From: a virus
Direction: 5' to 3' (one strand)
Virus record (IMG/VR): IMGVR_UViG_3300044617_000745
Location: 1 to 40,134 of that record
DNA: 40,134 nucleotides
This document shows positions 1-40,134 of the stretch, one piece after another. Position numbers and translations under genes: made by a program. The first letter of the stretch is position 1; each line of letters begins with the position of its first letter. The notes under the pieces are model-generated. The model was given only the letters and a program-made list of their open reading frames with translations. It was not told where the DNA came from and ran no database searches.

Positions 1-127
1 CCTAAGTATGCCTGCAGCCAGGGGTAGACGTCGAAGACATTGTTGATCACGCCGTTGGCTTGGCCTTCTTTGTACTGAACGCGCAGTTCGCCAAGTTCGA
101 CTTCTTTGTACAGCTGGTCCGGGTCGT
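1..127. repeat. terminal direct repeat, left copy (circular overlap)
   Basis: These 127 bases are identical to the last 127 of the window. The repeat starts and ends inside a coding frame, and fusing the copies gives an uninterrupted protein, so this is best read as assembler overlap of a circular contig rather than a physical terminal repeat. A length of exactly 127 is a common maximum k-mer size in short-read assembly (known practice). Confidence 0.9.
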
Positions 128-476
128 TTTGAGTGTTGGTGATGGCGTCGGTGTCGTTTGCCAGTTCACGCGCCAGTTCGTAGGTGGCGAACTTGATTTC
201 TTTCGGGATGACGTTGCAGACCAGTTCGACGCGGTCGATCAGCCAGTTGTTGCGGGGCCACTTCAAGGCCTGGCCGTTATCGCAGCGGTCGCCGTAAAAG
301 TTCAGGCTGTCGATCCAGCGCGTTGCTGAAATCAAAGCGCGGTTTTTTTGGTCGGTCGTTTTTGTGGTCCAGGTCGACGAGTCGGGAATTGTCTCGAAGT
401 AGGCGTCAGCTTCGGCCAGCGTTACGTAGCTGTTGGCCGATGCAGAACTCAAAGTGGCGTTAATTGTGGCTGGCAC
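1..476 (-). CDS. head-tail connector, DnaT-like family; crosses the circle junction
   Basis: The gene runs from a GTG at 474-476 leftward through base 1 and, across the junction, to the TGA at 39953-39955: 176 residues in total, of which the last 18 are encoded only at the right end. The N-terminal pattern (ANSYVTLAEADAYFE, then ALISATRWID and an LKWPRN motif) matches small proteins often annotated as putative DnaT-like ssDNA-binding, which in phages sit at the head-completion position right after the major capsid gene. I infer a connector or head-completion role from that position. GTG is the only plausible start because an in-frame TGA lies seven codons upstream. There is no good Shine-Dalgarno; a TACACT box lies 24 nt upstream. 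The next gene begins one base after its stop. Confidence 0.75.
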   Translation of the reverse strand, partial: MPATINATLSSASANSYVTLAEADAYFETIPDSSTWTTKTTDQKNRALISATRWIDSLNFYGDRCDNGQALKWPRNNWLIDRVELVCNVIPKEIKFATYELARELANDTDAITNTQNDPDQLYKEVELGELRVQYKEGQANGVINNVFDVYPWLQAYL

Positions 477-499
477 TGCACGGCGGCCGTCTTTGTTTC

Positions 500-505
500 A
501 GTGTA
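500..505 (-). promoter_or_regulatory. putative -10 box TACACT for the connector genes
   Basis: TACACT reads on the minus strand 24 nt before the GTG at 476 and just downstream of the capsid terminator, so connector genes could restart transcription here. No convincing -35 is visible. Confidence 0.35.
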
Positions 506-514
506 GCGGCAATG

Positions 515-539
515 AAAAAGCCCCACCCGAAGGTGGGGC
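515..539 (-). terminator. intrinsic terminator behind the major capsid gene
   Basis: On the minus strand an 8-bp GC stem (GCCCCACC with GGTGGGGC) closes a TTCG tetraloop and is followed by TTTTTC. It lies about 20 nt past the capsid stop. This is a textbook rho-independent terminator. Confidence 0.85.
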
Positions 540-560
540 CAGTAAAGATCTGATCGAAGA

Positions 561-1658
561 TCAGATGGTGCTGGTGTCTAGGGGGCTGTTGACCACGATG
601 CGCGACAGCGGGATAAGGTCGATGTCGTAGGTGGCCTGCCAGTTGTCCTTGTCGTACAGGCTGGCGTTGGTCGGGTTGTCCGAGGCCGAGATCCACTTGG
701 TGCCCATCACGTGGTAGGCGCTGTGGTAGTCGACCGAGAGGACGTCCTGCTTGGACAGGATGTTGCGGTCAGCTTCGATGCGGAGGTCCTGTTGGACGCC
801 CTCAAGGATGGTGCCGCTCTTCAGCAGGTAGCAGTTGAACTCACGCTGGTCGCCGCTGTCGCCAGGAGCAACAGTGTTGACCAGGGGGTCGATGATCACG
901 CGGCAGCCGGCAAATTCGCCGATGCTGCGGGCACCGATGCCCACGCCGCCACCGCCCCAAACAACAGCGCCGGAAGCCGCAAGGGCCGAGGTGCTAAAGG
1001 TCAGCATACCCACCTGATACAGGTAGTAGCCGACGGAGGGGTGGACAACCAGGATGTCCATTTCGTCGCCACGCTCGCCAAGGCGGGCGCGAGCTTCGGC
1101 AATGGTGGCAGCGGTCAGGAAGTTGACTTCGGTGGCACCAGAAGCGGTGCCTTTGCCCTTATACAGACCGTTGGCACCCAGAGGACCGTTGTTGGTGTCG
1201 GAAGCACCAAACAGGCCGTACAGGTGGCTGAACAGACGCTGGCTGTTCAGTTTGTTGATCGCGTCGGCAAGCTGGTTGCGGATGTGAAGCATGGGGTCTT
1301 CACCGGCCGCGAGCATTGCGACGTCGTCCACTGCATACGCAAAGCCGCGATGGCAGATGGTGGCGATCTGGGTACCTGTGCCGATCTTCTGAGGGGTCAG
1401 ATAGCCGGCGTTGCTGGTGCCCCAGGTGGCCGTCCCGTTCATGATCTCCTCGGTGGGAGCAGTCGGGTTAAATTCGGGGACTTGGATGCGGGTGCCGCCT
1501 TCGCGGGCATCCAGCAGCGAGTTGCGAACAACGGCGCCGCTCTTGATGAACAGCGAACGCTCTTTGATCGCCTCAGACACATAGGTGCTGAGGTTATTGC
1601 GCTTGACGATGTCCGCCAGAAGGACACCGCCGGAATAGTTCTGGAAAGGAGCAGCCAT
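561..1658 (-). CDS. major capsid protein
   Basis: A 365-residue protein with the overall pattern of an HK97-fold major capsid: N-terminal arm, a long variable middle, Gly-rich loop near residues 230-245 and a C-terminal part ending in SRIVVNSPLD. It follows a coiled-coil scaffold gene and precedes connectors, the usual head-module place, and is backed by a strong terminator as expected for the most abundant virion protein. The ATG has a GGAGG Shine-Dalgarno 5 nt upstream. The stop codon lies inside a short inverted repeat (548-565). The fold is inferred from size, context and general resemblance; I cannot assign a precise family. Confidence 0.85.
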   Translation of the reverse strand: MAAPFQNYSGGVLLADIVKRNNLSTYVSEAIKERSLFIKSGAVVRNSLLDAREGGTRIQVPEFNPTAPTEEIMNGTATWGTSNAGYLTPQKIGTGTQIATICHRGFAYAVDDVAMLAAGEDPMLHIRNQLADAINKLNSQRLFSHLYGLFGASDTNNGPLGANGLYKGKGTASGATEVNFLTAATIAEARARLGERGDEMDILVVHPSVGYYLYQVGMLTFSTSALAASGAVVWGGGGVGIGARSIGEFAGCRVIIDPLVNTVAPGDSGDQREFNCYLLKSGTILEGVQQDLRIEADRNILSKQDVLSVDYHSAYHVMGTKWISASDNPTNASLYDKDNWQATYDIDLIPLSRIVVNSPLDTSTI

Positions 1659-1713
1659 TGGGCCTCCGAAAGGTCAGGGGGTTTGCGTCCCAGTCACAGA
1701 CTTGGGTGGTGGT

Positions 1714-1726
1714 GCCTCACTGAGGC
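1714..1726. repeat. short perfect inverted repeat after the scaffold stop
   Basis: GCCTCA and TGAGGC flank one base directly after the scaffold stop codon, within the 68-bp scaffold-capsid spacer. With no U-run it is unlikely to be a terminator. It may be an mRNA processing or stability element that raises capsid over scaffold expression (inference). Confidence 0.35.
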
Positions 1727-2446
1727 TTAAAGACCGGCTTCCCTCTTCAGCACTGCTGCGAGTTCAGGGTCTTGGGCGGACAGCATCATCTGCTGCGTTA
1801 AGTTAATACTACCTTCCTTCCAGGGGTTGTTCATACCCGGAGCGACGGTAGAGGTGGGGTTGGGCTTGGCGCCCATTCCAGCGGCAGAGCTAGGTTTGAA
1901 GTGGTGCTCGAAGCCGGAGCCTGGGTTCTTCAGGTTGCTTAGATATGCCTGAAGGTCTTGTTCCACGCCGCCGTTGAGGACAACGACGCTGCCACCTTCG
2001 TTTTTGCGGAGGTTGTTTTGCAACAACATCAGCATTTGCTCGGCGTTAATTGCGCCAGCTTGGCTGATAGCCGACATCGCCGCTGTGCGCATTGTTGCGG
2101 CTTCGTTAGACGTGCGAAGGTCCTCCAGTTGGCGGTGGAGTTCGGCGATCTGCGTGTCTTTTTCTTGGGCGGTTTTGTTGGCTTCCTCCCAGAGATCTTT
2201 CCACTGGCCTTGGTCTTGGAGGACCTTCTTGCGTTGGTCGTCCTGTTTTTTGTAGACCTCGTCCAGCTTTGCCTTGATGCCTTGGAAACGTTCGTCGGCT
2301 TCGGCCGCTTGGACCTTTAGGGCATTGATCTGGGACTCGTACTCAGCCTTGATGCCCGAGACATCAAGAGTGGGTTGAGCGGTGTCGGCTCCAGCCACAG
2401 GCTGGGGTTCAGGCGCCACGGGCGTCTGGATGACTTGCTCTTCCAT
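1727..2446 (-). CDS. capsid scaffolding protein
   Basis: A 239-residue protein, hydrophilic and strongly helical. It has a Pro/Ala-rich acidic N terminus, a long predicted coiled coil at about residues 30-115 rich in Glu, Lys and Gln, and a Gly/Pro-poor amphipathic end. This is the classic scaffold profile, and it lies immediately upstream of the capsid gene in the direction of transcription. Scaffold acts inside the procapsid and leaves before DNA packaging. I see no protease domain, so maturation cleavage is not predicted from this gene. The function rests on position plus composition. Confidence 0.75.
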   Translation of the reverse strand: MEEQVIQTPVAPEPQPVAGADTAQPTLDVSGIKAEYESQINALKVQAAEADERFQGIKAKLDEVYKKQDDQRKKVLQDQGQWKDLWEEANKTAQEKDTQIAELHRQLEDLRTSNEAATMRTAAMSAISQAGAINAEQMLMLLQNNLRKNEGGSVVVLNGGVEQDLQAYLSNLKNPGSGFEHHFKPSSAAGMGAKPNPTSTVAPGMNNPWKEGSINLTQQMMLSAQDPELAAVLKREAGL

Positions 2447-2449
2447 GCG

Positions 2450-2629
2450 TTAGAACTCGGGGGTTTCGGTAGTGGGTTCGACGAAAACAGGCTCGCTGAT
2501 GGCCTTTTTCGGGGCCCGGCGAGCGGGTTTTTCGGGTTCAGGCTTTGCAGCCCGCGCAGCTTCGTCCATCTCGACCATTTCCCAGCGGAAACTGCCGTCC
2601 GGTTGCTGCACGTAATCCAGGCTCTTCAC
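2450..2629 (-). CDS. small hypothetical protein between fibre-like and scaffold genes
   Basis: An open frame of 59 residues from GTG at 2627-2629, reading MKSLDYVQQPDGSFRWEMVE and then a charged, Pro/Lys/Glu-rich tail ending in ETPEF. It fills the gap between the collagen-like gene and scaffold and ends 3 bases before the scaffold ATG. No Shine-Dalgarno is evident, and an ATT a few codons upstream is an alternative start, so the N terminus is uncertain. I do not recognise the family. The conserved-looking first half and tight fit make it likely to be a real gene. Confidence 0.55.
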   Translation of the reverse strand: MKSLDYVQQPDGSFRWEMVEMDEAARAAKPEPEKPARRAPKKAISEPVFVEPTTETPEF

Positions 2630-2674
2630 CAGCGGACTGTAAATAGTGCAGTTCTAGTCTACAACAAAAGAAGA

Positions 2675-3565
2675 TTAGGTAATCGTTGCGCCAACGTCGT
2701 CGATGTTGGCCGGGGACAAATTCACCCACGCGGTGCCGGTGTAGCCCTCGAAGGCGCCAGCGCTGGTGTTGAAGCGGATCATGCCTGTGGCTGGGGTGTT
2801 CGGGCGCTGTGCGGTTGTGCCAGTTGGTAGTTGGATGAACTGGTTTGTTGTAAGAAAGTTGGAGTTCAGGGAAACAACGCCGTCGCTGACTGCGATGCCG
2901 TTGCCGGCGGTCACAGTAGCGTTGCTGCCGGCAGGTCCTGTAGCACCAGTAGGGCCGGCGGCGCCCGTGGCACCTGTAGCGCCCGTTAAACCTTGGGGAC
3001 CTGTCTCGCCTTGTGGGCCCGTGGGGCCGGCAGGGCCTGTTTCGCCTTGTGGACCTGCTGGGCCGGTCAGACCAATTGGGCCTTGTTCGCCCTGGGGGCC
3101 TTGAGGACCTGTTGCTCCAGTTGGGCCGGTAGGTCCGGTGTCGCCTTGTGGACCTGCAGGTCCCGCAGGGCCGGTTGCGCCAGTTGAACCTGTTGGGCCG
3201 GTTGCGCCGGTTGGGCCAGCGGGTCCGGTGGGGCCGGCAGGGCCAGTAGCGCCTGTTGGTCCTGCAGGGCCTGCGTCTCCCTTGGCGGCCTCCGCTTGGT
3301 TGCCGCTGATTGTTAGTTGCGTGGTGCGGAGGCGGCCGTTCGTGTCTTTTGTGCCAAGTGCAACGGGCTCGCTAGGCCAGCCATTGCTGGACTTAGGGCC
3401 GTAAAGCTGTTTGGTGCGGCGGTCGATGTACCAGTCGCCGGAACTGCCCGCGTCGTCTGGAGGACCGTCGCCGGATAGCAGCGTCGTGAGATTTTTGAGT
3501 TTTTTGCTGAGTTTGACGAGCGCGGTGACTTGGGCCAGCGTCAGGTAGTCCTGTTTGGTGGCCAT
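2675..3565 (-). CDS. collagen-like repeat structural protein
   Basis: The protein has 296 residues. Residues 1-95 form a charged N domain with a [14 protein letters not shown] segment. About residues 97-213 are Gly-X-Y triplets ([12 protein letters not shown]), a collagen-like trimeric stalk. The end, with [19 protein letters not shown], is a small beta domain common at phage fibre ends. Such stalks are known in phage tail fibres. Here the gene sits in the head module, between portal and scaffold, so a capsid-surface fibre is as likely as a tail fibre. At DNA level the repeat is an imperfect 9-bp tandem, prone to length variation. Its ATG lies 5 bases past the portal stop. Confidence 0.8.
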
Positions 3566-3569
3566 CCCG

Positions 3570-5120
3570 TCAGCCCATCATTGCTTGGATTAGACGCTCC
3601 ATCTGGTCGGTAGATATTCCGTCGGAGGAATTTTCTTCCTCTTCTTCGCGGGCTTCTTCCTCTGCAGACTCGGTGGCTTCGTTATCGTCGTCCATTGAGA
3701 CGCCGGCTGACAGGATTTCGCCTTGGCGCAGGATGTCGCGGAACTCTTCGCGGTCGATTACCTGCTGCGTGAACAGTGTCGTCAGGGCGGTAATGTCTTG
3801 GCCGATCAGGCGGTCGATGTCGAAGTCGCGGCTTACGTAGACCTTGGGGGGCTCCAGCTGGAGGTAGTTGGCGGCCAGGTTGAAGGCGCCTTGCAGCGTT
3901 TGCTGTAAATCCATCGAGACCATCGACAGCATCGAGTTGGTGTCGACGCGGTCCAGGCGGCGGGCGTCGGCAGATTCGGCGACAAACTTTTGCTGGCTCA
4001 GAGTGCTGATGCCCAGCGTCGCCATCTGCATCTGCAGTTCTTTTATTTCGTTTGACTGGGCCTCGAAAGCGCTAGACGCAGGCTCCACGTAATAAGCCTT
4101 GTTGCCGGGCTGCATCGCCAACGCATAATTAACGCTAATGGCAAGGTCCTTGGTTTGGTCGTCCCAGCCTTCGAGGACAAGCATGGGTTGGCTGGCGACA
4201 TGCAGGCTGTGGATCAGGTCGGCTTGGCGTTGGAAATGGGCCAGGTTTAGGTAGGCGATGTCCAGTAGTGGGGGTTTGCTGACCAGCGTGTCGGTCTTGT
4301 TCGAGTAAAGGGTTACGAGGGGAATTTCGCCCAAACTGTAAGCGCCAGTTTCAACTAGCTCGTAGTTGCCGCCCGTGGGGCCTGTTACGTCAAACGAGTT
4401 GGGGTACGGCATTTGGCCGTACATGTCCTTGCGGCTCTCCAGTTGGCGGTAGATCTCGTAGCGGCCTGGCTCGATGACGCGGATCTGGTCGTACACTTTT
4501 TCGCCGAAGCGGCCGTCGGGGACGATCGCTTTCTCCGCAATGCGGACCTGGATCAACTTGCCGTAGTTGACCTCGCGGTCCAAGCGCCAGCCGTACACAT
4601 TCTGCGGGTCGACCTCGATCCAGTACGGGCGGCGGTTTAGAGCGCGTTCTTCCGCCAGGCTGCGGGCGCCAGTTGGGGCCGGGAAATCGACCAGTGTGTG
4701 GCAGTGGCCATAGGTAAGGGCGCAGATCAGTAGGCGGCGGGCATACTCGTCTAGGTCAGAGCCGCAACCGTCGACGTCTTTGGCGAAGATTTCGCTCCAG
4801 TAGGGGTCGCCTTCGAGGACGATCGGTTTGCGTAGGATCAGGCCGGCAGCGGCGCGGACCAGTCGTTGGGTGAAGGGTGAGAAGACGGCGCGGTTGACGC
4901 GGGCCAAGTAGGCCGTGTAATCCTCGCGGGGTTCTAGGGGGAGGAAGGTTTCGCTGTTTTCGCGCAGGTATTCGGTGCCTAGGCTGACCGCTTTCATGAT
5001 TTCCCAGCCGCGCATCATGTCCAGCACGGCGCGGGTGCGCGTGAAGGGTGAGTCAGTCGGGCCTTCGAAGGTCGAACTGACAAGATGGGTGCGGATTTGG
5101 CCGGGAACTGCGTAGGTCAT
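3570..5120 (-). CDS. portal protein (DUF4055-type)
   Basis: A 516-residue protein. Its start, with a short N domain and the segment around residues 25-80 containing [21 protein letters not shown] and [20 protein letters not shown], resembles the DUF4055 family of phage portals. A long helical C-terminal half contains [24 protein letters not shown], typical of portals, followed by a very acidic [11 protein letters not shown] tail. It would form the dodecameric ring at the capsid vertex through which the terminase pumps DNA. It stands between the terminase block and the capsid genes, as expected. Starts 4 bases after the preceding gene. Confidence 0.88.
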
Positions 5121-5124
5121 CGGG

Positions 5125-5397
5125 TCACCATTTCACCTTATCGGCCCAGTAGGCGGCGGACATTTTGCCTTTCTTTATGTTAGAGGCATGACGCGCTTTG
5201 AACGATGCCCTTCTGGCCTTCGCTGCTTCTGTTTCTCCTGTTTTTGGTGGTGAGCCAGTTACGCCCTGTTGGCCGAAACGGATAAGTTTTACTTTGTCGC
5301 CGTCTTTTGCGAGGACAACGTGTGATTTTTCGGGGTGATTGGGGGTGCGTTTGGGTTTGTTATAACCCTCGAAGCGTTCGCCGCGATACTCAATCAT
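5125..5397 (-). CDS. small basic conserved phage protein
   Basis: 90 residues, rich in Lys and Arg. A beta-like first part contains KVKLIRFGQQGV, followed by a basic KARRASFKARHAS segment and the ending KMSAAYWADKVKW. Short proteins with this architecture are frequent in cyanophage genomes, where they have no known function; the basic motif suggests nucleic-acid contact (inference). Its ATG overlaps the end of the upstream gene by 8 bases, indicating translational coupling, and it ends 4 bases before the portal ATG. Confidence 0.7.
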   Translation of the reverse strand: MIEYRGERFEGYNKPKRTPNHPEKSHVVLAKDGDKVKLIRFGQQGVTGSPPKTGETEAAKARRASFKARHASNIKKGKMSAAYWADKVKW

Positions 5398-5590
5398 CGT
5401 CTTCGGGCTCCTCGTCGTCGGGATCGGGAAGGGGCACCAGCACTTCGATTCCGTGGGCGAGCATTGTGATAAATCCGCCCAGAGTCTCGGGTATTGATGG
5501 TGTTTTGAAGGCGAATGTGGCGTGAGTGAGGCCGTCTTCCGCGTCGATTTCGATGTGGATGCAGCCGCCGTTAATGGTTTGGATTGCCAT
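5390..5590 (-). CDS. hypothetical acidic small protein
   Basis: 66 residues starting MAIQTINGGCIHIEIDAEDG; the central part could form a small alpha/beta fold, and the last 12 residues are almost all Asp, Glu and Pro. The start is the ATG at 5588-5590, which shares bases with the TAA of the preceding gene (TAATG), so this start is preferred over longer frames. No family recognised. It lies in the packaging-portal cluster and is probably cotranscribed. Confidence 0.6.
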   Translation of the reverse strand: MAIQTINGGCIHIEIDAEDGLTHATFAFKTPSIPETLGGFITMLAHGIEVLVPLPDPDDEEPEDDD

Positions 5591-5934
5591 TAGCCGTGGT
5601 ACGCAACTGCGATGTATGGGGTTACGTCGGGAGTACCAGAGTCGACTTGCGAGATGCGTAGTCTGACTTTGGCTGCGGGTTTGCCGTCGTAGAAGTAAAC
5701 GTAGGCTCCAGCGGAGTTGATGGTTTTGGCGGTTTCGATAGTGAACCAGTTGCCGTTGAAGCTGCACTCGATGGCGAGTTTGAAGTTGGCAGCGCCGACG
5801 ACGGTGGCGGCCATGCTGTAGCTGCCCGAGTGAGCAGGGATCTCGAACCAGTCGTCGAGGGCGGTGAGTTTGGCGCCGGTGTATTCGACGATGTTTGTGT
5901 GGCGGTCGATGGCGGTGATAGCTTTGGCGGCCAT
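5590..5934 (-). CDS. hypothetical beta-rich structural protein
   Basis: 114 residues with alternating hydrophobic strands, aromatic-rich (DWFEI, NWFTIETA, AYVYFYDG) and with few charges. The pattern resembles a compact beta-sandwich such as head decoration or spike-base proteins, but I recognise no family. It is in the block between large terminase and portal. Upstream spacing is 2 bases, and its stop overlaps the next ATG (TAATG). Confidence 0.6.
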   Translation of the reverse strand: MAAKAITAIDRHTNIVEYTGAKLTALDDWFEIPAHSGSYSMAATVVGAANFKLAIECSFNGNWFTIETAKTINSAGAYVYFYDGKPAAKVRLRISQVDSGTPDVTPYIAVAYHG

Positions 5935-5936
5935 GA

Positions 5937-6110
5937 TTACTTGCTCCGTTTTTTGGTGGGTTTAGCCGGTTTGGCGGTTTTGGCGGCTGCTTTGAAGGCA
6001 GCGTCGGTTGGGGCGCCTTTTGAGCCAGGCTTACGCATTTTTTCGTTGCTTCCGGCAGCGATGCGCTTGCGCTTGGCGTTGATGTTGGCGTAGAGGCCGG
6101 GTTTAGCCAT
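5937..6110 (-). CDS. small Lys-rich conserved protein
   Basis: 57 residues from ATG at 6108-6110: MAKPGLYANINAKRKRIAAG, then a motif KMRKPGSKGAPTDAAF and an Ala/Lys-rich tail. I recall highly similar short proteins near terminase genes of environmental phages; no function is known. About a third of the residues are basic, suggesting DNA or capsid-interior binding (inference). The ATG overlaps the stop of the gene before it by one base, a coupled arrangement. Confidence 0.7.
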   Translation of the reverse strand: MAKPGLYANINAKRKRIAAGSNEKMRKPGSKGAPTDAAFKAAAKTAKPAKPTKKRSK

Positions 6111-6277
6111 TACTTGGTCCTCTTTTTGCGGGTTTGACCAGCCTCGGAGAGGGCGATGGCGATTGCCTGCTTGCGGCTGGTTACTTTTTTGCCCGAGCTG
6201 GACTTAAGGGTGCCAGCGCCGTACTCCTCCATTACCTTGGAGACCTTTTTCTGGGCTTTTGTGGGCTTTTTGGCCAT
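6110..6277 (-). CDS. DUF6496-like small basic protein
   Basis: 55 residues from ATG at 6275-6277, containing VMEEYGAGTLKSSSGKKVTS followed by RKQAIAIALSEAG. This GTLKSSSGKKV-x-SRKQAIAIALSEA core is the signature I associate with DUF6496, short basic proteins of unknown function in phages and bacteria. A GGAG Shine-Dalgarno lies 6 nt before the start. It ends in TAATG overlap with the next small gene. Confidence 0.75.
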   Translation of the reverse strand: MAKKPTKAQKKVSKVMEEYGAGTLKSSSGKKVTSRKQAIAIALSEAGQTRKKRTK

Positions 6278-6297
6278 GGCTCCAGGGGATTTGTCTC

Positions 6298-6303
6298 AGT
6301 CTA
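6298..6303 (-). promoter_or_regulatory. putative -10 box TAGACT
   Basis: TAGACT on the minus strand, 21 nt before the ATG at 6277 and within 12 nt of the terminase stop; the same hexamer precedes the holin gene at a similar distance. It could serve the small-protein, portal and capsid block. Confidence 0.35.
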
Positions 6304-6309
6304 CGGTGG

Positions 6310-7557
6310 TTAGTAGAGGCGGTAGTTGGTGCTGCCGAGCTTGGAGTAGTTGACGAGGTTGAATTGTTGGAGGCAGAGGTAGCCGAAGGCGTCGAAAGCG
6401 TGGTCGACGCCGAGATTTTTGTTGGGGAGGCCGGTATTTGGGGTGTAGGTCAGGGTGCGAAGGGATTTGATGAGTTCTTTGCAGCGGGGGTGGATGAGGG
6501 TGCGGCGTGTTCCAGCAGCGTCTAAAAGGGCGGTGTTGACGCACGTGACCTTGTCGCGGATTTTCCAGGGGGATTTTGGGCTGGAGACCGTGAAACCGCT
6601 GCGGCGGAGGATGTTGTGGTCGGTGAGTCCCACGCCGCTGGTTTTGCGGGCGCCGCCGGTGGGGTCTGGGCAGGCAATAATGCGGCGATCCACGCCGAAG
6701 CGGCGGGTGACCTCCTCGGCAAAGTCCCACGTGGTGGCGCCACCCGTCATCATGATTTCGTCGAAGACGTAGAGCGTGTCGTCTTTTTTGACCGCGCAGA
6801 TGCCCGACATCGGGTCCACGTTGAAGTCCACCCCCAGCAAAAGGGGCAGGATTGGGATGTCGGCGGCCTCGGGGTTGATGTTGCTGTCTCCGAAGGAGAC
6901 CGCCACTAGGCCGGAAAGATTCTCGAAGCTGGCTTCAAATTCTTGGCGGAAGGTGCGGGCGTCGAGTTGGCCTCGGGCGGCTTCGATTTCTTCCGGTGGG
7001 ACGTTGTCGCCTTCGATTGTCGTGAATTGCCAGCGGCTCCAGTCGTTGTCGCCGCTTTCGGCGTATTGCCATAGTTCGTAGAACCAGCTGGCGGTGCCGT
7101 CGGGGGTGGAGATGAACAAAGCCCAGCCTTGTTTGTCCGCTAAAGCCGGGCGGATTACTTCGAACCAGACCTCGGCGTCCATGAAGGCGGCTTCGTCCAG
7201 CACCACGCCGGCCAAACTGCGGCCGCGCAACGCCATTGCGTTTTCGGTGCCCTTTAATTCGATCGTGCTGCCGTTTACCAGCTCAATCTTCAGGTCGGTT
7301 TCGTTCTTGCTCTTGATCCAGGCCTTTGGGACGAGCTTTTTCATCACCTTCCAGGCGATGTCCTTCGCCATTCGGTATGTAGGGGCCGCGTAAAAGAACG
7401 TTTCGCCCGGCCGCTCGATCGCCCCACGCAATAATTCGATACATGACAGGTAGCTTTTGCCGAAGCGGCGGCCGGCAACCAGCACACGGAAGCGTTTGCG
7501 GCTGCCAAACACCTCGCCTTGGGCCCAACGGAGCGTTAATGCTGGCGATTCGGGCAT
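6310..7557 (-). CDS. terL: terminase large subunit
   Basis: 415 residues, the usual length. The ATPase part has a Walker A-like GRRFGKS at 29-35, a Walker B hydrophobic run ending in D121-E122, and the coupling motif ISTP near 149-152. The C-terminal RNase H-like nuclease keeps its acidic residues: D244 (GVDFN), D298 (ACPDPTG) and D385/D389 (VDHAFDAFGY). It cuts concatemers and pumps DNA through the portal. The gene starts with ATG at 7557 without a clear Shine-Dalgarno, behind a TACACT box. The small subunit lies about 0.7 kb upstream, separated by two micro-genes. Confidence 0.92.
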   Translation of the reverse strand: MPESPALTLRWAQGEVFGSRKRFRVLVAGRRFGKSYLSCIELLRGAIERPGETFFYAAPTYRMAKDIAWKVMKKLVPKAWIKSKNETDLKIELVNGSTIELKGTENAMALRGRSLAGVVLDEAAFMDAEVWFEVIRPALADKQGWALFISTPDGTASWFYELWQYAESGDNDWSRWQFTTIEGDNVPPEEIEAARGQLDARTFRQEFEASFENLSGLVAVSFGDSNINPEAADIPILPLLLGVDFNVDPMSGICAVKKDDTLYVFDEIMMTGGATTWDFAEEVTRRFGVDRRIIACPDPTGGARKTSGVGLTDHNILRRSGFTVSSPKSPWKIRDKVTCVNTALLDAAGTRRTLIHPRCKELIKSLRTLTYTPNTGLPNKNLGVDHAFDAFGYLCLQQFNLVNYSKLGSTNYRLY

Positions 7558-7730
7558 TTAGTGGCCATTTTTCTAGCGGGTACCCTGCAGTGTATTACAA
7601 GAATCGCAACACTACCCCCAGGTGTGTAACAGAAGAAGGAGATGGGAATGTACCAGTAGGTTCCCTGGGACCCGTTACGGCACCGCCCGGATCCCGAACC
7701 CGCCCCCTGGGGGTCAGTGGTACGGCCGTA
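7558..7730. other. non-coding region upstream of terL; candidate packaging/regulatory site
   Basis: 173 bases without a supported gene. It holds a terL promoter box, an imperfect GGTTCCCTGGGACCC palindrome (7660-7674), a CCCCC-T-GGGGG palindrome (about 7703-7713) and, at its right edge, a perfect 12-bp palindrome. The spot between small- and large-terminase genes is where cos or pac sites often lie; I see no direct proof of either. Confidence 0.35.
7589..7594 (-). promoter_or_regulatory. putative -10 box TACACT for terL
   Basis: TACACT on the minus strand 31 nt before the terL ATG, preceded by TTGTAA. Identical to the boxes before the connector gene and the plus-strand HTH gene. Confidence 0.35.
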
Positions 7731-7731
7731 C
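7720..7731. promoter_or_regulatory. 12-bp palindrome GTACGGCCGTAC, possible operator
   Basis: Perfect dyad overlapping the stop codon of the micro TM-HTH gene; a half-site-like GTAGTACGGC recurs at about 7756-7765. It would be a natural binding site for a small dimeric HTH protein, but that link is inference. Confidence 0.3.
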
Positions 7732-7916
7732 TAGCCCGCGAGTGCTCGGCGGACGGTAGTACGGCTGCACTGCAGGTGATCAGCGATGCGCTGCTGCGTC
7801 CAGCCGTAGGACCGAAGCCGCCGTGCACGCTGGGGCCTGGACTCTGTGGCCCAGAGCAGGATCAGCAGGGGGAGCAGGAGCAGAGCGGTGATGGCCGCGA
7901 GGGTCGTTGTTGTCAT
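7731..7916 (-). CDS. membrane-anchored helix-turn-helix microprotein
   Basis: 61 residues. Residues 5-23 (LAAITALLLLPLLILLWAT) form one strong transmembrane helix with a short N terminus. An Arg-rich linker leads to a helix-turn-helix at about 36-58 (WTQQRIADHLQCSRTTVRRA), similar to resolvase/HTH_23-type motifs. A single-pass membrane protein with only an HTH behind it is unusual. It could hold DNA at the membrane or be a membrane-tethered regulator (inference). It has its own TACTGT box and the same GGCA-rich leader directly before ATG as three neighbouring genes; there is no Shine-Dalgarno. Confidence 0.7.
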   Translation of the reverse strand: MTTTTLAAITALLLLPLLILLWATESRPQRARRLRSYGWTQQRIADHLQCSRTTVRRALAG

Positions 7917-7949
7917 GGCGTGGTGTGCCGAAGGACTCCCTAGTCTTGC

Positions 7950-7955
7950 ACAGTA
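7950..7955 (-). promoter_or_regulatory. early promoter -10 box TACTGT
   Basis: Minus-strand CTTACTGTGCAAGACT, one of the recurring TAYTGTGYGAG elements, 34 nt before the ATG at 7916. It abuts the terminator at 7960-7981. Confidence 0.45.
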
Positions 7956-7956
7956 A

Positions 7957-7981
7957 GAAGCCGGACCCGTGGGAGTCCGGC
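7957..7981 (-). terminator. hairpin terminator behind the 39-residue gene
   Basis: Perfect 7-bp stem GCCGGAC/GTCCGGC with an 8-nt loop, followed on the minus strand by TTCTT. It lies 36 nt past the stop of the 8017-8136 gene. The weak U-run lowers certainty. Confidence 0.5.
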
Positions 7982-8016
7982 CAGATGTTGATAAAACGTA
8001 ACGTAGTGCCTTTGTA

Positions 8017-8136
8017 CTACTCCGCCGGAACCGTGGCGCCGATGGCCAGGCCCCCAGCCGCGAGAGCGACGGCCAGGGGGAGGTTAGCGGTTGACGTGGC
8101 GAGTGCCAGCAAAACGAGAGCGGTGATGGTGCGCAT
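8017..8136 (-). CDS. 39-residue hydrophobic membrane microprotein
   Basis: Read from ATG at 8134-8136: MRTITALVLLALATSTANLP followed by LAVALAAGGLAIGATVPAE. It consists almost entirely of two hydrophobic segments with a short Thr/Asn-containing turn; the first could act as a signal-anchor. The start is set by the shared leader GGCAAACCAAGCC directly before ATG and a TATTGT box 28 nt upstream, both repeated at other genes. No family recognised; a small-membrane-pore or envelope-modifying role is possible. Its N terminus (M-x-T-x-T-A-L/A) resembles that of the TM-HTH microprotein next door. Confidence 0.6.
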   Translation of the reverse strand: MRTITALVLLALATSTANLPLAVALAAGGLAIGATVPAE

Positions 8137-8163
8137 GGCTTGGTTTGCCTGAACTACTCTCAC

Positions 8164-8169
8164 ACAATA
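8164..8169 (-). promoter_or_regulatory. early promoter -10 box TATTGT
   Basis: Minus-strand GCTATTGTGTGAGAGT, matching the element before the SSB-like gene (GCTACTGTATGAGAGT) at 13 of 16 positions; 28 nt before the ATG at 8136. Confidence 0.45.
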
Positions 8170-8236
8170 GCGACGCCTGGGACTGCGTCGAGGTTGCAGC
8201 GTCCCAGCGTTCACACTCTGTAACACTCGCAGGGGA

Positions 8237-8695
8237 TCAGGCCTGCCGCTTGTCCTCAACCGTGATCTGCAACGCCGGCGCCTGGGCCGCCAGGGTTTCC
8301 GGCGCAACCTCGCCGACCACCGCGCCAAGGTCTCGCATGAGTAACTGAGCTGATCCGATCTGGCCTTTACGGATAGCTGCGTCAATTGCTCTCATGCGCA
8401 TAGCCTGAAGACGTGAAACTATACTCTCGCGATCTTTGCTCCAGTCGTCCTCGTTCCACTGTTTCACGGCGTCCCAGTCACGCCATGCTGTAACTTCGCC
8501 GATGCTTTCGCGATCAGCATGATCTAGCACCAGCTGCCGAACGGGTAGGCCCGTCAACTGCCGCTTATAAAGCCGCTTGCGCCGCTCTTCAATCACGGCA
8601 TCTGGGTTCCGCTTGCCATAGGGTCGCGGTCTTTTCTCTACAGTCTCCGGAAGATCTTCCGGAACCACGCTGTTAGCTTCCGGCTGATCCGTCAC
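8237..8695 (-). CDS. terS: terminase small subunit
   Basis: 152 residues from GTG at 8693-8695, chosen because GGAG lies 9 nt upstream and a terminator separates it from the previous gene; an ATG at 8785 would read through that terminator. After a charged N terminus, residues about 40-75 form an HTH with KRQLTGLPVRQLVLDHA and a TAWRDWDAVKQW helix. A coiled-coil oligomerisation part (RLQAMRMRAIDAAIRKGQ) and a tail with ALQITVEDK follow. That order is typical of phage small terminases, which bind pac/cos DNA and load TerL. The nearby large subunit supports the call. Confidence 0.75.
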   Translation of the reverse strand: MTDQPEANSVVPEDLPETVEKRPRPYGKRNPDAVIEERRKRLYKRQLTGLPVRQLVLDHADRESIGEVTAWRDWDAVKQWNEDDWSKDRESIVSRLQAMRMRAIDAAIRKGQIGSAQLLMRDLGAVVGEVAPETLAAQAPALQITVEDKRQA

Positions 8696-8738
8696 AGTTA
8701 CAGTCTCCAATCTTTGGTTCAATCTTAAGCGCCCAGCG

Positions 8739-8762
8739 AAAAGCCCGACCGTGTGGCCGGGC
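8739..8762 (-). terminator. intrinsic terminator behind the ArdA-like gene
   Basis: Minus-strand stem GCCCGGCC/GGTCGGGC (one G-T pair) with ACAC loop, followed by TTTT. It is 24 nt past the stop at 8786. Confidence 0.75.
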
Positions 8763-8785
8763 CCGTAAGGTTTGCAGTGTGCCAA

Positions 8786-9424
8786 TCAGACCGACCGGAA
8801 GACCAGCCATTCACCGCCGCCTATGTCATGGAGCCGGTAACCGTCGCCAGTCTGTAGCTCACGCCATGCAGCGTCCCAGTCAATACAGTTAAGCGGCCAA
8901 TGCTGCTGATCACTGACCATGCCGGAATCGTAGGCGGTCTGCTCTGCAAAATCAGCACCAGCCCTTTCCTCTGACCAGCCCTCGGCTCTGCCCTGGTAGG
9001 CGTCCTCGATGTTGTCAGGGTCCAAGCCGTCAGCTTCCAACCGCGCCACCAGCTCAGCCCAGCCTTCGGGATTGTCATCCCCGAAGCCGAGCACTTCCAT
9101 AGCGTCGCACCATTCCGGCGTCAGCCAAAACCCGAAGCAAGCGCCATCCCCTTCAGACGCGCCAAAATAAAAGCCGGCGGGCGCCGCATCCTGCAGGCAA
9201 GCGGCCAGGCTCTCCAGGGCCCAGCCGGCCCGCTCAGCGTCCCAGTCAGACTCGCTGGAATCCTCGCCGACCAGCCGCTGCAGGTCTGGCAGCAGATCCG
9301 TAAGGTCTGCTCCGATCTGCTCTGCTGCGCCCCAGAACTTGACCAACAGATCTTCGGTCCTAAGGGTGTCGCAGCTGACGATCCAGGGAAAGGTCGCTAG
9401 CTGCTCTGGTGTGTACGTTGCCAT
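8786..9424 (-). CDS. ArdA-like acidic antirestriction protein
   Basis: 212 residues from ATG at 9422-9424. The C-terminal half has the ArdA-type sequence: IEDAYQG, an acidic EERAGADFAEQTAYDSG helix, then WPLNCIDWDAAWREL and a final VFRSV. The N-terminal half (residues 1-110) is a separate acidic domain with FYFGASEGDGACFGFW, unlike classical 165-residue ArdA. There is one Lys in the whole protein against dozens of Asp/Glu, the charge pattern of a DNA mimic that blocks type I restriction enzymes (family knowledge). The gene has its own TACCAT box and the GGCAAACCACC leader, and a terminator behind it, so it is a single-gene early unit. Confidence 0.72.
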   Translation of the reverse strand: MATYTPEQLATFPWIVSCDTLRTEDLLVKFWGAAEQIGADLTDLLPDLQRLVGEDSSESDWDAERAGWALESLAACLQDAAPAGFYFGASEGDGACFGFWLTPEWCDAMEVLGFGDDNPEGWAELVARLEADGLDPDNIEDAYQGRAEGWSEERAGADFAEQTAYDSGMVSDQQHWPLNCIDWDAAWRELQTGDGYRLHDIGGGEWLVFRSV

Positions 9425-9454
9425 GGTGGTTTGCCGTGGTGTGGCTTGTGTGCA

Positions 9455-9460
9455 ATGGTA
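9455..9460 (-). promoter_or_regulatory. putative -10 box TACCAT
   Basis: Minus-strand CCTTACCATTGCACACAAG, 31 nt before the ATG at 9424. Confidence 0.35.
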
Positions 9461-9480
9461 AGGCCTGAACCGGCCGGCCG

Positions 9481-10329
9481 TCAAACCAGAACCGGCGCCA
9501 GAGGATCGGTCGATCCATCAGGCCAGGGGTAGGGTTCCCGCCGCCATTCCTGCGAGGGATCCAGCAAGGGCAGCCCGGTCAGGTCTCGCAGATCGTAAAG
9601 GTCCAGCGCTTCCGCCACCTTTGAGATACGGATCCAGAACCCGCTGTTTTGCTCTTCTTCCCAGTACTGGTTAGACGCTTCCGCGCAAGTGTTGAAAAGG
9701 TCCAGCAGCTTAGGATCCAGCACGGCGTCGGGGATCAGGTCCAGCTGATCGTCAGCCCAGAACTTGGCAGTGCTCGGCCCATACTGGTTAGCCTCGACCA
9801 CTGCTAACGGGGCGTATTGCGCCAGTGCATCCCGTACGGCATTCCGCCACTCTGAAGCAGCCCAGCTGTTCCAGGCTTCCGTCTGGCAGTCCAGCTCAAG
9901 GGCGGAGTGGTCCCCGTCGTCCAGTACGGGGTAACTCTCCAGGGACTCTATGGTTTCGACCATGTCATCCGTCAGGAACCTAAGGTCCAGGGCGGTCCCG
10001 TCGGCGTCACCGTCTGCCCGCTCCAGCTCACGGCTGAACTGCTCACGGAAGACACGGGCGTTGGAGCGGTAGTGTGACGGGGCGTCGTAACCACCGGGCC
10101 AGCTGCAATCAGCGTCAAGTTTTGCCGGGCTGAAAAGCAACCTGCAGTTGCGCCAGTGTTGTTGCTGGCATTCGATCAGTGCAGCTTCTGCCGTCCGAAT
10201 GCCGAAACACGGCAGACGGTCCAGATCGTAGCCTCGTTGGTTCTGATCCCTGCGATCTAGGATCCAGGTTCCCTCGCAGCCGTCAAGGCGCTGCAGACGA
10301 TCCAGCAGAACAGGATTCGGTTTTGTCAT
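9481..10329 (-). CDS. hypothetical acidic protein next to ArdA-like gene
   Basis: 282 residues. It opens with MTKPNPVLLDRLQRLDGCEG and contains HYRSNARVFREQFSRELERA, a FLTDDMVETIESLESYP segment and a Trp-rich helix (WNSWAASEWRNAVRDALAQY). Strongly acidic, no signal peptide or membrane segment. I have seen similar proteins in phages without assigned function. Its charge, early-type promoter and position upstream of an antirestriction gene suggest a host-defence-evasion role (inference). The leader AGGCCTACCACGCC sits directly before ATG, with TACTGT 25 nt upstream. Confidence 0.65.
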   Translation of the reverse strand: MTKPNPVLLDRLQRLDGCEGTWILDRRDQNQRGYDLDRLPCFGIRTAEAALIECQQQHWRNCRLLFSPAKLDADCSWPGGYDAPSHYRSNARVFREQFSRELERADGDADGTALDLRFLTDDMVETIESLESYPVLDDGDHSALELDCQTEAWNSWAASEWRNAVRDALAQYAPLAVVEANQYGPSTAKFWADDQLDLIPDAVLDPKLLDLFNTCAEASNQYWEEEQNSGFWIRISKVAEALDLYDLRDLTGLPLLDPSQEWRREPYPWPDGSTDPLAPVLV

Positions 10330-10353
10330 GGCGTGGTAGGCCTAACGACTCAC

Positions 10354-10359
10354 ACAGTA
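10354..10359 (-). promoter_or_regulatory. early promoter -10 box TACTGT
   Basis: Minus-strand CATACTGTGTGAGTCG, 25 nt before the ATG at 10329. Confidence 0.45.
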
Positions 10360-10434
10360 TGGGCCCCAGCCCTGCCCACACTCTGCCTTTGTTGTGTAAC
10401 TTTACAATCCGGCCGGCTGGGTTGCTTGTGCTGT

Positions 10435-10456
10435 TACTGTGCAAGGGTTCACCCTT
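10435..10456 (+). promoter_or_regulatory. plus-strand early promoter TACTGT with 5' stem-loop
   Basis: TACTGT at 10435-10440 is the same element as on the minus strand (TACTGTGCAAG also at 7945-7955). Two nt later AAGGGT-TC-ACCCTT (10443-10456) forms a dyad that would be at or near the mRNA 5' end. Confidence 0.4.
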
Positions 10457-10467
10457 ACCGAGGGACC

Positions 10468-10716
10468 ATGCGCAGCATGCTGACAACGTGCCAGGCACCT
10501 TTACATGTCAGTCTGGCGGCCGTCGAGCGGGTGCCAGGCGGCCACCCTGAGCCAATCGTTGAGTTCAGGCGGCCCGGCGGTTGGCTTCTGAGCTCCTACT
10601 ACCTGTCGACGTTCCAGGGCATTACACAGGGTCTCAACCTTGACGGTGACGGGACCTATCTCAGCGCTGCCAGCGTCAAAGCGGGCCAGGCATGGTTGCG
10701 GGAGGTTCTGGCATGA
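10468..10716 (+). CDS. hypothetical early protein
   Basis: 82 residues from ATG at 10468, with AGGG 4 nt before it and a TACTGT promoter upstream. Contains IVEFRRPGGWLLSSYYLSTF and an ending SAASVKAGQAWLREVLA; looks like a small alpha/beta domain. No family recognised. Its stop overlaps the following ATG (ATGA), so the two genes form an operon. Confidence 0.65.
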   Translation: MRSMLTTCQAPLHVSLAAVERVPGGHPEPIVEFRRPGGWLLSSYYLSTFQGITQGLNLDGDGTYLSAASVKAGQAWLREVLA

Positions 10717-11135
10717 GCGGCGGCGAATGGACCACACAACGGGAGCGTAAACAGCTGGCGGCAGATACCCGCGAGCTGCTGCGCGAGCAGATCCGCAACG
10801 AAAAGCGCCAGTTACGGGACCTGCGGTATTGCGCGGAGCGCTCGACCTTAACTGCCGCAGAATGGCGCGATCTGCTGACGCTCCACCAACAGCACGGAAA
10901 GGAAGGGATCCGCGAGCTTTGGGAGAGCCTGATCCCATACTGGGAGGCTTGCCAGACCGTCAACCGGGGCGAGGCTTGCCCCAGTGATCTCAAACCGGCA
11001 GGCCTGAAATTATCCGCACAAAATGCGCGCACAGAACCGCTGACACGTCCAAAGCCAGGGGCACCACGTAAAGCCCGGACCGATAAGGGCAAAGCTCGCC
11101 CCAGCTATAAGCCACGCTCCAGGCAAACCGCCTAA
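10713..11135 (+). CDS. hypothetical helical protein with basic tail
   Basis: 140 residues from the ATG at 10713 that overlaps the preceding TGA. Residues 5-85 are predicted almost fully helical and charged (ERKQLAADTRELLREQIRNE), compatible with a coiled coil. The last 40 residues are Pro/Arg/Lys-rich (RPKPGAPRKARTDKGKARPS), probably disordered and nucleic-acid binding. No family recognised. ATGA coupling and the tail suggest a DNA- or RNA-associated early accessory protein. Confidence 0.65.
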   Translation: MSGGEWTTQRERKQLAADTRELLREQIRNEKRQLRDLRYCAERSTLTAAEWRDLLTLHQQHGKEGIRELWESLIPYWEACQTVNRGEACPSDLKPAGLKLSAQNARTEPLTRPKPGAPRKARTDKGKARPSYKPRSRQTA

Positions 11136-11182
11136 GTGATCACAGCCAACACCGCGGGGTTCCGGTTCGCCGGGATCCCGCT

Positions 11183-11401
11183 TTGCTGTGTCCCAGGTTG
11201 AGACTCGTGGGACACACCCCGAGACACCGTGGCCGGTCTGGCCGTCTACGCCCCAAGCACCAAGGCAACTACCGGAAATACCGGTGTTTAGGTGTTGGTG
11301 CTAGCCATGAATGGGTTTTAGCGCTTTACACAGTAAGCGGGGCTGCTAATGCTCCAGCCCAAGGGACATGTACCAGCCCTTTGAATGGCGGGGCGGCTTG
11401 A
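11183..11401 (+). CDS. possible small protein, degenerate zinc-ribbon-like
   Basis: An open frame from TTG at 11183 (72 residues): LCPRLRLVGHTPRHRGRSGR, then NYRKYRCLGVGASHEWVL. The spacing CP..., H, C..., H recalls small zinc ribbons, but the second Cys of each CxxC pair is replaced (CPRL, CLGV), so a metal site would be incomplete. It may be a decayed gene. It overlaps the convergent Cys-rich peptide gene by 84 bases and carries internal hairpins. Low certainty. Confidence 0.3.
   Translation: MLCPRLRLVGHTPRHRGRSGRLRPKHQGNYRKYRCLGVGASHEWVLALYTVSGAANAPAQGTCTSPLNGGAA
11187..11216. repeat. inverted repeat with the TGTCCCA core
   Basis: Perfect 9-bp arms TGTGTCCCA (11187-11195) and TGGGACACA (11208-11216) around a 12-base spacer. 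The core GTCCCA is the same as in the iteron array at 15.3-15.5 kb, in the same inverted orientation. Confidence 0.55.
11256..11302. repeat. nested inverted repeats
   Basis: Outer arms AGCACCAA/TTGGTGCT (11256-11263, 11295-11302) enclose an inner ACCGG-aaata-CCGGT hairpin (11271-11285). They lie inside the doubtful frame at 11183-11401, suggesting that this stretch may act as structured RNA or a binding site instead. Confidence 0.4.
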
Positions 11402-11506
11402 ATGGCTTGCCGGGATGCAGTAGCCGGCCGATGAGTACCAGCCAAGGGGGCAGGTGCCGGTTTTGATGACGGGCGGGGTGGTCAGAAGTACCAGGCTAAG
11501 AATCAC
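11318..11506 (-). CDS. Cys-rich repeat peptide (two CPLGW...YC units)
   Basis: 62 residues from a GTG that overlaps the TGA of the exonuclease gene (GTGA), a strong coupling sign. After a hydrophobic MILSLVLLTTPPVIKTG start come two related units: TCPLGWYSSAGYCIP and TCPLGWSISSPAYCVK, each with paired Cys 10 to 11 residues apart. This CP-x-GW-x-YC pattern is one I associate with short cyanobacterial and cyanophage peptides of unknown function. The hydrophobic start could aid export, where the Cys pairs could form disulphides (inference). The repeat is also visible at DNA level. Confidence 0.6.
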   Translation of the reverse strand: MILSLVLLTTPPVIKTGTCPLGWYSSAGYCIPASHSSRPAIQRAGTCPLGWSISSPAYCVKR

Positions 11507-12330
11507 GAGGCTTCGAGCTTCTCGAAGTACTGTACTACTCTAGCCATGAATGATTCCTCTGCGTCGGCGAGCTCGCGAGCCGACATTGAATGGACATTGG
11601 GGGCACCACAGCGGCGGGCCAGGACGACGACTGCTCCAGTGGGCCGGAGGCCTGTGAGGTGTTTCAGGCCGAGGCTGTAGGCCCCGCACTGGTCGATGTA
11701 TGAATGGCCCGGCGGGAGGCGTTCCAAGCCGTCTTCGTCGGTGGTGGTTTTGCGGCCCACGCTGGTCTTCCAGTCGGCTAGCACCAGCTCGTTGTTCTTC
11801 ATGCCGATCAGGGCGTCGCAGGTTCCAGCGAAGCCGGCCGGGTGATGAATGGAAAACTCAGACGCGAAGATCTCGGTCGCGTTAGCGGCGATCCAGTCGG
11901 AGAGGCCACGGGCGTAGCCGGAGGCGCTCCAGCCAACCCTAGGGACGGTGGGGCGGACTTTGGTCAGGGCCCACTGGGTGATCTTGGGTGGGATGCGGGC
12001 CAGGCCTTGGGAGTCCCAGTGAATGGCGTTGCGCTTGTTGGCGGTGCTGCGTGCCAGCCGCTGGGCGGTTTTGAGGAGATATTCGGCCTGTGAATGGGCC
12101 ATGTTGCCTCGGGTGGCGGCAACATTGCGCTGGGTGGTGGCCTCTTCGGGTCCCAGGCGGGCGATCCAGCGCTCCAGTCCGGTGGTGTCGCTGGTCTCTT
12201 TGAGGATATGGGTTACTGAGTGGTACACAGTGCCGTTTGCGTCTCGGTAGACGCGGAATGGGCCAGAGTTGTCTTGCTCCAGTCGCCATTTACGTAGGCC
12301 TGCCAGTACGTCTTGGGTATTGGAGGCCAT
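11503..12330 (-). CDS. PD-(D/E)XK exonuclease (RecB/Cas4-like)
   Basis: 275 residues from ATG at 12328-12330; an in-frame ATG 18 nt upstream is an alternative. Residues about 75-90 hold RGNMAHSQAEYLL (the His-containing motif of RecB-family nucleases); later GFAGTCDALIG supplies the first Asp, and LVLADWKTS gives the D-x-K core, followed by a YIDQCGAYSLGL helix (the Q-x3-Y motif). These are the hallmarks of RecB/lambda-exo-type nucleases. It probably resects DNA ends in phage recombination together with the adjacent SSB-like protein. No single-strand annealing partner was recognised nearby. Confidence 0.8.
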   Translation of the reverse strand: MASNTQDVLAGLRKWRLEQDNSGPFRVYRDANGTVYHSVTHILKETSDTTGLERWIARLGPEEATTQRNVAATRGNMAHSQAEYLLKTAQRLARSTANKRNAIHWDSQGLARIPPKITQWALTKVRPTVPRVGWSASGYARGLSDWIAANATEIFASEFSIHHPAGFAGTCDALIGMKNNELVLADWKTSVGRKTTTDEDGLERLPPGHSYIDQCGAYSLGLKHLTGLRPTGAVVVLARRCGAPNVHSMSARELADAEESFMARVVQYFEKLEAS

Positions 12331-12353
12331 GCAGATACTCTTTCCCATCTGGA

Positions 12354-12359
12354 TTCTAC
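12354..12359 (-). promoter_or_regulatory. putative -10 box TAGAAT
   Basis: Minus-strand GTAGTAGAATCC, 24 nt before the ATG at 12330. A TTGACA occurs only 8 nt upstream, too close to be its -35. Confidence 0.35.
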
Positions 12360-12384
12360 TACCTAGTGTCAAGCTCGGCGTGGC

Positions 12385-12434
12385 AATAAGAAGCCCCGGT
12401 CTTACACAGCGCACGGGGAACGCTGAAGCCGGGG
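12385..12434 (-). terminator. possible terminator behind the SSB-like gene
   Basis: Minus-strand CCCCGG ... CCGGGG arms (29-base loop) followed by CTTCTTATT, 22 nt past the stop at 12456. The long loop makes it weak. Confidence 0.4.
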
Positions 12435-12455
12435 TAAGTGATAACTCCAGTGTTA

Positions 12456-13037
12456 TCAGACAGCCTTGAAGGGGTTGGCTCCTGTCAAAAGCCTCGAAAT
12501 GTCGAAGCCTTCGGACTTCGCTTCAAGCCAGGCGGCGTCGATGTGCTCTTGACTGCCTTTCTTGCGGGGGACAGGGCGGACCGTGTACTCCGTCGTAAGG
12601 CCCGAGCCCTTTTTGCTGATCGTGAAGTCCCAGGCAAGCAGGTCCTCGTAATCCTCCATCTGGGAGATCTGGTCGATTTCCTTCAGGATGGACTTCTGTG
12701 TGATCTGCAGGACTTGGACTTTGCCGGACTCGTAGTTGTAGACCGGGACCGCAATGAAGAACTTCAGGTCGACGGTGCCGGGGCCGCCACGGCCTTCGCG
12801 TGCTTCAAAGTCGCCCAGCTCCACCGTGACGTCCTCGGGGGTGGGTTCTTGCTCGAAGCGGAAGGGCTTGGATTGGCCGGCGCATTGGCCCCAGACTTCG
12901 TAGCCCTCCAGGGGCTCGTCCGAGAGCAGTGCAAAGCGGACTGAGCCGCCGTCAGGAAGTTTGGAAAGTTGCAGGTAGCCGCCGCCGCTGCCCGAGCTGT
13001 TGACGTTGGCTGAAGCAGTCTTGGAAAGAAATGCCAT
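12456..13037 (-). CDS. single-stranded DNA-binding-like protein
   Basis: 193 residues from ATG at 13035-13037. The order is a Ser/Gly-rich start, YLQLSKLPDGGSVRFALLSD, an aromatic-rich EGYEVWG stretch, KPFRFEQEPTPED, a beta-rich middle (KFFIAVPVYNYESGKVQVLQ) and a helical QKSILKEIDQISQMEDYEDL. It matches cyanophage proteins I recall as annotated ssDNA-binding, functionally equivalent to gp2.5/gp32. A strongly acidic C-terminal tail is absent, which weakens the analogy. Position next to the exonuclease and across a divergent promoter region from the helicase-primase fits replication. It has the TACTGT box and a C-rich leader without Shine-Dalgarno. Confidence 0.6.
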   Translation of the reverse strand: MAFLSKTASANVNSSGSGGGYLQLSKLPDGGSVRFALLSDEPLEGYEVWGQCAGQSKPFRFEQEPTPEDVTVELGDFEAREGRGGPGTVDLKFFIAVPVYNYESGKVQVLQITQKSILKEIDQISQMEDYEDLLAWDFTISKKGSGLTTEYTVRPVPRKKGSQEHIDAAWLEAKSEGFDISRLLTGANPFKAV

Positions 13038-13080
13038 GGTGAATGGTCGGTTTGGGTGGTCGCCGGGTGGCAACTCTCAT

Positions 13081-13086
13081 ACAGTA
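13081..13086 (-). promoter_or_regulatory. early promoter -10 box TACTGT
   Basis: Minus-strand GCTACTGTATGAGAGT, 44 nt before the ATG at 13037, back to back with the plus-strand box at 13108. Confidence 0.45.
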
Positions 13087-13107
13087 GCACGGGGTTGCCT
13101 GGATGGC

Positions 13108-13147
13108 TACCATAGAAAAATGCCCCAAGGCTGCCGGCCTCGGGGCA
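13108..13147 (+). promoter_or_regulatory. plus-strand promoter TACCAT with 5'-terminal stem-loop
   Basis: TACCAT at 13108-13113 is followed after AGAAAAA by a stem (TGCCCC-A-AGG with CCT-C-GGGGCA, 13121-13147). The hairpin would be the first element of the helicase-primase mRNA. Read on the minus strand, the same hairpin followed by TTTTTC is a good terminator, so it may also insulate the divergent units. Confidence 0.45.
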
Positions 13148-13180
13148 CACTCAAAACTTTCACTGTAGGAGTCTAACATC

Positions 13181-15619
13181 GTGTCGCATGAGACGCAAGA
13201 GCTTCTGGCATTTGTGCGCCAGTTGCCTGTCGGGTTGGCGTATGCGCCCATTTACCGGAAAGATGCGCTGCTCCAGTCCGGGAAGGTCAGCAAGGGCAAG
13301 ACGCCGCTGGAACGGTCGCATCACGTCGTCATGGATCCGGCGGATGTCGCGTTGCAGATCGAGCGCAAGCCGGAAGTGTTCCAGGCGGTTGGTGTGTTCA
13401 CTGGGGCGAGGAGCAACGGTCTCGTAATCCTTGATGTGGACAGGAATCTCGCCAGATTGAAGAGCAAGTGGTGCGATTCGCTCGACGGTGCTCCAGTCGT
13501 TACGTCCACCAAGGCCAATGCGGCGAAGTACCTGTTTCGCGTCCCAGAGGCTCTGTGGGGCGTTGTAAGGGGTTTTGGGTTGTCCGATACCGGGCAGGGC
13601 TATGAGGTCCTCTGGGGCCGTCAGGGACTCCTCTACGGGGCGTATCCGGGCTCCAGTGATGGGAAGGCTCCAGTTGGGCGGTACGGCTTTCAGGGCGATC
13701 TGGAGGCCATTCCGGAGGCTCCAGCGTGGCTGCTGGCTGAGATGCGTGATTCCGCCGGTAAAGAGCTACAAGACGGCGGGTTTATCAAAAACCGCAAGGC
13801 GCTTGATTTCTCAGATCGAGATCCGGCTGAGGTGGCTGAGATTATTCAGTCCGCGTTGCGGGTGATTCCAGGGCAGGGGGCCGGTAGTCGGGACCACTGG
13901 GTCAAGGTGGGTATGGCGATCCACTCGGAATTGCCTACGGACTTGGGCCTCACCTTGTGGGCGGCATGGTCGTCAGATGATCCTGAATACAGCGAAGAGT
14001 GGGCTAGCTCCAACCCCTGCGAGGAGGTTTGGAAGTCTTTCAAGAAAGGGCCGGTGACGCTTGGGTCGCTGTTCTGGATGGCTGATCAGCAGATGCCAGG
14101 GCGGCTGTGGCTGTCTGAGGATTTGCGCAGGGTTGTTGACAGTGCTGAGCAAGACCGCGTGCAGCGATTCCGTAGCACTGGTCTTTCGCACGAGGAAATA
14201 GTCAAACGGGCGACGGCGGCCATGGGGTTGCCCAATCCTTCGGAAGTGCAGCACAAGCTCCACGAAATTGCGCTGGAAGCTGGTTACAGGGAGGCCGCTG
14301 CGGTTGTGCGGCTTCTGATTGCGGATCAGGAATACAGGCGCGGATCACAGGGAGGAACTCTGCAGGAAATTTTTGCCACGGAGGACACGCCAATCGAATA
14401 CCTGATTCCTGATCTACTGCCTAAGCCGGGGACAGTGCTGATCCACGGACGTGGAGGCTGCGGCAAAACTATGGCTGTCATGACGCTTGCCAAGCACATT
14501 GCACGCGGAATTCCGTTTTCTGTGCGAGGGGCTGATGTTCCAGTTGAACCGGGCAAGGTGCTTTGGCTGAATGGTGATCAAAACAGTCGGCGGATTCGGA
14601 AGCAGTTTGCCGATCTGGATTTCACAGCTGATGACCCTGTTGTGGTACAGAACAAGGTTTCGATGCTCTGGTATCCGTGGTTTATCCAGCAGATCGAAGA
14701 GCATCGGCCTTCCCTTGTTGTGTGGGACTCCGTTACGGCCTGTATGAGGGGCTGCGCTTACGACCAGAACAAGGCTGAATACGCCGAGCCCATTTACTGG
14801 TACAGCGCCGAGAACGGCGAGAGCTTCCCAGCAACCACGATCGTCTTCATCCACCACGCAGCCAAAACAGGCGACTTCAGGGGCACCTCGGCGCTCCAGG
14901 ATGCCGTGGATGAGTCTTGGGGTATCCGTAGGCCGGAGAAGGCCGAACTGGAGCGTGTAGGGGCTTCTGCACGGCTCATAACCATCGGTAAGAGCCGGGA
15001 AGGGAACGAGGGCAAGCAGCTGATCCTGCGCCAGCAGGAAGACCTGACGTTCTCGCTCCAGGATCTGCCGGCTCTGGAAGGAGTCGATTCGGCCAGTCCT
15101 GCCTCGATCATCGACCGGGTGCTTCAGCGGCTGCGCACCAAAGGCGTGCCAATGACTCGGACTGAGTTGAACGCCGACCCTCTCCTCGGGGGCAGCGTCA
15201 GCGCAATCTCGAAGTCGCTCCAGCGCTTGGTCGACCGGGGGCTGGTCTCGGTTGAAGGAGAACGTTCCAGCAAGCGTTACTCAGCAGTACTCGCGCGCGT
15301 GGGGGGAGGAGGTATAGCTTGTCCCAAAGAAGAAGAATCCAGTGCTGGAGAGGGATCTCAGGAAATGGGTTGTCCCAGTTTGTCCCAGTTTGTCCCAAGT
15401 TGTCCCAAACCGGAGCTTCAGACGGGCTTTGGGACACCCAAAGGACAGGTTGGGACAAAACGGGACAAAATGGGACAACTCAAAACAGTAGATCCGTTGC
15501 AGGGCAGTGGATCTCAGAGTTTGGGACAACAGGACACGTCTATCTTCACGCGCGAGAGCCAACGCACTCCCGAGGAGATGGCGCAGCTGCTGCGAAGTGC
15601 TTCGGACAGCTGGACGTAG
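13181..15619 (+). CDS. bifunctional prim-pol / RepA-like helicase
   Basis: 812 residues, GTG start with AGGAG 9 nt upstream. Residues 1-190 form an archaeo-eukaryotic-type prim-pol domain with the catalytic D85-V-D87 (VILDVD) and a YEVLWGRQGLLYGAYP strand pair. Residues about 210-300 resemble the PriCT-type linker (DHWVKVGMAIHSEL). The RecA-fold ATPase has Walker A GRGGCGKT at 423-430, a Walker B-like LVVWDS and IHHAAKTGDFRGTSAL, as in RepA/AAA_25 helicases. A winged helix follows at about 637-705. The last 100 residues are low-complexity, because the DNA there holds an iteron array. It would lay primers and unwind the fork for the phage polymerase. It is the first gene of the plus-strand operon. 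Confidence 0.88.
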   Translation: MSHETQELLAFVRQLPVGLAYAPIYRKDALLQSGKVSKGKTPLERSHHVVMDPADVALQIERKPEVFQAVGVFTGARSNGLVILDVDRNLARLKSKWCDSLDGAPVVTSTKANAAKYLFRVPEALWGVVRGFGLSDTGQGYEVLWGRQGLLYGAYPGSSDGKAPVGRYGFQGDLEAIPEAPAWLLAEMRDSAGKELQDGGFIKNRKALDFSDRDPAEVAEIIQSALRVIPGQGAGSRDHWVKVGMAIHSELPTDLGLTLWAAWSSDDPEYSEEWASSNPCEEVWKSFKKGPVTLGSLFWMADQQMPGRLWLSEDLRRVVDSAEQDRVQRFRSTGLSHEEIVKRATAAMGLPNPSEVQHKLHEIALEAGYREAAAVVRLLIADQEYRRGSQGGTLQEIFATEDTPIEYLIPDLLPKPGTVLIHGRGGCGKTMAVMTLAKHIARGIPFSVRGADVPVEPGKVLWLNGDQNSRRIRKQFADLDFTADDPVVVQNKVSMLWYPWFIQQIEEHRPSLVVWDSVTACMRGCAYDQNKAEYAEPIYWYSAENGESFPATTIVFIHHAAKTGDFRGTSALQDAVDESWGIRRPEKAELERVGASARLITIGKSREGNEGKQLILRQQEDLTFSLQDLPALEGVDSASPASIIDRVLQRLRTKGVPMTRTELNADPLLGGSVSAISKSLQRLVDRGLVSVEGERSSKRYSAVLARVGGGGIACPKEEESSAGEGSQEMGCPSLSQFVPSCPKPELQTGFGTPKGQVGTKRDKMGQLKTVDPLQGSGSQSLGQQDTSIFTRESQRTPEEMAQLLRSASDSWT
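15319..15529. repeat. TTGTCCCA iterons in inverted blocks; candidate replication origin
   Basis: TTGTCCCA occurs at 15319, and then at 15370, 15380, 15390 and 15400, four copies at exactly 10-bp spacing. The reverse form TGGGACAA follows at 15451, 15461 (CGGGACAA) and 15471, again at 10-bp spacing, and at 15522; a partial copy is at 15430. The array lies in the 3' end of the helicase-primase gene right behind its winged-helix part, the same logic as lambda ori inside gene O. Helical phasing and inverted layout support a protein-binding origin; function is inference. Confidence 0.6.
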
Positions 15620-15697
15620 TACAACAGACACGCGGGTCATTCCCGTGTCTTGACGAGCGGGTGTACGCAAAACCCTGCCGTTACCGGAGAACTGCCC

Positions 15698-16045
15698 GTG
15701 CTACGAACGCCTAACTTTTTCTTGGGCCTCCTGCGGGTGGTCGCTTGGATCTTCTGGAGAGACCCCGTGGATGTCGCAGACAAGTCCAAGCGTGAGCCGA
15801 GGCCGCCTAGGCGGCCCACGCTCTGTTACACCGTCGGCAACGTGCCCGACGAGATCCACAGCATCGTGCGTACCAGCTGGTTTAGGAAGGGCAAGCCTGT
15901 CGAGGTTGATGAGATCCAGATCTTCGAGTGCGGCGACAGCACCCGGATCTTCCACTACGTCGTGGGGCAAGCCCTGCGCCAAGGGGCAGACGTCTCCGTG
16001 CTGACCACCTACCCGGCCCACATCCTCGGCGTACCCGAGGGTTAA
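15698..16045 (+). CDS. hypothetical protein with hydrophobic N terminus
   Basis: 115 residues from GTG at 15698, preferred because GGAG lies 8 nt upstream; a TTG at 15650 is possible but has no such site. The start LRTPNFFLGLLRVVAWIFWR could be a short membrane helix or amphipathic anchor. A Pro/Arg-rich linker (KREPRPPRRPT) leads to a soluble domain with EVDEIQIFECGDSTRIFHYV. No family recognised. It lies 78 bases past the helicase gene; an imperfect hairpin at 15627-15649 is in the gap. Confidence 0.55.
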   Translation: MLRTPNFFLGLLRVVAWIFWRDPVDVADKSKREPRPPRRPTLCYTVGNVPDEIHSIVRTSWFRKGKPVEVDEIQIFECGDSTRIFHYVVGQALRQGADVSVLTTYPAHILGVPEG

Positions 16046-16095
16046 GTTTTACAACTGACGGGATTGCCGGCACCGCTGGCTGTGTGTAACACTAT

Positions 16096-16121
16096 GGGCA
16101 GGGGGCGAGAGCTTCCTGCCC
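16096..16121 (+). promoter_or_regulatory. leader stem-loop
   Basis: Seven-bp stem GGGCAGG/CCTGCCC with 12-nt loop, followed by TGTTTCTGTATT, just ahead of the 16142 gene and just behind a GTAACACTATG box-like sequence. It could end helicase-operon transcripts or cap the 5' end of a new one. Confidence 0.4.
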
Positions 16122-16141
16122 TGTTTCTGTATTAGAGGACT

Positions 16142-16393
16142 ATGGACACCCACACCAGCCTGCACACCAAGCTGGACAACAGCAAGCTCAGCGAGTACTA
16201 CTTCGCAACCCGCTGGGCCATCACCAGCATCAAAGAACGCATCGCAAACACCGAGAAGTACGGTCTCAGCGCCAGTTACGACAGGCACCAGCTGGAACGC
16301 TTGGAAGACATGGAGCAATGGCTCAAGATGAGCTGGGACACGTGGATGGAGCAGTTGACCGGCCATCGTGTTGAGGAGGTGAGCCGTGGCTGA
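16142..16393 (+). CDS. hypothetical helical protein
   Basis: 83 residues with AGAGG 5 nt before ATG. Entirely helical and charged, Trp-rich: SEYYFATRWAITSIKERIAN, then a DRHQLERLEDMEQWLKMSWD helix. No family recognised. It overlaps the next gene's start by 8 bases, so the two are coupled. First gene of the second plus-strand early cluster. Confidence 0.6.
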   Translation: MDTHTSLHTKLDNSKLSEYYFATRWAITSIKERIANTEKYGLSASYDRHQLERLEDMEQWLKMSWDTWMEQLTGHRVEEVSRG

Positions 16394-16667
16394 TGTTCTC
16401 GCAGTGTTGGACCTTTCTTTTGGGGTGGATGGGACGTGCCATGTCGAGGCCCTGGTCGATGATGTGGTCGTGGTGCATCCGCCCACCATGGAAGAGCCGG
16501 CCGAATGGGGGCCTGCCGTGTGCCGAGGCTCCTTCTACTTTTGTGATGAAGACGTAATTCCAGCTACCGATGCAGGACTCCGGCGCATGTTCGAGGACCG
16601 AATCGAGAACTGGGAGGTGGTGGACCAGTCCGATCTCTACGACTTTGGCGAGGACGACGCGGAATGA
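16386..16667 (+). CDS. hypothetical acidic protein
   Basis: 93 residues from GTG at 16386 with GAGGTGA upstream. Acidic, beta-rich first half (VLAVLDLSFGVDGTCHVEAL), aromatic middle (CRGSFYFCDED) and an acidic end DLYDFGEDDAE. No family recognised. A continuing frame in +1 (NEEDYDDWGYG...) begins at its stop codon, so a longer product by frameshift, or a separate gene with an odd start, must be considered. Confidence 0.6.
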   Translation: MADVLAVLDLSFGVDGTCHVEALVDDVVVVHPPTMEEPAEWGPAVCRGSFYFCDEDVIPATDAGLRRMFEDRIENWEVVDQSDLYDFGEDDAE

Positions 16668-16896
16668 GGAGGATTACGACGACTGGGGCTACGGCACGGA
16701 GCCGATACCGGGCGACTCGACGTGGGTCGCCCCACGCAACCTCTGTCAGCTTCATCGGCGAGTTTCTGACACTCTTGCCGCTGCTGACACTGTTACGCCT
16801 GACCGCCTAGCCGCCCTGGCGCTCTTCGAGATTCTCAGTGTCCCAGCTGAGACTCTTATTGCGATTCAACGGGCTTATGCCAAACAGGCTGATTGA
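16645..16896 (+). CDS. hypothetical protein with unclear start
   Basis: Frame open to 16896 with protein-like content: EEDYDDWGYGTEPIPGDSTW, then a helical end LAALALFEILSVPAETLIAI. The only conventional start near its beginning is TTG at 16645, without Shine-Dalgarno, inside the previous gene. Alternatively a +1 shift at GAA-TGA of that gene joins the two acidic segments smoothly. I cannot decide between these. Its stop overlaps the preceding bases of a TACACT box for the next gene. Confidence 0.45.
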   Translation: MARTTRNEEDYDDWGYGTEPIPGDSTWVAPRNLCQLHRRVSDTLAAADTVTPDRLAALALFEILSVPAETLIAIQRAYAKQAD

Positions 16897-16900
16897 GTAC

Positions 16901-16906
16901 TACACT
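16901..16906 (+). promoter_or_regulatory. putative -10 box TACACT
   Basis: TACACT 22 nt before the ATG at 16929, in GAGTACTACACTGCAC. Confidence 0.4.
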
Positions 16907-16928
16907 GCACAACGTTCAACCAACTCTC

Positions 16929-17318
16929 ATGCTCACTCTTCTCTCTGACAAAGAAACCCACGATCTGCTGACCAATATCCAGGCAGCGTCTGACATCATT
17001 CAGAACCTGACGCGGATCGTCGGCTGCGCCCAGACCGTCACCCTCGAACTGGAGCAAAAAACTCCGGAAACCGTCAAAACCGTCAAGCAGCCCCAGTCTC
17101 AACCTAAGACTCGTGTGTCTCGCCGCAAGAAGCGGGAGATGCTGCGTGAGGCAGATGTGCGGGAGATCAAGCGCATCTTGATCGCCAAGGAGTTATCTGC
17201 AGTCAAGCTGGCTAAGCGGTACGGGGTGCATCCCACCACGATCAACTGCATCAAGTACGGCAAGACCTGGAAACATGTCGAGCCGGCTGTATCCAACGTT
17301 GTCACGCTCCATAGCTGA
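16929..17318 (+). CDS. HTH DNA-binding protein
   Basis: 129 residues from ATG at 16929; a TTG at 16893 is in frame but lies before the promoter box. An N-terminal helical part (DLLTNIQAASDIIQNLTRIV) may dimerise; a linker rich in Lys/Pro/Gln and a basic RRKKREML stretch lead to a C-terminal helix-turn-helix (REIKRILIAKELSAVKLAKR, then YGVHPTTINCIKYGKTW), a type common in phage regulatory and homing-related proteins. Probably a phage transcription regulator or DNA-binding accessory. Stop overlaps the next start (TGATG). Confidence 0.65.
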   Translation: MLTLLSDKETHDLLTNIQAASDIIQNLTRIVGCAQTVTLELEQKTPETVKTVKQPQSQPKTRVSRRKKREMLREADVREIKRILIAKELSAVKLAKRYGVHPTTINCIKYGKTWKHVEPAVSNVVTLHS

Positions 17319-17836
17319 TGATTTTGTGTGATTCGCAAATTGCGGCCCTGTGCAAACAGGGCCTTGTCGATCAGTACGACCCAGCACTGGTAAATCCCTG
17401 TTCGCTGGATGTACGACTGGGGCCGACGATCTTGTTTGAGACTCAGCTTGCGACTGAGTTCCAGCAGGTCAGCATCGGGGACACCAGTCAGGAGTCGCCG
17501 TACTTCATGGCGCCGGGTGAGTTTTTGCTTGCGGCAACACTGGAGCGCATCACGGTGCCTGATGACTGCGCGGTGCAGTTCATGCTCAAGTCTTCCCGTG
17601 CCAGGGAAGGGATTGAGCACAGCTTGGCCGGATTTGCAGACAGCGGATTTTCCGGGATCTTGACACTGGAGCTGAGCAACATCAGGCGGTTCCATCCGAT
17701 TCCGATTTGGCATGGGATGCGCATTGGGCAGCTTGTAGTTCACCGCTTAGCAGGAGTACCGCAACTTACTTATGCAGCGCGTGGGCACTACCAAAACGAC
17801 GGCACTGTTCAACAATCCAAGGGGTATTTTCAGTGA
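17318..17836 (+). CDS. dcd: dCTP deaminase
   Basis: 172 residues, slightly shorter than bacterial Dcd (about 190). Diagnostic motifs are KSSRAR at 91-96, HSLAGFADSGFSG at 101-113 and the TLEL strand whose E118 aligns with the catalytic Glu. The C-terminal closing segment with RGHYQNDGTVQQS is also present. It converts dCTP to dUTP for thymidylate supply. I see no dUTPase or thymidylate synthase in this genome, so the host or a bifunctional activity (deaminase plus dUTPase, as in some homologues) must finish the path. Coupled to both neighbours by overlapping start/stop codons. Confidence 0.85.
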   Translation: MILCDSQIAALCKQGLVDQYDPALVNPCSLDVRLGPTILFETQLATEFQQVSIGDTSQESPYFMAPGEFLLAATLERITVPDDCAVQFMLKSSRAREGIEHSLAGFADSGFSGILTLELSNIRRFHPIPIWHGMRIGQLVVHRLAGVPQLTYAARGHYQNDGTVQQSKGYFQ

Positions 17837-18072
17837 ACGATCCAGTCAACCATCCCACGCATTACGCCAGTGGGATGCGTCAATTTGAGGTGATTGACAA
17901 AATTGAGGATGCTGTGCAGTTTGCGCCAGATCCCGTTTTGGGAGGTCTGCAGTGGCAGGTGCTTAAGTATGTTGAGCGCTGCTGGTGTAAAGATGATCCA
18001 CGGCAGGATTTGATGAAGGCTCGCTGGTATCTGGAGCGCTTAATTGCAAAGTTGCCGGATGACGATGACTGA
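17833..18072 (+). CDS. DUF3310 nucleotide-kinase-like protein
   Basis: 79 residues, GTG start overlapping the dCTP deaminase TGA (GTGA). The pattern VNHPTHYASG, then EVIDKIEDA, LKYVERCWCKDDPRQDLMKARWYLERLI is the DUF3310 signature (a small all-helical phage domain sometimes annotated as nucleotide kinase). The Cys-Asp start of the KD-x-RQDL motif is well kept. Role probably in nucleotide metabolism, supported by its coupling to dcd; the biochemical activity is not established for the family. Confidence 0.82.
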   Translation: MNDPVNHPTHYASGMRQFEVIDKIEDAVQFAPDPVLGGLQWQVLKYVERCWCKDDPRQDLMKARWYLERLIAKLPDDDD

Positions 18073-18295
18073 CCTCTCCCCCGCCGCGCAACAAGTCTTC
18101 TGGGAGTTCAACCGTGTTGCCAGTGGAAAGCCAGATGACTGGCATTACCTGCCCGCAATTGCCGCCGCCCTGCGAGCTGCTGTAGATCAACTTGGTTACT
18201 CCAATGTGCCAGAAGAGTTTGCGGATCTAAGACCTTTTGTCGTTGATGCCGACGATCTCCTGGCCATCGCCGCCGAGCTGGAGGGCAATGCCTAG
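18065..18295 (+). CDS. small conserved-looking helical protein
   Basis: 76 residues from ATG at 18065 inside the end of the DUF3310 gene (8-base overlap). LSPAAQQVFWEFNRVASGKP, then WHYLPAIAAALRAAVDQLGY and an acidic end with DADDLLAIAAELEG. This arrangement is familiar from cyanobacterial phage and cyanobacterial small proteins, function unknown. Part of a chain of five genes linked by 8-base or shorter overlaps, indicating one polycistronic unit. Confidence 0.65.
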   Translation: MTDLSPAAQQVFWEFNRVASGKPDDWHYLPAIAAALRAAVDQLGYSNVPEEFADLRPFVVDADDLLAIAAELEGNA

Positions 18296-18575
18296 CCCGC
18301 GCATACCAACGCAGCGCGGTCGTAACTTCACGGTCAACATTCGCATGAGCCGCGAGGAGATCGAAGCTGCACGCAAACTTGGCGGCGGCAATATCAGCCA
18401 GGGCTTCCGTCATGCCATTCGCTATGCGACGGATCGTGACATGAAGCCCGTGACGCTTACAACGCTACTGCGTTCGGCTGCAGTGCTGGCCCAAGACCTG
18501 GAGGACACCTGCAAGCAGTTTCGGTCTGATGCAATGTCCAATGTACGCAACCGTGTTTCAACAAAAAATGCTTAG
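18288..18575 (+). CDS. ribbon-helix-helix-like DNA-binding protein
   Basis: 95 residues from ATG at 18288, overlapping the previous stop by 8 bases. After a short basic N terminus, RGRNFTVNIRMSREEIEAAR reads as a beta strand followed by helix, and KLGGGNISQGFRHAIRYATD supplies the second helix with a turn, as in Arc/CopG-type RHH proteins. The C-terminal part (LLRSAAVLAQDLEDTCKQFR) is helical. Likely a small transcription or plasmid-copy-type regulator; targets unknown. Confidence 0.6.
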   Translation: MPSPRIPTQRGRNFTVNIRMSREEIEAARKLGGGNISQGFRHAIRYATDRDMKPVTLTTLLRSAAVLAQDLEDTCKQFRSDAMSNVRNRVSTKNA

Positions 18576-18870
18576 AAAACAAAAAGATCCGCGCTTTATG
18601 AACGGTGATCGTGTAGCCGAGAAACCCAAGAAACGCATGGTGCTGACTTACAGCGCCGAGACCAAGCAGCGGATCCAGCCATTCTTTACGCAGCGGTATG
18701 GCACCGTGATGGCCACCATTTACCGCACCAATGCGCGTGGCTCGCGGGTGCCTTACGTTGCTGTGTTATGGGATGGCTCCAAGACCCAGTCGTTTCACAC
18801 GCAGAATCGGCTTTGCTTGGAGCGTGATCTGGCTGCCGAGGTTGCCGCGTACAACGCAGCAGGCGAGTAG
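18568..18870 (+). CDS. small basic SH3-like protein
   Basis: 100 residues from ATG at 18568, again an 8-base overlap. A basic start MLRKQKDPRFMNGDRVAEKP leads to a beta-barrel-like segment (RYGTVMATIYRTNARGSRVP, YVAVLWDGSKTQSFH), which recalls KOW/SH3-type small domains with a G-D-R-V opening. The end is helical. No specific family named. Next gene starts 2 bases later. Confidence 0.6.
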   Translation: MLRKQKDPRFMNGDRVAEKPKKRMVLTYSAETKQRIQPFFTQRYGTVMATIYRTNARGSRVPYVAVLWDGSKTQSFHTQNRLCLERDLAAEVAAYNAAGE

Positions 18871-18872
18871 TT

Positions 18873-19079
18873 ATGCCCGCTGTGCATACACCTTGCCCGG
18901 AGTGCTCCAGCAAGATGAGCTACGTGCTAATGACCAACCAGGATCCGGATGGGCGGATTGTCCGTCGGCGGGTTTGCCGGGCCTGCGGGCACAAGTGGTA
19001 CACGCTCCAGTGGGCGGAAGAGCTGATCTCGCCCTACCAGCTGCGGTGGGAAGGCAAAAAGCCCTACCTGCGAGTGTGA
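18873..19079 (+). CDS. zinc-ribbon protein
   Basis: 68 residues. CPEC (residues 8-11) and CRAC (35-38) are spaced about 24 apart around a DGRIVRRRV hairpin, followed by GHKWYTLQW. This is a classic zinc ribbon resembling the N-terminal part of NrdR or TFIIS-type ribbons. All four Cys are intact. Probably binds nucleic acid or RNA polymerase; the partner is unknown. Last gene of the overlapping run; a promoter for the next gene follows. Confidence 0.7.
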   Translation: MPAVHTPCPECSSKMSYVLMTNQDPDGRIVRRRVCRACGHKWYTLQWAEELISPYQLRWEGKKPYLRV

Positions 19080-19121
19080 AGATTTACAACAGCCCGGCGG
19101 TGCAAAGCGGTTGTTGTGTAG

Positions 19122-19127
19122 TACAGT
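19122..19127 (+). promoter_or_regulatory. putative -10 box TACAGT
   Basis: TTGTGTAGTACAGTAAG, 30 nt before ATG at 19158, in a 78-base gap. Confidence 0.4.
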
Positions 19128-19157
19128 AAGTGAGTTGTCGCCCCACCTGAGGCCTCC

Positions 19158-19436
19158 ATGTCTGACTTTTACAAGGTTTCCACGCTTGTCGCTGAGTTCA
19201 AAAGCAAGCTGGATGTCATCATCAAGCGGGATGGCTCCCGGCATCAGATGGATGCACACATCCCGATGGATGTGATGAACCTTCTTGAGGATGAACTCCA
19301 GCCGATTCTCAAAGATCTCATTGCCGCAATCGAATGGGAGCCTGGCGACGAAGATCTCTGCCCTGCTGAGCCGCCGATCACTATGGCCGAGATGCACCAG
19401 GCGGCTTGGGTACAGCATGTGCAAATGCACAGCTGA
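19158..19436 (+). CDS. hypothetical helical protein upstream of DNA polymerase
   Basis: 92 residues: MSDFYKVSTLVAEFKSKLDV, a DAHIPMDVMNLLEDELQPIL helix pair, then an acidic DEDLCPAEPP segment and a Gln/His/Met-rich end. No family recognised. Own promoter; polymerase starts 40 bases after its stop, so it may be cotranscribed with it. Confidence 0.6.
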   Translation: MSDFYKVSTLVAEFKSKLDVIIKRDGSRHQMDAHIPMDVMNLLEDELQPILKDLIAAIEWEPGDEDLCPAEPPITMAEMHQAAWVQHVQMHS

Positions 19437-19476
19437 GACGGTTTTTGATGCAAATGCACGTTTGAGGCACTGAACA

Positions 19477-21306
19477 ATGCGTTTTTTACAAGGGATCGAG
19501 CACCTTCGGTCGCTCGCTAATGCCACGACTGTGGCGTTTGACTGTGAAACGACTGGGCTCCAGCCGACATTCGGCGGGTTGCGGTTATTGCAGTTAGCCG
19601 CGCTGGATCGGGATCCGGTGGTCATTGACTGCTGGGAGCTGGAGGATCACCAGTGGGTGGACATCGAGGAGTTCTTTGCGCAGAAGCGTTACTGGCTGGC
19701 GCACAATGCGGTGTTCGACTTGGGTTGGCTGCAGGAGCACGAGATCTATCCCAATGGGGAGGTCTTGTGCACCATGCTGGCTAGCCGGATCCTTACCAAT
19801 GGGCAGCCGAACGTAAAGCACGGTCTGCAGACTGTTGTAAAACGTTATCTCAAGGAGGAGATCTCTAAGGAAGAGCAGAAGAGTGACTGGTCGGGCGATT
19901 TGACCCAAGGACAGCTGGAATACGCGGCGAAGGACGTGCAGCTGTTGATCCAGATGGATGGGCCGATTAACCAGCGGATGGCAGAGGCGAATCTGCATCG
20001 GGCTTGGTTTTTGGAGTGTCGGGCGTTGCCGGCGATGGCGCAGCTTTGGCGAACCGGCCTGCCGTTTGATCGCAGCGGATTAGAAACGCTCCAGCGTGAG
20101 CTGACGCTTCAGCATCGGACGCGAGGTGAGGAGTTTCTGGTTGCTTTGGATCAGGCATTGCCGGAAGACAAGAAACTGCCGAGGTTTGCTGATGGGCGTC
20201 TAAACACCAACGCCAAGGCCACTGGAACAGCACGTGGTGGCGATCGGGTTGAGGCAGGTTTCAACCTGAACAGCCCCAAGCAGTTGCTGGATGTCTTTAC
20301 TGCATTACTCGGTAATGCACCAGTGACGGCAGATGGGAAGCCCAGTGCCAGCAAGCTGGTGTTGCGCGAGTACGTGGCTGACCATCCTGTGGTTGCGGAT
20401 TACCTGGCTTGGAAGCGGATTGAGAAGCGGCGCCAGATGGTCGAATCGCTCTTGAAGCACCTGGGTGCTAGTGGCTACATCAAGGCTAGTTACCTCCAGT
20501 TGGGGGCTGACACAGGGCGCATGAGTTGCATGAGTCCCAACCTGCAGCAAATTCCAAGAGATTCAAGGTTTAGGGAGTGCGTCAAGGCGCCAGATGGATG
20601 GAGACTGGTAGTGGCGGATTACGCGCAGATGGAGTTGAGGCTGGCGGCAGCCGAAGCTCAGGATGAGCTGATGATCCAAGCGTTCCAGGCTGGGACGGAC
20701 TTGCACACACTGACAGCAATGCAGATTTATGGCGTTTCAGAAGATGAAGTCACAAAAGATCAGCGCCAAGTTAGTAAATCAGCCAACTTCGGATTGTTGT
20801 ATGGAAGCGGTGCAAAAGGACTCAGAAACTATGCAGCTGGTATGGGCATACAAATGGATATTACTGAAGCGGAAAACGTGCGGAAAAAATTCCACGCTGC
20901 TTATAAAGGGATCAGCAAATGGCAGCGTGAAAATGCTGCAGCTGCTAATGCGGCTAAAGGAAATGCCGCGATCAAGATTCGTCACTCCGGGTTGCGGAGG
21001 CTTCTTTACGGCGATCACAATTCGCTCACGATTCGCTGCAACACTCCAATCCAAGGGGCTGGTGCGGCGGTGCTTAAGCGCACGCTCGGTAAGTTGTGGC
21101 CGCTGCTCCAGGCAGACGGGGAAGAAGTTGTGCGCCTAGCTGGCGTCGTGCACGACGAAATTATCTTGCTGGTGCGTGAAGAACATGCCGATATATGGGC
21201 GCATCAGTTGAAGGCAACGATGGAAGAGGCCGAAGCTGAGTGGTTGGATGATGTGCCGCCGCTTGCAGATGCCAATATCGGTATGACTTGGGCGGAGGCA
21301 AAATGA
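19477..21306 (+). CDS. polA: DNA polymerase A family (with 3'-5' exonuclease)
   Basis: 609 residues, lacking the 5'-nuclease domain as in phage replicative Pol I enzymes. Proofreading domain: D22/E24 (FDCETTG), D81 (HNAVFD), Y149/D153 (YAAKD), all intact. Polymerase: motif A D381 (VADYAQMELR), motif B from R430 with K434, F438 and Y442 (SKSANFGLLYG), motif C H559-D560-E561. F438 is the position equivalent to E. coli Phe762. It would copy the genome with the prim-pol/helicase. The segment 20540-21020, covering motif B, is visibly more AT-rich than the flanks, perhaps a recombination patch. Its stop overlaps the next ATG. Confidence 0.95.
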   Translation: MRFLQGIEHLRSLANATTVAFDCETTGLQPTFGGLRLLQLAALDRDPVVIDCWELEDHQWVDIEEFFAQKRYWLAHNAVFDLGWLQEHEIYPNGEVLCTMLASRILTNGQPNVKHGLQTVVKRYLKEEISKEEQKSDWSGDLTQGQLEYAAKDVQLLIQMDGPINQRMAEANLHRAWFLECRALPAMAQLWRTGLPFDRSGLETLQRELTLQHRTRGEEFLVALDQALPEDKKLPRFADGRLNTNAKATGTARGGDRVEAGFNLNSPKQLLDVFTALLGNAPVTADGKPSASKLVLREYVADHPVVADYLAWKRIEKRRQMVESLLKHLGASGYIKASYLQLGADTGRMSCMSPNLQQIPRDSRFRECVKAPDGWRLVVADYAQMELRLAAAEAQDELMIQAFQAGTDLHTLTAMQIYGVSEDEVTKDQRQVSKSANFGLLYGSGAKGLRNYAAGMGIQMDITEAENVRKKFHAAYKGISKWQRENAAAANAAKGNAAIKIRHSGLRRLLYGDHNSLTIRCNTPIQGAGAAVLKRTLGKLWPLLQADGEEVVRLAGVVHDEIILLVREEHADIWAHQLKATMEEAEAEWLDDVPPLADANIGMTWAEAK

Positions 21307-21467
21307 AGTACACACCTTGTAATTATGTGGCGTTGTTGCGGACGCCTGGTGGGCTGCTCCAGAAGGCCACGATCATGGCAGACAGCATGACCCATGCGCA
21401 TCACACCATCCGGGAGTTGTGGCCGGGTTTGCGGATGGTCAGACTCACTAAGGAAGGTGACTGGTGA
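21303..21467 (+). CDS. hypothetical small protein coupled to polymerase
   Basis: 54 residues from ATG at 21303 overlapping the polymerase TGA. MKYTPCNYVALLRTPGGLLQ, then a helix with AHHTIRELWPG and ending LTKEGDW. Likely a small alpha/beta fold, no family recognised. Start/stop overlap supports real expression. Confidence 0.55.
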   Translation: MKYTPCNYVALLRTPGGLLQKATIMADSMTHAHHTIRELWPGLRMVRLTKEGDW

Positions 21468-21471
21468 CGTA

Positions 21472-21675
21472 GTGCCGAAAACTGGTCGGGAATTGGTGCT
21501 CCAGTGGCTCTATGACGAGATAAAGCGGGCAAAAACCGCTGATCTCCATAGGGCTGCTGCCTTTTTGGAATGGGCACGTGGTATCCGGGCTGGTTGTGCC
21601 AAGCAAAGGGGTGGGGCGCGGACGGCGCAGGCCAATGGCTGGCGCAAGTACGTGGACGCCCCAGTGCGTTGGTAG
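21472..21675 (+). CDS. hypothetical basic small protein
   Basis: 67 residues from GTG at 21472; AAGGAAGGTGA lies about 11 nt upstream. An earlier GTG at 21457 is possible. Helical: LVLQWLYDEIKRAKTADLHR and AAAFLEWARGIRAG, with a basic end. No family recognised. It probably belongs to the polymerase transcript. Confidence 0.5.
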   Translation: MPKTGRELVLQWLYDEIKRAKTADLHRAAAFLEWARGIRAGCAKQRGGARTAQANGWRKYVDAPVRW

Positions 21676-21678
21676 TGC

Positions 21679-21684
21679 TATTGT
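21679..21684 (+). promoter_or_regulatory. putative -10 box TATTGT
   Basis: GCTATTGTGTAGC, 22 nt before the ATG at 21707; same TATTGTGT core as the minus-strand box at 8164-8169. Confidence 0.4.
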
Positions 21685-21706
21685 GTAGCAGAGTAGACGG
21701 TTTGCT

Positions 21707-21973
21707 ATGCCCCTGCAGCACGGACGGAAGCTGTATTGCCAGTTGCTGGTCGACCAGCATCGGTATCAGCTGCTGGAGAGGTTGGCCGCAAAGGAAGGCA
21801 AGCGCACAACGGCGCTGATGCGGGAAATGGTGTACACCATGCTGGAGAAAGCTGTGTCGGTGTCGGACTACAAGGCGGCTGAAGCGGCGGATCGTGCAGC
21901 ATGGGCAGACTCGGTAAAGCGGCGGGTAGAAGGGCGCCAGCGCTCCAAGCAAGAGACGCAAGTAGACGCATGA
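21707..21973 (+). CDS. ribbon-helix-helix-like regulator
   Basis: 88 residues: HGRKLYCQLLVDQHRYQLLE (strand then helix) and AAKEGKRTTALMREMVYTML (turn and second helix) fit the CopG/MetJ-like RHH layout; a long charged helix (AADRAAWADSVKRRVEGRQR) follows. The RKLYCQLLVDQHRYQ strand is the expected DNA-contacting ribbon. Probably dimeric DNA-binding protein. It has its own promoter box. Confidence 0.6.
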   Translation: MPLQHGRKLYCQLLVDQHRYQLLERLAAKEGKRTTALMREMVYTMLEKAVSVSDYKAAEAADRAAWADSVKRRVEGRQRSKQETQVDA

Positions 21974-22053
21974 GACTTAGTTGTAAATCGTTGTAAGTCT
22001 GACTTGGGGTGGGGTCGGCGGTTAGGCTTGCACAGTAGTCTCGCGGGAGTTCC

Positions 22054-22281
22054 GTGACGCGCTTTGTTTTGAAGGTTGGGTCCCAGTTCGTTGCGGCGGT
22101 TTACTCGTCAAACGAGTGGATGGCTTTTACTCAGAATGCTGATGACGCTTGTTCTTGGGTTACTTACGAGCGGGCTATCAGTGCTGCTCGAATTGTTTGT
22201 CGGCGCTGCAATAGCGAGGTTTTTGTGCACACTGTTGAAGAGCCCGCCTACCCGAAAAGCTGGAGCGCCTGCCGTGCTTGA
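22054..22281 (+). CDS. hypothetical protein
   Basis: 75 residues from GTG with GGGAG 5 nt upstream. TRFVLKVGSQFVAAVYSSNE, WMAFTQNADDACSWVTYERA, ISAARIVCRRCNSEVFVHTV: the pattern of a compact alpha/beta domain, similar in layout to the later 21303-21467 product. No family recognised. A TAGGCT box lies 25 nt upstream and the recurrent TTGCACAGTA motif follows it. Overlaps the next gene by 8 bases. Confidence 0.55.
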   Translation: MTRFVLKVGSQFVAAVYSSNEWMAFTQNADDACSWVTYERAISAARIVCRRCNSEVFVHTVEEPAYPKSWSACRA

Positions 22282-22522
22282 AGGTAAAAAGCTCGACTAC
22301 TTCGAGTTGCAGATCTGGTTGCCAGGGCAGGGGCCGCTGCGGGATATGATCCGCGCAGAGTCTTTGAGGCAGGCGTTAGCCTTTGCTCGGAACCGCTACC
22401 CAGGTTGCTTGGTGGAAGTTCCAGAGACGCCAGCTAAACTCAGGCCGCTGTCCAAGTCGTACAACGGCGCCGAAAGCGAGCGCCTGCGCAAACTCAAGGC
22501 ATTTAAAAATGAAAGAAACTGA
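22274..22522 (+). CDS. hypothetical protein
   Basis: 82 residues from GTG at 22274, inside the end of the previous gene. KLDYFELQIWLPGQGPLRDM, IRAESLRQALAFARNRYPGC, then a basic, disordered-looking end. The first part fits a small beta-alpha-beta domain whose helix carries ESLRQALAFA. No family recognised; 14-base overlap with the following gene. Confidence 0.55.
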   Translation: MLEGKKLDYFELQIWLPGQGPLRDMIRAESLRQALAFARNRYPGCLVEVPETPAKLRPLSKSYNGAESERLRKLKAFKNERN

Positions 22523-22676
22523 ACAGGCTGTGCTGGAAATTAAAGTGCAAGATGCACGCCAGCGGTTTTTGGACAAGTTGTTCTTTATGGATGGCCGGGA
22601 TAATCCGGAGCATCCACTACATGCCACCTACACCGGGTTGTACGAGCAGTACGCTGAAAAGCTCCAGCACGATTAA
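22509..22676 (+). CDS. hypothetical helical small protein
   Basis: 55 residues from ATG at 22509: MKETEQAVLEIKVQDARQRF, then a short loop MDGRDNPEHPLHAT and a final YTGLYEQYAEKLQHD helix. A small helical hairpin; no family recognised. Last gene of the plus-strand cluster. Its stop overlaps that of the convergent minus-strand gene by 4 bases, leaving no room for a terminator. Confidence 0.55.
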   Translation: MKETEQAVLEIKVQDARQRFLDKLFFMDGRDNPEHPLHATYTGLYEQYAEKLQHD

Positions 22677-22900
22677 GCGGAGTCGCGATCGAGGCCGCAA
22701 ATTTCCGACAGGTTGTTAGCGGCTTCTTTTATCGCCCACCTGCATTTGGTGCGCTCCATGTGATACAGGGTGTTCAAAAGCAGTGCGGCCTCGAATAAGC
22801 CGTTCCAGTCCTTTTCGGTGTAACGCTGTCTGAGCCAGTGGTCGTGCTTCGCTTGGTCGAAGGCGTTTTCTGGTGTTTGCTCCAGTGGGTTCATGGTCAC
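22673..22900 (-). CDS. hypothetical protein after the endolysin
   Basis: 75 residues from GTG at 22898-22900 overlapping the endolysin TGA (GTGA); an ATG two codons later is an alternative. MNPLEQTPENAFDQAKHDHW, RYTEKDWNGLFEAALLLNTL, then MERTKCRWAIKEAANNLSEI. Fully helical, no membrane segment, no family recognised. Coupling to the endolysin suggests late expression. Confidence 0.6.
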   Translation of the reverse strand: MTMNPLEQTPENAFDQAKHDHWLRQRYTEKDWNGLFEAALLLNTLYHMERTKCRWAIKEAANNLSEICGLDRDSA

Positions 22901-24012
22901 ATCGGGCGGATTTTCAGGTACCAGCCGCTGTCGGGACCGTCAACGAGCCAGCGAGGAAGCCAGTTTTTTCGGGAGTATGCCACGCCGGCGCCTCCTTTGT
23001 TGCTTATATAGCCACCATTCACCAAATCGGCATCGCCATTTGGGTCGTTGTGCAGGAAGTGGGTCGGGGTGAAGCCGATCACCACGCTCCAGTGGCCTGA
23101 ACCAGTGGGTTTGTTGACTGGGCCGCGATGGAGCCAGCCCACTGGGGTGGGGTAGCCCATGCGGATTTCGGCTTCCAGGTCGGAGGCGGTGCCTTCTTGC
23201 TCGAACGTGGCGCGGAGTCCCAGCTCTTTCAAAGCGGCGATTTGGGCGTGTACGTTTGTACTATCCCCGTATTTGCGGCGGATTAGGTTGTAGGCGTCGT
23301 CGTTGCCGATTTTTTTCCAGTACCGGGCAATCATTGCACAGCTGGAGCTGAAGCACTCGCGGTAACCTGTGCCGCTTTTGTTGTCGAGCTGGTATTCGTA
23401 GGGGACTTTGAGAATAGATTCGTTAGTTTTTACGGTTTTTTCTGCTTGGGTGTTAATTACCTTTACCAGCTTGTTTCCGTAATCGGGATCGGTAGCGTAG
23501 CCTTCTTTTTGTAGCCAGTGCGCGGCGTCTTCGATGCTGGTGGCGTTGTTGCAGCCTTTGTAGGTTTTGTAATCTTTATACCAGCGATCAACTAAATAGC
23601 AGACGGCGGTTTGGATGTCTGGGAATTGCAGGAATGAGTCGCGGATTGTGATCCACTGGCCGTTTATAAATTCTTGCGTGGTGCTGGTGGTGCCATCGCC
23701 TTTTAGGCCAAAAAAGTTGTTGCGGCCTGTTACAAGTTTGCCCCAGCTAGATTCGAGGGCCCATTGGGCGGCAACCAGTTCTGGGTATTTGGCGCCGGCA
23801 ATCCGGCCGGCCATCACAATGCCGTCCCAGTTGTTTTCGATTGGTGGTTGCTTGCCGGACTGGCTCCAGGTTTTGAACCACGGTTGGGTGCGGTTGAGCA
23901 GCTTGGGGTCGGCTTTGTTGATCGCTTCCTCCAGCTCGGCTAAAGCCGCCATTTGGTGGGGAAGCGATCGGTAGAACCGAGCTAGGTCGAGTAGACGAAT
24001 GGTGCTGGTCAT
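22897..24012 (-). CDS. two-domain endolysin: glucosaminidase plus C39-like peptidase
   Basis: 371 residues. About 60-190 is a glucosaminidase-type muramidase domain (AAQWALESSWGK with candidate catalytic E87, then TGRNNFFGLKG, the flagellar FlgJ/LytG pattern). About 205-365 is a papain-fold peptidase of the C39-like type: C220 in YRECFSSSCAMIARYW, H307 in GHWSVVIGF, D323 after the FLHNDP strand. Together they could cut both glycan and peptide of the cell wall. No signal peptide, so release depends on a holin. Lies directly downstream of the holin-like gene and overlaps its -1 frame extension by ATGA. One domain may instead act during entry, but position favours lysis. Confidence 0.82.
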   Translation of the reverse strand: MTSTIRLLDLARFYRSLPHQMAALAELEEAINKADPKLLNRTQPWFKTWSQSGKQPPIENNWDGIVMAGRIAGAKYPELVAAQWALESSWGKLVTGRNNFFGLKGDGTTSTTQEFINGQWITIRDSFLQFPDIQTAVCYLVDRWYKDYKTYKGCNNATSIEDAAHWLQKEGYATDPDYGNKLVKVINTQAEKTVKTNESILKVPYEYQLDNKSGTGYRECFSSSCAMIARYWKKIGNDDAYNLIRRKYGDSTNVHAQIAALKELGLRATFEQEGTASDLEAEIRMGYPTPVGWLHRGPVNKPTGSGHWSVVIGFTPTHFLHNDPNGDADLVNGGYISNKGGAGVAYSRKNWLPRWLVDGPDSGWYLKIRPM

Positions 24013-24221
24013 TCGCGTTTCCAGGGCGCGTGGATCGAGATGGGTCCGCCGAGCTTCTGGGAGTCGCCAGTCTGCAGCTCGGTATCTATTGGGTGTTCAA
24101 CGACGGTGGGCAATGGGATAGCCGGAGGCTGACTAGCGTGCCAGGCAGCCTCGGCGTGGTCGAGTTTGGCGGATAGTTCCGCGTCGAATTGCCGTTTGCG
24201 AATAGCGAATGGAGTCAGCGC
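24009..24221 (-). CDS. -1 frame extension of the holin-like protein
   Basis: From the shift point the -1 frame stays open for 70 codons (ALTPFAIRKRQFDAELSAKL, a helix DHAEAAWHAS, then a Pro-rich tail ending in APWKRE) and ends with TGA overlapping the endolysin ATG. No ATG, GTG or TTG occurs in this frame between its upstream TAA and the shift point; the first TTG is about 42 codons in. The fused product would have 115 residues: a membrane hairpin plus soluble tail. Alternative explanations are start at CTG/ATT codons or a homopolymer error. Confidence 0.5.
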   Translation of the reverse strand, partial: ALTPFAIRKRQFDAELSAKLDHAEAAWHASQPPAIPLPTVVEHPIDTELQTGDSQKLGGPISIHAPWKRE

Positions 24222-24355
24222 TTTTTTGCTTTCAGCAGGTTCAGCACCTGGAACAGGAGTTGCACGATGCTGTTGCTCTTCAGCGGTGACAGCGCGATCA
24301 GTTCGCTGACGGCAGCCACGACGATCCAGAAGGCGGGGTGATTAAGGAAGTCCAT
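24215..24355 (-). CDS. holin-like small membrane protein
   Basis: 46 residues from ATG at 24353-24355: MDFLNHPAFWIVVAAVSELI, then ALSPLKSNSIVQLLFQ and VLNLLKAKKR. Proteins with this NHPAFWI...AxSExIAL-x-P-x-LKSNSIVQLxxQ pattern, around 45 residues, are frequent next to lysis genes of environmental phages. I recall them as holin-like, not proven. One or two hydrophobic helices and a basic end fit a pore protein. It is followed by the endolysin after its frameshift extension, and preceded by a TAGACT box. The A-rich codons before its stop form a slippery site. Confidence 0.6.
   Translation of the reverse strand: MDFLNHPAFWIVVAAVSELIALSPLKSNSIVQLLFQVLNLLKAKKR
24221..24227 (-). promoter_or_regulatory. 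candidate -1 ribosomal slippery site A_AAA_AAG
   Basis: The zero frame reads GCA-AAA-AAG-CGC-TGA, so the heptamer A-AAA-AAG is correctly phased for tandem -1 slippage, one codon ahead of the stop. This is one of the most efficient slippery sequences known in bacteria (established for dnaX and IS elements). Confidence 0.5.
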
Positions 24356-24376
24356 GGAGATAGGACGTTTTGTGTA

Positions 24377-24389
24377 AGTCTAGCGCTAG
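24377..24389 (-). promoter_or_regulatory. lysis promoter box TAGACT with CTAGCGCTAG palindrome
   Basis: TAGACT on the minus strand (24377-24382), 21 nt before the holin ATG, overlaps the perfect 10-bp palindrome CTAGCGCTAG (24380-24389). A regulator bound there would cover the -10. Confidence 0.4.
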
Positions 24390-24451
24390 GTATGCTAAGT
24401 AGCCCGTCTGTGCTGTTTTCCTCGCTACCGTTTAGCTAGTCGAAGCCCCAA

Positions 24452-24757
24452 GTGGACTACATCGACGAGCACCACGGCTTTGTGAGTAAACGCGAGGCCA
24501 AGGCACGGTTTCGTGAACAAATCCTTAAGGGCTGGGATTACAGATGTGCGTATTGCAGAGAACATCTGGGCAAGAATGGAACGCTTGATCACGTGCGTCC
24601 CAAGTCAAAAGGTGGTGAGACAAACTTAAGTAATTTGGTTGCGTGTTGTTTTTCTTGTAATACAAAAAAGTCCAGTAATGAGTGGAAAGAATGGTTTAGA
24701 GCGCAAGATTTTTGGGAGCCGCATCTAGAAGATGCGGTTAGCTGGTGGATCAGCTAG
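24452..24757 (+). CDS. HNH endonuclease
   Basis: 101 residues, GTG start, lone plus-strand gene among late minus-strand genes. C32/C35 (RCAYC) and C66/C69 (CCFSC) form the zinc-binding pairs; D46-H47 (TLDHVRPKSKGG) and the NLSNL segment supply the HNH active site. All key residues are intact. Size and orientation fit a free-standing homing or packaging-associated HNH nuclease. Near-packaging HNH proteins usually neighbour terminase, which is not so here. The 3' half is AT-richer than its surroundings, a sign of transfer. Its end overlaps the convergent small gene by 8 bases. Confidence 0.82.
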   Translation: MDYIDEHHGFVSKREAKARFREQILKGWDYRCAYCREHLGKNGTLDHVRPKSKGGETNLSNLVACCFSCNTKKSSNEWKEWFRAQDFWEPHLEDAVSWWIS

Positions 24758-24938
24758 GTAGGTGGCTTTCTGGTAGCCAGCCCCAGTTTTGGGCGTACAT
24801 GTAGGCTACATATTCGTCTTCGCAGTAACGGCACATGCTGTTACGGCAGACGCGGTAATAGGTGTTGCCCCAGTCGTTTTCGAGGCGGTCGATCGTAAAA
24901 CCTTGTCCGATGTCACGGGAATCGACGACGCCGCTCAC
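24750..24938 (-). CDS. hypothetical small Cys-containing protein
   Basis: 62 residues from GTG at 24936-24938: VVDSRDIGQGFTIDRLENDW, then YYRVCRNSMCRYCEDEYVAY and a Trp-containing end. Three Cys in VCRNSMCRYC might bind metal or form disulphides. No family recognised. GAAGA precedes the start, and the gene begins 6 bases after the upstream stop. Confidence 0.5.
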   Translation of the reverse strand: MSGVVDSRDIGQGFTIDRLENDWGNTYYRVCRNSMCRYCEDEYVAYMYAQNWGWLPESHLPS

Positions 24939-24944
24939 GAGTCT

Positions 24945-25193
24945 TCAGCAACGGGGACGCGCTTCAAGCATAGTTACTCGCTGCTCCACGCCATTAAGAC
25001 GTGAAAAAGTTTCCTTGCGGTCTTCTTTGATGTCCGTATGCAGCACCTCTAACTGGGTGGCAATATGCTCTACGGCAGCGGTCAGTCTGATTACAGCTTC
25101 GCGTGCTTCATCGTTGCGACGGCTAAAGCCCATCGCGCCCATCGCGGCAACGGAGATCGACGCTCCAGCAATAGCAGCGATGACCTCGATCAT
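24945..25193 (-). CDS. membrane-anchored coiled-coil protein near lysis genes
   Basis: 82 residues. MIEVIAAIAGASISVAAMGA is one transmembrane or signal-anchor helix; residues 28-78 (EAREAVIRLTAAVEHIATQL, VLHTDIKEDRKETF) form a coiled coil outside or inside. Similar short proteins occur beside lysis or tail genes of cyanophages, without assigned function. Layout fits an accessory holin or inner-membrane spanin-like subunit (inference). No partner lipoprotein was found. Confidence 0.6.
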   Translation of the reverse strand: MIEVIAAIAGASISVAAMGAMGFSRRNDEAREAVIRLTAAVEHIATQLEVLHTDIKEDRKETFSRLNGVEQRVTMLEARPRC

Positions 25194-25202
25194 GTAATCA
25201 GT

Positions 25203-25340
25203 TTAGCGACCCTGCCCGCGCAAAGGTTTCTTACCTCTGCGTCGGGGACGGCTACGTTGCCCATACCCTTGACGGGTAGTTTTTGGCGGACCGGGCTGGT
25301 GCTCGATCCGCGCTGTACCGGCCTTTGCCTTTACTGCCAC
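25203..25340 (-). CDS. small very basic conserved protein
   Basis: 45 residues from GTG at 25338-25340: VKAKAGTARIEHQPGPPKTT, then RQGYGQRSRPRRRGKKPLRG ending QGR. I recall near-identical Arg/Lys/Pro-rich mini-proteins (KAK-x-G-x-ARIEHQPGPPK) in several cyanophages; function unknown. Overlaps the upstream gene's end by 10 bases. Its charge suggests binding to DNA, RNA or the cell surface. Confidence 0.65.
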   Translation of the reverse strand: MAVKAKAGTARIEHQPGPPKTTRQGYGQRSRPRRRGKKPLRGQGR

Positions 25341-25636
25341 GGCGTTCCGCTGGCCTTGCTGGGATGGTGCTGCTCGTCAAGCTGCGCCTGCAAAGCAGCC
25401 AAGATCTCGGTGACCTTCTCAGCACCAAAGGCATCCTGGACCCAGCCGATGACCAGTTCTTCGGTCAGGTCAGCAAATGGGATCAGCTTGTCCGGGCGCT
25501 CAAAGCCCAGTGACCCGTAGGCGCCGCTGCTGTAGGTGCCGTCTTCGGCGGTGACGGTGTAATGGGCGGTCATCACAAAACCGTCAGCGGTCTCGCGCTC
25601 CAGGTTGGCGATGTGCCAGGTAAAGGTGGTGGCCAT
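25331..25636 (-). CDS. DUF7936-like small protein
   Basis: 101 residues: MATTFTWHIANLERETADGF, VMTAHYTVTAEDGTYSSGAY, then DLTEELVIGWVQDAFGAEKV and a helical end with QLDEQHH. The W-x-IANLERE opening and DLTEELVIxWVQ helix are typical of a small phage family I know as DUF7936, often near tail or lysis genes. The soluble beta-then-helix layout suggests an adaptor or chaperone; the role is unknown. A strong hairpin with an AGGAGGT lies upstream (25680-25708). Confidence 0.65.
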   Translation of the reverse strand: MATTFTWHIANLERETADGFVMTAHYTVTAEDGTYSSGAYGSLGFERPDKLIPFADLTEELVIGWVQDAFGAEKVTEILAALQAQLDEQHHPSKASGTPWQ

Positions 25637-25679
25637 GAGTTGATGGGTGATGGTAGGAGTTTAGGACGGGTGTCCAGGC

Positions 25680-25708
25680 ACCTCCTAATTAGGAGAAAAT
25701 TAGGAGGT
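25680..25708 (-). promoter_or_regulatory. leader hairpin with alternative palindrome and buried AGGAGGT
   Basis: Perfect 10-bp arms ACCTCCTAAT (25680-25689) and ATTAGGAGGT (25699-25708) with a 9-nt loop. CTCCTAATTAGGAG (25682-25695) is a competing 14-bp palindrome. On the minus strand the second arm ends in AGGAGGT, a perfect anti-16S sequence, about 45 nt before the ATG of the DUF7936-like gene. Confidence 0.5.
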
Positions 25709-25723
25709 TGCTAGTGAAGGTGA

Positions 25724-25915
25724 CTACTCGGCGTCGGGCAGTTGCTCTATGGCGAGACGGAGATCTTCAATGGCAAATTGAGTTTCTTGGTTCGTGTCTG
25801 CTACATAGCTGACGTGATCGAGCTTCTTCAGTAAATGTTCCTTTAGGCTCGGTGGTTTTGGTCGTGTCAGAGCTGCCATAAAATTAGAAGCTACTTCGTC
25901 GTAAAAGTTGGTCAT
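25724..25915 (-). CDS. hypothetical helical protein
   Basis: 63 residues from ATG at 25915: MTNFYDEVASNFMAALTRPK, then KEHLLKKLDHVSYVADTNQE and TQFAIEDLRLAIEQLPDAE. Charged helical hairpin; no family recognised. Located between the structured 186-base gap after the fibre gene and the hairpin leader. AT-richer than neighbours. Confidence 0.5.
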   Translation of the reverse strand: MTNFYDEVASNFMAALTRPKPPSLKEHLLKKLDHVSYVADTNQETQFAIEDLRLAIEQLPDAE

Positions 25916-26101
25916 TTGGGTTAAGCGTAGAAGTGGGAATGACTACTGCTGCTACTTGTCAAATTCTGCGGGAGGAGATCAACCCCCCCCCCGGCCTAGC
26001 GAGCTAGGACTTAGAGCCGATGCAGCAACCAGACATTTTCAGTCCATGCATCGGCGACGGCTTGATTGTAGCCAACTCAGACACAGAGGAGAGTAGGACT
26101 A
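25916..26101. other. structured non-coding gap behind the tail fibre gene
   Basis: It holds a run of ten C (25983-25992), a perfect hairpin CCTAGC-GA-GCTAGG (25995-26008) and a 9-bp stem GCCGATGCA/TGCATCGGC (26016-26024, 26047-26055) with 22-base loop. No U-run follows, so a standard terminator is not evident; a processed RNA, a binding site or factor-dependent termination are possible. Confidence 0.5.
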
Positions 26102-27985
26102 CTAGCGCACAAGCCACTCTTCAACAGAGTCGCTGATGTCGCGCATCTTGATCCAGCGGCTGCCGGTCGGTTGACCTTTGCGAATGCGGAGCTTGCCCAT
26201 TAGGCCGACGCAATCCCACTCTGGGCGCTCTTCGCGGTTGATGTACTCCTGATCGGGATCGTAGGAGGGGTTTAGCTTGCGGCGCTGTTGGATGACGGTA
26301 TTGCCGTCTTCGTCTTCGACCTCGTAATCCTCTTGGATGTATGTGCCGAAGTCGTCGCGCAAGTACTTGCCGTTCCACTTGTTCCAGGCAGCGTCACCGA
26401 CCACACTGGGGTTGCCAGAGATCACGCCGATGGGGTCTTCACCGTCCACAGCGGGGCGAATCTTTTCTCCGTCTAGTACGACGCTTACGCCACGGCGGTC
26501 GTCCTCGTCAGGGTTTCCGTCACTCCACTCAAAGTATTCAGCGTAGTCAGCGCCGCCGCCTGTCCATGATCCATCGCAGAGTCCGGTGCCATCACCGCGC
26601 AGGTTAAACTCAGTATCTGCATATGTAGTGCTTCCGTTGCCAGACGCAGCGTAGTAAAAGGCATAAGCGCTATTCGCAGATCGCAAACAGGTGGCTTGAA
26701 CGACTGATGAAGCAAAACTATTGTTCCAAGCAATAAAGCCATTTGCCGTGTTGTTATCGTTTTGAAAATAATGGCCAGCCAGGTTTGTGCTTTCGTTATA
26801 GCTCCCAGATTGAGTTACTCTGTGAATCCCACCATTCGTAATCCGCATCCGCTCCGTCGGGCTGCTCGCTCCGTCGGCGGTAGTGGAGAACACTAAGCGC
26901 GACGGGTAGTCATTCCCTCCGGCGCCCCAGTCGCCATCAGCGGCACTAAAAATGGATGCTCCTATGTATCCATTTGAATCTGCAAAGTGAATTTCGCCAA
27001 TCCCACTGCCACTGACTAAAGCACCGGGACCAGAGGAGCCTCTTTGAATGTGGACAACACCTTGTCCCGTAGGATCGGTTGTCGTGCGCCCCTGAACAAC
27101 GAGTTTCACATTGGCAGTGCTTGAAGACGTGCCAACTAAAAGCCTAGAACTGGCATCCAGTCGCATGGCTTCATTGGCACCTACGGTAAAAGCAAGTGCC
27201 CGTGCTGTTGATGTCGAATCGACGCACTTAATTTCTATCTTATCGTTTTCTGTTGGAGTAACGACTAGTCGGGTTCCTGCTTCCGGTCCGATAATCGCGT
27301 CGCCGTTGACGGATAAAGTCGCGCCAACTGAAGTAGTGCCAATCCCTACTGACCCTGCGTCATTAATGTATAAGCGAGTTGTCAGGCCGGAACCACCATT
27401 TGTCTGCAGCGCCAGCGCACCTGAAGCATTGCCGGTGTTGGTATTCACCATCTGAACAGCGGCCTTACTCCTCGTCCCTGGAGTAGTGCCAAACGTCAGC
27501 GATGCGGTGGCATTCAGTACATTATCGCTTGTAAAGATCTGCTGATTAACGGTATTGCCAGCCGCTTCGATGTGAAAAAGCGCCCCAGGGCTACTAGTCC
27601 CCAGACCTACCCGGCCACTGGAGTCAACAAACAGCCGTCCAGTGCCACCCGTGCTGATGGCGACCTGATCGGTGCCAGGGCTGTAGATGCCGGTATCGGT
27701 GCCGCTGTCCTTGAAGTAGATGGATGGAGCGGAAGCGCTGCCATTCTCAAAGGCGATGGTACTCCACTCGCCGTCGAGTTGGTAAAGGGTGATCCAGGCA
27801 TTATTGGCGCCGTTACGCATCTTCATGACGCCAGCCGTGGTATCGGCCCAGCGCATGTAGGCGTAGGTGGTGGTGGGCTCTGTCGTGCCGCTGTTTTGGC
27901 TGACGATTGCGGCGAGGCCGTTGTTCAGGTCAGAGCGGACGGCAGCACCAGTGCCGTTGGCGATGACGTAGTCGTGTTGTGCCAC
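26102..27985 (-). CDS. tail fibre with C-terminal autoproteolytic (Peptidase G2-like) domain
   Basis: 627 residues. The start MAQHDYVIANGTGAAVRSDL is the usual N-terminal anchor of such fibres. The middle is a beta-repeat shaft with GRVGLGTSSPGALFHIE, VGIGTTSVGATLSVNG and TERMRITNGG segments. From about residue 490, GGGADYAEYFEWSDG, RRGVSVVLDGEKIRP and PIGVISGNPSVVGDA match the intramolecular-chaperone/peptidase G2 domain that trimerises and then cleaves itself off. The middle part is AT-richer than both ends, as expected when receptor-binding modules are exchanged. Ends in a short Arg/Trp-containing tail. It lies right after gpJ with a TAAAGT box in between. Confidence 0.8.
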   Translation of the reverse strand: MAQHDYVIANGTGAAVRSDLNNGLAAIVSQNSGTTEPTTTYAYMRWADTTAGVMKMRNGANNAWITLYQLDGEWSTIAFENGSASAPSIYFKDSGTDTGIYSPGTDQVAISTGGTGRLFVDSSGRVGLGTSSPGALFHIEAAGNTVNQQIFTSDNVLNATASLTFGTTPGTRSKAAVQMVNTNTGNASGALALQTNGGSGLTTRLYINDAGSVGIGTTSVGATLSVNGDAIIGPEAGTRLVVTPTENDKIEIKCVDSTSTARALAFTVGANEAMRLDASSRLLVGTSSSTANVKLVVQGRTTTDPTGQGVVHIQRGSSGPGALVSGSGIGEIHFADSNGYIGASIFSAADGDWGAGGNDYPSRLVFSTTADGASSPTERMRITNGGIHRVTQSGSYNESTNLAGHYFQNDNNTANGFIAWNNSFASSVVQATCLRSANSAYAFYYAASGNGSTTYADTEFNLRGDGTGLCDGSWTGGGADYAEYFEWSDGNPDEDDRRGVSVVLDGEKIRPAVDGEDPIGVISGNPSVVGDAAWNKWNGKYLRDDFGTYIQEDYEVEDEDGNTVIQQRRKLNPSYDPDQEYINREERPEWDCVGLMGKLRIRKGQPTGSRWIKMRDISDSVEEWLVR

Positions 27986-28009
27986 GAATCGGAAGCAGGC
28001 AATGTTTAC

Positions 28010-28015
28010 ACTTTA
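28010..28015 (-). promoter_or_regulatory. putative -10 box TAAAGT for the fibre gene
   Basis: CTAAAGTGTAAAC on the minus strand overlapping the gpJ stop, 25 nt before the fibre ATG. Confidence 0.35.
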
Positions 28016-31000
28016 GACGCCCTTGCCAAATCCCACGGCACTCCATAGGAAATTGCGGCTAACCGCAGTGCCGGCGCTGTTTCTGAAGGTCACATCGAAG
28101 CCGGTGTTGCTGACGTTGGTGACGTTGAAGTAGTCGCCAGTAGCCAGGTTTTGGGCCACAATGCCGATGCTGGGCAGGTAAGCGTTAACGCCGCCGAGAC
28201 TGGCTGTTCCAGTGAAAAACGCCTTGTCGAACGCGACCGATGCAGTCCCAGCGCCGCTGGTGACGGTGCCGACAGACTGCTCGCTACGCCGCTGGAAGGT
28301 GGCGTCGTAGCCCAGTTCGTCAACAAGGATGCTCTCAGCAGGATCGGAACTTGTCAGTTCGGCTTTGAACTGGAAGCCACGCCCCAAGAATGTGCCATTA
28401 ACGAACTCCTGCCAGCCGGACCAAGTTGGAGTGCCAGCAGGATTGTCTGGTGTGCGGCGCAGGTATAGCTTGGCGTTGACCGCGTCGATCACGCCGCCGT
28501 CCCAGTCGGACCAATCATCGACAAGCCCACTGCGGCTGTCGATCAGGTCGCTTGGCAGGAAGCCACGGGTGACGAAATAGCGGCGTAGATCCAGCGAGAA
28601 CACCGCGCCAAGGTCAAGGGTGCTGGTAAAGGCGTACTCACCAGAAACTTCAATGTCGCCGAAAAAGTCAAGCGTAGCGATCAGATCAAAGTCGACAATG
28701 TCATCAAATAGGCCGTCCGCATCCAGTGCCAGTGCATCAAGGTCTTCGCTGTAGAAGGTGTTGGTTTTTGCGCCTTGGAATGGCGGCACATCCTGATCTT
28801 CTCGGCGTTGTTGGATAATCAACGCCCCAACAGCATCAGGGAAATCGACGATGACGCTGGCTTCTTGAGGGCTTTGGCGGCCGCCGTCATCCTCGAACTT
28901 GACCAAGATTTCGCCTTCGACCAGCGGCACGATGGCTTCTGTCGAGGCGCCTGATTTGGCTGGAATTAGGTCGACACTGTTGCTCCAGGTGCCGCTTCCG
29001 TTGGTCAGGTTGGTGTGGCGAATGTGGACGCGGCCGCCAGTTTTGACGTCAAGGTCAACAGTCTGATCCCAGCGCAGGCGGGCACTGTTGGCGCTGATCG
29101 GCTCGATGGTCAGGTTCTGGACGTTGCCTGGAGGGGCGGTTTTGCCAACCAGCGTGAACTGTGCCGTTGAGGCAACGCTCAGTTTGTTGAGGCTGTTGAC
29201 GCTGCGGATTTGTACGTACAACGTACCGGCACGCAGGCCAGTAAGCCGTGTTGAGGGCGAAGTCGTGTTGATCTGGATCCAGTTGTTGTTGTCGATCCGA
29301 TATTCGACGCGGAAGCCCGCGACGCGCTGCACCGGACTGATCCAGCTCAATTCAACAGCAGTAAGGACACTCTGGCCATCTTCGTAAAGGTGCTCGACGG
29401 CGGTAATTGATCCGGGGGCGTCGGGGATGGCCGATAGATTGCTGATGTCGCGGAACTGGAGCGACAGGTCGCTTTCGATCGCGGCGTAGATGCTGCTGTT
29501 GTAGGTCAGCGCTGTGACGCTGAACGCACCAGCTTCGCCTTCGGTGACCGACAGAACACGGAACTGGTTGGATTGGATGTCGGTGGTTTGGATTAAAAAG
29601 ACGCTTTCTGCGTTGGGTGCTTCGCTAAATGCGCTGCTAACAGTAAATACACTGCCGGCAATGCTGCTGATCGAGCGTGTCTCAACCAAGCCAGTTGGCA
29701 GCAACACGCTGATGGTTGGGGAGTTAGCTGTAGTTGTGGGAAGCCCGACCGTGGAATCGACTGTGATGGCTGTGGTAGTGGCGCTGCTGATGCGGCCTGA
29801 GCGACGGCTGCCTGACTTGACCGGGTCGGCAATGTCGATCACCATGCCAGGGCGCAAAATGATGCCCGACTCCAGTGAAACAGAGAAGCTGACGGTTTCG
29901 GTCAGGTTTTGCTCGGCCAGTAGGGCCCATTTGCCGAGGCGGTGTGCTTGGCCACGGCTGTAGCAGCCCATGGCCTTAATTTCTTTGTTGATTACCCCGT
30001 ACTTAGATACAGCGTCCGAGTCTTCGACGTACTCGAACTGGACTTCGCCAAGGCTGTCGTAGGTCTGGTAAGCAACGGTGGCCGTGCTATGCCGTGCTTT
30101 TTGCGAGCTGCCCGAATAGCTGAAGTTGCCGTCGATAACGTTGCTGGGTCCCAGCAGATACTGCGAGGAGGCCGGTTTGTCCTGCAGAACCACCATCGAG
30201 CCGGCGCCGTAGTAAGCGATGCCTCGGAACAGCGAGACAAACTCTTGGATGACGTTGTAAATTTCGTCGCGATTGTTCAGCAGTAGGTGACACTGAAAAC
30301 GTGGTTCTTGCCCGCCGAAGCCGTTGCTAACCAGTTCGTTGCAGTATTGGCTGATGGCGTAAAAGTCAAACTTGTCGAGCGTGGCAGCAGGAATAGCTGC
30401 TCCATAGCGGGTATTGGTGATCAGGTCCCATAGGCACCACGCGGGGTCAGCACACCACGTGGCGGCGCCGAAGGTGCCATCCCATACGCCGGTATAAGTG
30501 ACGCGGCCGATATAGGTGGTGGTGTCGACAGTTGCGTTGGACGGCAGCTGCACCTTCGTGGCACGGATCAGATATTTTCGCGTCGGGATGCTGTCGAACT
30601 GGCGCGAGTCAAACCGCAGGAACGACAGTGCTGAGTTTGGGTATCTCAGTTTTTCGTCGAGGATTTCTGTATAGCTGAACCAGAAGGTGCGGTTTTGGCG
30701 ACGGGCACTGCTTTCATCGGCAGACACACGCACCATGCGAATGTCGATAGGGAAACTACCGCTAAATGTCAGCAGATAATCGCGCTGATAGCTGTTGGTG
30801 GTTTTGCCGCTGATTGTGTCATCTACAACCGTGGTATAACCGCCGCCGTTGTATTGGACTTGCAGCTGGATGCGGACACTGTGGCCGATGATGTCACCAT
30901 CGTCTTCAATAATCTGCAACGCTGGCAGTTGGATAGTCACCCGCACGCGATCCACGTCGGTGTCGGTGATCGTGCGAACGACGGGCGTTGCTTTTGTTAC

Positions 31001-31768
31001 CTCAACATTGACGGTGTTCTCAGCCTCTGTGCCGCCGGTAGCGGCGATGTAGGTCTGGGCTTGCGTGCCAGTGCGGAAGTCAGTGGTATAGCCGCTGAAG
31101 TTGCTGCTGCCACCTGGCCCAACGATGGGCGTACCATCTAGATAGACGCTCTTTAAGCCGTCGTCGAGGCCTTGAATCTCGCCTTCGCATAGCAGATCGA
31201 GGACGCTGGCGTACTGGACTGACTGCAGCGAGTCATCAGCTTCAGTTGGGACGCTTTGTGATCCACCGCCGCCTTTGCCGCCACCGCCACCGCCGCCTGC
31301 ACCTGCGATCGTCGCACCGAGGCCTGCGTTATGGACACGGATGTTGTCGGCAATAAAGGTGTGCTGGTCTTCGACCGTCAGGTTGTAAACAGTGCCGCGC
31401 TCCAGTTCGTCTTTGCGCAGGATTGGACGCAGGTGGCCGAGGCCGTCGACCAGACAGTCATCTGCGCCAAGCGTGTCGATGCAGACGAAGGCGTTGAACT
31501 GGTTCAGCACCCAGTGGTTGGGTGTCGCATCTAAGTACGTGCCGCCCCACAGGTGGTAGCGCTTGATTGGCTGGTCTTCGTGTATATGGACCTTGAGGAT
31601 CTTCGCCGGGTGAATCTGGCCACGGTCGTCAAAACTCAGGACGATTTCGCCGGGCTCCAGTGAGTCGATCCGGCGTTGGCCACCTGGGACGCTGATAAGC
31701 GTGTAGTTCGGAAAACAGCCGCTACCACCGCCGCCACCACCTGCACCTTGGATTACGGGGTAAGTCAT
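28013..31768 (-). CDS. tail tip / host specificity protein gpJ with N-terminal Hint domain
   Basis: 1251 residues. Residues 1-17 end in a Gly-rich run; 18-147 are a Hint (intein-like) domain; a second Gly-rich run leads into the normal gpJ start at about 178 (SLQSVQYASVLDLLCEGEIQ). The middle has the gpJ core (tail-hub domains, with SYTEILDEKLRYPNSAL and the LTETVSFSVSLESGIILRPG segment). Fibronectin-III-like domains follow at about 780-960 (PGSITAVEHLYEDGQS, PPGNVQNLTIEPISANSARL). The C terminus is beta-rich and host-contacting. Lambda gpJ is 1132 residues, so the Hint accounts for most of the extra length. Coupled to gpI by a 4-base overlap. It forms the tail tip that contacts the receptor. 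Confidence 0.88.
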   Translation of the reverse strand: MTYPVIQGAGGGGGGSGCFPNYTLISVPGGQRRIDSLEPGEIVLSFDDRGQIHPAKILKVHIHEDQPIKRYHLWGGTYLDATPNHWVLNQFNAFVCIDTLGADDCLVDGLGHLRPILRKDELERGTVYNLTVEDQHTFIADNIRVHNAGLGATIAGAGGGGGGGKGGGGSQSVPTEADDSLQSVQYASVLDLLCEGEIQGLDDGLKSVYLDGTPIVGPGGSSNFSGYTTDFRTGTQAQTYIAATGGTEAENTVNVEVTKATPVVRTITDTDVDRVRVTIQLPALQIIEDDGDIIGHSVRIQLQVQYNGGGYTTVVDDTISGKTTNSYQRDYLLTFSGSFPIDIRMVRVSADESSARRQNRTFWFSYTEILDEKLRYPNSALSFLRFDSRQFDSIPTRKYLIRATKVQLPSNATVDTTTYIGRVTYTGVWDGTFGAATWCADPAWCLWDLITNTRYGAAIPAATLDKFDFYAISQYCNELVSNGFGGQEPRFQCHLLLNNRDEIYNVIQEFVSLFRGIAYYGAGSMVVLQDKPASSQYLLGPSNVIDGNFSYSGSSQKARHSTATVAYQTYDSLGEVQFEYVEDSDAVSKYGVINKEIKAMGCYSRGQAHRLGKWALLAEQNLTETVSFSVSLESGIILRPGMVIDIADPVKSGSRRSGRISSATTTAITVDSTVGLPTTTANSPTISVLLPTGLVETRSISSIAGSVFTVSSAFSEAPNAESVFLIQTTDIQSNQFRVLSVTEGEAGAFSVTALTYNSSIYAAIESDLSLQFRDISNLSAIPDAPGSITAVEHLYEDGQSVLTAVELSWISPVQRVAGFRVEYRIDNNNWIQINTTSPSTRLTGLRAGTLYVQIRSVNSLNKLSVASTAQFTLVGKTAPPGNVQNLTIEPISANSARLRWDQTVDLDVKTGGRVHIRHTNLTNGSGTWSNSVDLIPAKSGASTEAIVPLVEGEILVKFEDDGGRQSPQEASVIVDFPDAVGALIIQQRREDQDVPPFQGAKTNTFYSEDLDALALDADGLFDDIVDFDLIATLDFFGDIEVSGEYAFTSTLDLGAVFSLDLRRYFVTRGFLPSDLIDSRSGLVDDWSDWDGGVIDAVNAKLYLRRTPDNPAGTPTWSGWQEFVNGTFLGRGFQFKAELTSSDPAESILVDELGYDATFQRRSEQSVGTVTSGAGTASVAFDKAFFTGTASLGGVNAYLPSIGIVAQNLATGDYFNVTNVSNTGFDVTFRNSAGTAVSRNFLWSAVGFGKGV
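31328..31717 (-). other. Hint (bacterial intein-like) domain inside gpJ
   Basis: 130 residues from C18 to N147 of gpJ. Block A is CFPNYTLISVPGGQRRIDSL; block B is ATPNHWVL with T82 and H85; block F is VYNLTVEDQHTFIADN; block G is IRVHN. The next residue is Ala148, not the Cys/Ser/Thr needed for canonical splicing. Terminal His-Asn, Cys1 and the TxxH are intact, so N-S acyl shift and Asn cyclisation remain chemically possible, as in A-type bacterial intein-like domains. No homing nuclease is inserted. Confidence 0.8.
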
Positions 31769-32409
31769 ACGGTTTGATTAACGTCGAGGCCGCTGCTGAT
31801 AACGGCCGAGCCAACAAAAAGACGCCCGTAGGCCACCGGAACAGGAAGTCCCTGTTTCGACGTATTTACAATTCCCGAAAAAGTGAAGCTCTCCAGGCGG
31901 GCTGCCTCGCGGCCACTGGTTAGAGCGCCCATATTTTGCTGCGGTGAGATCATCTGCGCGACGCCGCCAAGAAGCAGACTGGCGCCGAGGCCGCCAAGAG
32001 CGACTGAGACTGCACTTGCTGTAGCGCCTGAGATAAAGCCAGCCCCAAGACCAAGGAAACCAGCACCGGCGGGACCGGCAACAATCGCCAATGCGATCAG
32101 ACCAATACCAGCCAGCACCTGCCCGAAGCCTTGACCGGCGCCGCAGATCACCGGCGTGATGCTAAAGACCTCGCGTTCGGACCAAGGCAGTACCAGTGCT
32201 TCGGGTGACTCTTGCGTGATCGCGTCGCGGCCGACCGTGACGCGGAAGCCGGTGCCTTCGGCTTCGCGGTCCATCAGCCACCTGTCAAGGCCTGGGAAAT
32301 TGACGCACAACGCTTTCAGCGCTTGGGCTGGTGTATCAACCTCAAACTCGAACCGGCATCGTCCGCCAAGGAGCTTACGGAGGGTGCCGTAGACCTTAAC
32401 GACTTTCAT
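31765..32409 (-). CDS. tail assembly protein gpI-like
   Basis: 214 residues. The ubiquitin-like N part (MKVVKVYGTLRKLLGGRCRF, then AQALKALCVNFPGLDRWLMD) and a following Gly/Ala-rich hydrophobic segment (about 105-165, GLIALAIVAGPAGAGFLGLG) are typical of lambda gpI. The end, with KQGLPVPVAYGRLFVGSAVI, fits the family too. It assists assembly of the tail tip and is not usually kept in the virion in lambda. Overlaps gpK by 14 bases and gpJ by 4. Confidence 0.82.
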   Translation of the reverse strand: MKVVKVYGTLRKLLGGRCRFEFEVDTPAQALKALCVNFPGLDRWLMDREAEGTGFRVTVGRDAITQESPEALVLPWSEREVFSITPVICGAGQGFGQVLAGIGLIALAIVAGPAGAGFLGLGAGFISGATASAVSVALGGLGASLLLGGVAQMISPQQNMGALTSGREAARLESFTFSGIVNTSKQGLPVPVAYGRLFVGSAVISSGLDVNQTV

Positions 32410-33109
32410 GCCGCAGGACCATGGCAGTGCTCTTTACATAGTAGCCGCCGTACACGTCTCGACTAGATAGCCGCCCCTGCACATGATGCAAAATCTGCTG
32501 GTCGCCAAGGTAAATGGCGCCGTGGTTGGGCAGGTCAGCGCCAAGCTGCATCAGGATCGCGTCGCCGTACTGCAGCTCTTCAAACGGCACGCGCCGAAAA
32601 CCTTGGGACTTGTACCCATCGACGTACAAGTTCTCGCCGCGTTCCCAAAAGCGGTCCCGTCGTGGAAAATCAGCTAGTTCCAGTCCGAACTCGCGCTTGT
32701 ACCAGTCGCGGCACAAGCTGTAGCAATCCACCACGCCAAAGACAAACTCACGCCCGACGTAAGGCAGCTCGAAGTCCTTTGGCTCGCAACCGCCCCACTG
32801 CTCGGTCTTTGGGTTGACGATGATCCAAGGCAGGCCGGTGGCGTTGCAGCTCAGTTGATCGGCGGCAGATGCGACCGGGCGGCTTGTTGGGTGGCTGTGT
32901 ACCACGGCAACGATTTCGCCCAAATCTTCGGCGGCTGCGTAGTCGGCAGGATCCAGTACGAAGTGCTCGTCAGGTGTCTCGGCGATGTTTGCGCAGGCAT
33001 AAAAACGTTTGCGGCCTTTGACCACATGGATCAAGCCACACATCTCTTTTGGATCGCACGCCTGCGCGTAGGCGAGGATTTCGGTCTGTAGCGTCGTGCC
33101 TAGTTTCAT
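32396..33109 (-). CDS. tail tip assembly protein gpK-like: JAMM plus NlpC/P60
   Basis: 237 residues. An N-terminal JAB/MPN metallopeptidase has E22, H71-x-H73-P and S81-x-x-D84, a complete JAMM motif. A C-terminal NlpC/P60 cysteine peptidase has C129 (VVDCYSLCRDWY), H196 (NHGAIYLG) and a second His near 208. Both active sites look intact. In lambda, gpK acts in tail-tip assembly; the NlpC/P60 part could cut peptidoglycan at entry. ATGA overlap with gpL. Confidence 0.85.
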   Translation of the reverse strand: MKLGTTLQTEILAYAQACDPKEMCGLIHVVKGRKRFYACANIAETPDEHFVLDPADYAAAEDLGEIVAVVHSHPTSRPVASAADQLSCNATGLPWIIVNPKTEQWGGCEPKDFELPYVGREFVFGVVDCYSLCRDWYKREFGLELADFPRRDRFWERGENLYVDGYKSQGFRRVPFEELQYGDAILMQLGADLPNHGAIYLGDQQILHHVQGRLSSRDVYGGYYVKSTAMVLRHESR

Positions 33110-33999
33110 TCCGTCAAGCCCACGCCAGGGAAACTGCCGAAAGGCAGCGGTGACGTGGCGCCGAAACGCAATTTGCAGGACCCGAGCCGTTTGCCGCAGG
33201 CATCAGCAGCAAGGCTGCCTACTGGTTGATCGTTGGCGTTCCAGTAGTTGCTGCCGGTGTAGCCGCACTCGCTGGAGCGGTACTGCCATTGGCAGATGTT
33301 GGCGATCAGTTGTCGCTTGGGGATCATCATGCCGGCCATGTCCAGCTTGCTTGCCAGCTCCCACTGCACAATGTCGCGAGTTTCTGCAGACTTGCGATCC
33401 ACGTACCAGATTTCGTCTGGGAATTTTGCGTGTGGATCAGCGCCGGATTCGCCGTCGAGGAATTTCTTCAGCGTGCGGATACGGGTGACCTTCGCACCGC
33501 CTAAGTCGTTGCCGGGTGTGACGGCGTTGGCCAGCAAAATTAAAGTGCTGATCTCGCCGCCAAGGTTAGCCACACTCAGTGTGGGCCTGGGCAGCGTACC
33601 GCTGCTGGCATAATCGAAGCCCTCGGCTTGAATTGGTAGGCGGACGTAAGAGTTGCCGTTCCACACGATGTTGCCGGTAACACTGGCGTTTACGCCGGCG
33701 TGGAAGTAATAGGTGTCGCTTGTGCCGTGCAGTGTTGCATCCAGCTTCAGCTGGAACAATTCGATGATGGCGTTAGGTGCCAGTACCGACAGTTCTTCGT
33801 AAACGCTGCTGATCGCTGCCCAAGTGACGGTGCCGTCGGCGATCGTGCTACCGATGTCGGTCGGCCACGTGGGTTGCGTTGATGCACTCGTTCCAGCGAC
33901 CGTGCAGCGAAAAACAAGGCCACTGGCCTGGAGGGTGCTAGCTCGGACGATGTTGCCGACCGAGTAAGCAGTAGAGCTGGCCCAGGCGGAATAGGCCAT
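33106..33999 (-). CDS. minor tail protein gpL-like with N-terminal carbohydrate-binding-like domain
   Basis: 297 residues; lambda gpL has 232. The extra 70 at the start (AWASSTAYSVGNIVRASTLQ, then GLVFRCTVAGTSASTQPTWP and DGTVTWAAI) look like the short chitin/carbohydrate-binding repeat common in phage tails. The gpL core follows from ELSVLAPNAIIELFQLKLD. The C-terminal part carries four Cys (ICQW, SECGY, DACGK, GSCKL), matching the residues that hold an Fe-S cluster in lambda gpL. It joins tail tube and tip. Confidence 0.8.
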   Translation of the reverse strand: MAYSAWASSTAYSVGNIVRASTLQASGLVFRCTVAGTSASTQPTWPTDIGSTIADGTVTWAAISSVYEELSVLAPNAIIELFQLKLDATLHGTSDTYYFHAGVNASVTGNIVWNGNSYVRLPIQAEGFDYASSGTLPRPTLSVANLGGEISTLILLANAVTPGNDLGGAKVTRIRTLKKFLDGESGADPHAKFPDEIWYVDRKSAETRDIVQWELASKLDMAGMMIPKRQLIANICQWQYRSSECGYTGSNYWNANDQPVGSLAADACGKRLGSCKLRFGATSPLPFGSFPGVGLTE

Positions 34000-34337
34000 C
34001 AGGGCTCAAACACTTGGGTGAACTTAGTCCGAATCACAGCCCGGAATGGCTGTTCGATGGATTTGCTCCACTCCGAACACAGCCACTTATAGGAGGTGTT
34101 GCTGTCCGGTGGGGTCCAGTCGAAGGATTCGGCGCCGCCTCGGGCTTCGAGGAAAGCCTCGATTACGTCGGCGTCGTCCTCAGTGACGTTAAATTCCAGC
34201 GTCCATTCTTTGGGGTCTTGGTTGAGACCAAAAACAAGGCGCTGGGAGTAGCCGTCGCCGAACTGGACGCGGCGGACAGCCGGCTGGCTTGTCTTGCTGG
34301 CGCCGTACTGCGGGTCATAGTTGGGGAAGGTGGCCAT
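33999..34337 (-). CDS. minor tail protein gpM-like
   Basis: 112 residues: FPNYDPQYGASKTSQPAVRR, VQFGDGYSQRLVFGLNQDPK, WTLEFNVTEDDADVIEAFLE and FRAVIRTKFTQVFEP. This is the usual length and pattern of the lambda gpM family (PF05939 type). One-base overlap with gpL and with the tape measure. Forms part of the tail-tip baseplate ring. Confidence 0.83.
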   Translation of the reverse strand: MATFPNYDPQYGASKTSQPAVRRVQFGDGYSQRLVFGLNQDPKEWTLEFNVTEDDADVIEAFLEARGGAESFDWTPPDSNTSYKWLCSEWSKSIEQPFRAVIRTKFTQVFEP

Positions 34338-37045
34338 TAGCGAGTACCAGCGAGGAGGCCGCCGGGGCGTTGTTGTTTGACGATCTCGGCTTGGACGGCG
34401 GCGCTGATGGCGCCACCCAAGGCCTTGGCTTGGTTTTCGTTGCCCTGAACTTGGCTGCCATTTGCATCCACATTAACGACGACGCTCACGTCGCCACCCA
34501 TGCCGCCAAGTTGGTTGTTCGGCACGATGCTGCCGCTGGAGCCAGGGACAAACAGTTCTGGGCCGCGTTCGCCTACGACATAGGGCGTAGATCCGCGAAC
34601 AGGACCGCCAGCAGCCCTGAAACCGCCGAAAGCAAACGACTGATTAAAAGATGGCCCCCCTGCACCAAAAGCGCTGTTGAAATTACCAACTCCTTGCGGG
34701 AACAACAAACTGGAGCCCGGCAACAAGCTTTGTGCCAAGCCGATAATTTGCATCTCCAGCCATTTCGCAATCATGCGTGTTGCCATATCGGCAAAGTAGT
34801 CGGCCAAAGAACTGAAGAAATTTGATAGCGCGTCTTGGGCTGTCATGGCGCCCGTAATCATGCCTTTGAAGGAATTACCGAAAGCGTAGCCGATGCCTTC
34901 TGCTGCGGTGATTACTTGTGTAGATAATTTTGTTAGCTCCTGCAGCTCTAACCGTAACTCTTCGTAGCGAGTGCCGATAGCTCCGCCGGTAAGCCCTGGC
35001 ATCAAATTTACATCTGTTCGGAATGTACCTGCGCCCCCCAGTCCTTGGCCAAAAGCGTTTTCACGTGCACGTCGTGCTGCATCAAGAACTTCGGCGGTTA
35101 TTTGGTAACGCTCACGCAAAACCGCGTTAAGACGTTCTTCCTCGGTAATTTCAACTTTTTTGCGTTCGATGCCGAGTAATTGTTGGCGCAAAATAAACTC
35201 AGCTTGTTTAATCTTACCTGCATCAAAATCTTCGCGAAGTTTTGAAGCTTTCTCGTCAATGTTATAAAACTTTTCTTGTGTTTGGAGAAATGCAACGAGT
35301 TTTTCGTTGCCATCTGCACGCGCAAATGAGATGGCTTCTTGCAGTTCCAAGGACTTAGTTTCGATGCGTAGCTGTTCGCGTAACTGTTTTAGAGTTGCTG
35401 CAAGTTCTAGAGCTTCTTGCGCAGCTCTGTCCGCCGCAGACTTTCTACTCTTACTTCCGGCGGCTGACGCAGGCATCTGCGCAGGAGCCATTATTCGCTG
35501 AATACGCGAAGGCGTACCAGGCCTGGGAACACCTGCAGGCCAATTTTGGCCCATACCTTGATTAAGGTTTAAGGGTGTTGCAACTCCGGGTTTACGTCCT
35601 TTACCTGTTAAATTTGCCGTTAAAGATAAAATTGAATAGGCACTTCCTAGGCCAGGGATCATGCCAATAATCGCGTTAGCGATACTGCCAATCATGTTTG
35701 GAATGCCAGACAATGCATTTACAGCTTGAACACCCAGATTCACAAAAGCTCCGGATGTTTGAGCCAGTAACTCAAGTACAGGTTCTAGCGCTTGGAGAAC
35801 TTGTGTAAATGCTCCGGAAACTCGATAGGCGAGGTTTTCGCCTGCTTTACCAGCAGACTCACCCTGGAAATTAAAGCTATCTACAAGTTTTTTCGTTAAG
35901 TTGTCTACGGCTAAACTTATTTCGTCAAACGCTTCTTTGTACGCATTACTGATTTTAGCGGGACCTTTACTGCTTTCGTTCGCGAGATTTACAAGTGTAT
36001 CCAGTAAGTCTTGGACGGAAATTTTTCCATCTTTTGCCATTTGAAGCAAGGCATCACGGCTGACGTTGTACTTAGCCGCTAGCGCATCTTGGATAGGTAT
36101 TCCTTGACTTGTAAGTTGATTTAAGGTCGCTTGTGTAACTTTTCCGGTTTGCAGTGCATTGGTAAATGCGTTTGTAACTTTATCTATTCTGCCGCCGTAT
36201 GCTTCGGTAAGCGTGCTAGCAAGTTGGATGGCTGATGCTTGCTCTTCTAGCGCCAAGCCTACGCCTTGGATGCGGGACACTGATTCGGCAAACTTATCGA
36301 AATCTGCTCCAGCTTGTTTGAAAGCGATACCGAGAAGTTGTGTTTGTTGTGCACTAAATCCGATGTCAGCGGCAAGCTCTTTGACTTGGTTGGCTTGGCC
36401 CGCGATCTGTCCCAGCAAAGTACCGAGCAGGGAACCGGCAAAACCGCCGGCACCGCCGAAAGCACCGCCAACAATGCCGCCAAGTGCACCACCAGTAGCT
36501 GCCGCACCACCTTGCCCGAACAACAAGGGGAAAGCGCCACCAATTACAGCATTACTTACAATCCCGCCTACTCTGCCGCCTCCGAGGGTTGCGGCTGCGC
36601 CACCGCCTGCCCGTCTTGCTGCAGCGGGCGCTAGAGCCGGACCTTGTTGACCGAAGCCGGCATTACGCATAGAAGGCGGCAGCGCGGCACCTTGTTGACC
36701 AAAACCAGCGTTTATCGTTGCCTGTACTCTGCGTCTGTTAGCGACTTCTTGGGCAATAAGGTAATTTTGACGATCTCGGGCAGCATTAGCTAACCCCATC
36801 GCTGTTACGTATTCACGTATAGCTTTTACTTCTGCTTGTGTACCGGCAGTTACGTTGTCGATCGCACGTTTTGCGCGGACCAGTTGTGTTTCGTAGTTAT
36901 CTAATGTTTGATTCAATCCGCCGCGTTTAGCGGCTATTCTGTTTAGGCTTTCAAAGGCTTGTGTACTTTGAGTAATTAAAGAACGTAAACGTTCAAGTTC
37001 ACGTGTACCTCTTACGCCGATTTCGATTTCTGCTCTGTAAGCCAC
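34337..37045 (-). CDS. tape measure protein
   Basis: 902 residues, GTG start. Helical N terminus (GTRELERLRSLITQSTQAFE), Gly/Ala-rich hydrophobic segments (about 165-215 and 440-480), the tape-measure domain with LTEAYGGRIDKVTNAFTNAL and TLNQLTSQGIPIQDALAAKY, then long coiled coils (ALELAATLKQLREQLRIETK). The C-terminal part with RAAGGPVRGSTPYVVGERGP and ELFVPGSSGSIVP is the lambda gpH-like end. Its length sets tail length: with about 0.15 nm per residue, roughly 135 nm. The middle of the gene is clearly AT-richer than the rest of the genome. A TAAACT box precedes it. Confidence 0.9.
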   Translation of the reverse strand: MAYRAEIEIGVRGTRELERLRSLITQSTQAFESLNRIAAKRGGLNQTLDNYETQLVRAKRAIDNVTAGTQAEVKAIREYVTAMGLANAARDRQNYLIAQEVANRRRVQATINAGFGQQGAALPPSMRNAGFGQQGPALAPAAARRAGGGAAATLGGGRVGGIVSNAVIGGAFPLLFGQGGAAATGGALGGIVGGAFGGAGGFAGSLLGTLLGQIAGQANQVKELAADIGFSAQQTQLLGIAFKQAGADFDKFAESVSRIQGVGLALEEQASAIQLASTLTEAYGGRIDKVTNAFTNALQTGKVTQATLNQLTSQGIPIQDALAAKYNVSRDALLQMAKDGKISVQDLLDTLVNLANESSKGPAKISNAYKEAFDEISLAVDNLTKKLVDSFNFQGESAGKAGENLAYRVSGAFTQVLQALEPVLELLAQTSGAFVNLGVQAVNALSGIPNMIGSIANAIIGMIPGLGSAYSILSLTANLTGKGRKPGVATPLNLNQGMGQNWPAGVPRPGTPSRIQRIMAPAQMPASAAGSKSRKSAADRAAQEALELAATLKQLREQLRIETKSLELQEAISFARADGNEKLVAFLQTQEKFYNIDEKASKLREDFDAGKIKQAEFILRQQLLGIERKKVEITEEERLNAVLRERYQITAEVLDAARRARENAFGQGLGGAGTFRTDVNLMPGLTGGAIGTRYEELRLELQELTKLSTQVITAAEGIGYAFGNSFKGMITGAMTAQDALSNFFSSLADYFADMATRMIAKWLEMQIIGLAQSLLPGSSLLFPQGVGNFNSAFGAGGPSFNQSFAFGGFRAAGGPVRGSTPYVVGERGPELFVPGSSGSIVPNNQLGGMGGDVSVVVNVDANGSQVQGNENQAKALGGAISAAVQAEIVKQQRPGGLLAGTR

Positions 37046-37071
37046 GGCGCCGTGCCACAGTCTGGTACTTC

Positions 37072-37077
37072 AGTTTA
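37072..37077 (-). promoter_or_regulatory. putative -10 box TAAACT for the tape measure gene
   Basis: TGTGTAAACTGAAG on the minus strand, 26 nt before the GTG at 37045 and directly behind a terminator. Confidence 0.4.
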
Positions 37078-37083
37078 CACAAC

Positions 37084-37109
37084 AAAAAGCCGCCGGGACT
37101 AGCGGCGGC
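37084..37109 (-). terminator. intrinsic terminator behind the tail chaperone genes
   Basis: Stem GCCGCC/GGCGGC with 9-nt loop and TTTTT on the minus strand; the stop codon of the frameshift product lies in the loop. Confidence 0.8.
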
Positions 37110-37296
37110 GTTTGGCTTTGTCCAGCTCCTTTTGTTGGTCCTCGTTCAGGATCTGGAAGTAGGCGCTCCAGCCAAGGAGTTCTTCGGCGGTCATTGTCGT
37201 GCGGACTTGCTCAAGGCTGAGTCCCAGTTCTTTTGCGACGCCGAACTGGAGCATGAGCCAGTTGTCCTGGCGGATCTCCTTGGCTAGTTCTTGGGG
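37099..37296 (-). CDS. tail assembly chaperone GT extension (-1 frame)
   Basis: The -1 frame continues from the end of the G-like gene for about 63 codons: LAKEIRQDNWLMLQFGVAKE, LGLSLEQVRTTMTAEELLGW, AYFQILNEDQQKELDKAKRR. The ELLGW-x-AYFxI motif is typical for the T part of lambda-like G/GT chaperones, which are joined by -1 frameshift. The phased sequence at the end of G is C_CCC_AAG, two codons before TAG, which is not a standard XXXYYYZ heptamer. The GT product would have about 177 residues. Confidence 0.65.
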   Translation of the reverse strand, partial: PQELAKEIRQDNWLMLQFGVAKELGLSLEQVRTTMTAEELLGWSAYFQILNEDQQKELDKAKRRR

Positions 37297-37631
37297 TCGA
37301 TTGGCTCGGCGTCGTCCGTGATGATCGCCAGCATGAGCTTTTGCAGGTCGGCGTCTTTGACTTCGTTCTTCAGGACGTCGATTTCACCTGCGGCAAACAG
37401 CTTTTGGCCGCTTTCGTCGCAAGCCTTGGTGATCAGCAACTGCAGAGCGAAGGCCCCAGCATCGTCCGACTTGGCGTTTTTCTGGGCGCGTTCGCGTTCG
37501 GCCATGGTCAGCGGGCTGACCCACATCTCGAAAATGCTGCCATCGGACAACTCGACTTCTTTTTTCGTCGGCTCCAGGTTGGCAGCCTTGCGGAGGCGGT
37601 CGATTGCCCGAACGGGGATGGAGGCAGGCAT
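37284..37631 (-). CDS. tail assembly chaperone G-like
   Basis: 115 residues: RLRKAANLEPTKKEVELSDG, FEMWVSPLTMAERERAQKNA, AFALQLLITKACDESGQKLF and DVLKNEVKDADLQKLMLAII. It matches short tail-assembly chaperones (the pattern WVSPLTMAERERAQK is characteristic). It lies between tube and tape measure, as in lambda. It coats the tape measure during assembly and is absent from the virion. Own TACAGT box and GTGTT leader; followed by the -1 extension. Confidence 0.8.
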   Translation of the reverse strand: MPASIPVRAIDRLRKAANLEPTKKEVELSDGSIFEMWVSPLTMAERERAQKNAKSDDAGAFALQLLITKACDESGQKLFAAGEIDVLKNEVKDADLQKLMLAIITDDAEPIDPKN

Positions 37632-37653
37632 AACACCGTGCTGCTGTTTTTCT

Positions 37654-37659
37654 ACTGTA
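37654..37659 (-). promoter_or_regulatory. putative -10 box TACAGT for the chaperone gene
   Basis: CCGCTACAGTAGAAA on the minus strand, 22 nt before the ATG at 37631, just behind a terminator. Confidence 0.4.
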
Positions 37660-37673
37660 GCGGATTAAGCATG

Positions 37674-37699
37674 AAAAAGCCCCGCTGGTAAGGCGGGGC
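37674..37699 (-). terminator. intrinsic terminator behind the tail tube gene
   Basis: Stem GCCCCGC/GCGGGGC with 7-nt loop followed by TTTTTC on the minus strand, 29 nt past the tube stop. Very similar to the capsid terminator. Confidence 0.85.
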
Positions 37700-37727
37700 C
37701 TGCCACGATTCACCCGGAACTAGGTTA

Positions 37728-38498
37728 TCAGGATTGGGAGAAGTCGAAGGTCGGGGTGCCAGCTGGGCGGAAGTTGACGGTCACCGATTGGGCGTCGTCG
37801 GGGTTGATGTTCAGGCTGGCCGAGGTCAGCACAGCGTTGAACGAAATCGAGCGGCTAAGGGTGTCGCTCAGGGTGCCGCCGCTGAAGACGCGGTCGGTGT
37901 ACAGCTTGAAAGCTGCACCGTCTTGCTGGCGCTGCAGGACGTCTTGGATCATCCGGTTGGACAGGGCGGCGTCCTCGTTGGTCATGTAGACCGTCGCAGT
38001 GCCGCTGCCATCGCCGAAGCCGCTGATGTAGGTGCGGAAAGGCACGTATTGACCAGGGGTTTGGCCGATTGTGGTGACGTCGATCTCGGCGCGGCTGATC
38101 TCGAAGCTCCAGTCGCGGACTTGGCCGACAACGGCAAAATCGGCGTACTCGACTTGGAACTCGTTGGGGAAGACAGCAACGCCGTCGTCGGTGATGTCAA
38201 CGGAAGCGCCACTGACGGTGGCTGAGACTTTCAGCACGCCAGTGCTAGCGGTGTAGGCGTTGACGTAGTAGGTCGTGCCCGCGACCAGGCCGCCGGGGAC
38301 GGTGCCGGTGCCGGAGCCGCCAGTTTGGCTGTTGATGACGCTGAACTTGACGGGGTCGTTGACTTTGAAGTTCAGGAAGGTCTGAACGACGATTTCGTCG
38401 CTACCGGCAGTAACGTTGGCTTCACCGAAAGAGCCGGTGGTGCCAGCGGGCTTGTAGTAAAGGGCGCCGGACGTGCCGGACAGAACGGTGGTGGCCAT
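37728..38498 (-). CDS. major tail (tube) protein
   Basis: 256 residues, beta-rich. N part MATTVLSGTSGALYYKPAGT, an inserted Ig-like or beta domain with FKVNDPVKFSV and GLVAGTTYYVNAY, then the tube core (VGQVRDWSFEISRAEIDVTT, IGQTPGQYVPFRTYISGFGD) and RSISFNAVLTSASLNINPDD. The core pattern, position and strong terminator all fit a siphovirus tube protein. It polymerises around the tape measure. Confidence 0.85.
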   Translation of the reverse strand: MATTVLSGTSGALYYKPAGTTGSFGEANVTAGSDEIVVQTFLNFKVNDPVKFSVINSQTGGSGTGTVPGGLVAGTTYYVNAYTASTGVLKVSATVSGASVDITDDGVAVFPNEFQVEYADFAVVGQVRDWSFEISRAEIDVTTIGQTPGQYVPFRTYISGFGDGSGTATVYMTNEDAALSNRMIQDVLQRQQDGAAFKLYTDRVFSGGTLSDTLSRSISFNAVLTSASLNINPDDAQSVTVNFRPAGTPTFDFSQS

Positions 38499-38551
38499 AG
38501 GGGCGTACCAGATGGATATGCAGTGGGGCGGGACACTGCCCGGCTCTTACA

Positions 38552-38557
38552 AGAATA
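38552..38557 (-). promoter_or_regulatory. possible -10 box TATTCT for the tube gene
   Basis: TTGCTATTCTTG on the minus strand, 53 nt before the tube ATG; larger distance than the others, so tentative. Confidence 0.25.
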
Positions 38558-38567
38558 GCAACAGTCT

Positions 38568-38999
38568 TTAGCTCAGGACTGTTGCTACCCAACTTGTGTC
38601 GATGCGACCCACGAAATGTGGGGCGTCGTCAGTTGCAGAAAATGTCGGTCCGTTTATTTCGCCAAGGCGGAAGAAAACGCCGCTAGATGTTTTTGCAGCA
38701 GCATTAAGTGTCTCTAAGACGTTTACGGCGGTGGTGATTAGGGTTTGGTTGCGGGCGGGACCCCTACCTTTTTCCGTAAATACGCGGATAACAAGGGCGC
38801 CACGTGCGTTATCAACGCTAGTAGTAAGCGTGGGTTCGTTGGTAATGCCGAAAGTAACATTGACCCGGACGTATTCAGTGGTTGTGTTAGGTGGGACCGC
38901 CGTAATGTTGTCGAAGTAGACCGGGACCGCCGGCACCAACGCGCTAAAAGCGGTCATTAACGGGTTCTCGACGGCGGCGCGGATTCCTTGGTAGTTCAT
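38568..38999 (-). CDS. tail terminator protein gpU-like (DUF4128 type)
   Basis: 143 residues: MNYQGIRAAVENPLMTAFSA, VPVYFDNITAVPPNTTTEYV, RVNVTFGITNEPTLT and RGALVIRVFTEKGRGPARNQ. The P-V-x-FDN...P...YVRV and GxGPARNQ patterns are typical of the DUF4128 / gpU-like tail terminators that cap the tube and join it to the head. Overlaps the gpZ-like gene by 4 bases. Confidence 0.78.
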   Translation of the reverse strand: MNYQGIRAAVENPLMTAFSALVPAVPVYFDNITAVPPNTTTEYVRVNVTFGITNEPTLTTSVDNARGALVIRVFTEKGRGPARNQTLITTAVNVLETLNAAAKTSSGVFFRLGEINGPTFSATDDAPHFVGRIDTSWVATVLS

Positions 39000-39574
39000 G
39001 CAAACCTCCGGCGAAGGGCAGAATCCATTTCTAACTGCACAGCTCGTCCTAAATTTGCACTTGCATAGGTTGCGAACCAGTCAAGGGGGGCCGTGCGGCT
39101 GGAGTTTGTACCTTCGGCGCCGCCGCCAGTTGCGCCACGAGCGCTAACGTTTTTACGGGGTGTGGTTACTTCCCATTTGCTGCGTCCCAGTGCAGTTTGT
39201 GGTTCGGCGGTTTTGCGGCGGGCATAGTATTGACGGTCATGTTCGACGGCGTCGATTGCTTCGAGTGCGTGGGGCGCGAAGTTTGTGATGCGAAAGACGA
39301 CACTGTCCTTAAGCAAGAAGCTCTTGGTGACTTCACGGCCTGTCAGTGTTGGAGCAACCAAGTTTTTTGGCTCGCCTGGAGTGCCGGGGCCGCGAACAGT
39401 TGTAGATGGGGTGGCGATTTGCCAAGAGTTGGAGAACTCGCCGCTCCAGCTGGGGCCTGCTTTTTGAAGTTCGCGCACGACACGCTCGGAGGCGGCGCGG
39501 GGGCCGTTGTAAACCGTAGTAGCGGCAACGCGGTCCAGCTCTTTTAGGAGTTTGCCGAAATCGTTGCGTGCCAT
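38996..39574 (-). CDS. tail completion protein gpZ / gp10-like
   Basis: 192 residues. AASERVVRELQKAGPSWSGE, FSNSWQIATPS, then VVFRITNFAPHALEAIDAVE and a C-terminal helix RAVQLEMDSALRRRF. The fold pattern (helix, W-S-G-x-F-x-N-S-W, strand N-x-APHA) is that of HK97 gp10 / lambda gpZ proteins. It acts at the head-tail interface. Start shares one base with the preceding stop. Confidence 0.75.
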   Translation of the reverse strand: MARNDFGKLLKELDRVAATTVYNGPRAASERVVRELQKAGPSWSGEFSNSWQIATPSTTVRGPGTPGEPKNLVAPTLTGREVTKSFLLKDSVVFRITNFAPHALEAIDAVEHDRQYYARRKTAEPQTALGRSKWEVTTPRKNVSARGATGGGAEGTNSSRTAPLDWFATYASANLGRAVQLEMDSALRRRFA

Positions 39575-39951
39575 TATTGGGGCCTCGCGATGAGAGTGTG
39601 CATCACCGGGCTGTCGCCTCGGTAGCTGGTGATGGCGATGATCTTGGCCTCGCGGGTAACGCTGTCTTGGGTGTATTGGATGCGGTCGGCCTCAGTGGGA
39701 TAGTAAGACCCAAGCTCTGCCGCTCCAATGATCACCTTAAGATCGGTGGTTTGGTACAGGCCCTCGGATTCGCGTGGATTGATGCGCGTGATCACAGCCT
39801 TGACCGAAACATTAGTGTCTGTGCCGGTGATGGCGCCAGTGGTTGGGTTGTAGGTGCGAGGTGTGACGGTTTTGATGTACGTGATGGTCTGGCCCCAGTC
39901 GCCGAGGATTGAGGCTGGGATAGAACCGAAGGTCGTGTCGATTAGGCCCAT
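39574..39951 (-). CDS. head-tail adaptor / stopper-like protein
   Basis: 125 residues from ATG at 39949-39951, which lies one base behind the connector TGA; an earlier ATG would overlap it. MGLIDTTFGSIPASILGDWG, then TRINPRESEGLYQTTDLKVI and an ending with HTLIARPQ. A beta-barrel-like pattern as in gpFII / HK97 gp10-type stopper proteins. Identity is by position and general pattern. Confidence 0.65.
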   Translation of the reverse strand: MGLIDTTFGSIPASILGDWGQTITYIKTVTPRTYNPTTGAITGTDTNVSVKAVITRINPRESEGLYQTTDLKVIIGAAELGSYYPTEADRIQYTQDSVTREAKIIAITSYRGDSPVMHTLIARPQ

Positions 39952-39952
39952 G

Positions 39953-40134
39953 TCAGCCTCGGAAGGCGCGGAGTTGGAAGCCGCCGGCGCCACCGATTGT
40001 GTAAGCGCCTAAGTATGCCTGCAGCCAGGGGTAGACGTCGAAGACATTGTTGATCACGCCGTTGGCTTGGCCTTCTTTGTACTGAACGCGCAGTTCGCCA
40101 AGTTCGACTTCTTTGTACAGCTGGTCCGGGTCGT
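39953..40134 (-). CDS. 3' part of the connector gene that continues at base 476-1
   Basis: Bases 39953-40007 hold the last 18 codons including stop (GAYTIGGAGGFQLRAFRG), and 40008-40134 repeats bases 1-127. Read together with 1-476 it makes one 176-residue gene; see the entry at 1-476. Confidence 0.85.
   Translation of the reverse strand, partial: DPDQLYKEVELGELRVQYKEGQANGVINNVFDVYPWLQAYLGAYTIGGAGGFQLRAFRG
40008..40134. repeat. terminal direct repeat, right copy (circular overlap)
   Basis: Identical to bases 1-127; redundant sequence that should be removed to give the 40,007-bp genome. Confidence 0.9.

Follow-up and report, generated by a model that had tools for sequence, protein, structure and literature searches.

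In the virus record analyzed here, a stretch of 40,134 bp referred to as the window, the ArdA-like gene upstream of the terminase genes encodes a chimeric protein in which the C-terminal part of ArdA is carried on an undescribed phage domain. We consider it fairly probable that this gene is an autonomous counter-restriction cassette, with a C-terminal domain that keeps the dimer-forming and groove-occupying part of ArdA behind an acidic N-terminal domain, and that the adjacent gene for a 282-residue acidic protein (p282) is independent of it and has a separate counter-defense role.

Organization of the locus

Both genes are real and lie on the minus strand at the places given in the preliminary description, with the terminase genes downstream of them. 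In the order of transcription, the p282 gene (positions 10329 to 9481) comes first and the ArdA-like gene (9424 to 8786) second. The latter starts with the ATG at 9424; a TTG start at 9484 was rejected as a mechanical extension. The next gene on the same strand (8237 to 8785) probably encodes the terminase small subunit, as judged by its position only; searches of Pfam and PHROG gave no match for it, and its true start may be the GTG at 8695, past the terminator-like site described below. The gene for the terminase large subunit (6310 to 7557, minus strand) was used as a context marker and as a seed for the collection of related loci. Among the matches listed, the closest terminase of a cultured virus was that of cyanophage S-2L, at just 43% identity, and "cyanophage" is therefore only a lead as to the affiliation of the window phage.

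In S-2L (L282; 1753 to 3959), PurZ, MazZ, and DatZ, the enzymes for the altered DNA base of this phage, precede a small ORF and the terminase, in the position taken by p282 and the ArdA-like gene in the window phage. The altered base of S-2L escapes restriction. Two small minus-strand ORFs located 3' of the ArdA-like gene in the window (7731 to 7916 and about 8017 to 8138) resemble p282 in their start regions; by eye, the three have in common a TACTGTG-like stretch and a CCACGCCATG-like end.

Some other features of the window were also recorded. A 93-residue ORF (16386 to 16667, plus strand) is more acidic per residue than both the ArdA-like protein and p282 (net charge, -20; no Lys), and it had no Pfam match and PHROG matches only at E values of 0.16 or worse. 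The J-like tail tip protein (28013 to 31768, minus strand) starts with an intein/Hint-like stretch, for which the Pfam matches Intein_splicing (E value, 6.2e-5) and Hint (E value, 3e-4) were both below the curated cutoffs. A lysis-type protein with glucosaminidase and C39-like peptidase domains is encoded at 22897 to 24012 (minus strand), and a collagen-type repeat protein (2675 to 3565, minus strand) adjoins ORF 3570-5120, presumably the portal gene, upstream of ORF 1727-2446.

The ArdA-like protein is a chimera

The ArdA-like protein consists of 212 residues, including 24 Asp, 20 Glu, 9 Arg, and, as had been noted before, a single Lys, which gives a net charge of -34 and a pI of 4.05. Strong acidity is a property of the family, the net charge per residue ranging from -0.13 to -0.18 in the 40 aligned rows (40 of the 42 rows at 90% nonredundancy, with L103, truncated at a contig end, and L064, of uncertain start, left out). 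The AlphaFold2 model calculated from these 40 relatives had a pLDDT of 90.9.

The likeness of the C-terminal half (residues 107 to 212; positions 8789 to 9106, minus strand) to ArdA, which the preliminary description had proposed, is more than chance. Tn916 ArdA (2w82_A) was the top row in VIA-align (Z score, 6.3 over 86 residues at 3.0 Å), with model residues 107 to 212 placed on ArdA residues 75 to 165; this score is itself middling on the scale of the tool, and the runner-up had a Z score of 4.6. The same structure ranked first in Foldseek, but at an E value of only 0.2. In hhalign, the C-terminal half matched a profile of nine ArdA proteins of other phages (E value, 2.7e-7; probability, 93%), and the PHROG "anti-restriction" family matched the protein with an E value of 5.5e-5. 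The Pfam ArdA model PF07275 had no match to the window protein, even at an E value of ≤1, and detected one of the 40 family members (E value, 0.0011); weak Pfam matches were to HEPN_Toprim_N and DUF6735. A sequence search of the PDB with the family gave a best E value of 0.17 and no ArdA among the matches, and neither the ArdA-like protein nor p282 was matched in PADLOC or NCBIfam.

The C-terminal domain of ArdA (residues 104 to 165) is thus present with its fold in VIA-align and hhalign and, at the E value given above, as the first rank in Foldseek. ArdA domains 1 and 2 (residues 1 to 103) were not found by profile in the ArdA-like protein: the N-terminal half aligned to the ArdA profile with a probability of 0.1% (E value, 0.7). 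Since the VIA-align alignment begins at ArdA residue 75, part of domain 2 is kept. Residues 1 to 106 (positions 9107 to 9424, minus strand) are not ArdA, and the front half of ArdA has therefore been replaced rather than extended. Consequently, the acidic domain of about 110 residues seen earlier does exist as a distinct entity, of 106 residues, but it is a substitute for the ArdA front and not an addition to it. The two domains are fused in one frame in all 40 aligned rows. In L198 (3830 to 5321), the ArdA-like and p282-like genes are each split over two frames, owing to decay, a frameshift, or an assembly error.

Compared with ArdA (PF07275; Tn916 ORF18, PDB 2W82), the window protein has the C-terminal domain fold, the family profile, the strong negative charge, and the status of an accessory gene of a mobile element in common, whereas ArdA residues 1 to about 74, i.e., domain 1 and some of domain 2, have no counterpart in it, a different domain taking their place, and the Pfam model misses it.

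The N-terminal GDG-FGFW domain

An alignment scan with the N-terminal domain gave 179 relatives, 80 of whose loci were kept. The 23 translated loci include, beside the fusions to ArdA, free proteins of about 105 to 190 residues, some with a C-terminal tail, and, in L258, a protein that is still open at the limit of the stretch examined and thus has at least 1,093 residues. The motif of the domain is close to [YF]FGA..GDG[SA].FGFW. In PHROG, the window domain and its free forms alike matched phrog_29605, a family of unknown function, and NCBIfam had no family for either; in Pfam, the 40 ArdA-like relatives and three free forms had isolated weak matches only. The phrog_29605 family includes ORF041 of Pseudomonas phage KPP25, which has the same domain with the YFGA..GDG..FG.W motif but a different C-terminal part with no ArdA domain. 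A fusion of the domain to yet another C-terminal module occurs in L256; a free form of this module is encoded upstream of the terminase in L315 (35% identity; E value, 7e-15).

From this distribution, the N-terminal domain appears to be a portable module. In one lineage (L273 to L275), the only one in which such adjacency is known, a free copy immediately follows a full-length ArdA gene, which was identified with PF07275 in L273 and L275 (E values, 6.8e-39 and 3.9e-38, respectively) and with the ArdA profile in L274 (E value, 2.3e-47). That the domain lies beside ArdA in one phage and is fused to it in another is a usual sign of a functional link.

The possibility that the domain is a diverged ArdA domain 1 was not supported by profile, although by eye both consist at that place of a helix followed by a β-hairpin. 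VIA-align rows for the domain, obtained with the model of the whole protein, reached a Z score of 4.6 at most (LnaB), and no plasmid copy was seen in a search with one stand-alone form. In two Pseudomonas phages (L113 and the phiR18/CRPAP1904 records), relatives of the domain bear the label cysteine desulfurase, probably a misannotation: KPP25 and phiR18 have identical copies, and the only match of the KPP25 copy is phrog_29605.

p282 belongs to an acidic family of its own

Protein p282 (282 residues; pI, 4.31) has a net charge of -26. The strong acidity ascribed to it earlier therefore holds for the protein as a whole, but it is confined to residues 84 to 282, residues 1 to 83 having almost no net charge (-1). 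In the 46 aligned rows of the family, the net charge per residue is -0.08 to -0.16. PHROG 3906 matches residues 118 to 170 (E value, 5.5e-10), and hhalign aligned p282 with the actinophage phrog_3906 proteins over 107 columns (E value, 6.8e-14). Three parts can be distinguished: an N-terminal module (residues 1 to 83), a conserved core (84 to 182), and a C-terminal module (183 to 282). The core is common to the actinophage proteins, and the first 83 and the last 100 residues are swapped in relatives. Thus, p282 and the phrog_3906 proteins of Mycobacterium, Rhodococcus, and Gordonia phages are alike in the core (residues about 80 to 198), in size, in acidity, and in a frequent ArdA neighborhood, and they differ in the terminal modules and in the phage group.

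The p282 model (pLDDT, 90.6) is mostly helical. In the Foldseek viral library, it matched proteins of Indlulamithi and RGL3 with a probability of 1.00 (E values, 0.004 and 0.02; TM scores, 0.37 to 0.46), which were assigned by protein length as gp44 and gp61, respectively. A Foldseek search of the PDB gave nothing at an E value of ≤0.001, and the best VIA-align row, primase RepB' (3h20; Z score, 3.5 over 112 residues at 4.1 Å), was under the noise level of the tool; by sequence, there were three PDB matches, the best with an E value of 0.39. An evident enzymatic fold, which had been named as a finding that would speak against a DNA mimic, was accordingly not seen in the structure searches. Only a few residues are invariant, most of them structural (N90, L130, and Y133), and hence they give no hint of a catalytic center.

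We also considered p282 as a hidden relative of ArdA and rejected this on an hhalign probability of 0.4% (2.1% against the ArdA-like family). By these profile comparisons, p282 appears unrelated to ArdA and constitutes an acidic family of its own, as the preliminary description had it in placing only one of the two proteins in a known family. A search of plasmids with the actinophage homologue P0002 gave no copy. A scan of genome contigs gave one with the p282 core motif, a Streptomyces contig (L199), where the protein is encoded at 4623 to 5324.

Promoter- and terminator-like signals

A sigma-70-type promoter-like sequence precedes the ArdA-like gene (9455 to 9484, minus strand; TTGACG, 18 nucleotides, TACCAT). 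TTGAC and TAnnnT boxes 17 to 18 nucleotides apart and ending 30 to 36 nucleotides before the start codon were found for 21 of the 40 ArdA-like homologues, compared with a mean of 0.075 and a maximum of 2 in the shuffle control. In the window, the -35 box and the p282 stop codon overlap, and the latter may therefore explain part of the conservation of TTGAC; the box persists in homologues without a detected p282 relative, e.g., L088 and L109. An intrinsic terminator-like site with an 8-bp stem, an ACAC loop, and TTTT lies 3' of the gene (8739 to 8762, minus strand). A strict search found terminator-like sites for 23 of 41 ArdA-like homologues, a count made without a shuffle control; the window site was missed by the consensus scan because the scan wants at least 5 T's in 8 positions.

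For p282, the strict promoter pattern was found in none of 40 homologues and a loose one in 9 of 40 (shuffle mean, 1.1; maximum, 5), so that the promoter evidence is weak. Of the "sister" promoters envisaged for the two genes, that of the ArdA-like gene is a conserved one, and that of p282 is doubtful. Accessory genes flanked by their own promoter and terminator are known as morons. Judged by these sequence signals, the ArdA-like gene looks like a self-contained, moron-like cassette.

Cooccurrence of the two genes in uncultured phages

Contigs collected with p282 as the seed formed a set of 75 after deduplication, from which L024, lacking the core, was removed; a contig was evaluable if ArdA was seen or if 1 kb was available on each side. 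ArdA was located within 700 bp in 23 of the 62 evaluable contigs, and none was near in 39. Conversely, 37 of 66 evaluable ArdA-seeded contigs (80 in the set) had p282 within 700 bp. Both gene orders occurred among the near pairs (17 and 6 in the p282-seeded set and 32 and 5 in the ArdA-seeded set). In seven further uncultured contigs outside the 62 (L130, L131, and L137 to L141), ArdA lay beside p282 in L138 only; for L140 and L141, <400 bp downstream of p282 was available for this check.

Loci were also sampled by terminase. Among the 40 loci (out of 80; closest relatives among the matches listed) with at least 3 kb upstream, 4 had both genes, 6 only the ArdA-like gene, 8 only p282, and 22 neither (odds ratio, 1.8; Fisher P = 0.34); 8 of the 12 loci carrying p282 were thus without ArdA. 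Of 21 long records, chosen for holding one or the other gene, 9 had both, 6 only the ArdA-like gene, and 6 only p282. Where both were present, they were within about 130 bp of each other in eight records and 1.3 kb apart in one. Contig L032 encodes an ArdA-like protein 97% identical to that of the window and has no p282. Adjacent genes in swapped order were seen in L094 and L108 (only 25% terminase identity to the window), in L098, L100, and L101, where a window-type terminase is on the other strand, and also in L266; in L196, a full-length ArdA lies beside a short p282 relative.

A fixed partner gene was looked for in the loci with p282 and no ArdA, and the gene downstream proved to be variable. 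Among the other residents of the slot are acidic proteins that belong to no family of known function (L300, L332, and L338; net charges, -24, -17, and -16, respectively), and its contents vary widely, neutral and basic genes included. The best reading of the terminase-seeded and long-record counts is thus that, within this phage group, the ArdA-like gene and p282 would be independent residents of one variable slot upstream of the terminase.

Neighborhood of p282 homologues in actinophages

The annotated surroundings of 7 out of 100 matching actinophage records were inspected. The p282 homologue adjoins ArdA in Myradeevirus and lies two genes from it in Benedictvirus, Bantamvirus, and Rerduovirus, i.e., it is at most two genes from ArdA in four of the five genera examined, and ArdA was present in 10 of 12 IMG/VR copies of such phages. 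No ArdA was detectable in the whole record of Indlulamithi, which carries a p282 homologue, or in the 6.6-kb stretch examined of Archetta (L128), which has a p282 fragment. We take Benedictvirus to consist of cluster A phages. Since the MyraDee (Myradeevirus) subcluster is also placed within cluster A in its description (PMC5658500), these genera are not independent counts.

Relatives of p282 thus recur beside ArdA in several unrelated phages, among actinophages and uncultured phages alike. The preliminary description had named homologues lying mostly away from antirestriction genes as a finding against the two-part unit. This applies in part, namely, to the three samples of uncultured phages (39 of 62, 6 of 7, and 8 of 12 without ArdA) and not to the actinophage genera.

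An RNA sequencing study of Rhodococcus phage WC1 (Rerduovirus) placed an anti-restriction gene in the early cluster and reported 56 of 69 genes upregulated at 5 min, with 13 named exceptions (PMC10986025). The p282 homologue WC1_66 is absent from the exceptions named there and hence, by exclusion, belongs to the 56.

These neighborhoods bear on another explanation of p282, namely, that it is an acidic regulatory or packaging-related protein preceding the small terminase gene and that its proximity to ArdA reflects a shared hotspot for accessory genes. The wide variability of the slot, the lack of cooccurrence with the ArdA-like gene inside the group, and the arrangement in L158, L161, and L168, where, without a window-type small terminase gene, p282 is followed by genes that by eye look like helix-turn-helix or small terminase genes, are all in line with it. 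However, in Benedictvirus, Bantamvirus, Rerduovirus, and Myradeevirus the homologue is near ArdA at the right genome end, and in WC1 that arm is early, whereas the terminase is a late, left-arm gene. We therefore regard this explanation as a real possibility but not the probable one.

Predicted functions

PMC3906837 divides ArdA into domains 1 to 61, 62 to 103, and 104 to 165 and attributes antirestriction to the first two and antimodification to the third. By these limits, domain 3 and a portion of domain 2 remain in the window protein. It resembles in this respect sArdC, which likewise keeps the C-terminal part of ArdA only and which, according to PMC12548430, is active against type I systems with both activities. 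As described there, sArdC is free-standing, chromosomal, and 114 residues long in Lactococcus cremoris, whereas the window piece is fused to a 106-residue acidic domain and encoded by a phage. Because a free-standing C-terminal piece has both activities, we would expect an active chimera whose range has changed. ArdA domains have been reported (PMC5512222) to be closely associated with ArdC-N in polyvalent proteins of Firmicutes, and ArdA fusions as such are therefore known. Among the papers listed in searches of the PMC full text, we found no description of the ArdA fusion, of the N-terminal domain, or of a function for phrog_3906, and we found no assay of any member of the ArdA-like or p282 family.

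It could also be argued that the protein no longer inhibits restriction and that, joined to the N-terminal domain, the ArdA piece has become a dimerization or regulatory module, e.g., a modulator of gene expression, given that the half to which antirestriction was mapped is absent and that ArdA proteins can affect gene expression, as reported in PMC13300388. We consider this unlikely, as the isolated C-terminal piece retains antirestriction and antimodification in the sArdC study and the N-terminal domain adjoins a full-length ArdA gene elsewhere (L273 to L275). A dedicated two-part DNA-mimic unit, as first proposed, in which p282 would contribute half of the mimic or a further target, is less probable still, and as an obligate pairing it is not supported by the terminase-seeded counts: the adjacency in swapped order, the closeness in four actinophage genera, and the short distance in eight of the nine long two-gene records favor it, but each gene often occurs alone (39 of 62 p282-seeded contigs, six long records of either kind, and L032), the association in the terminase-seeded loci had a P value of 0.34, and the ArdA-like gene has separate promoter- and terminator-like signals.

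Returning to the cassette proposed at the outset, the ArdA-like protein is probably an antirestriction DNA mimic. Its C-terminal domain keeps the dimerizing portion of ArdA, which the published model also places in the DNA groove of the type I modification core, and it most likely binds this core as a DNA mimic. The front half of ArdA, to which inhibition of the restriction subunit was mapped, has given way to an acidic phage domain, which most likely adds a second acidic surface or partner and probably broadens or shifts the target range. For p282, as a member of another family, a counter-defense function is plausible; it most likely represents a second factor acting alone, probably early after infection.

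More tentatively, and with considerable doubt on our part, counter-defense proteins of this kind might be built combinatorially. The GDG-FGFW domain would then be a portable DNA-mimic or docking module that retargets the ArdA C-terminal domain or others, and p282 and phrog_3906 would represent a new, mostly α-helical class of acidic counter-defense proteins distributed across uncultured phages and actinophages.

If the proposed explanation is right, ArdA evolves by domain replacement, beyond truncation alone, and the chimera would allow the published division of labor in ArdA, in which the front half acts against cleavage and the rear against methylation, to be tested directly. Two unstudied phage protein families thereby become testable candidates for counter-defense, one of which has cultured members in Mycobacterium and Rhodococcus phages.
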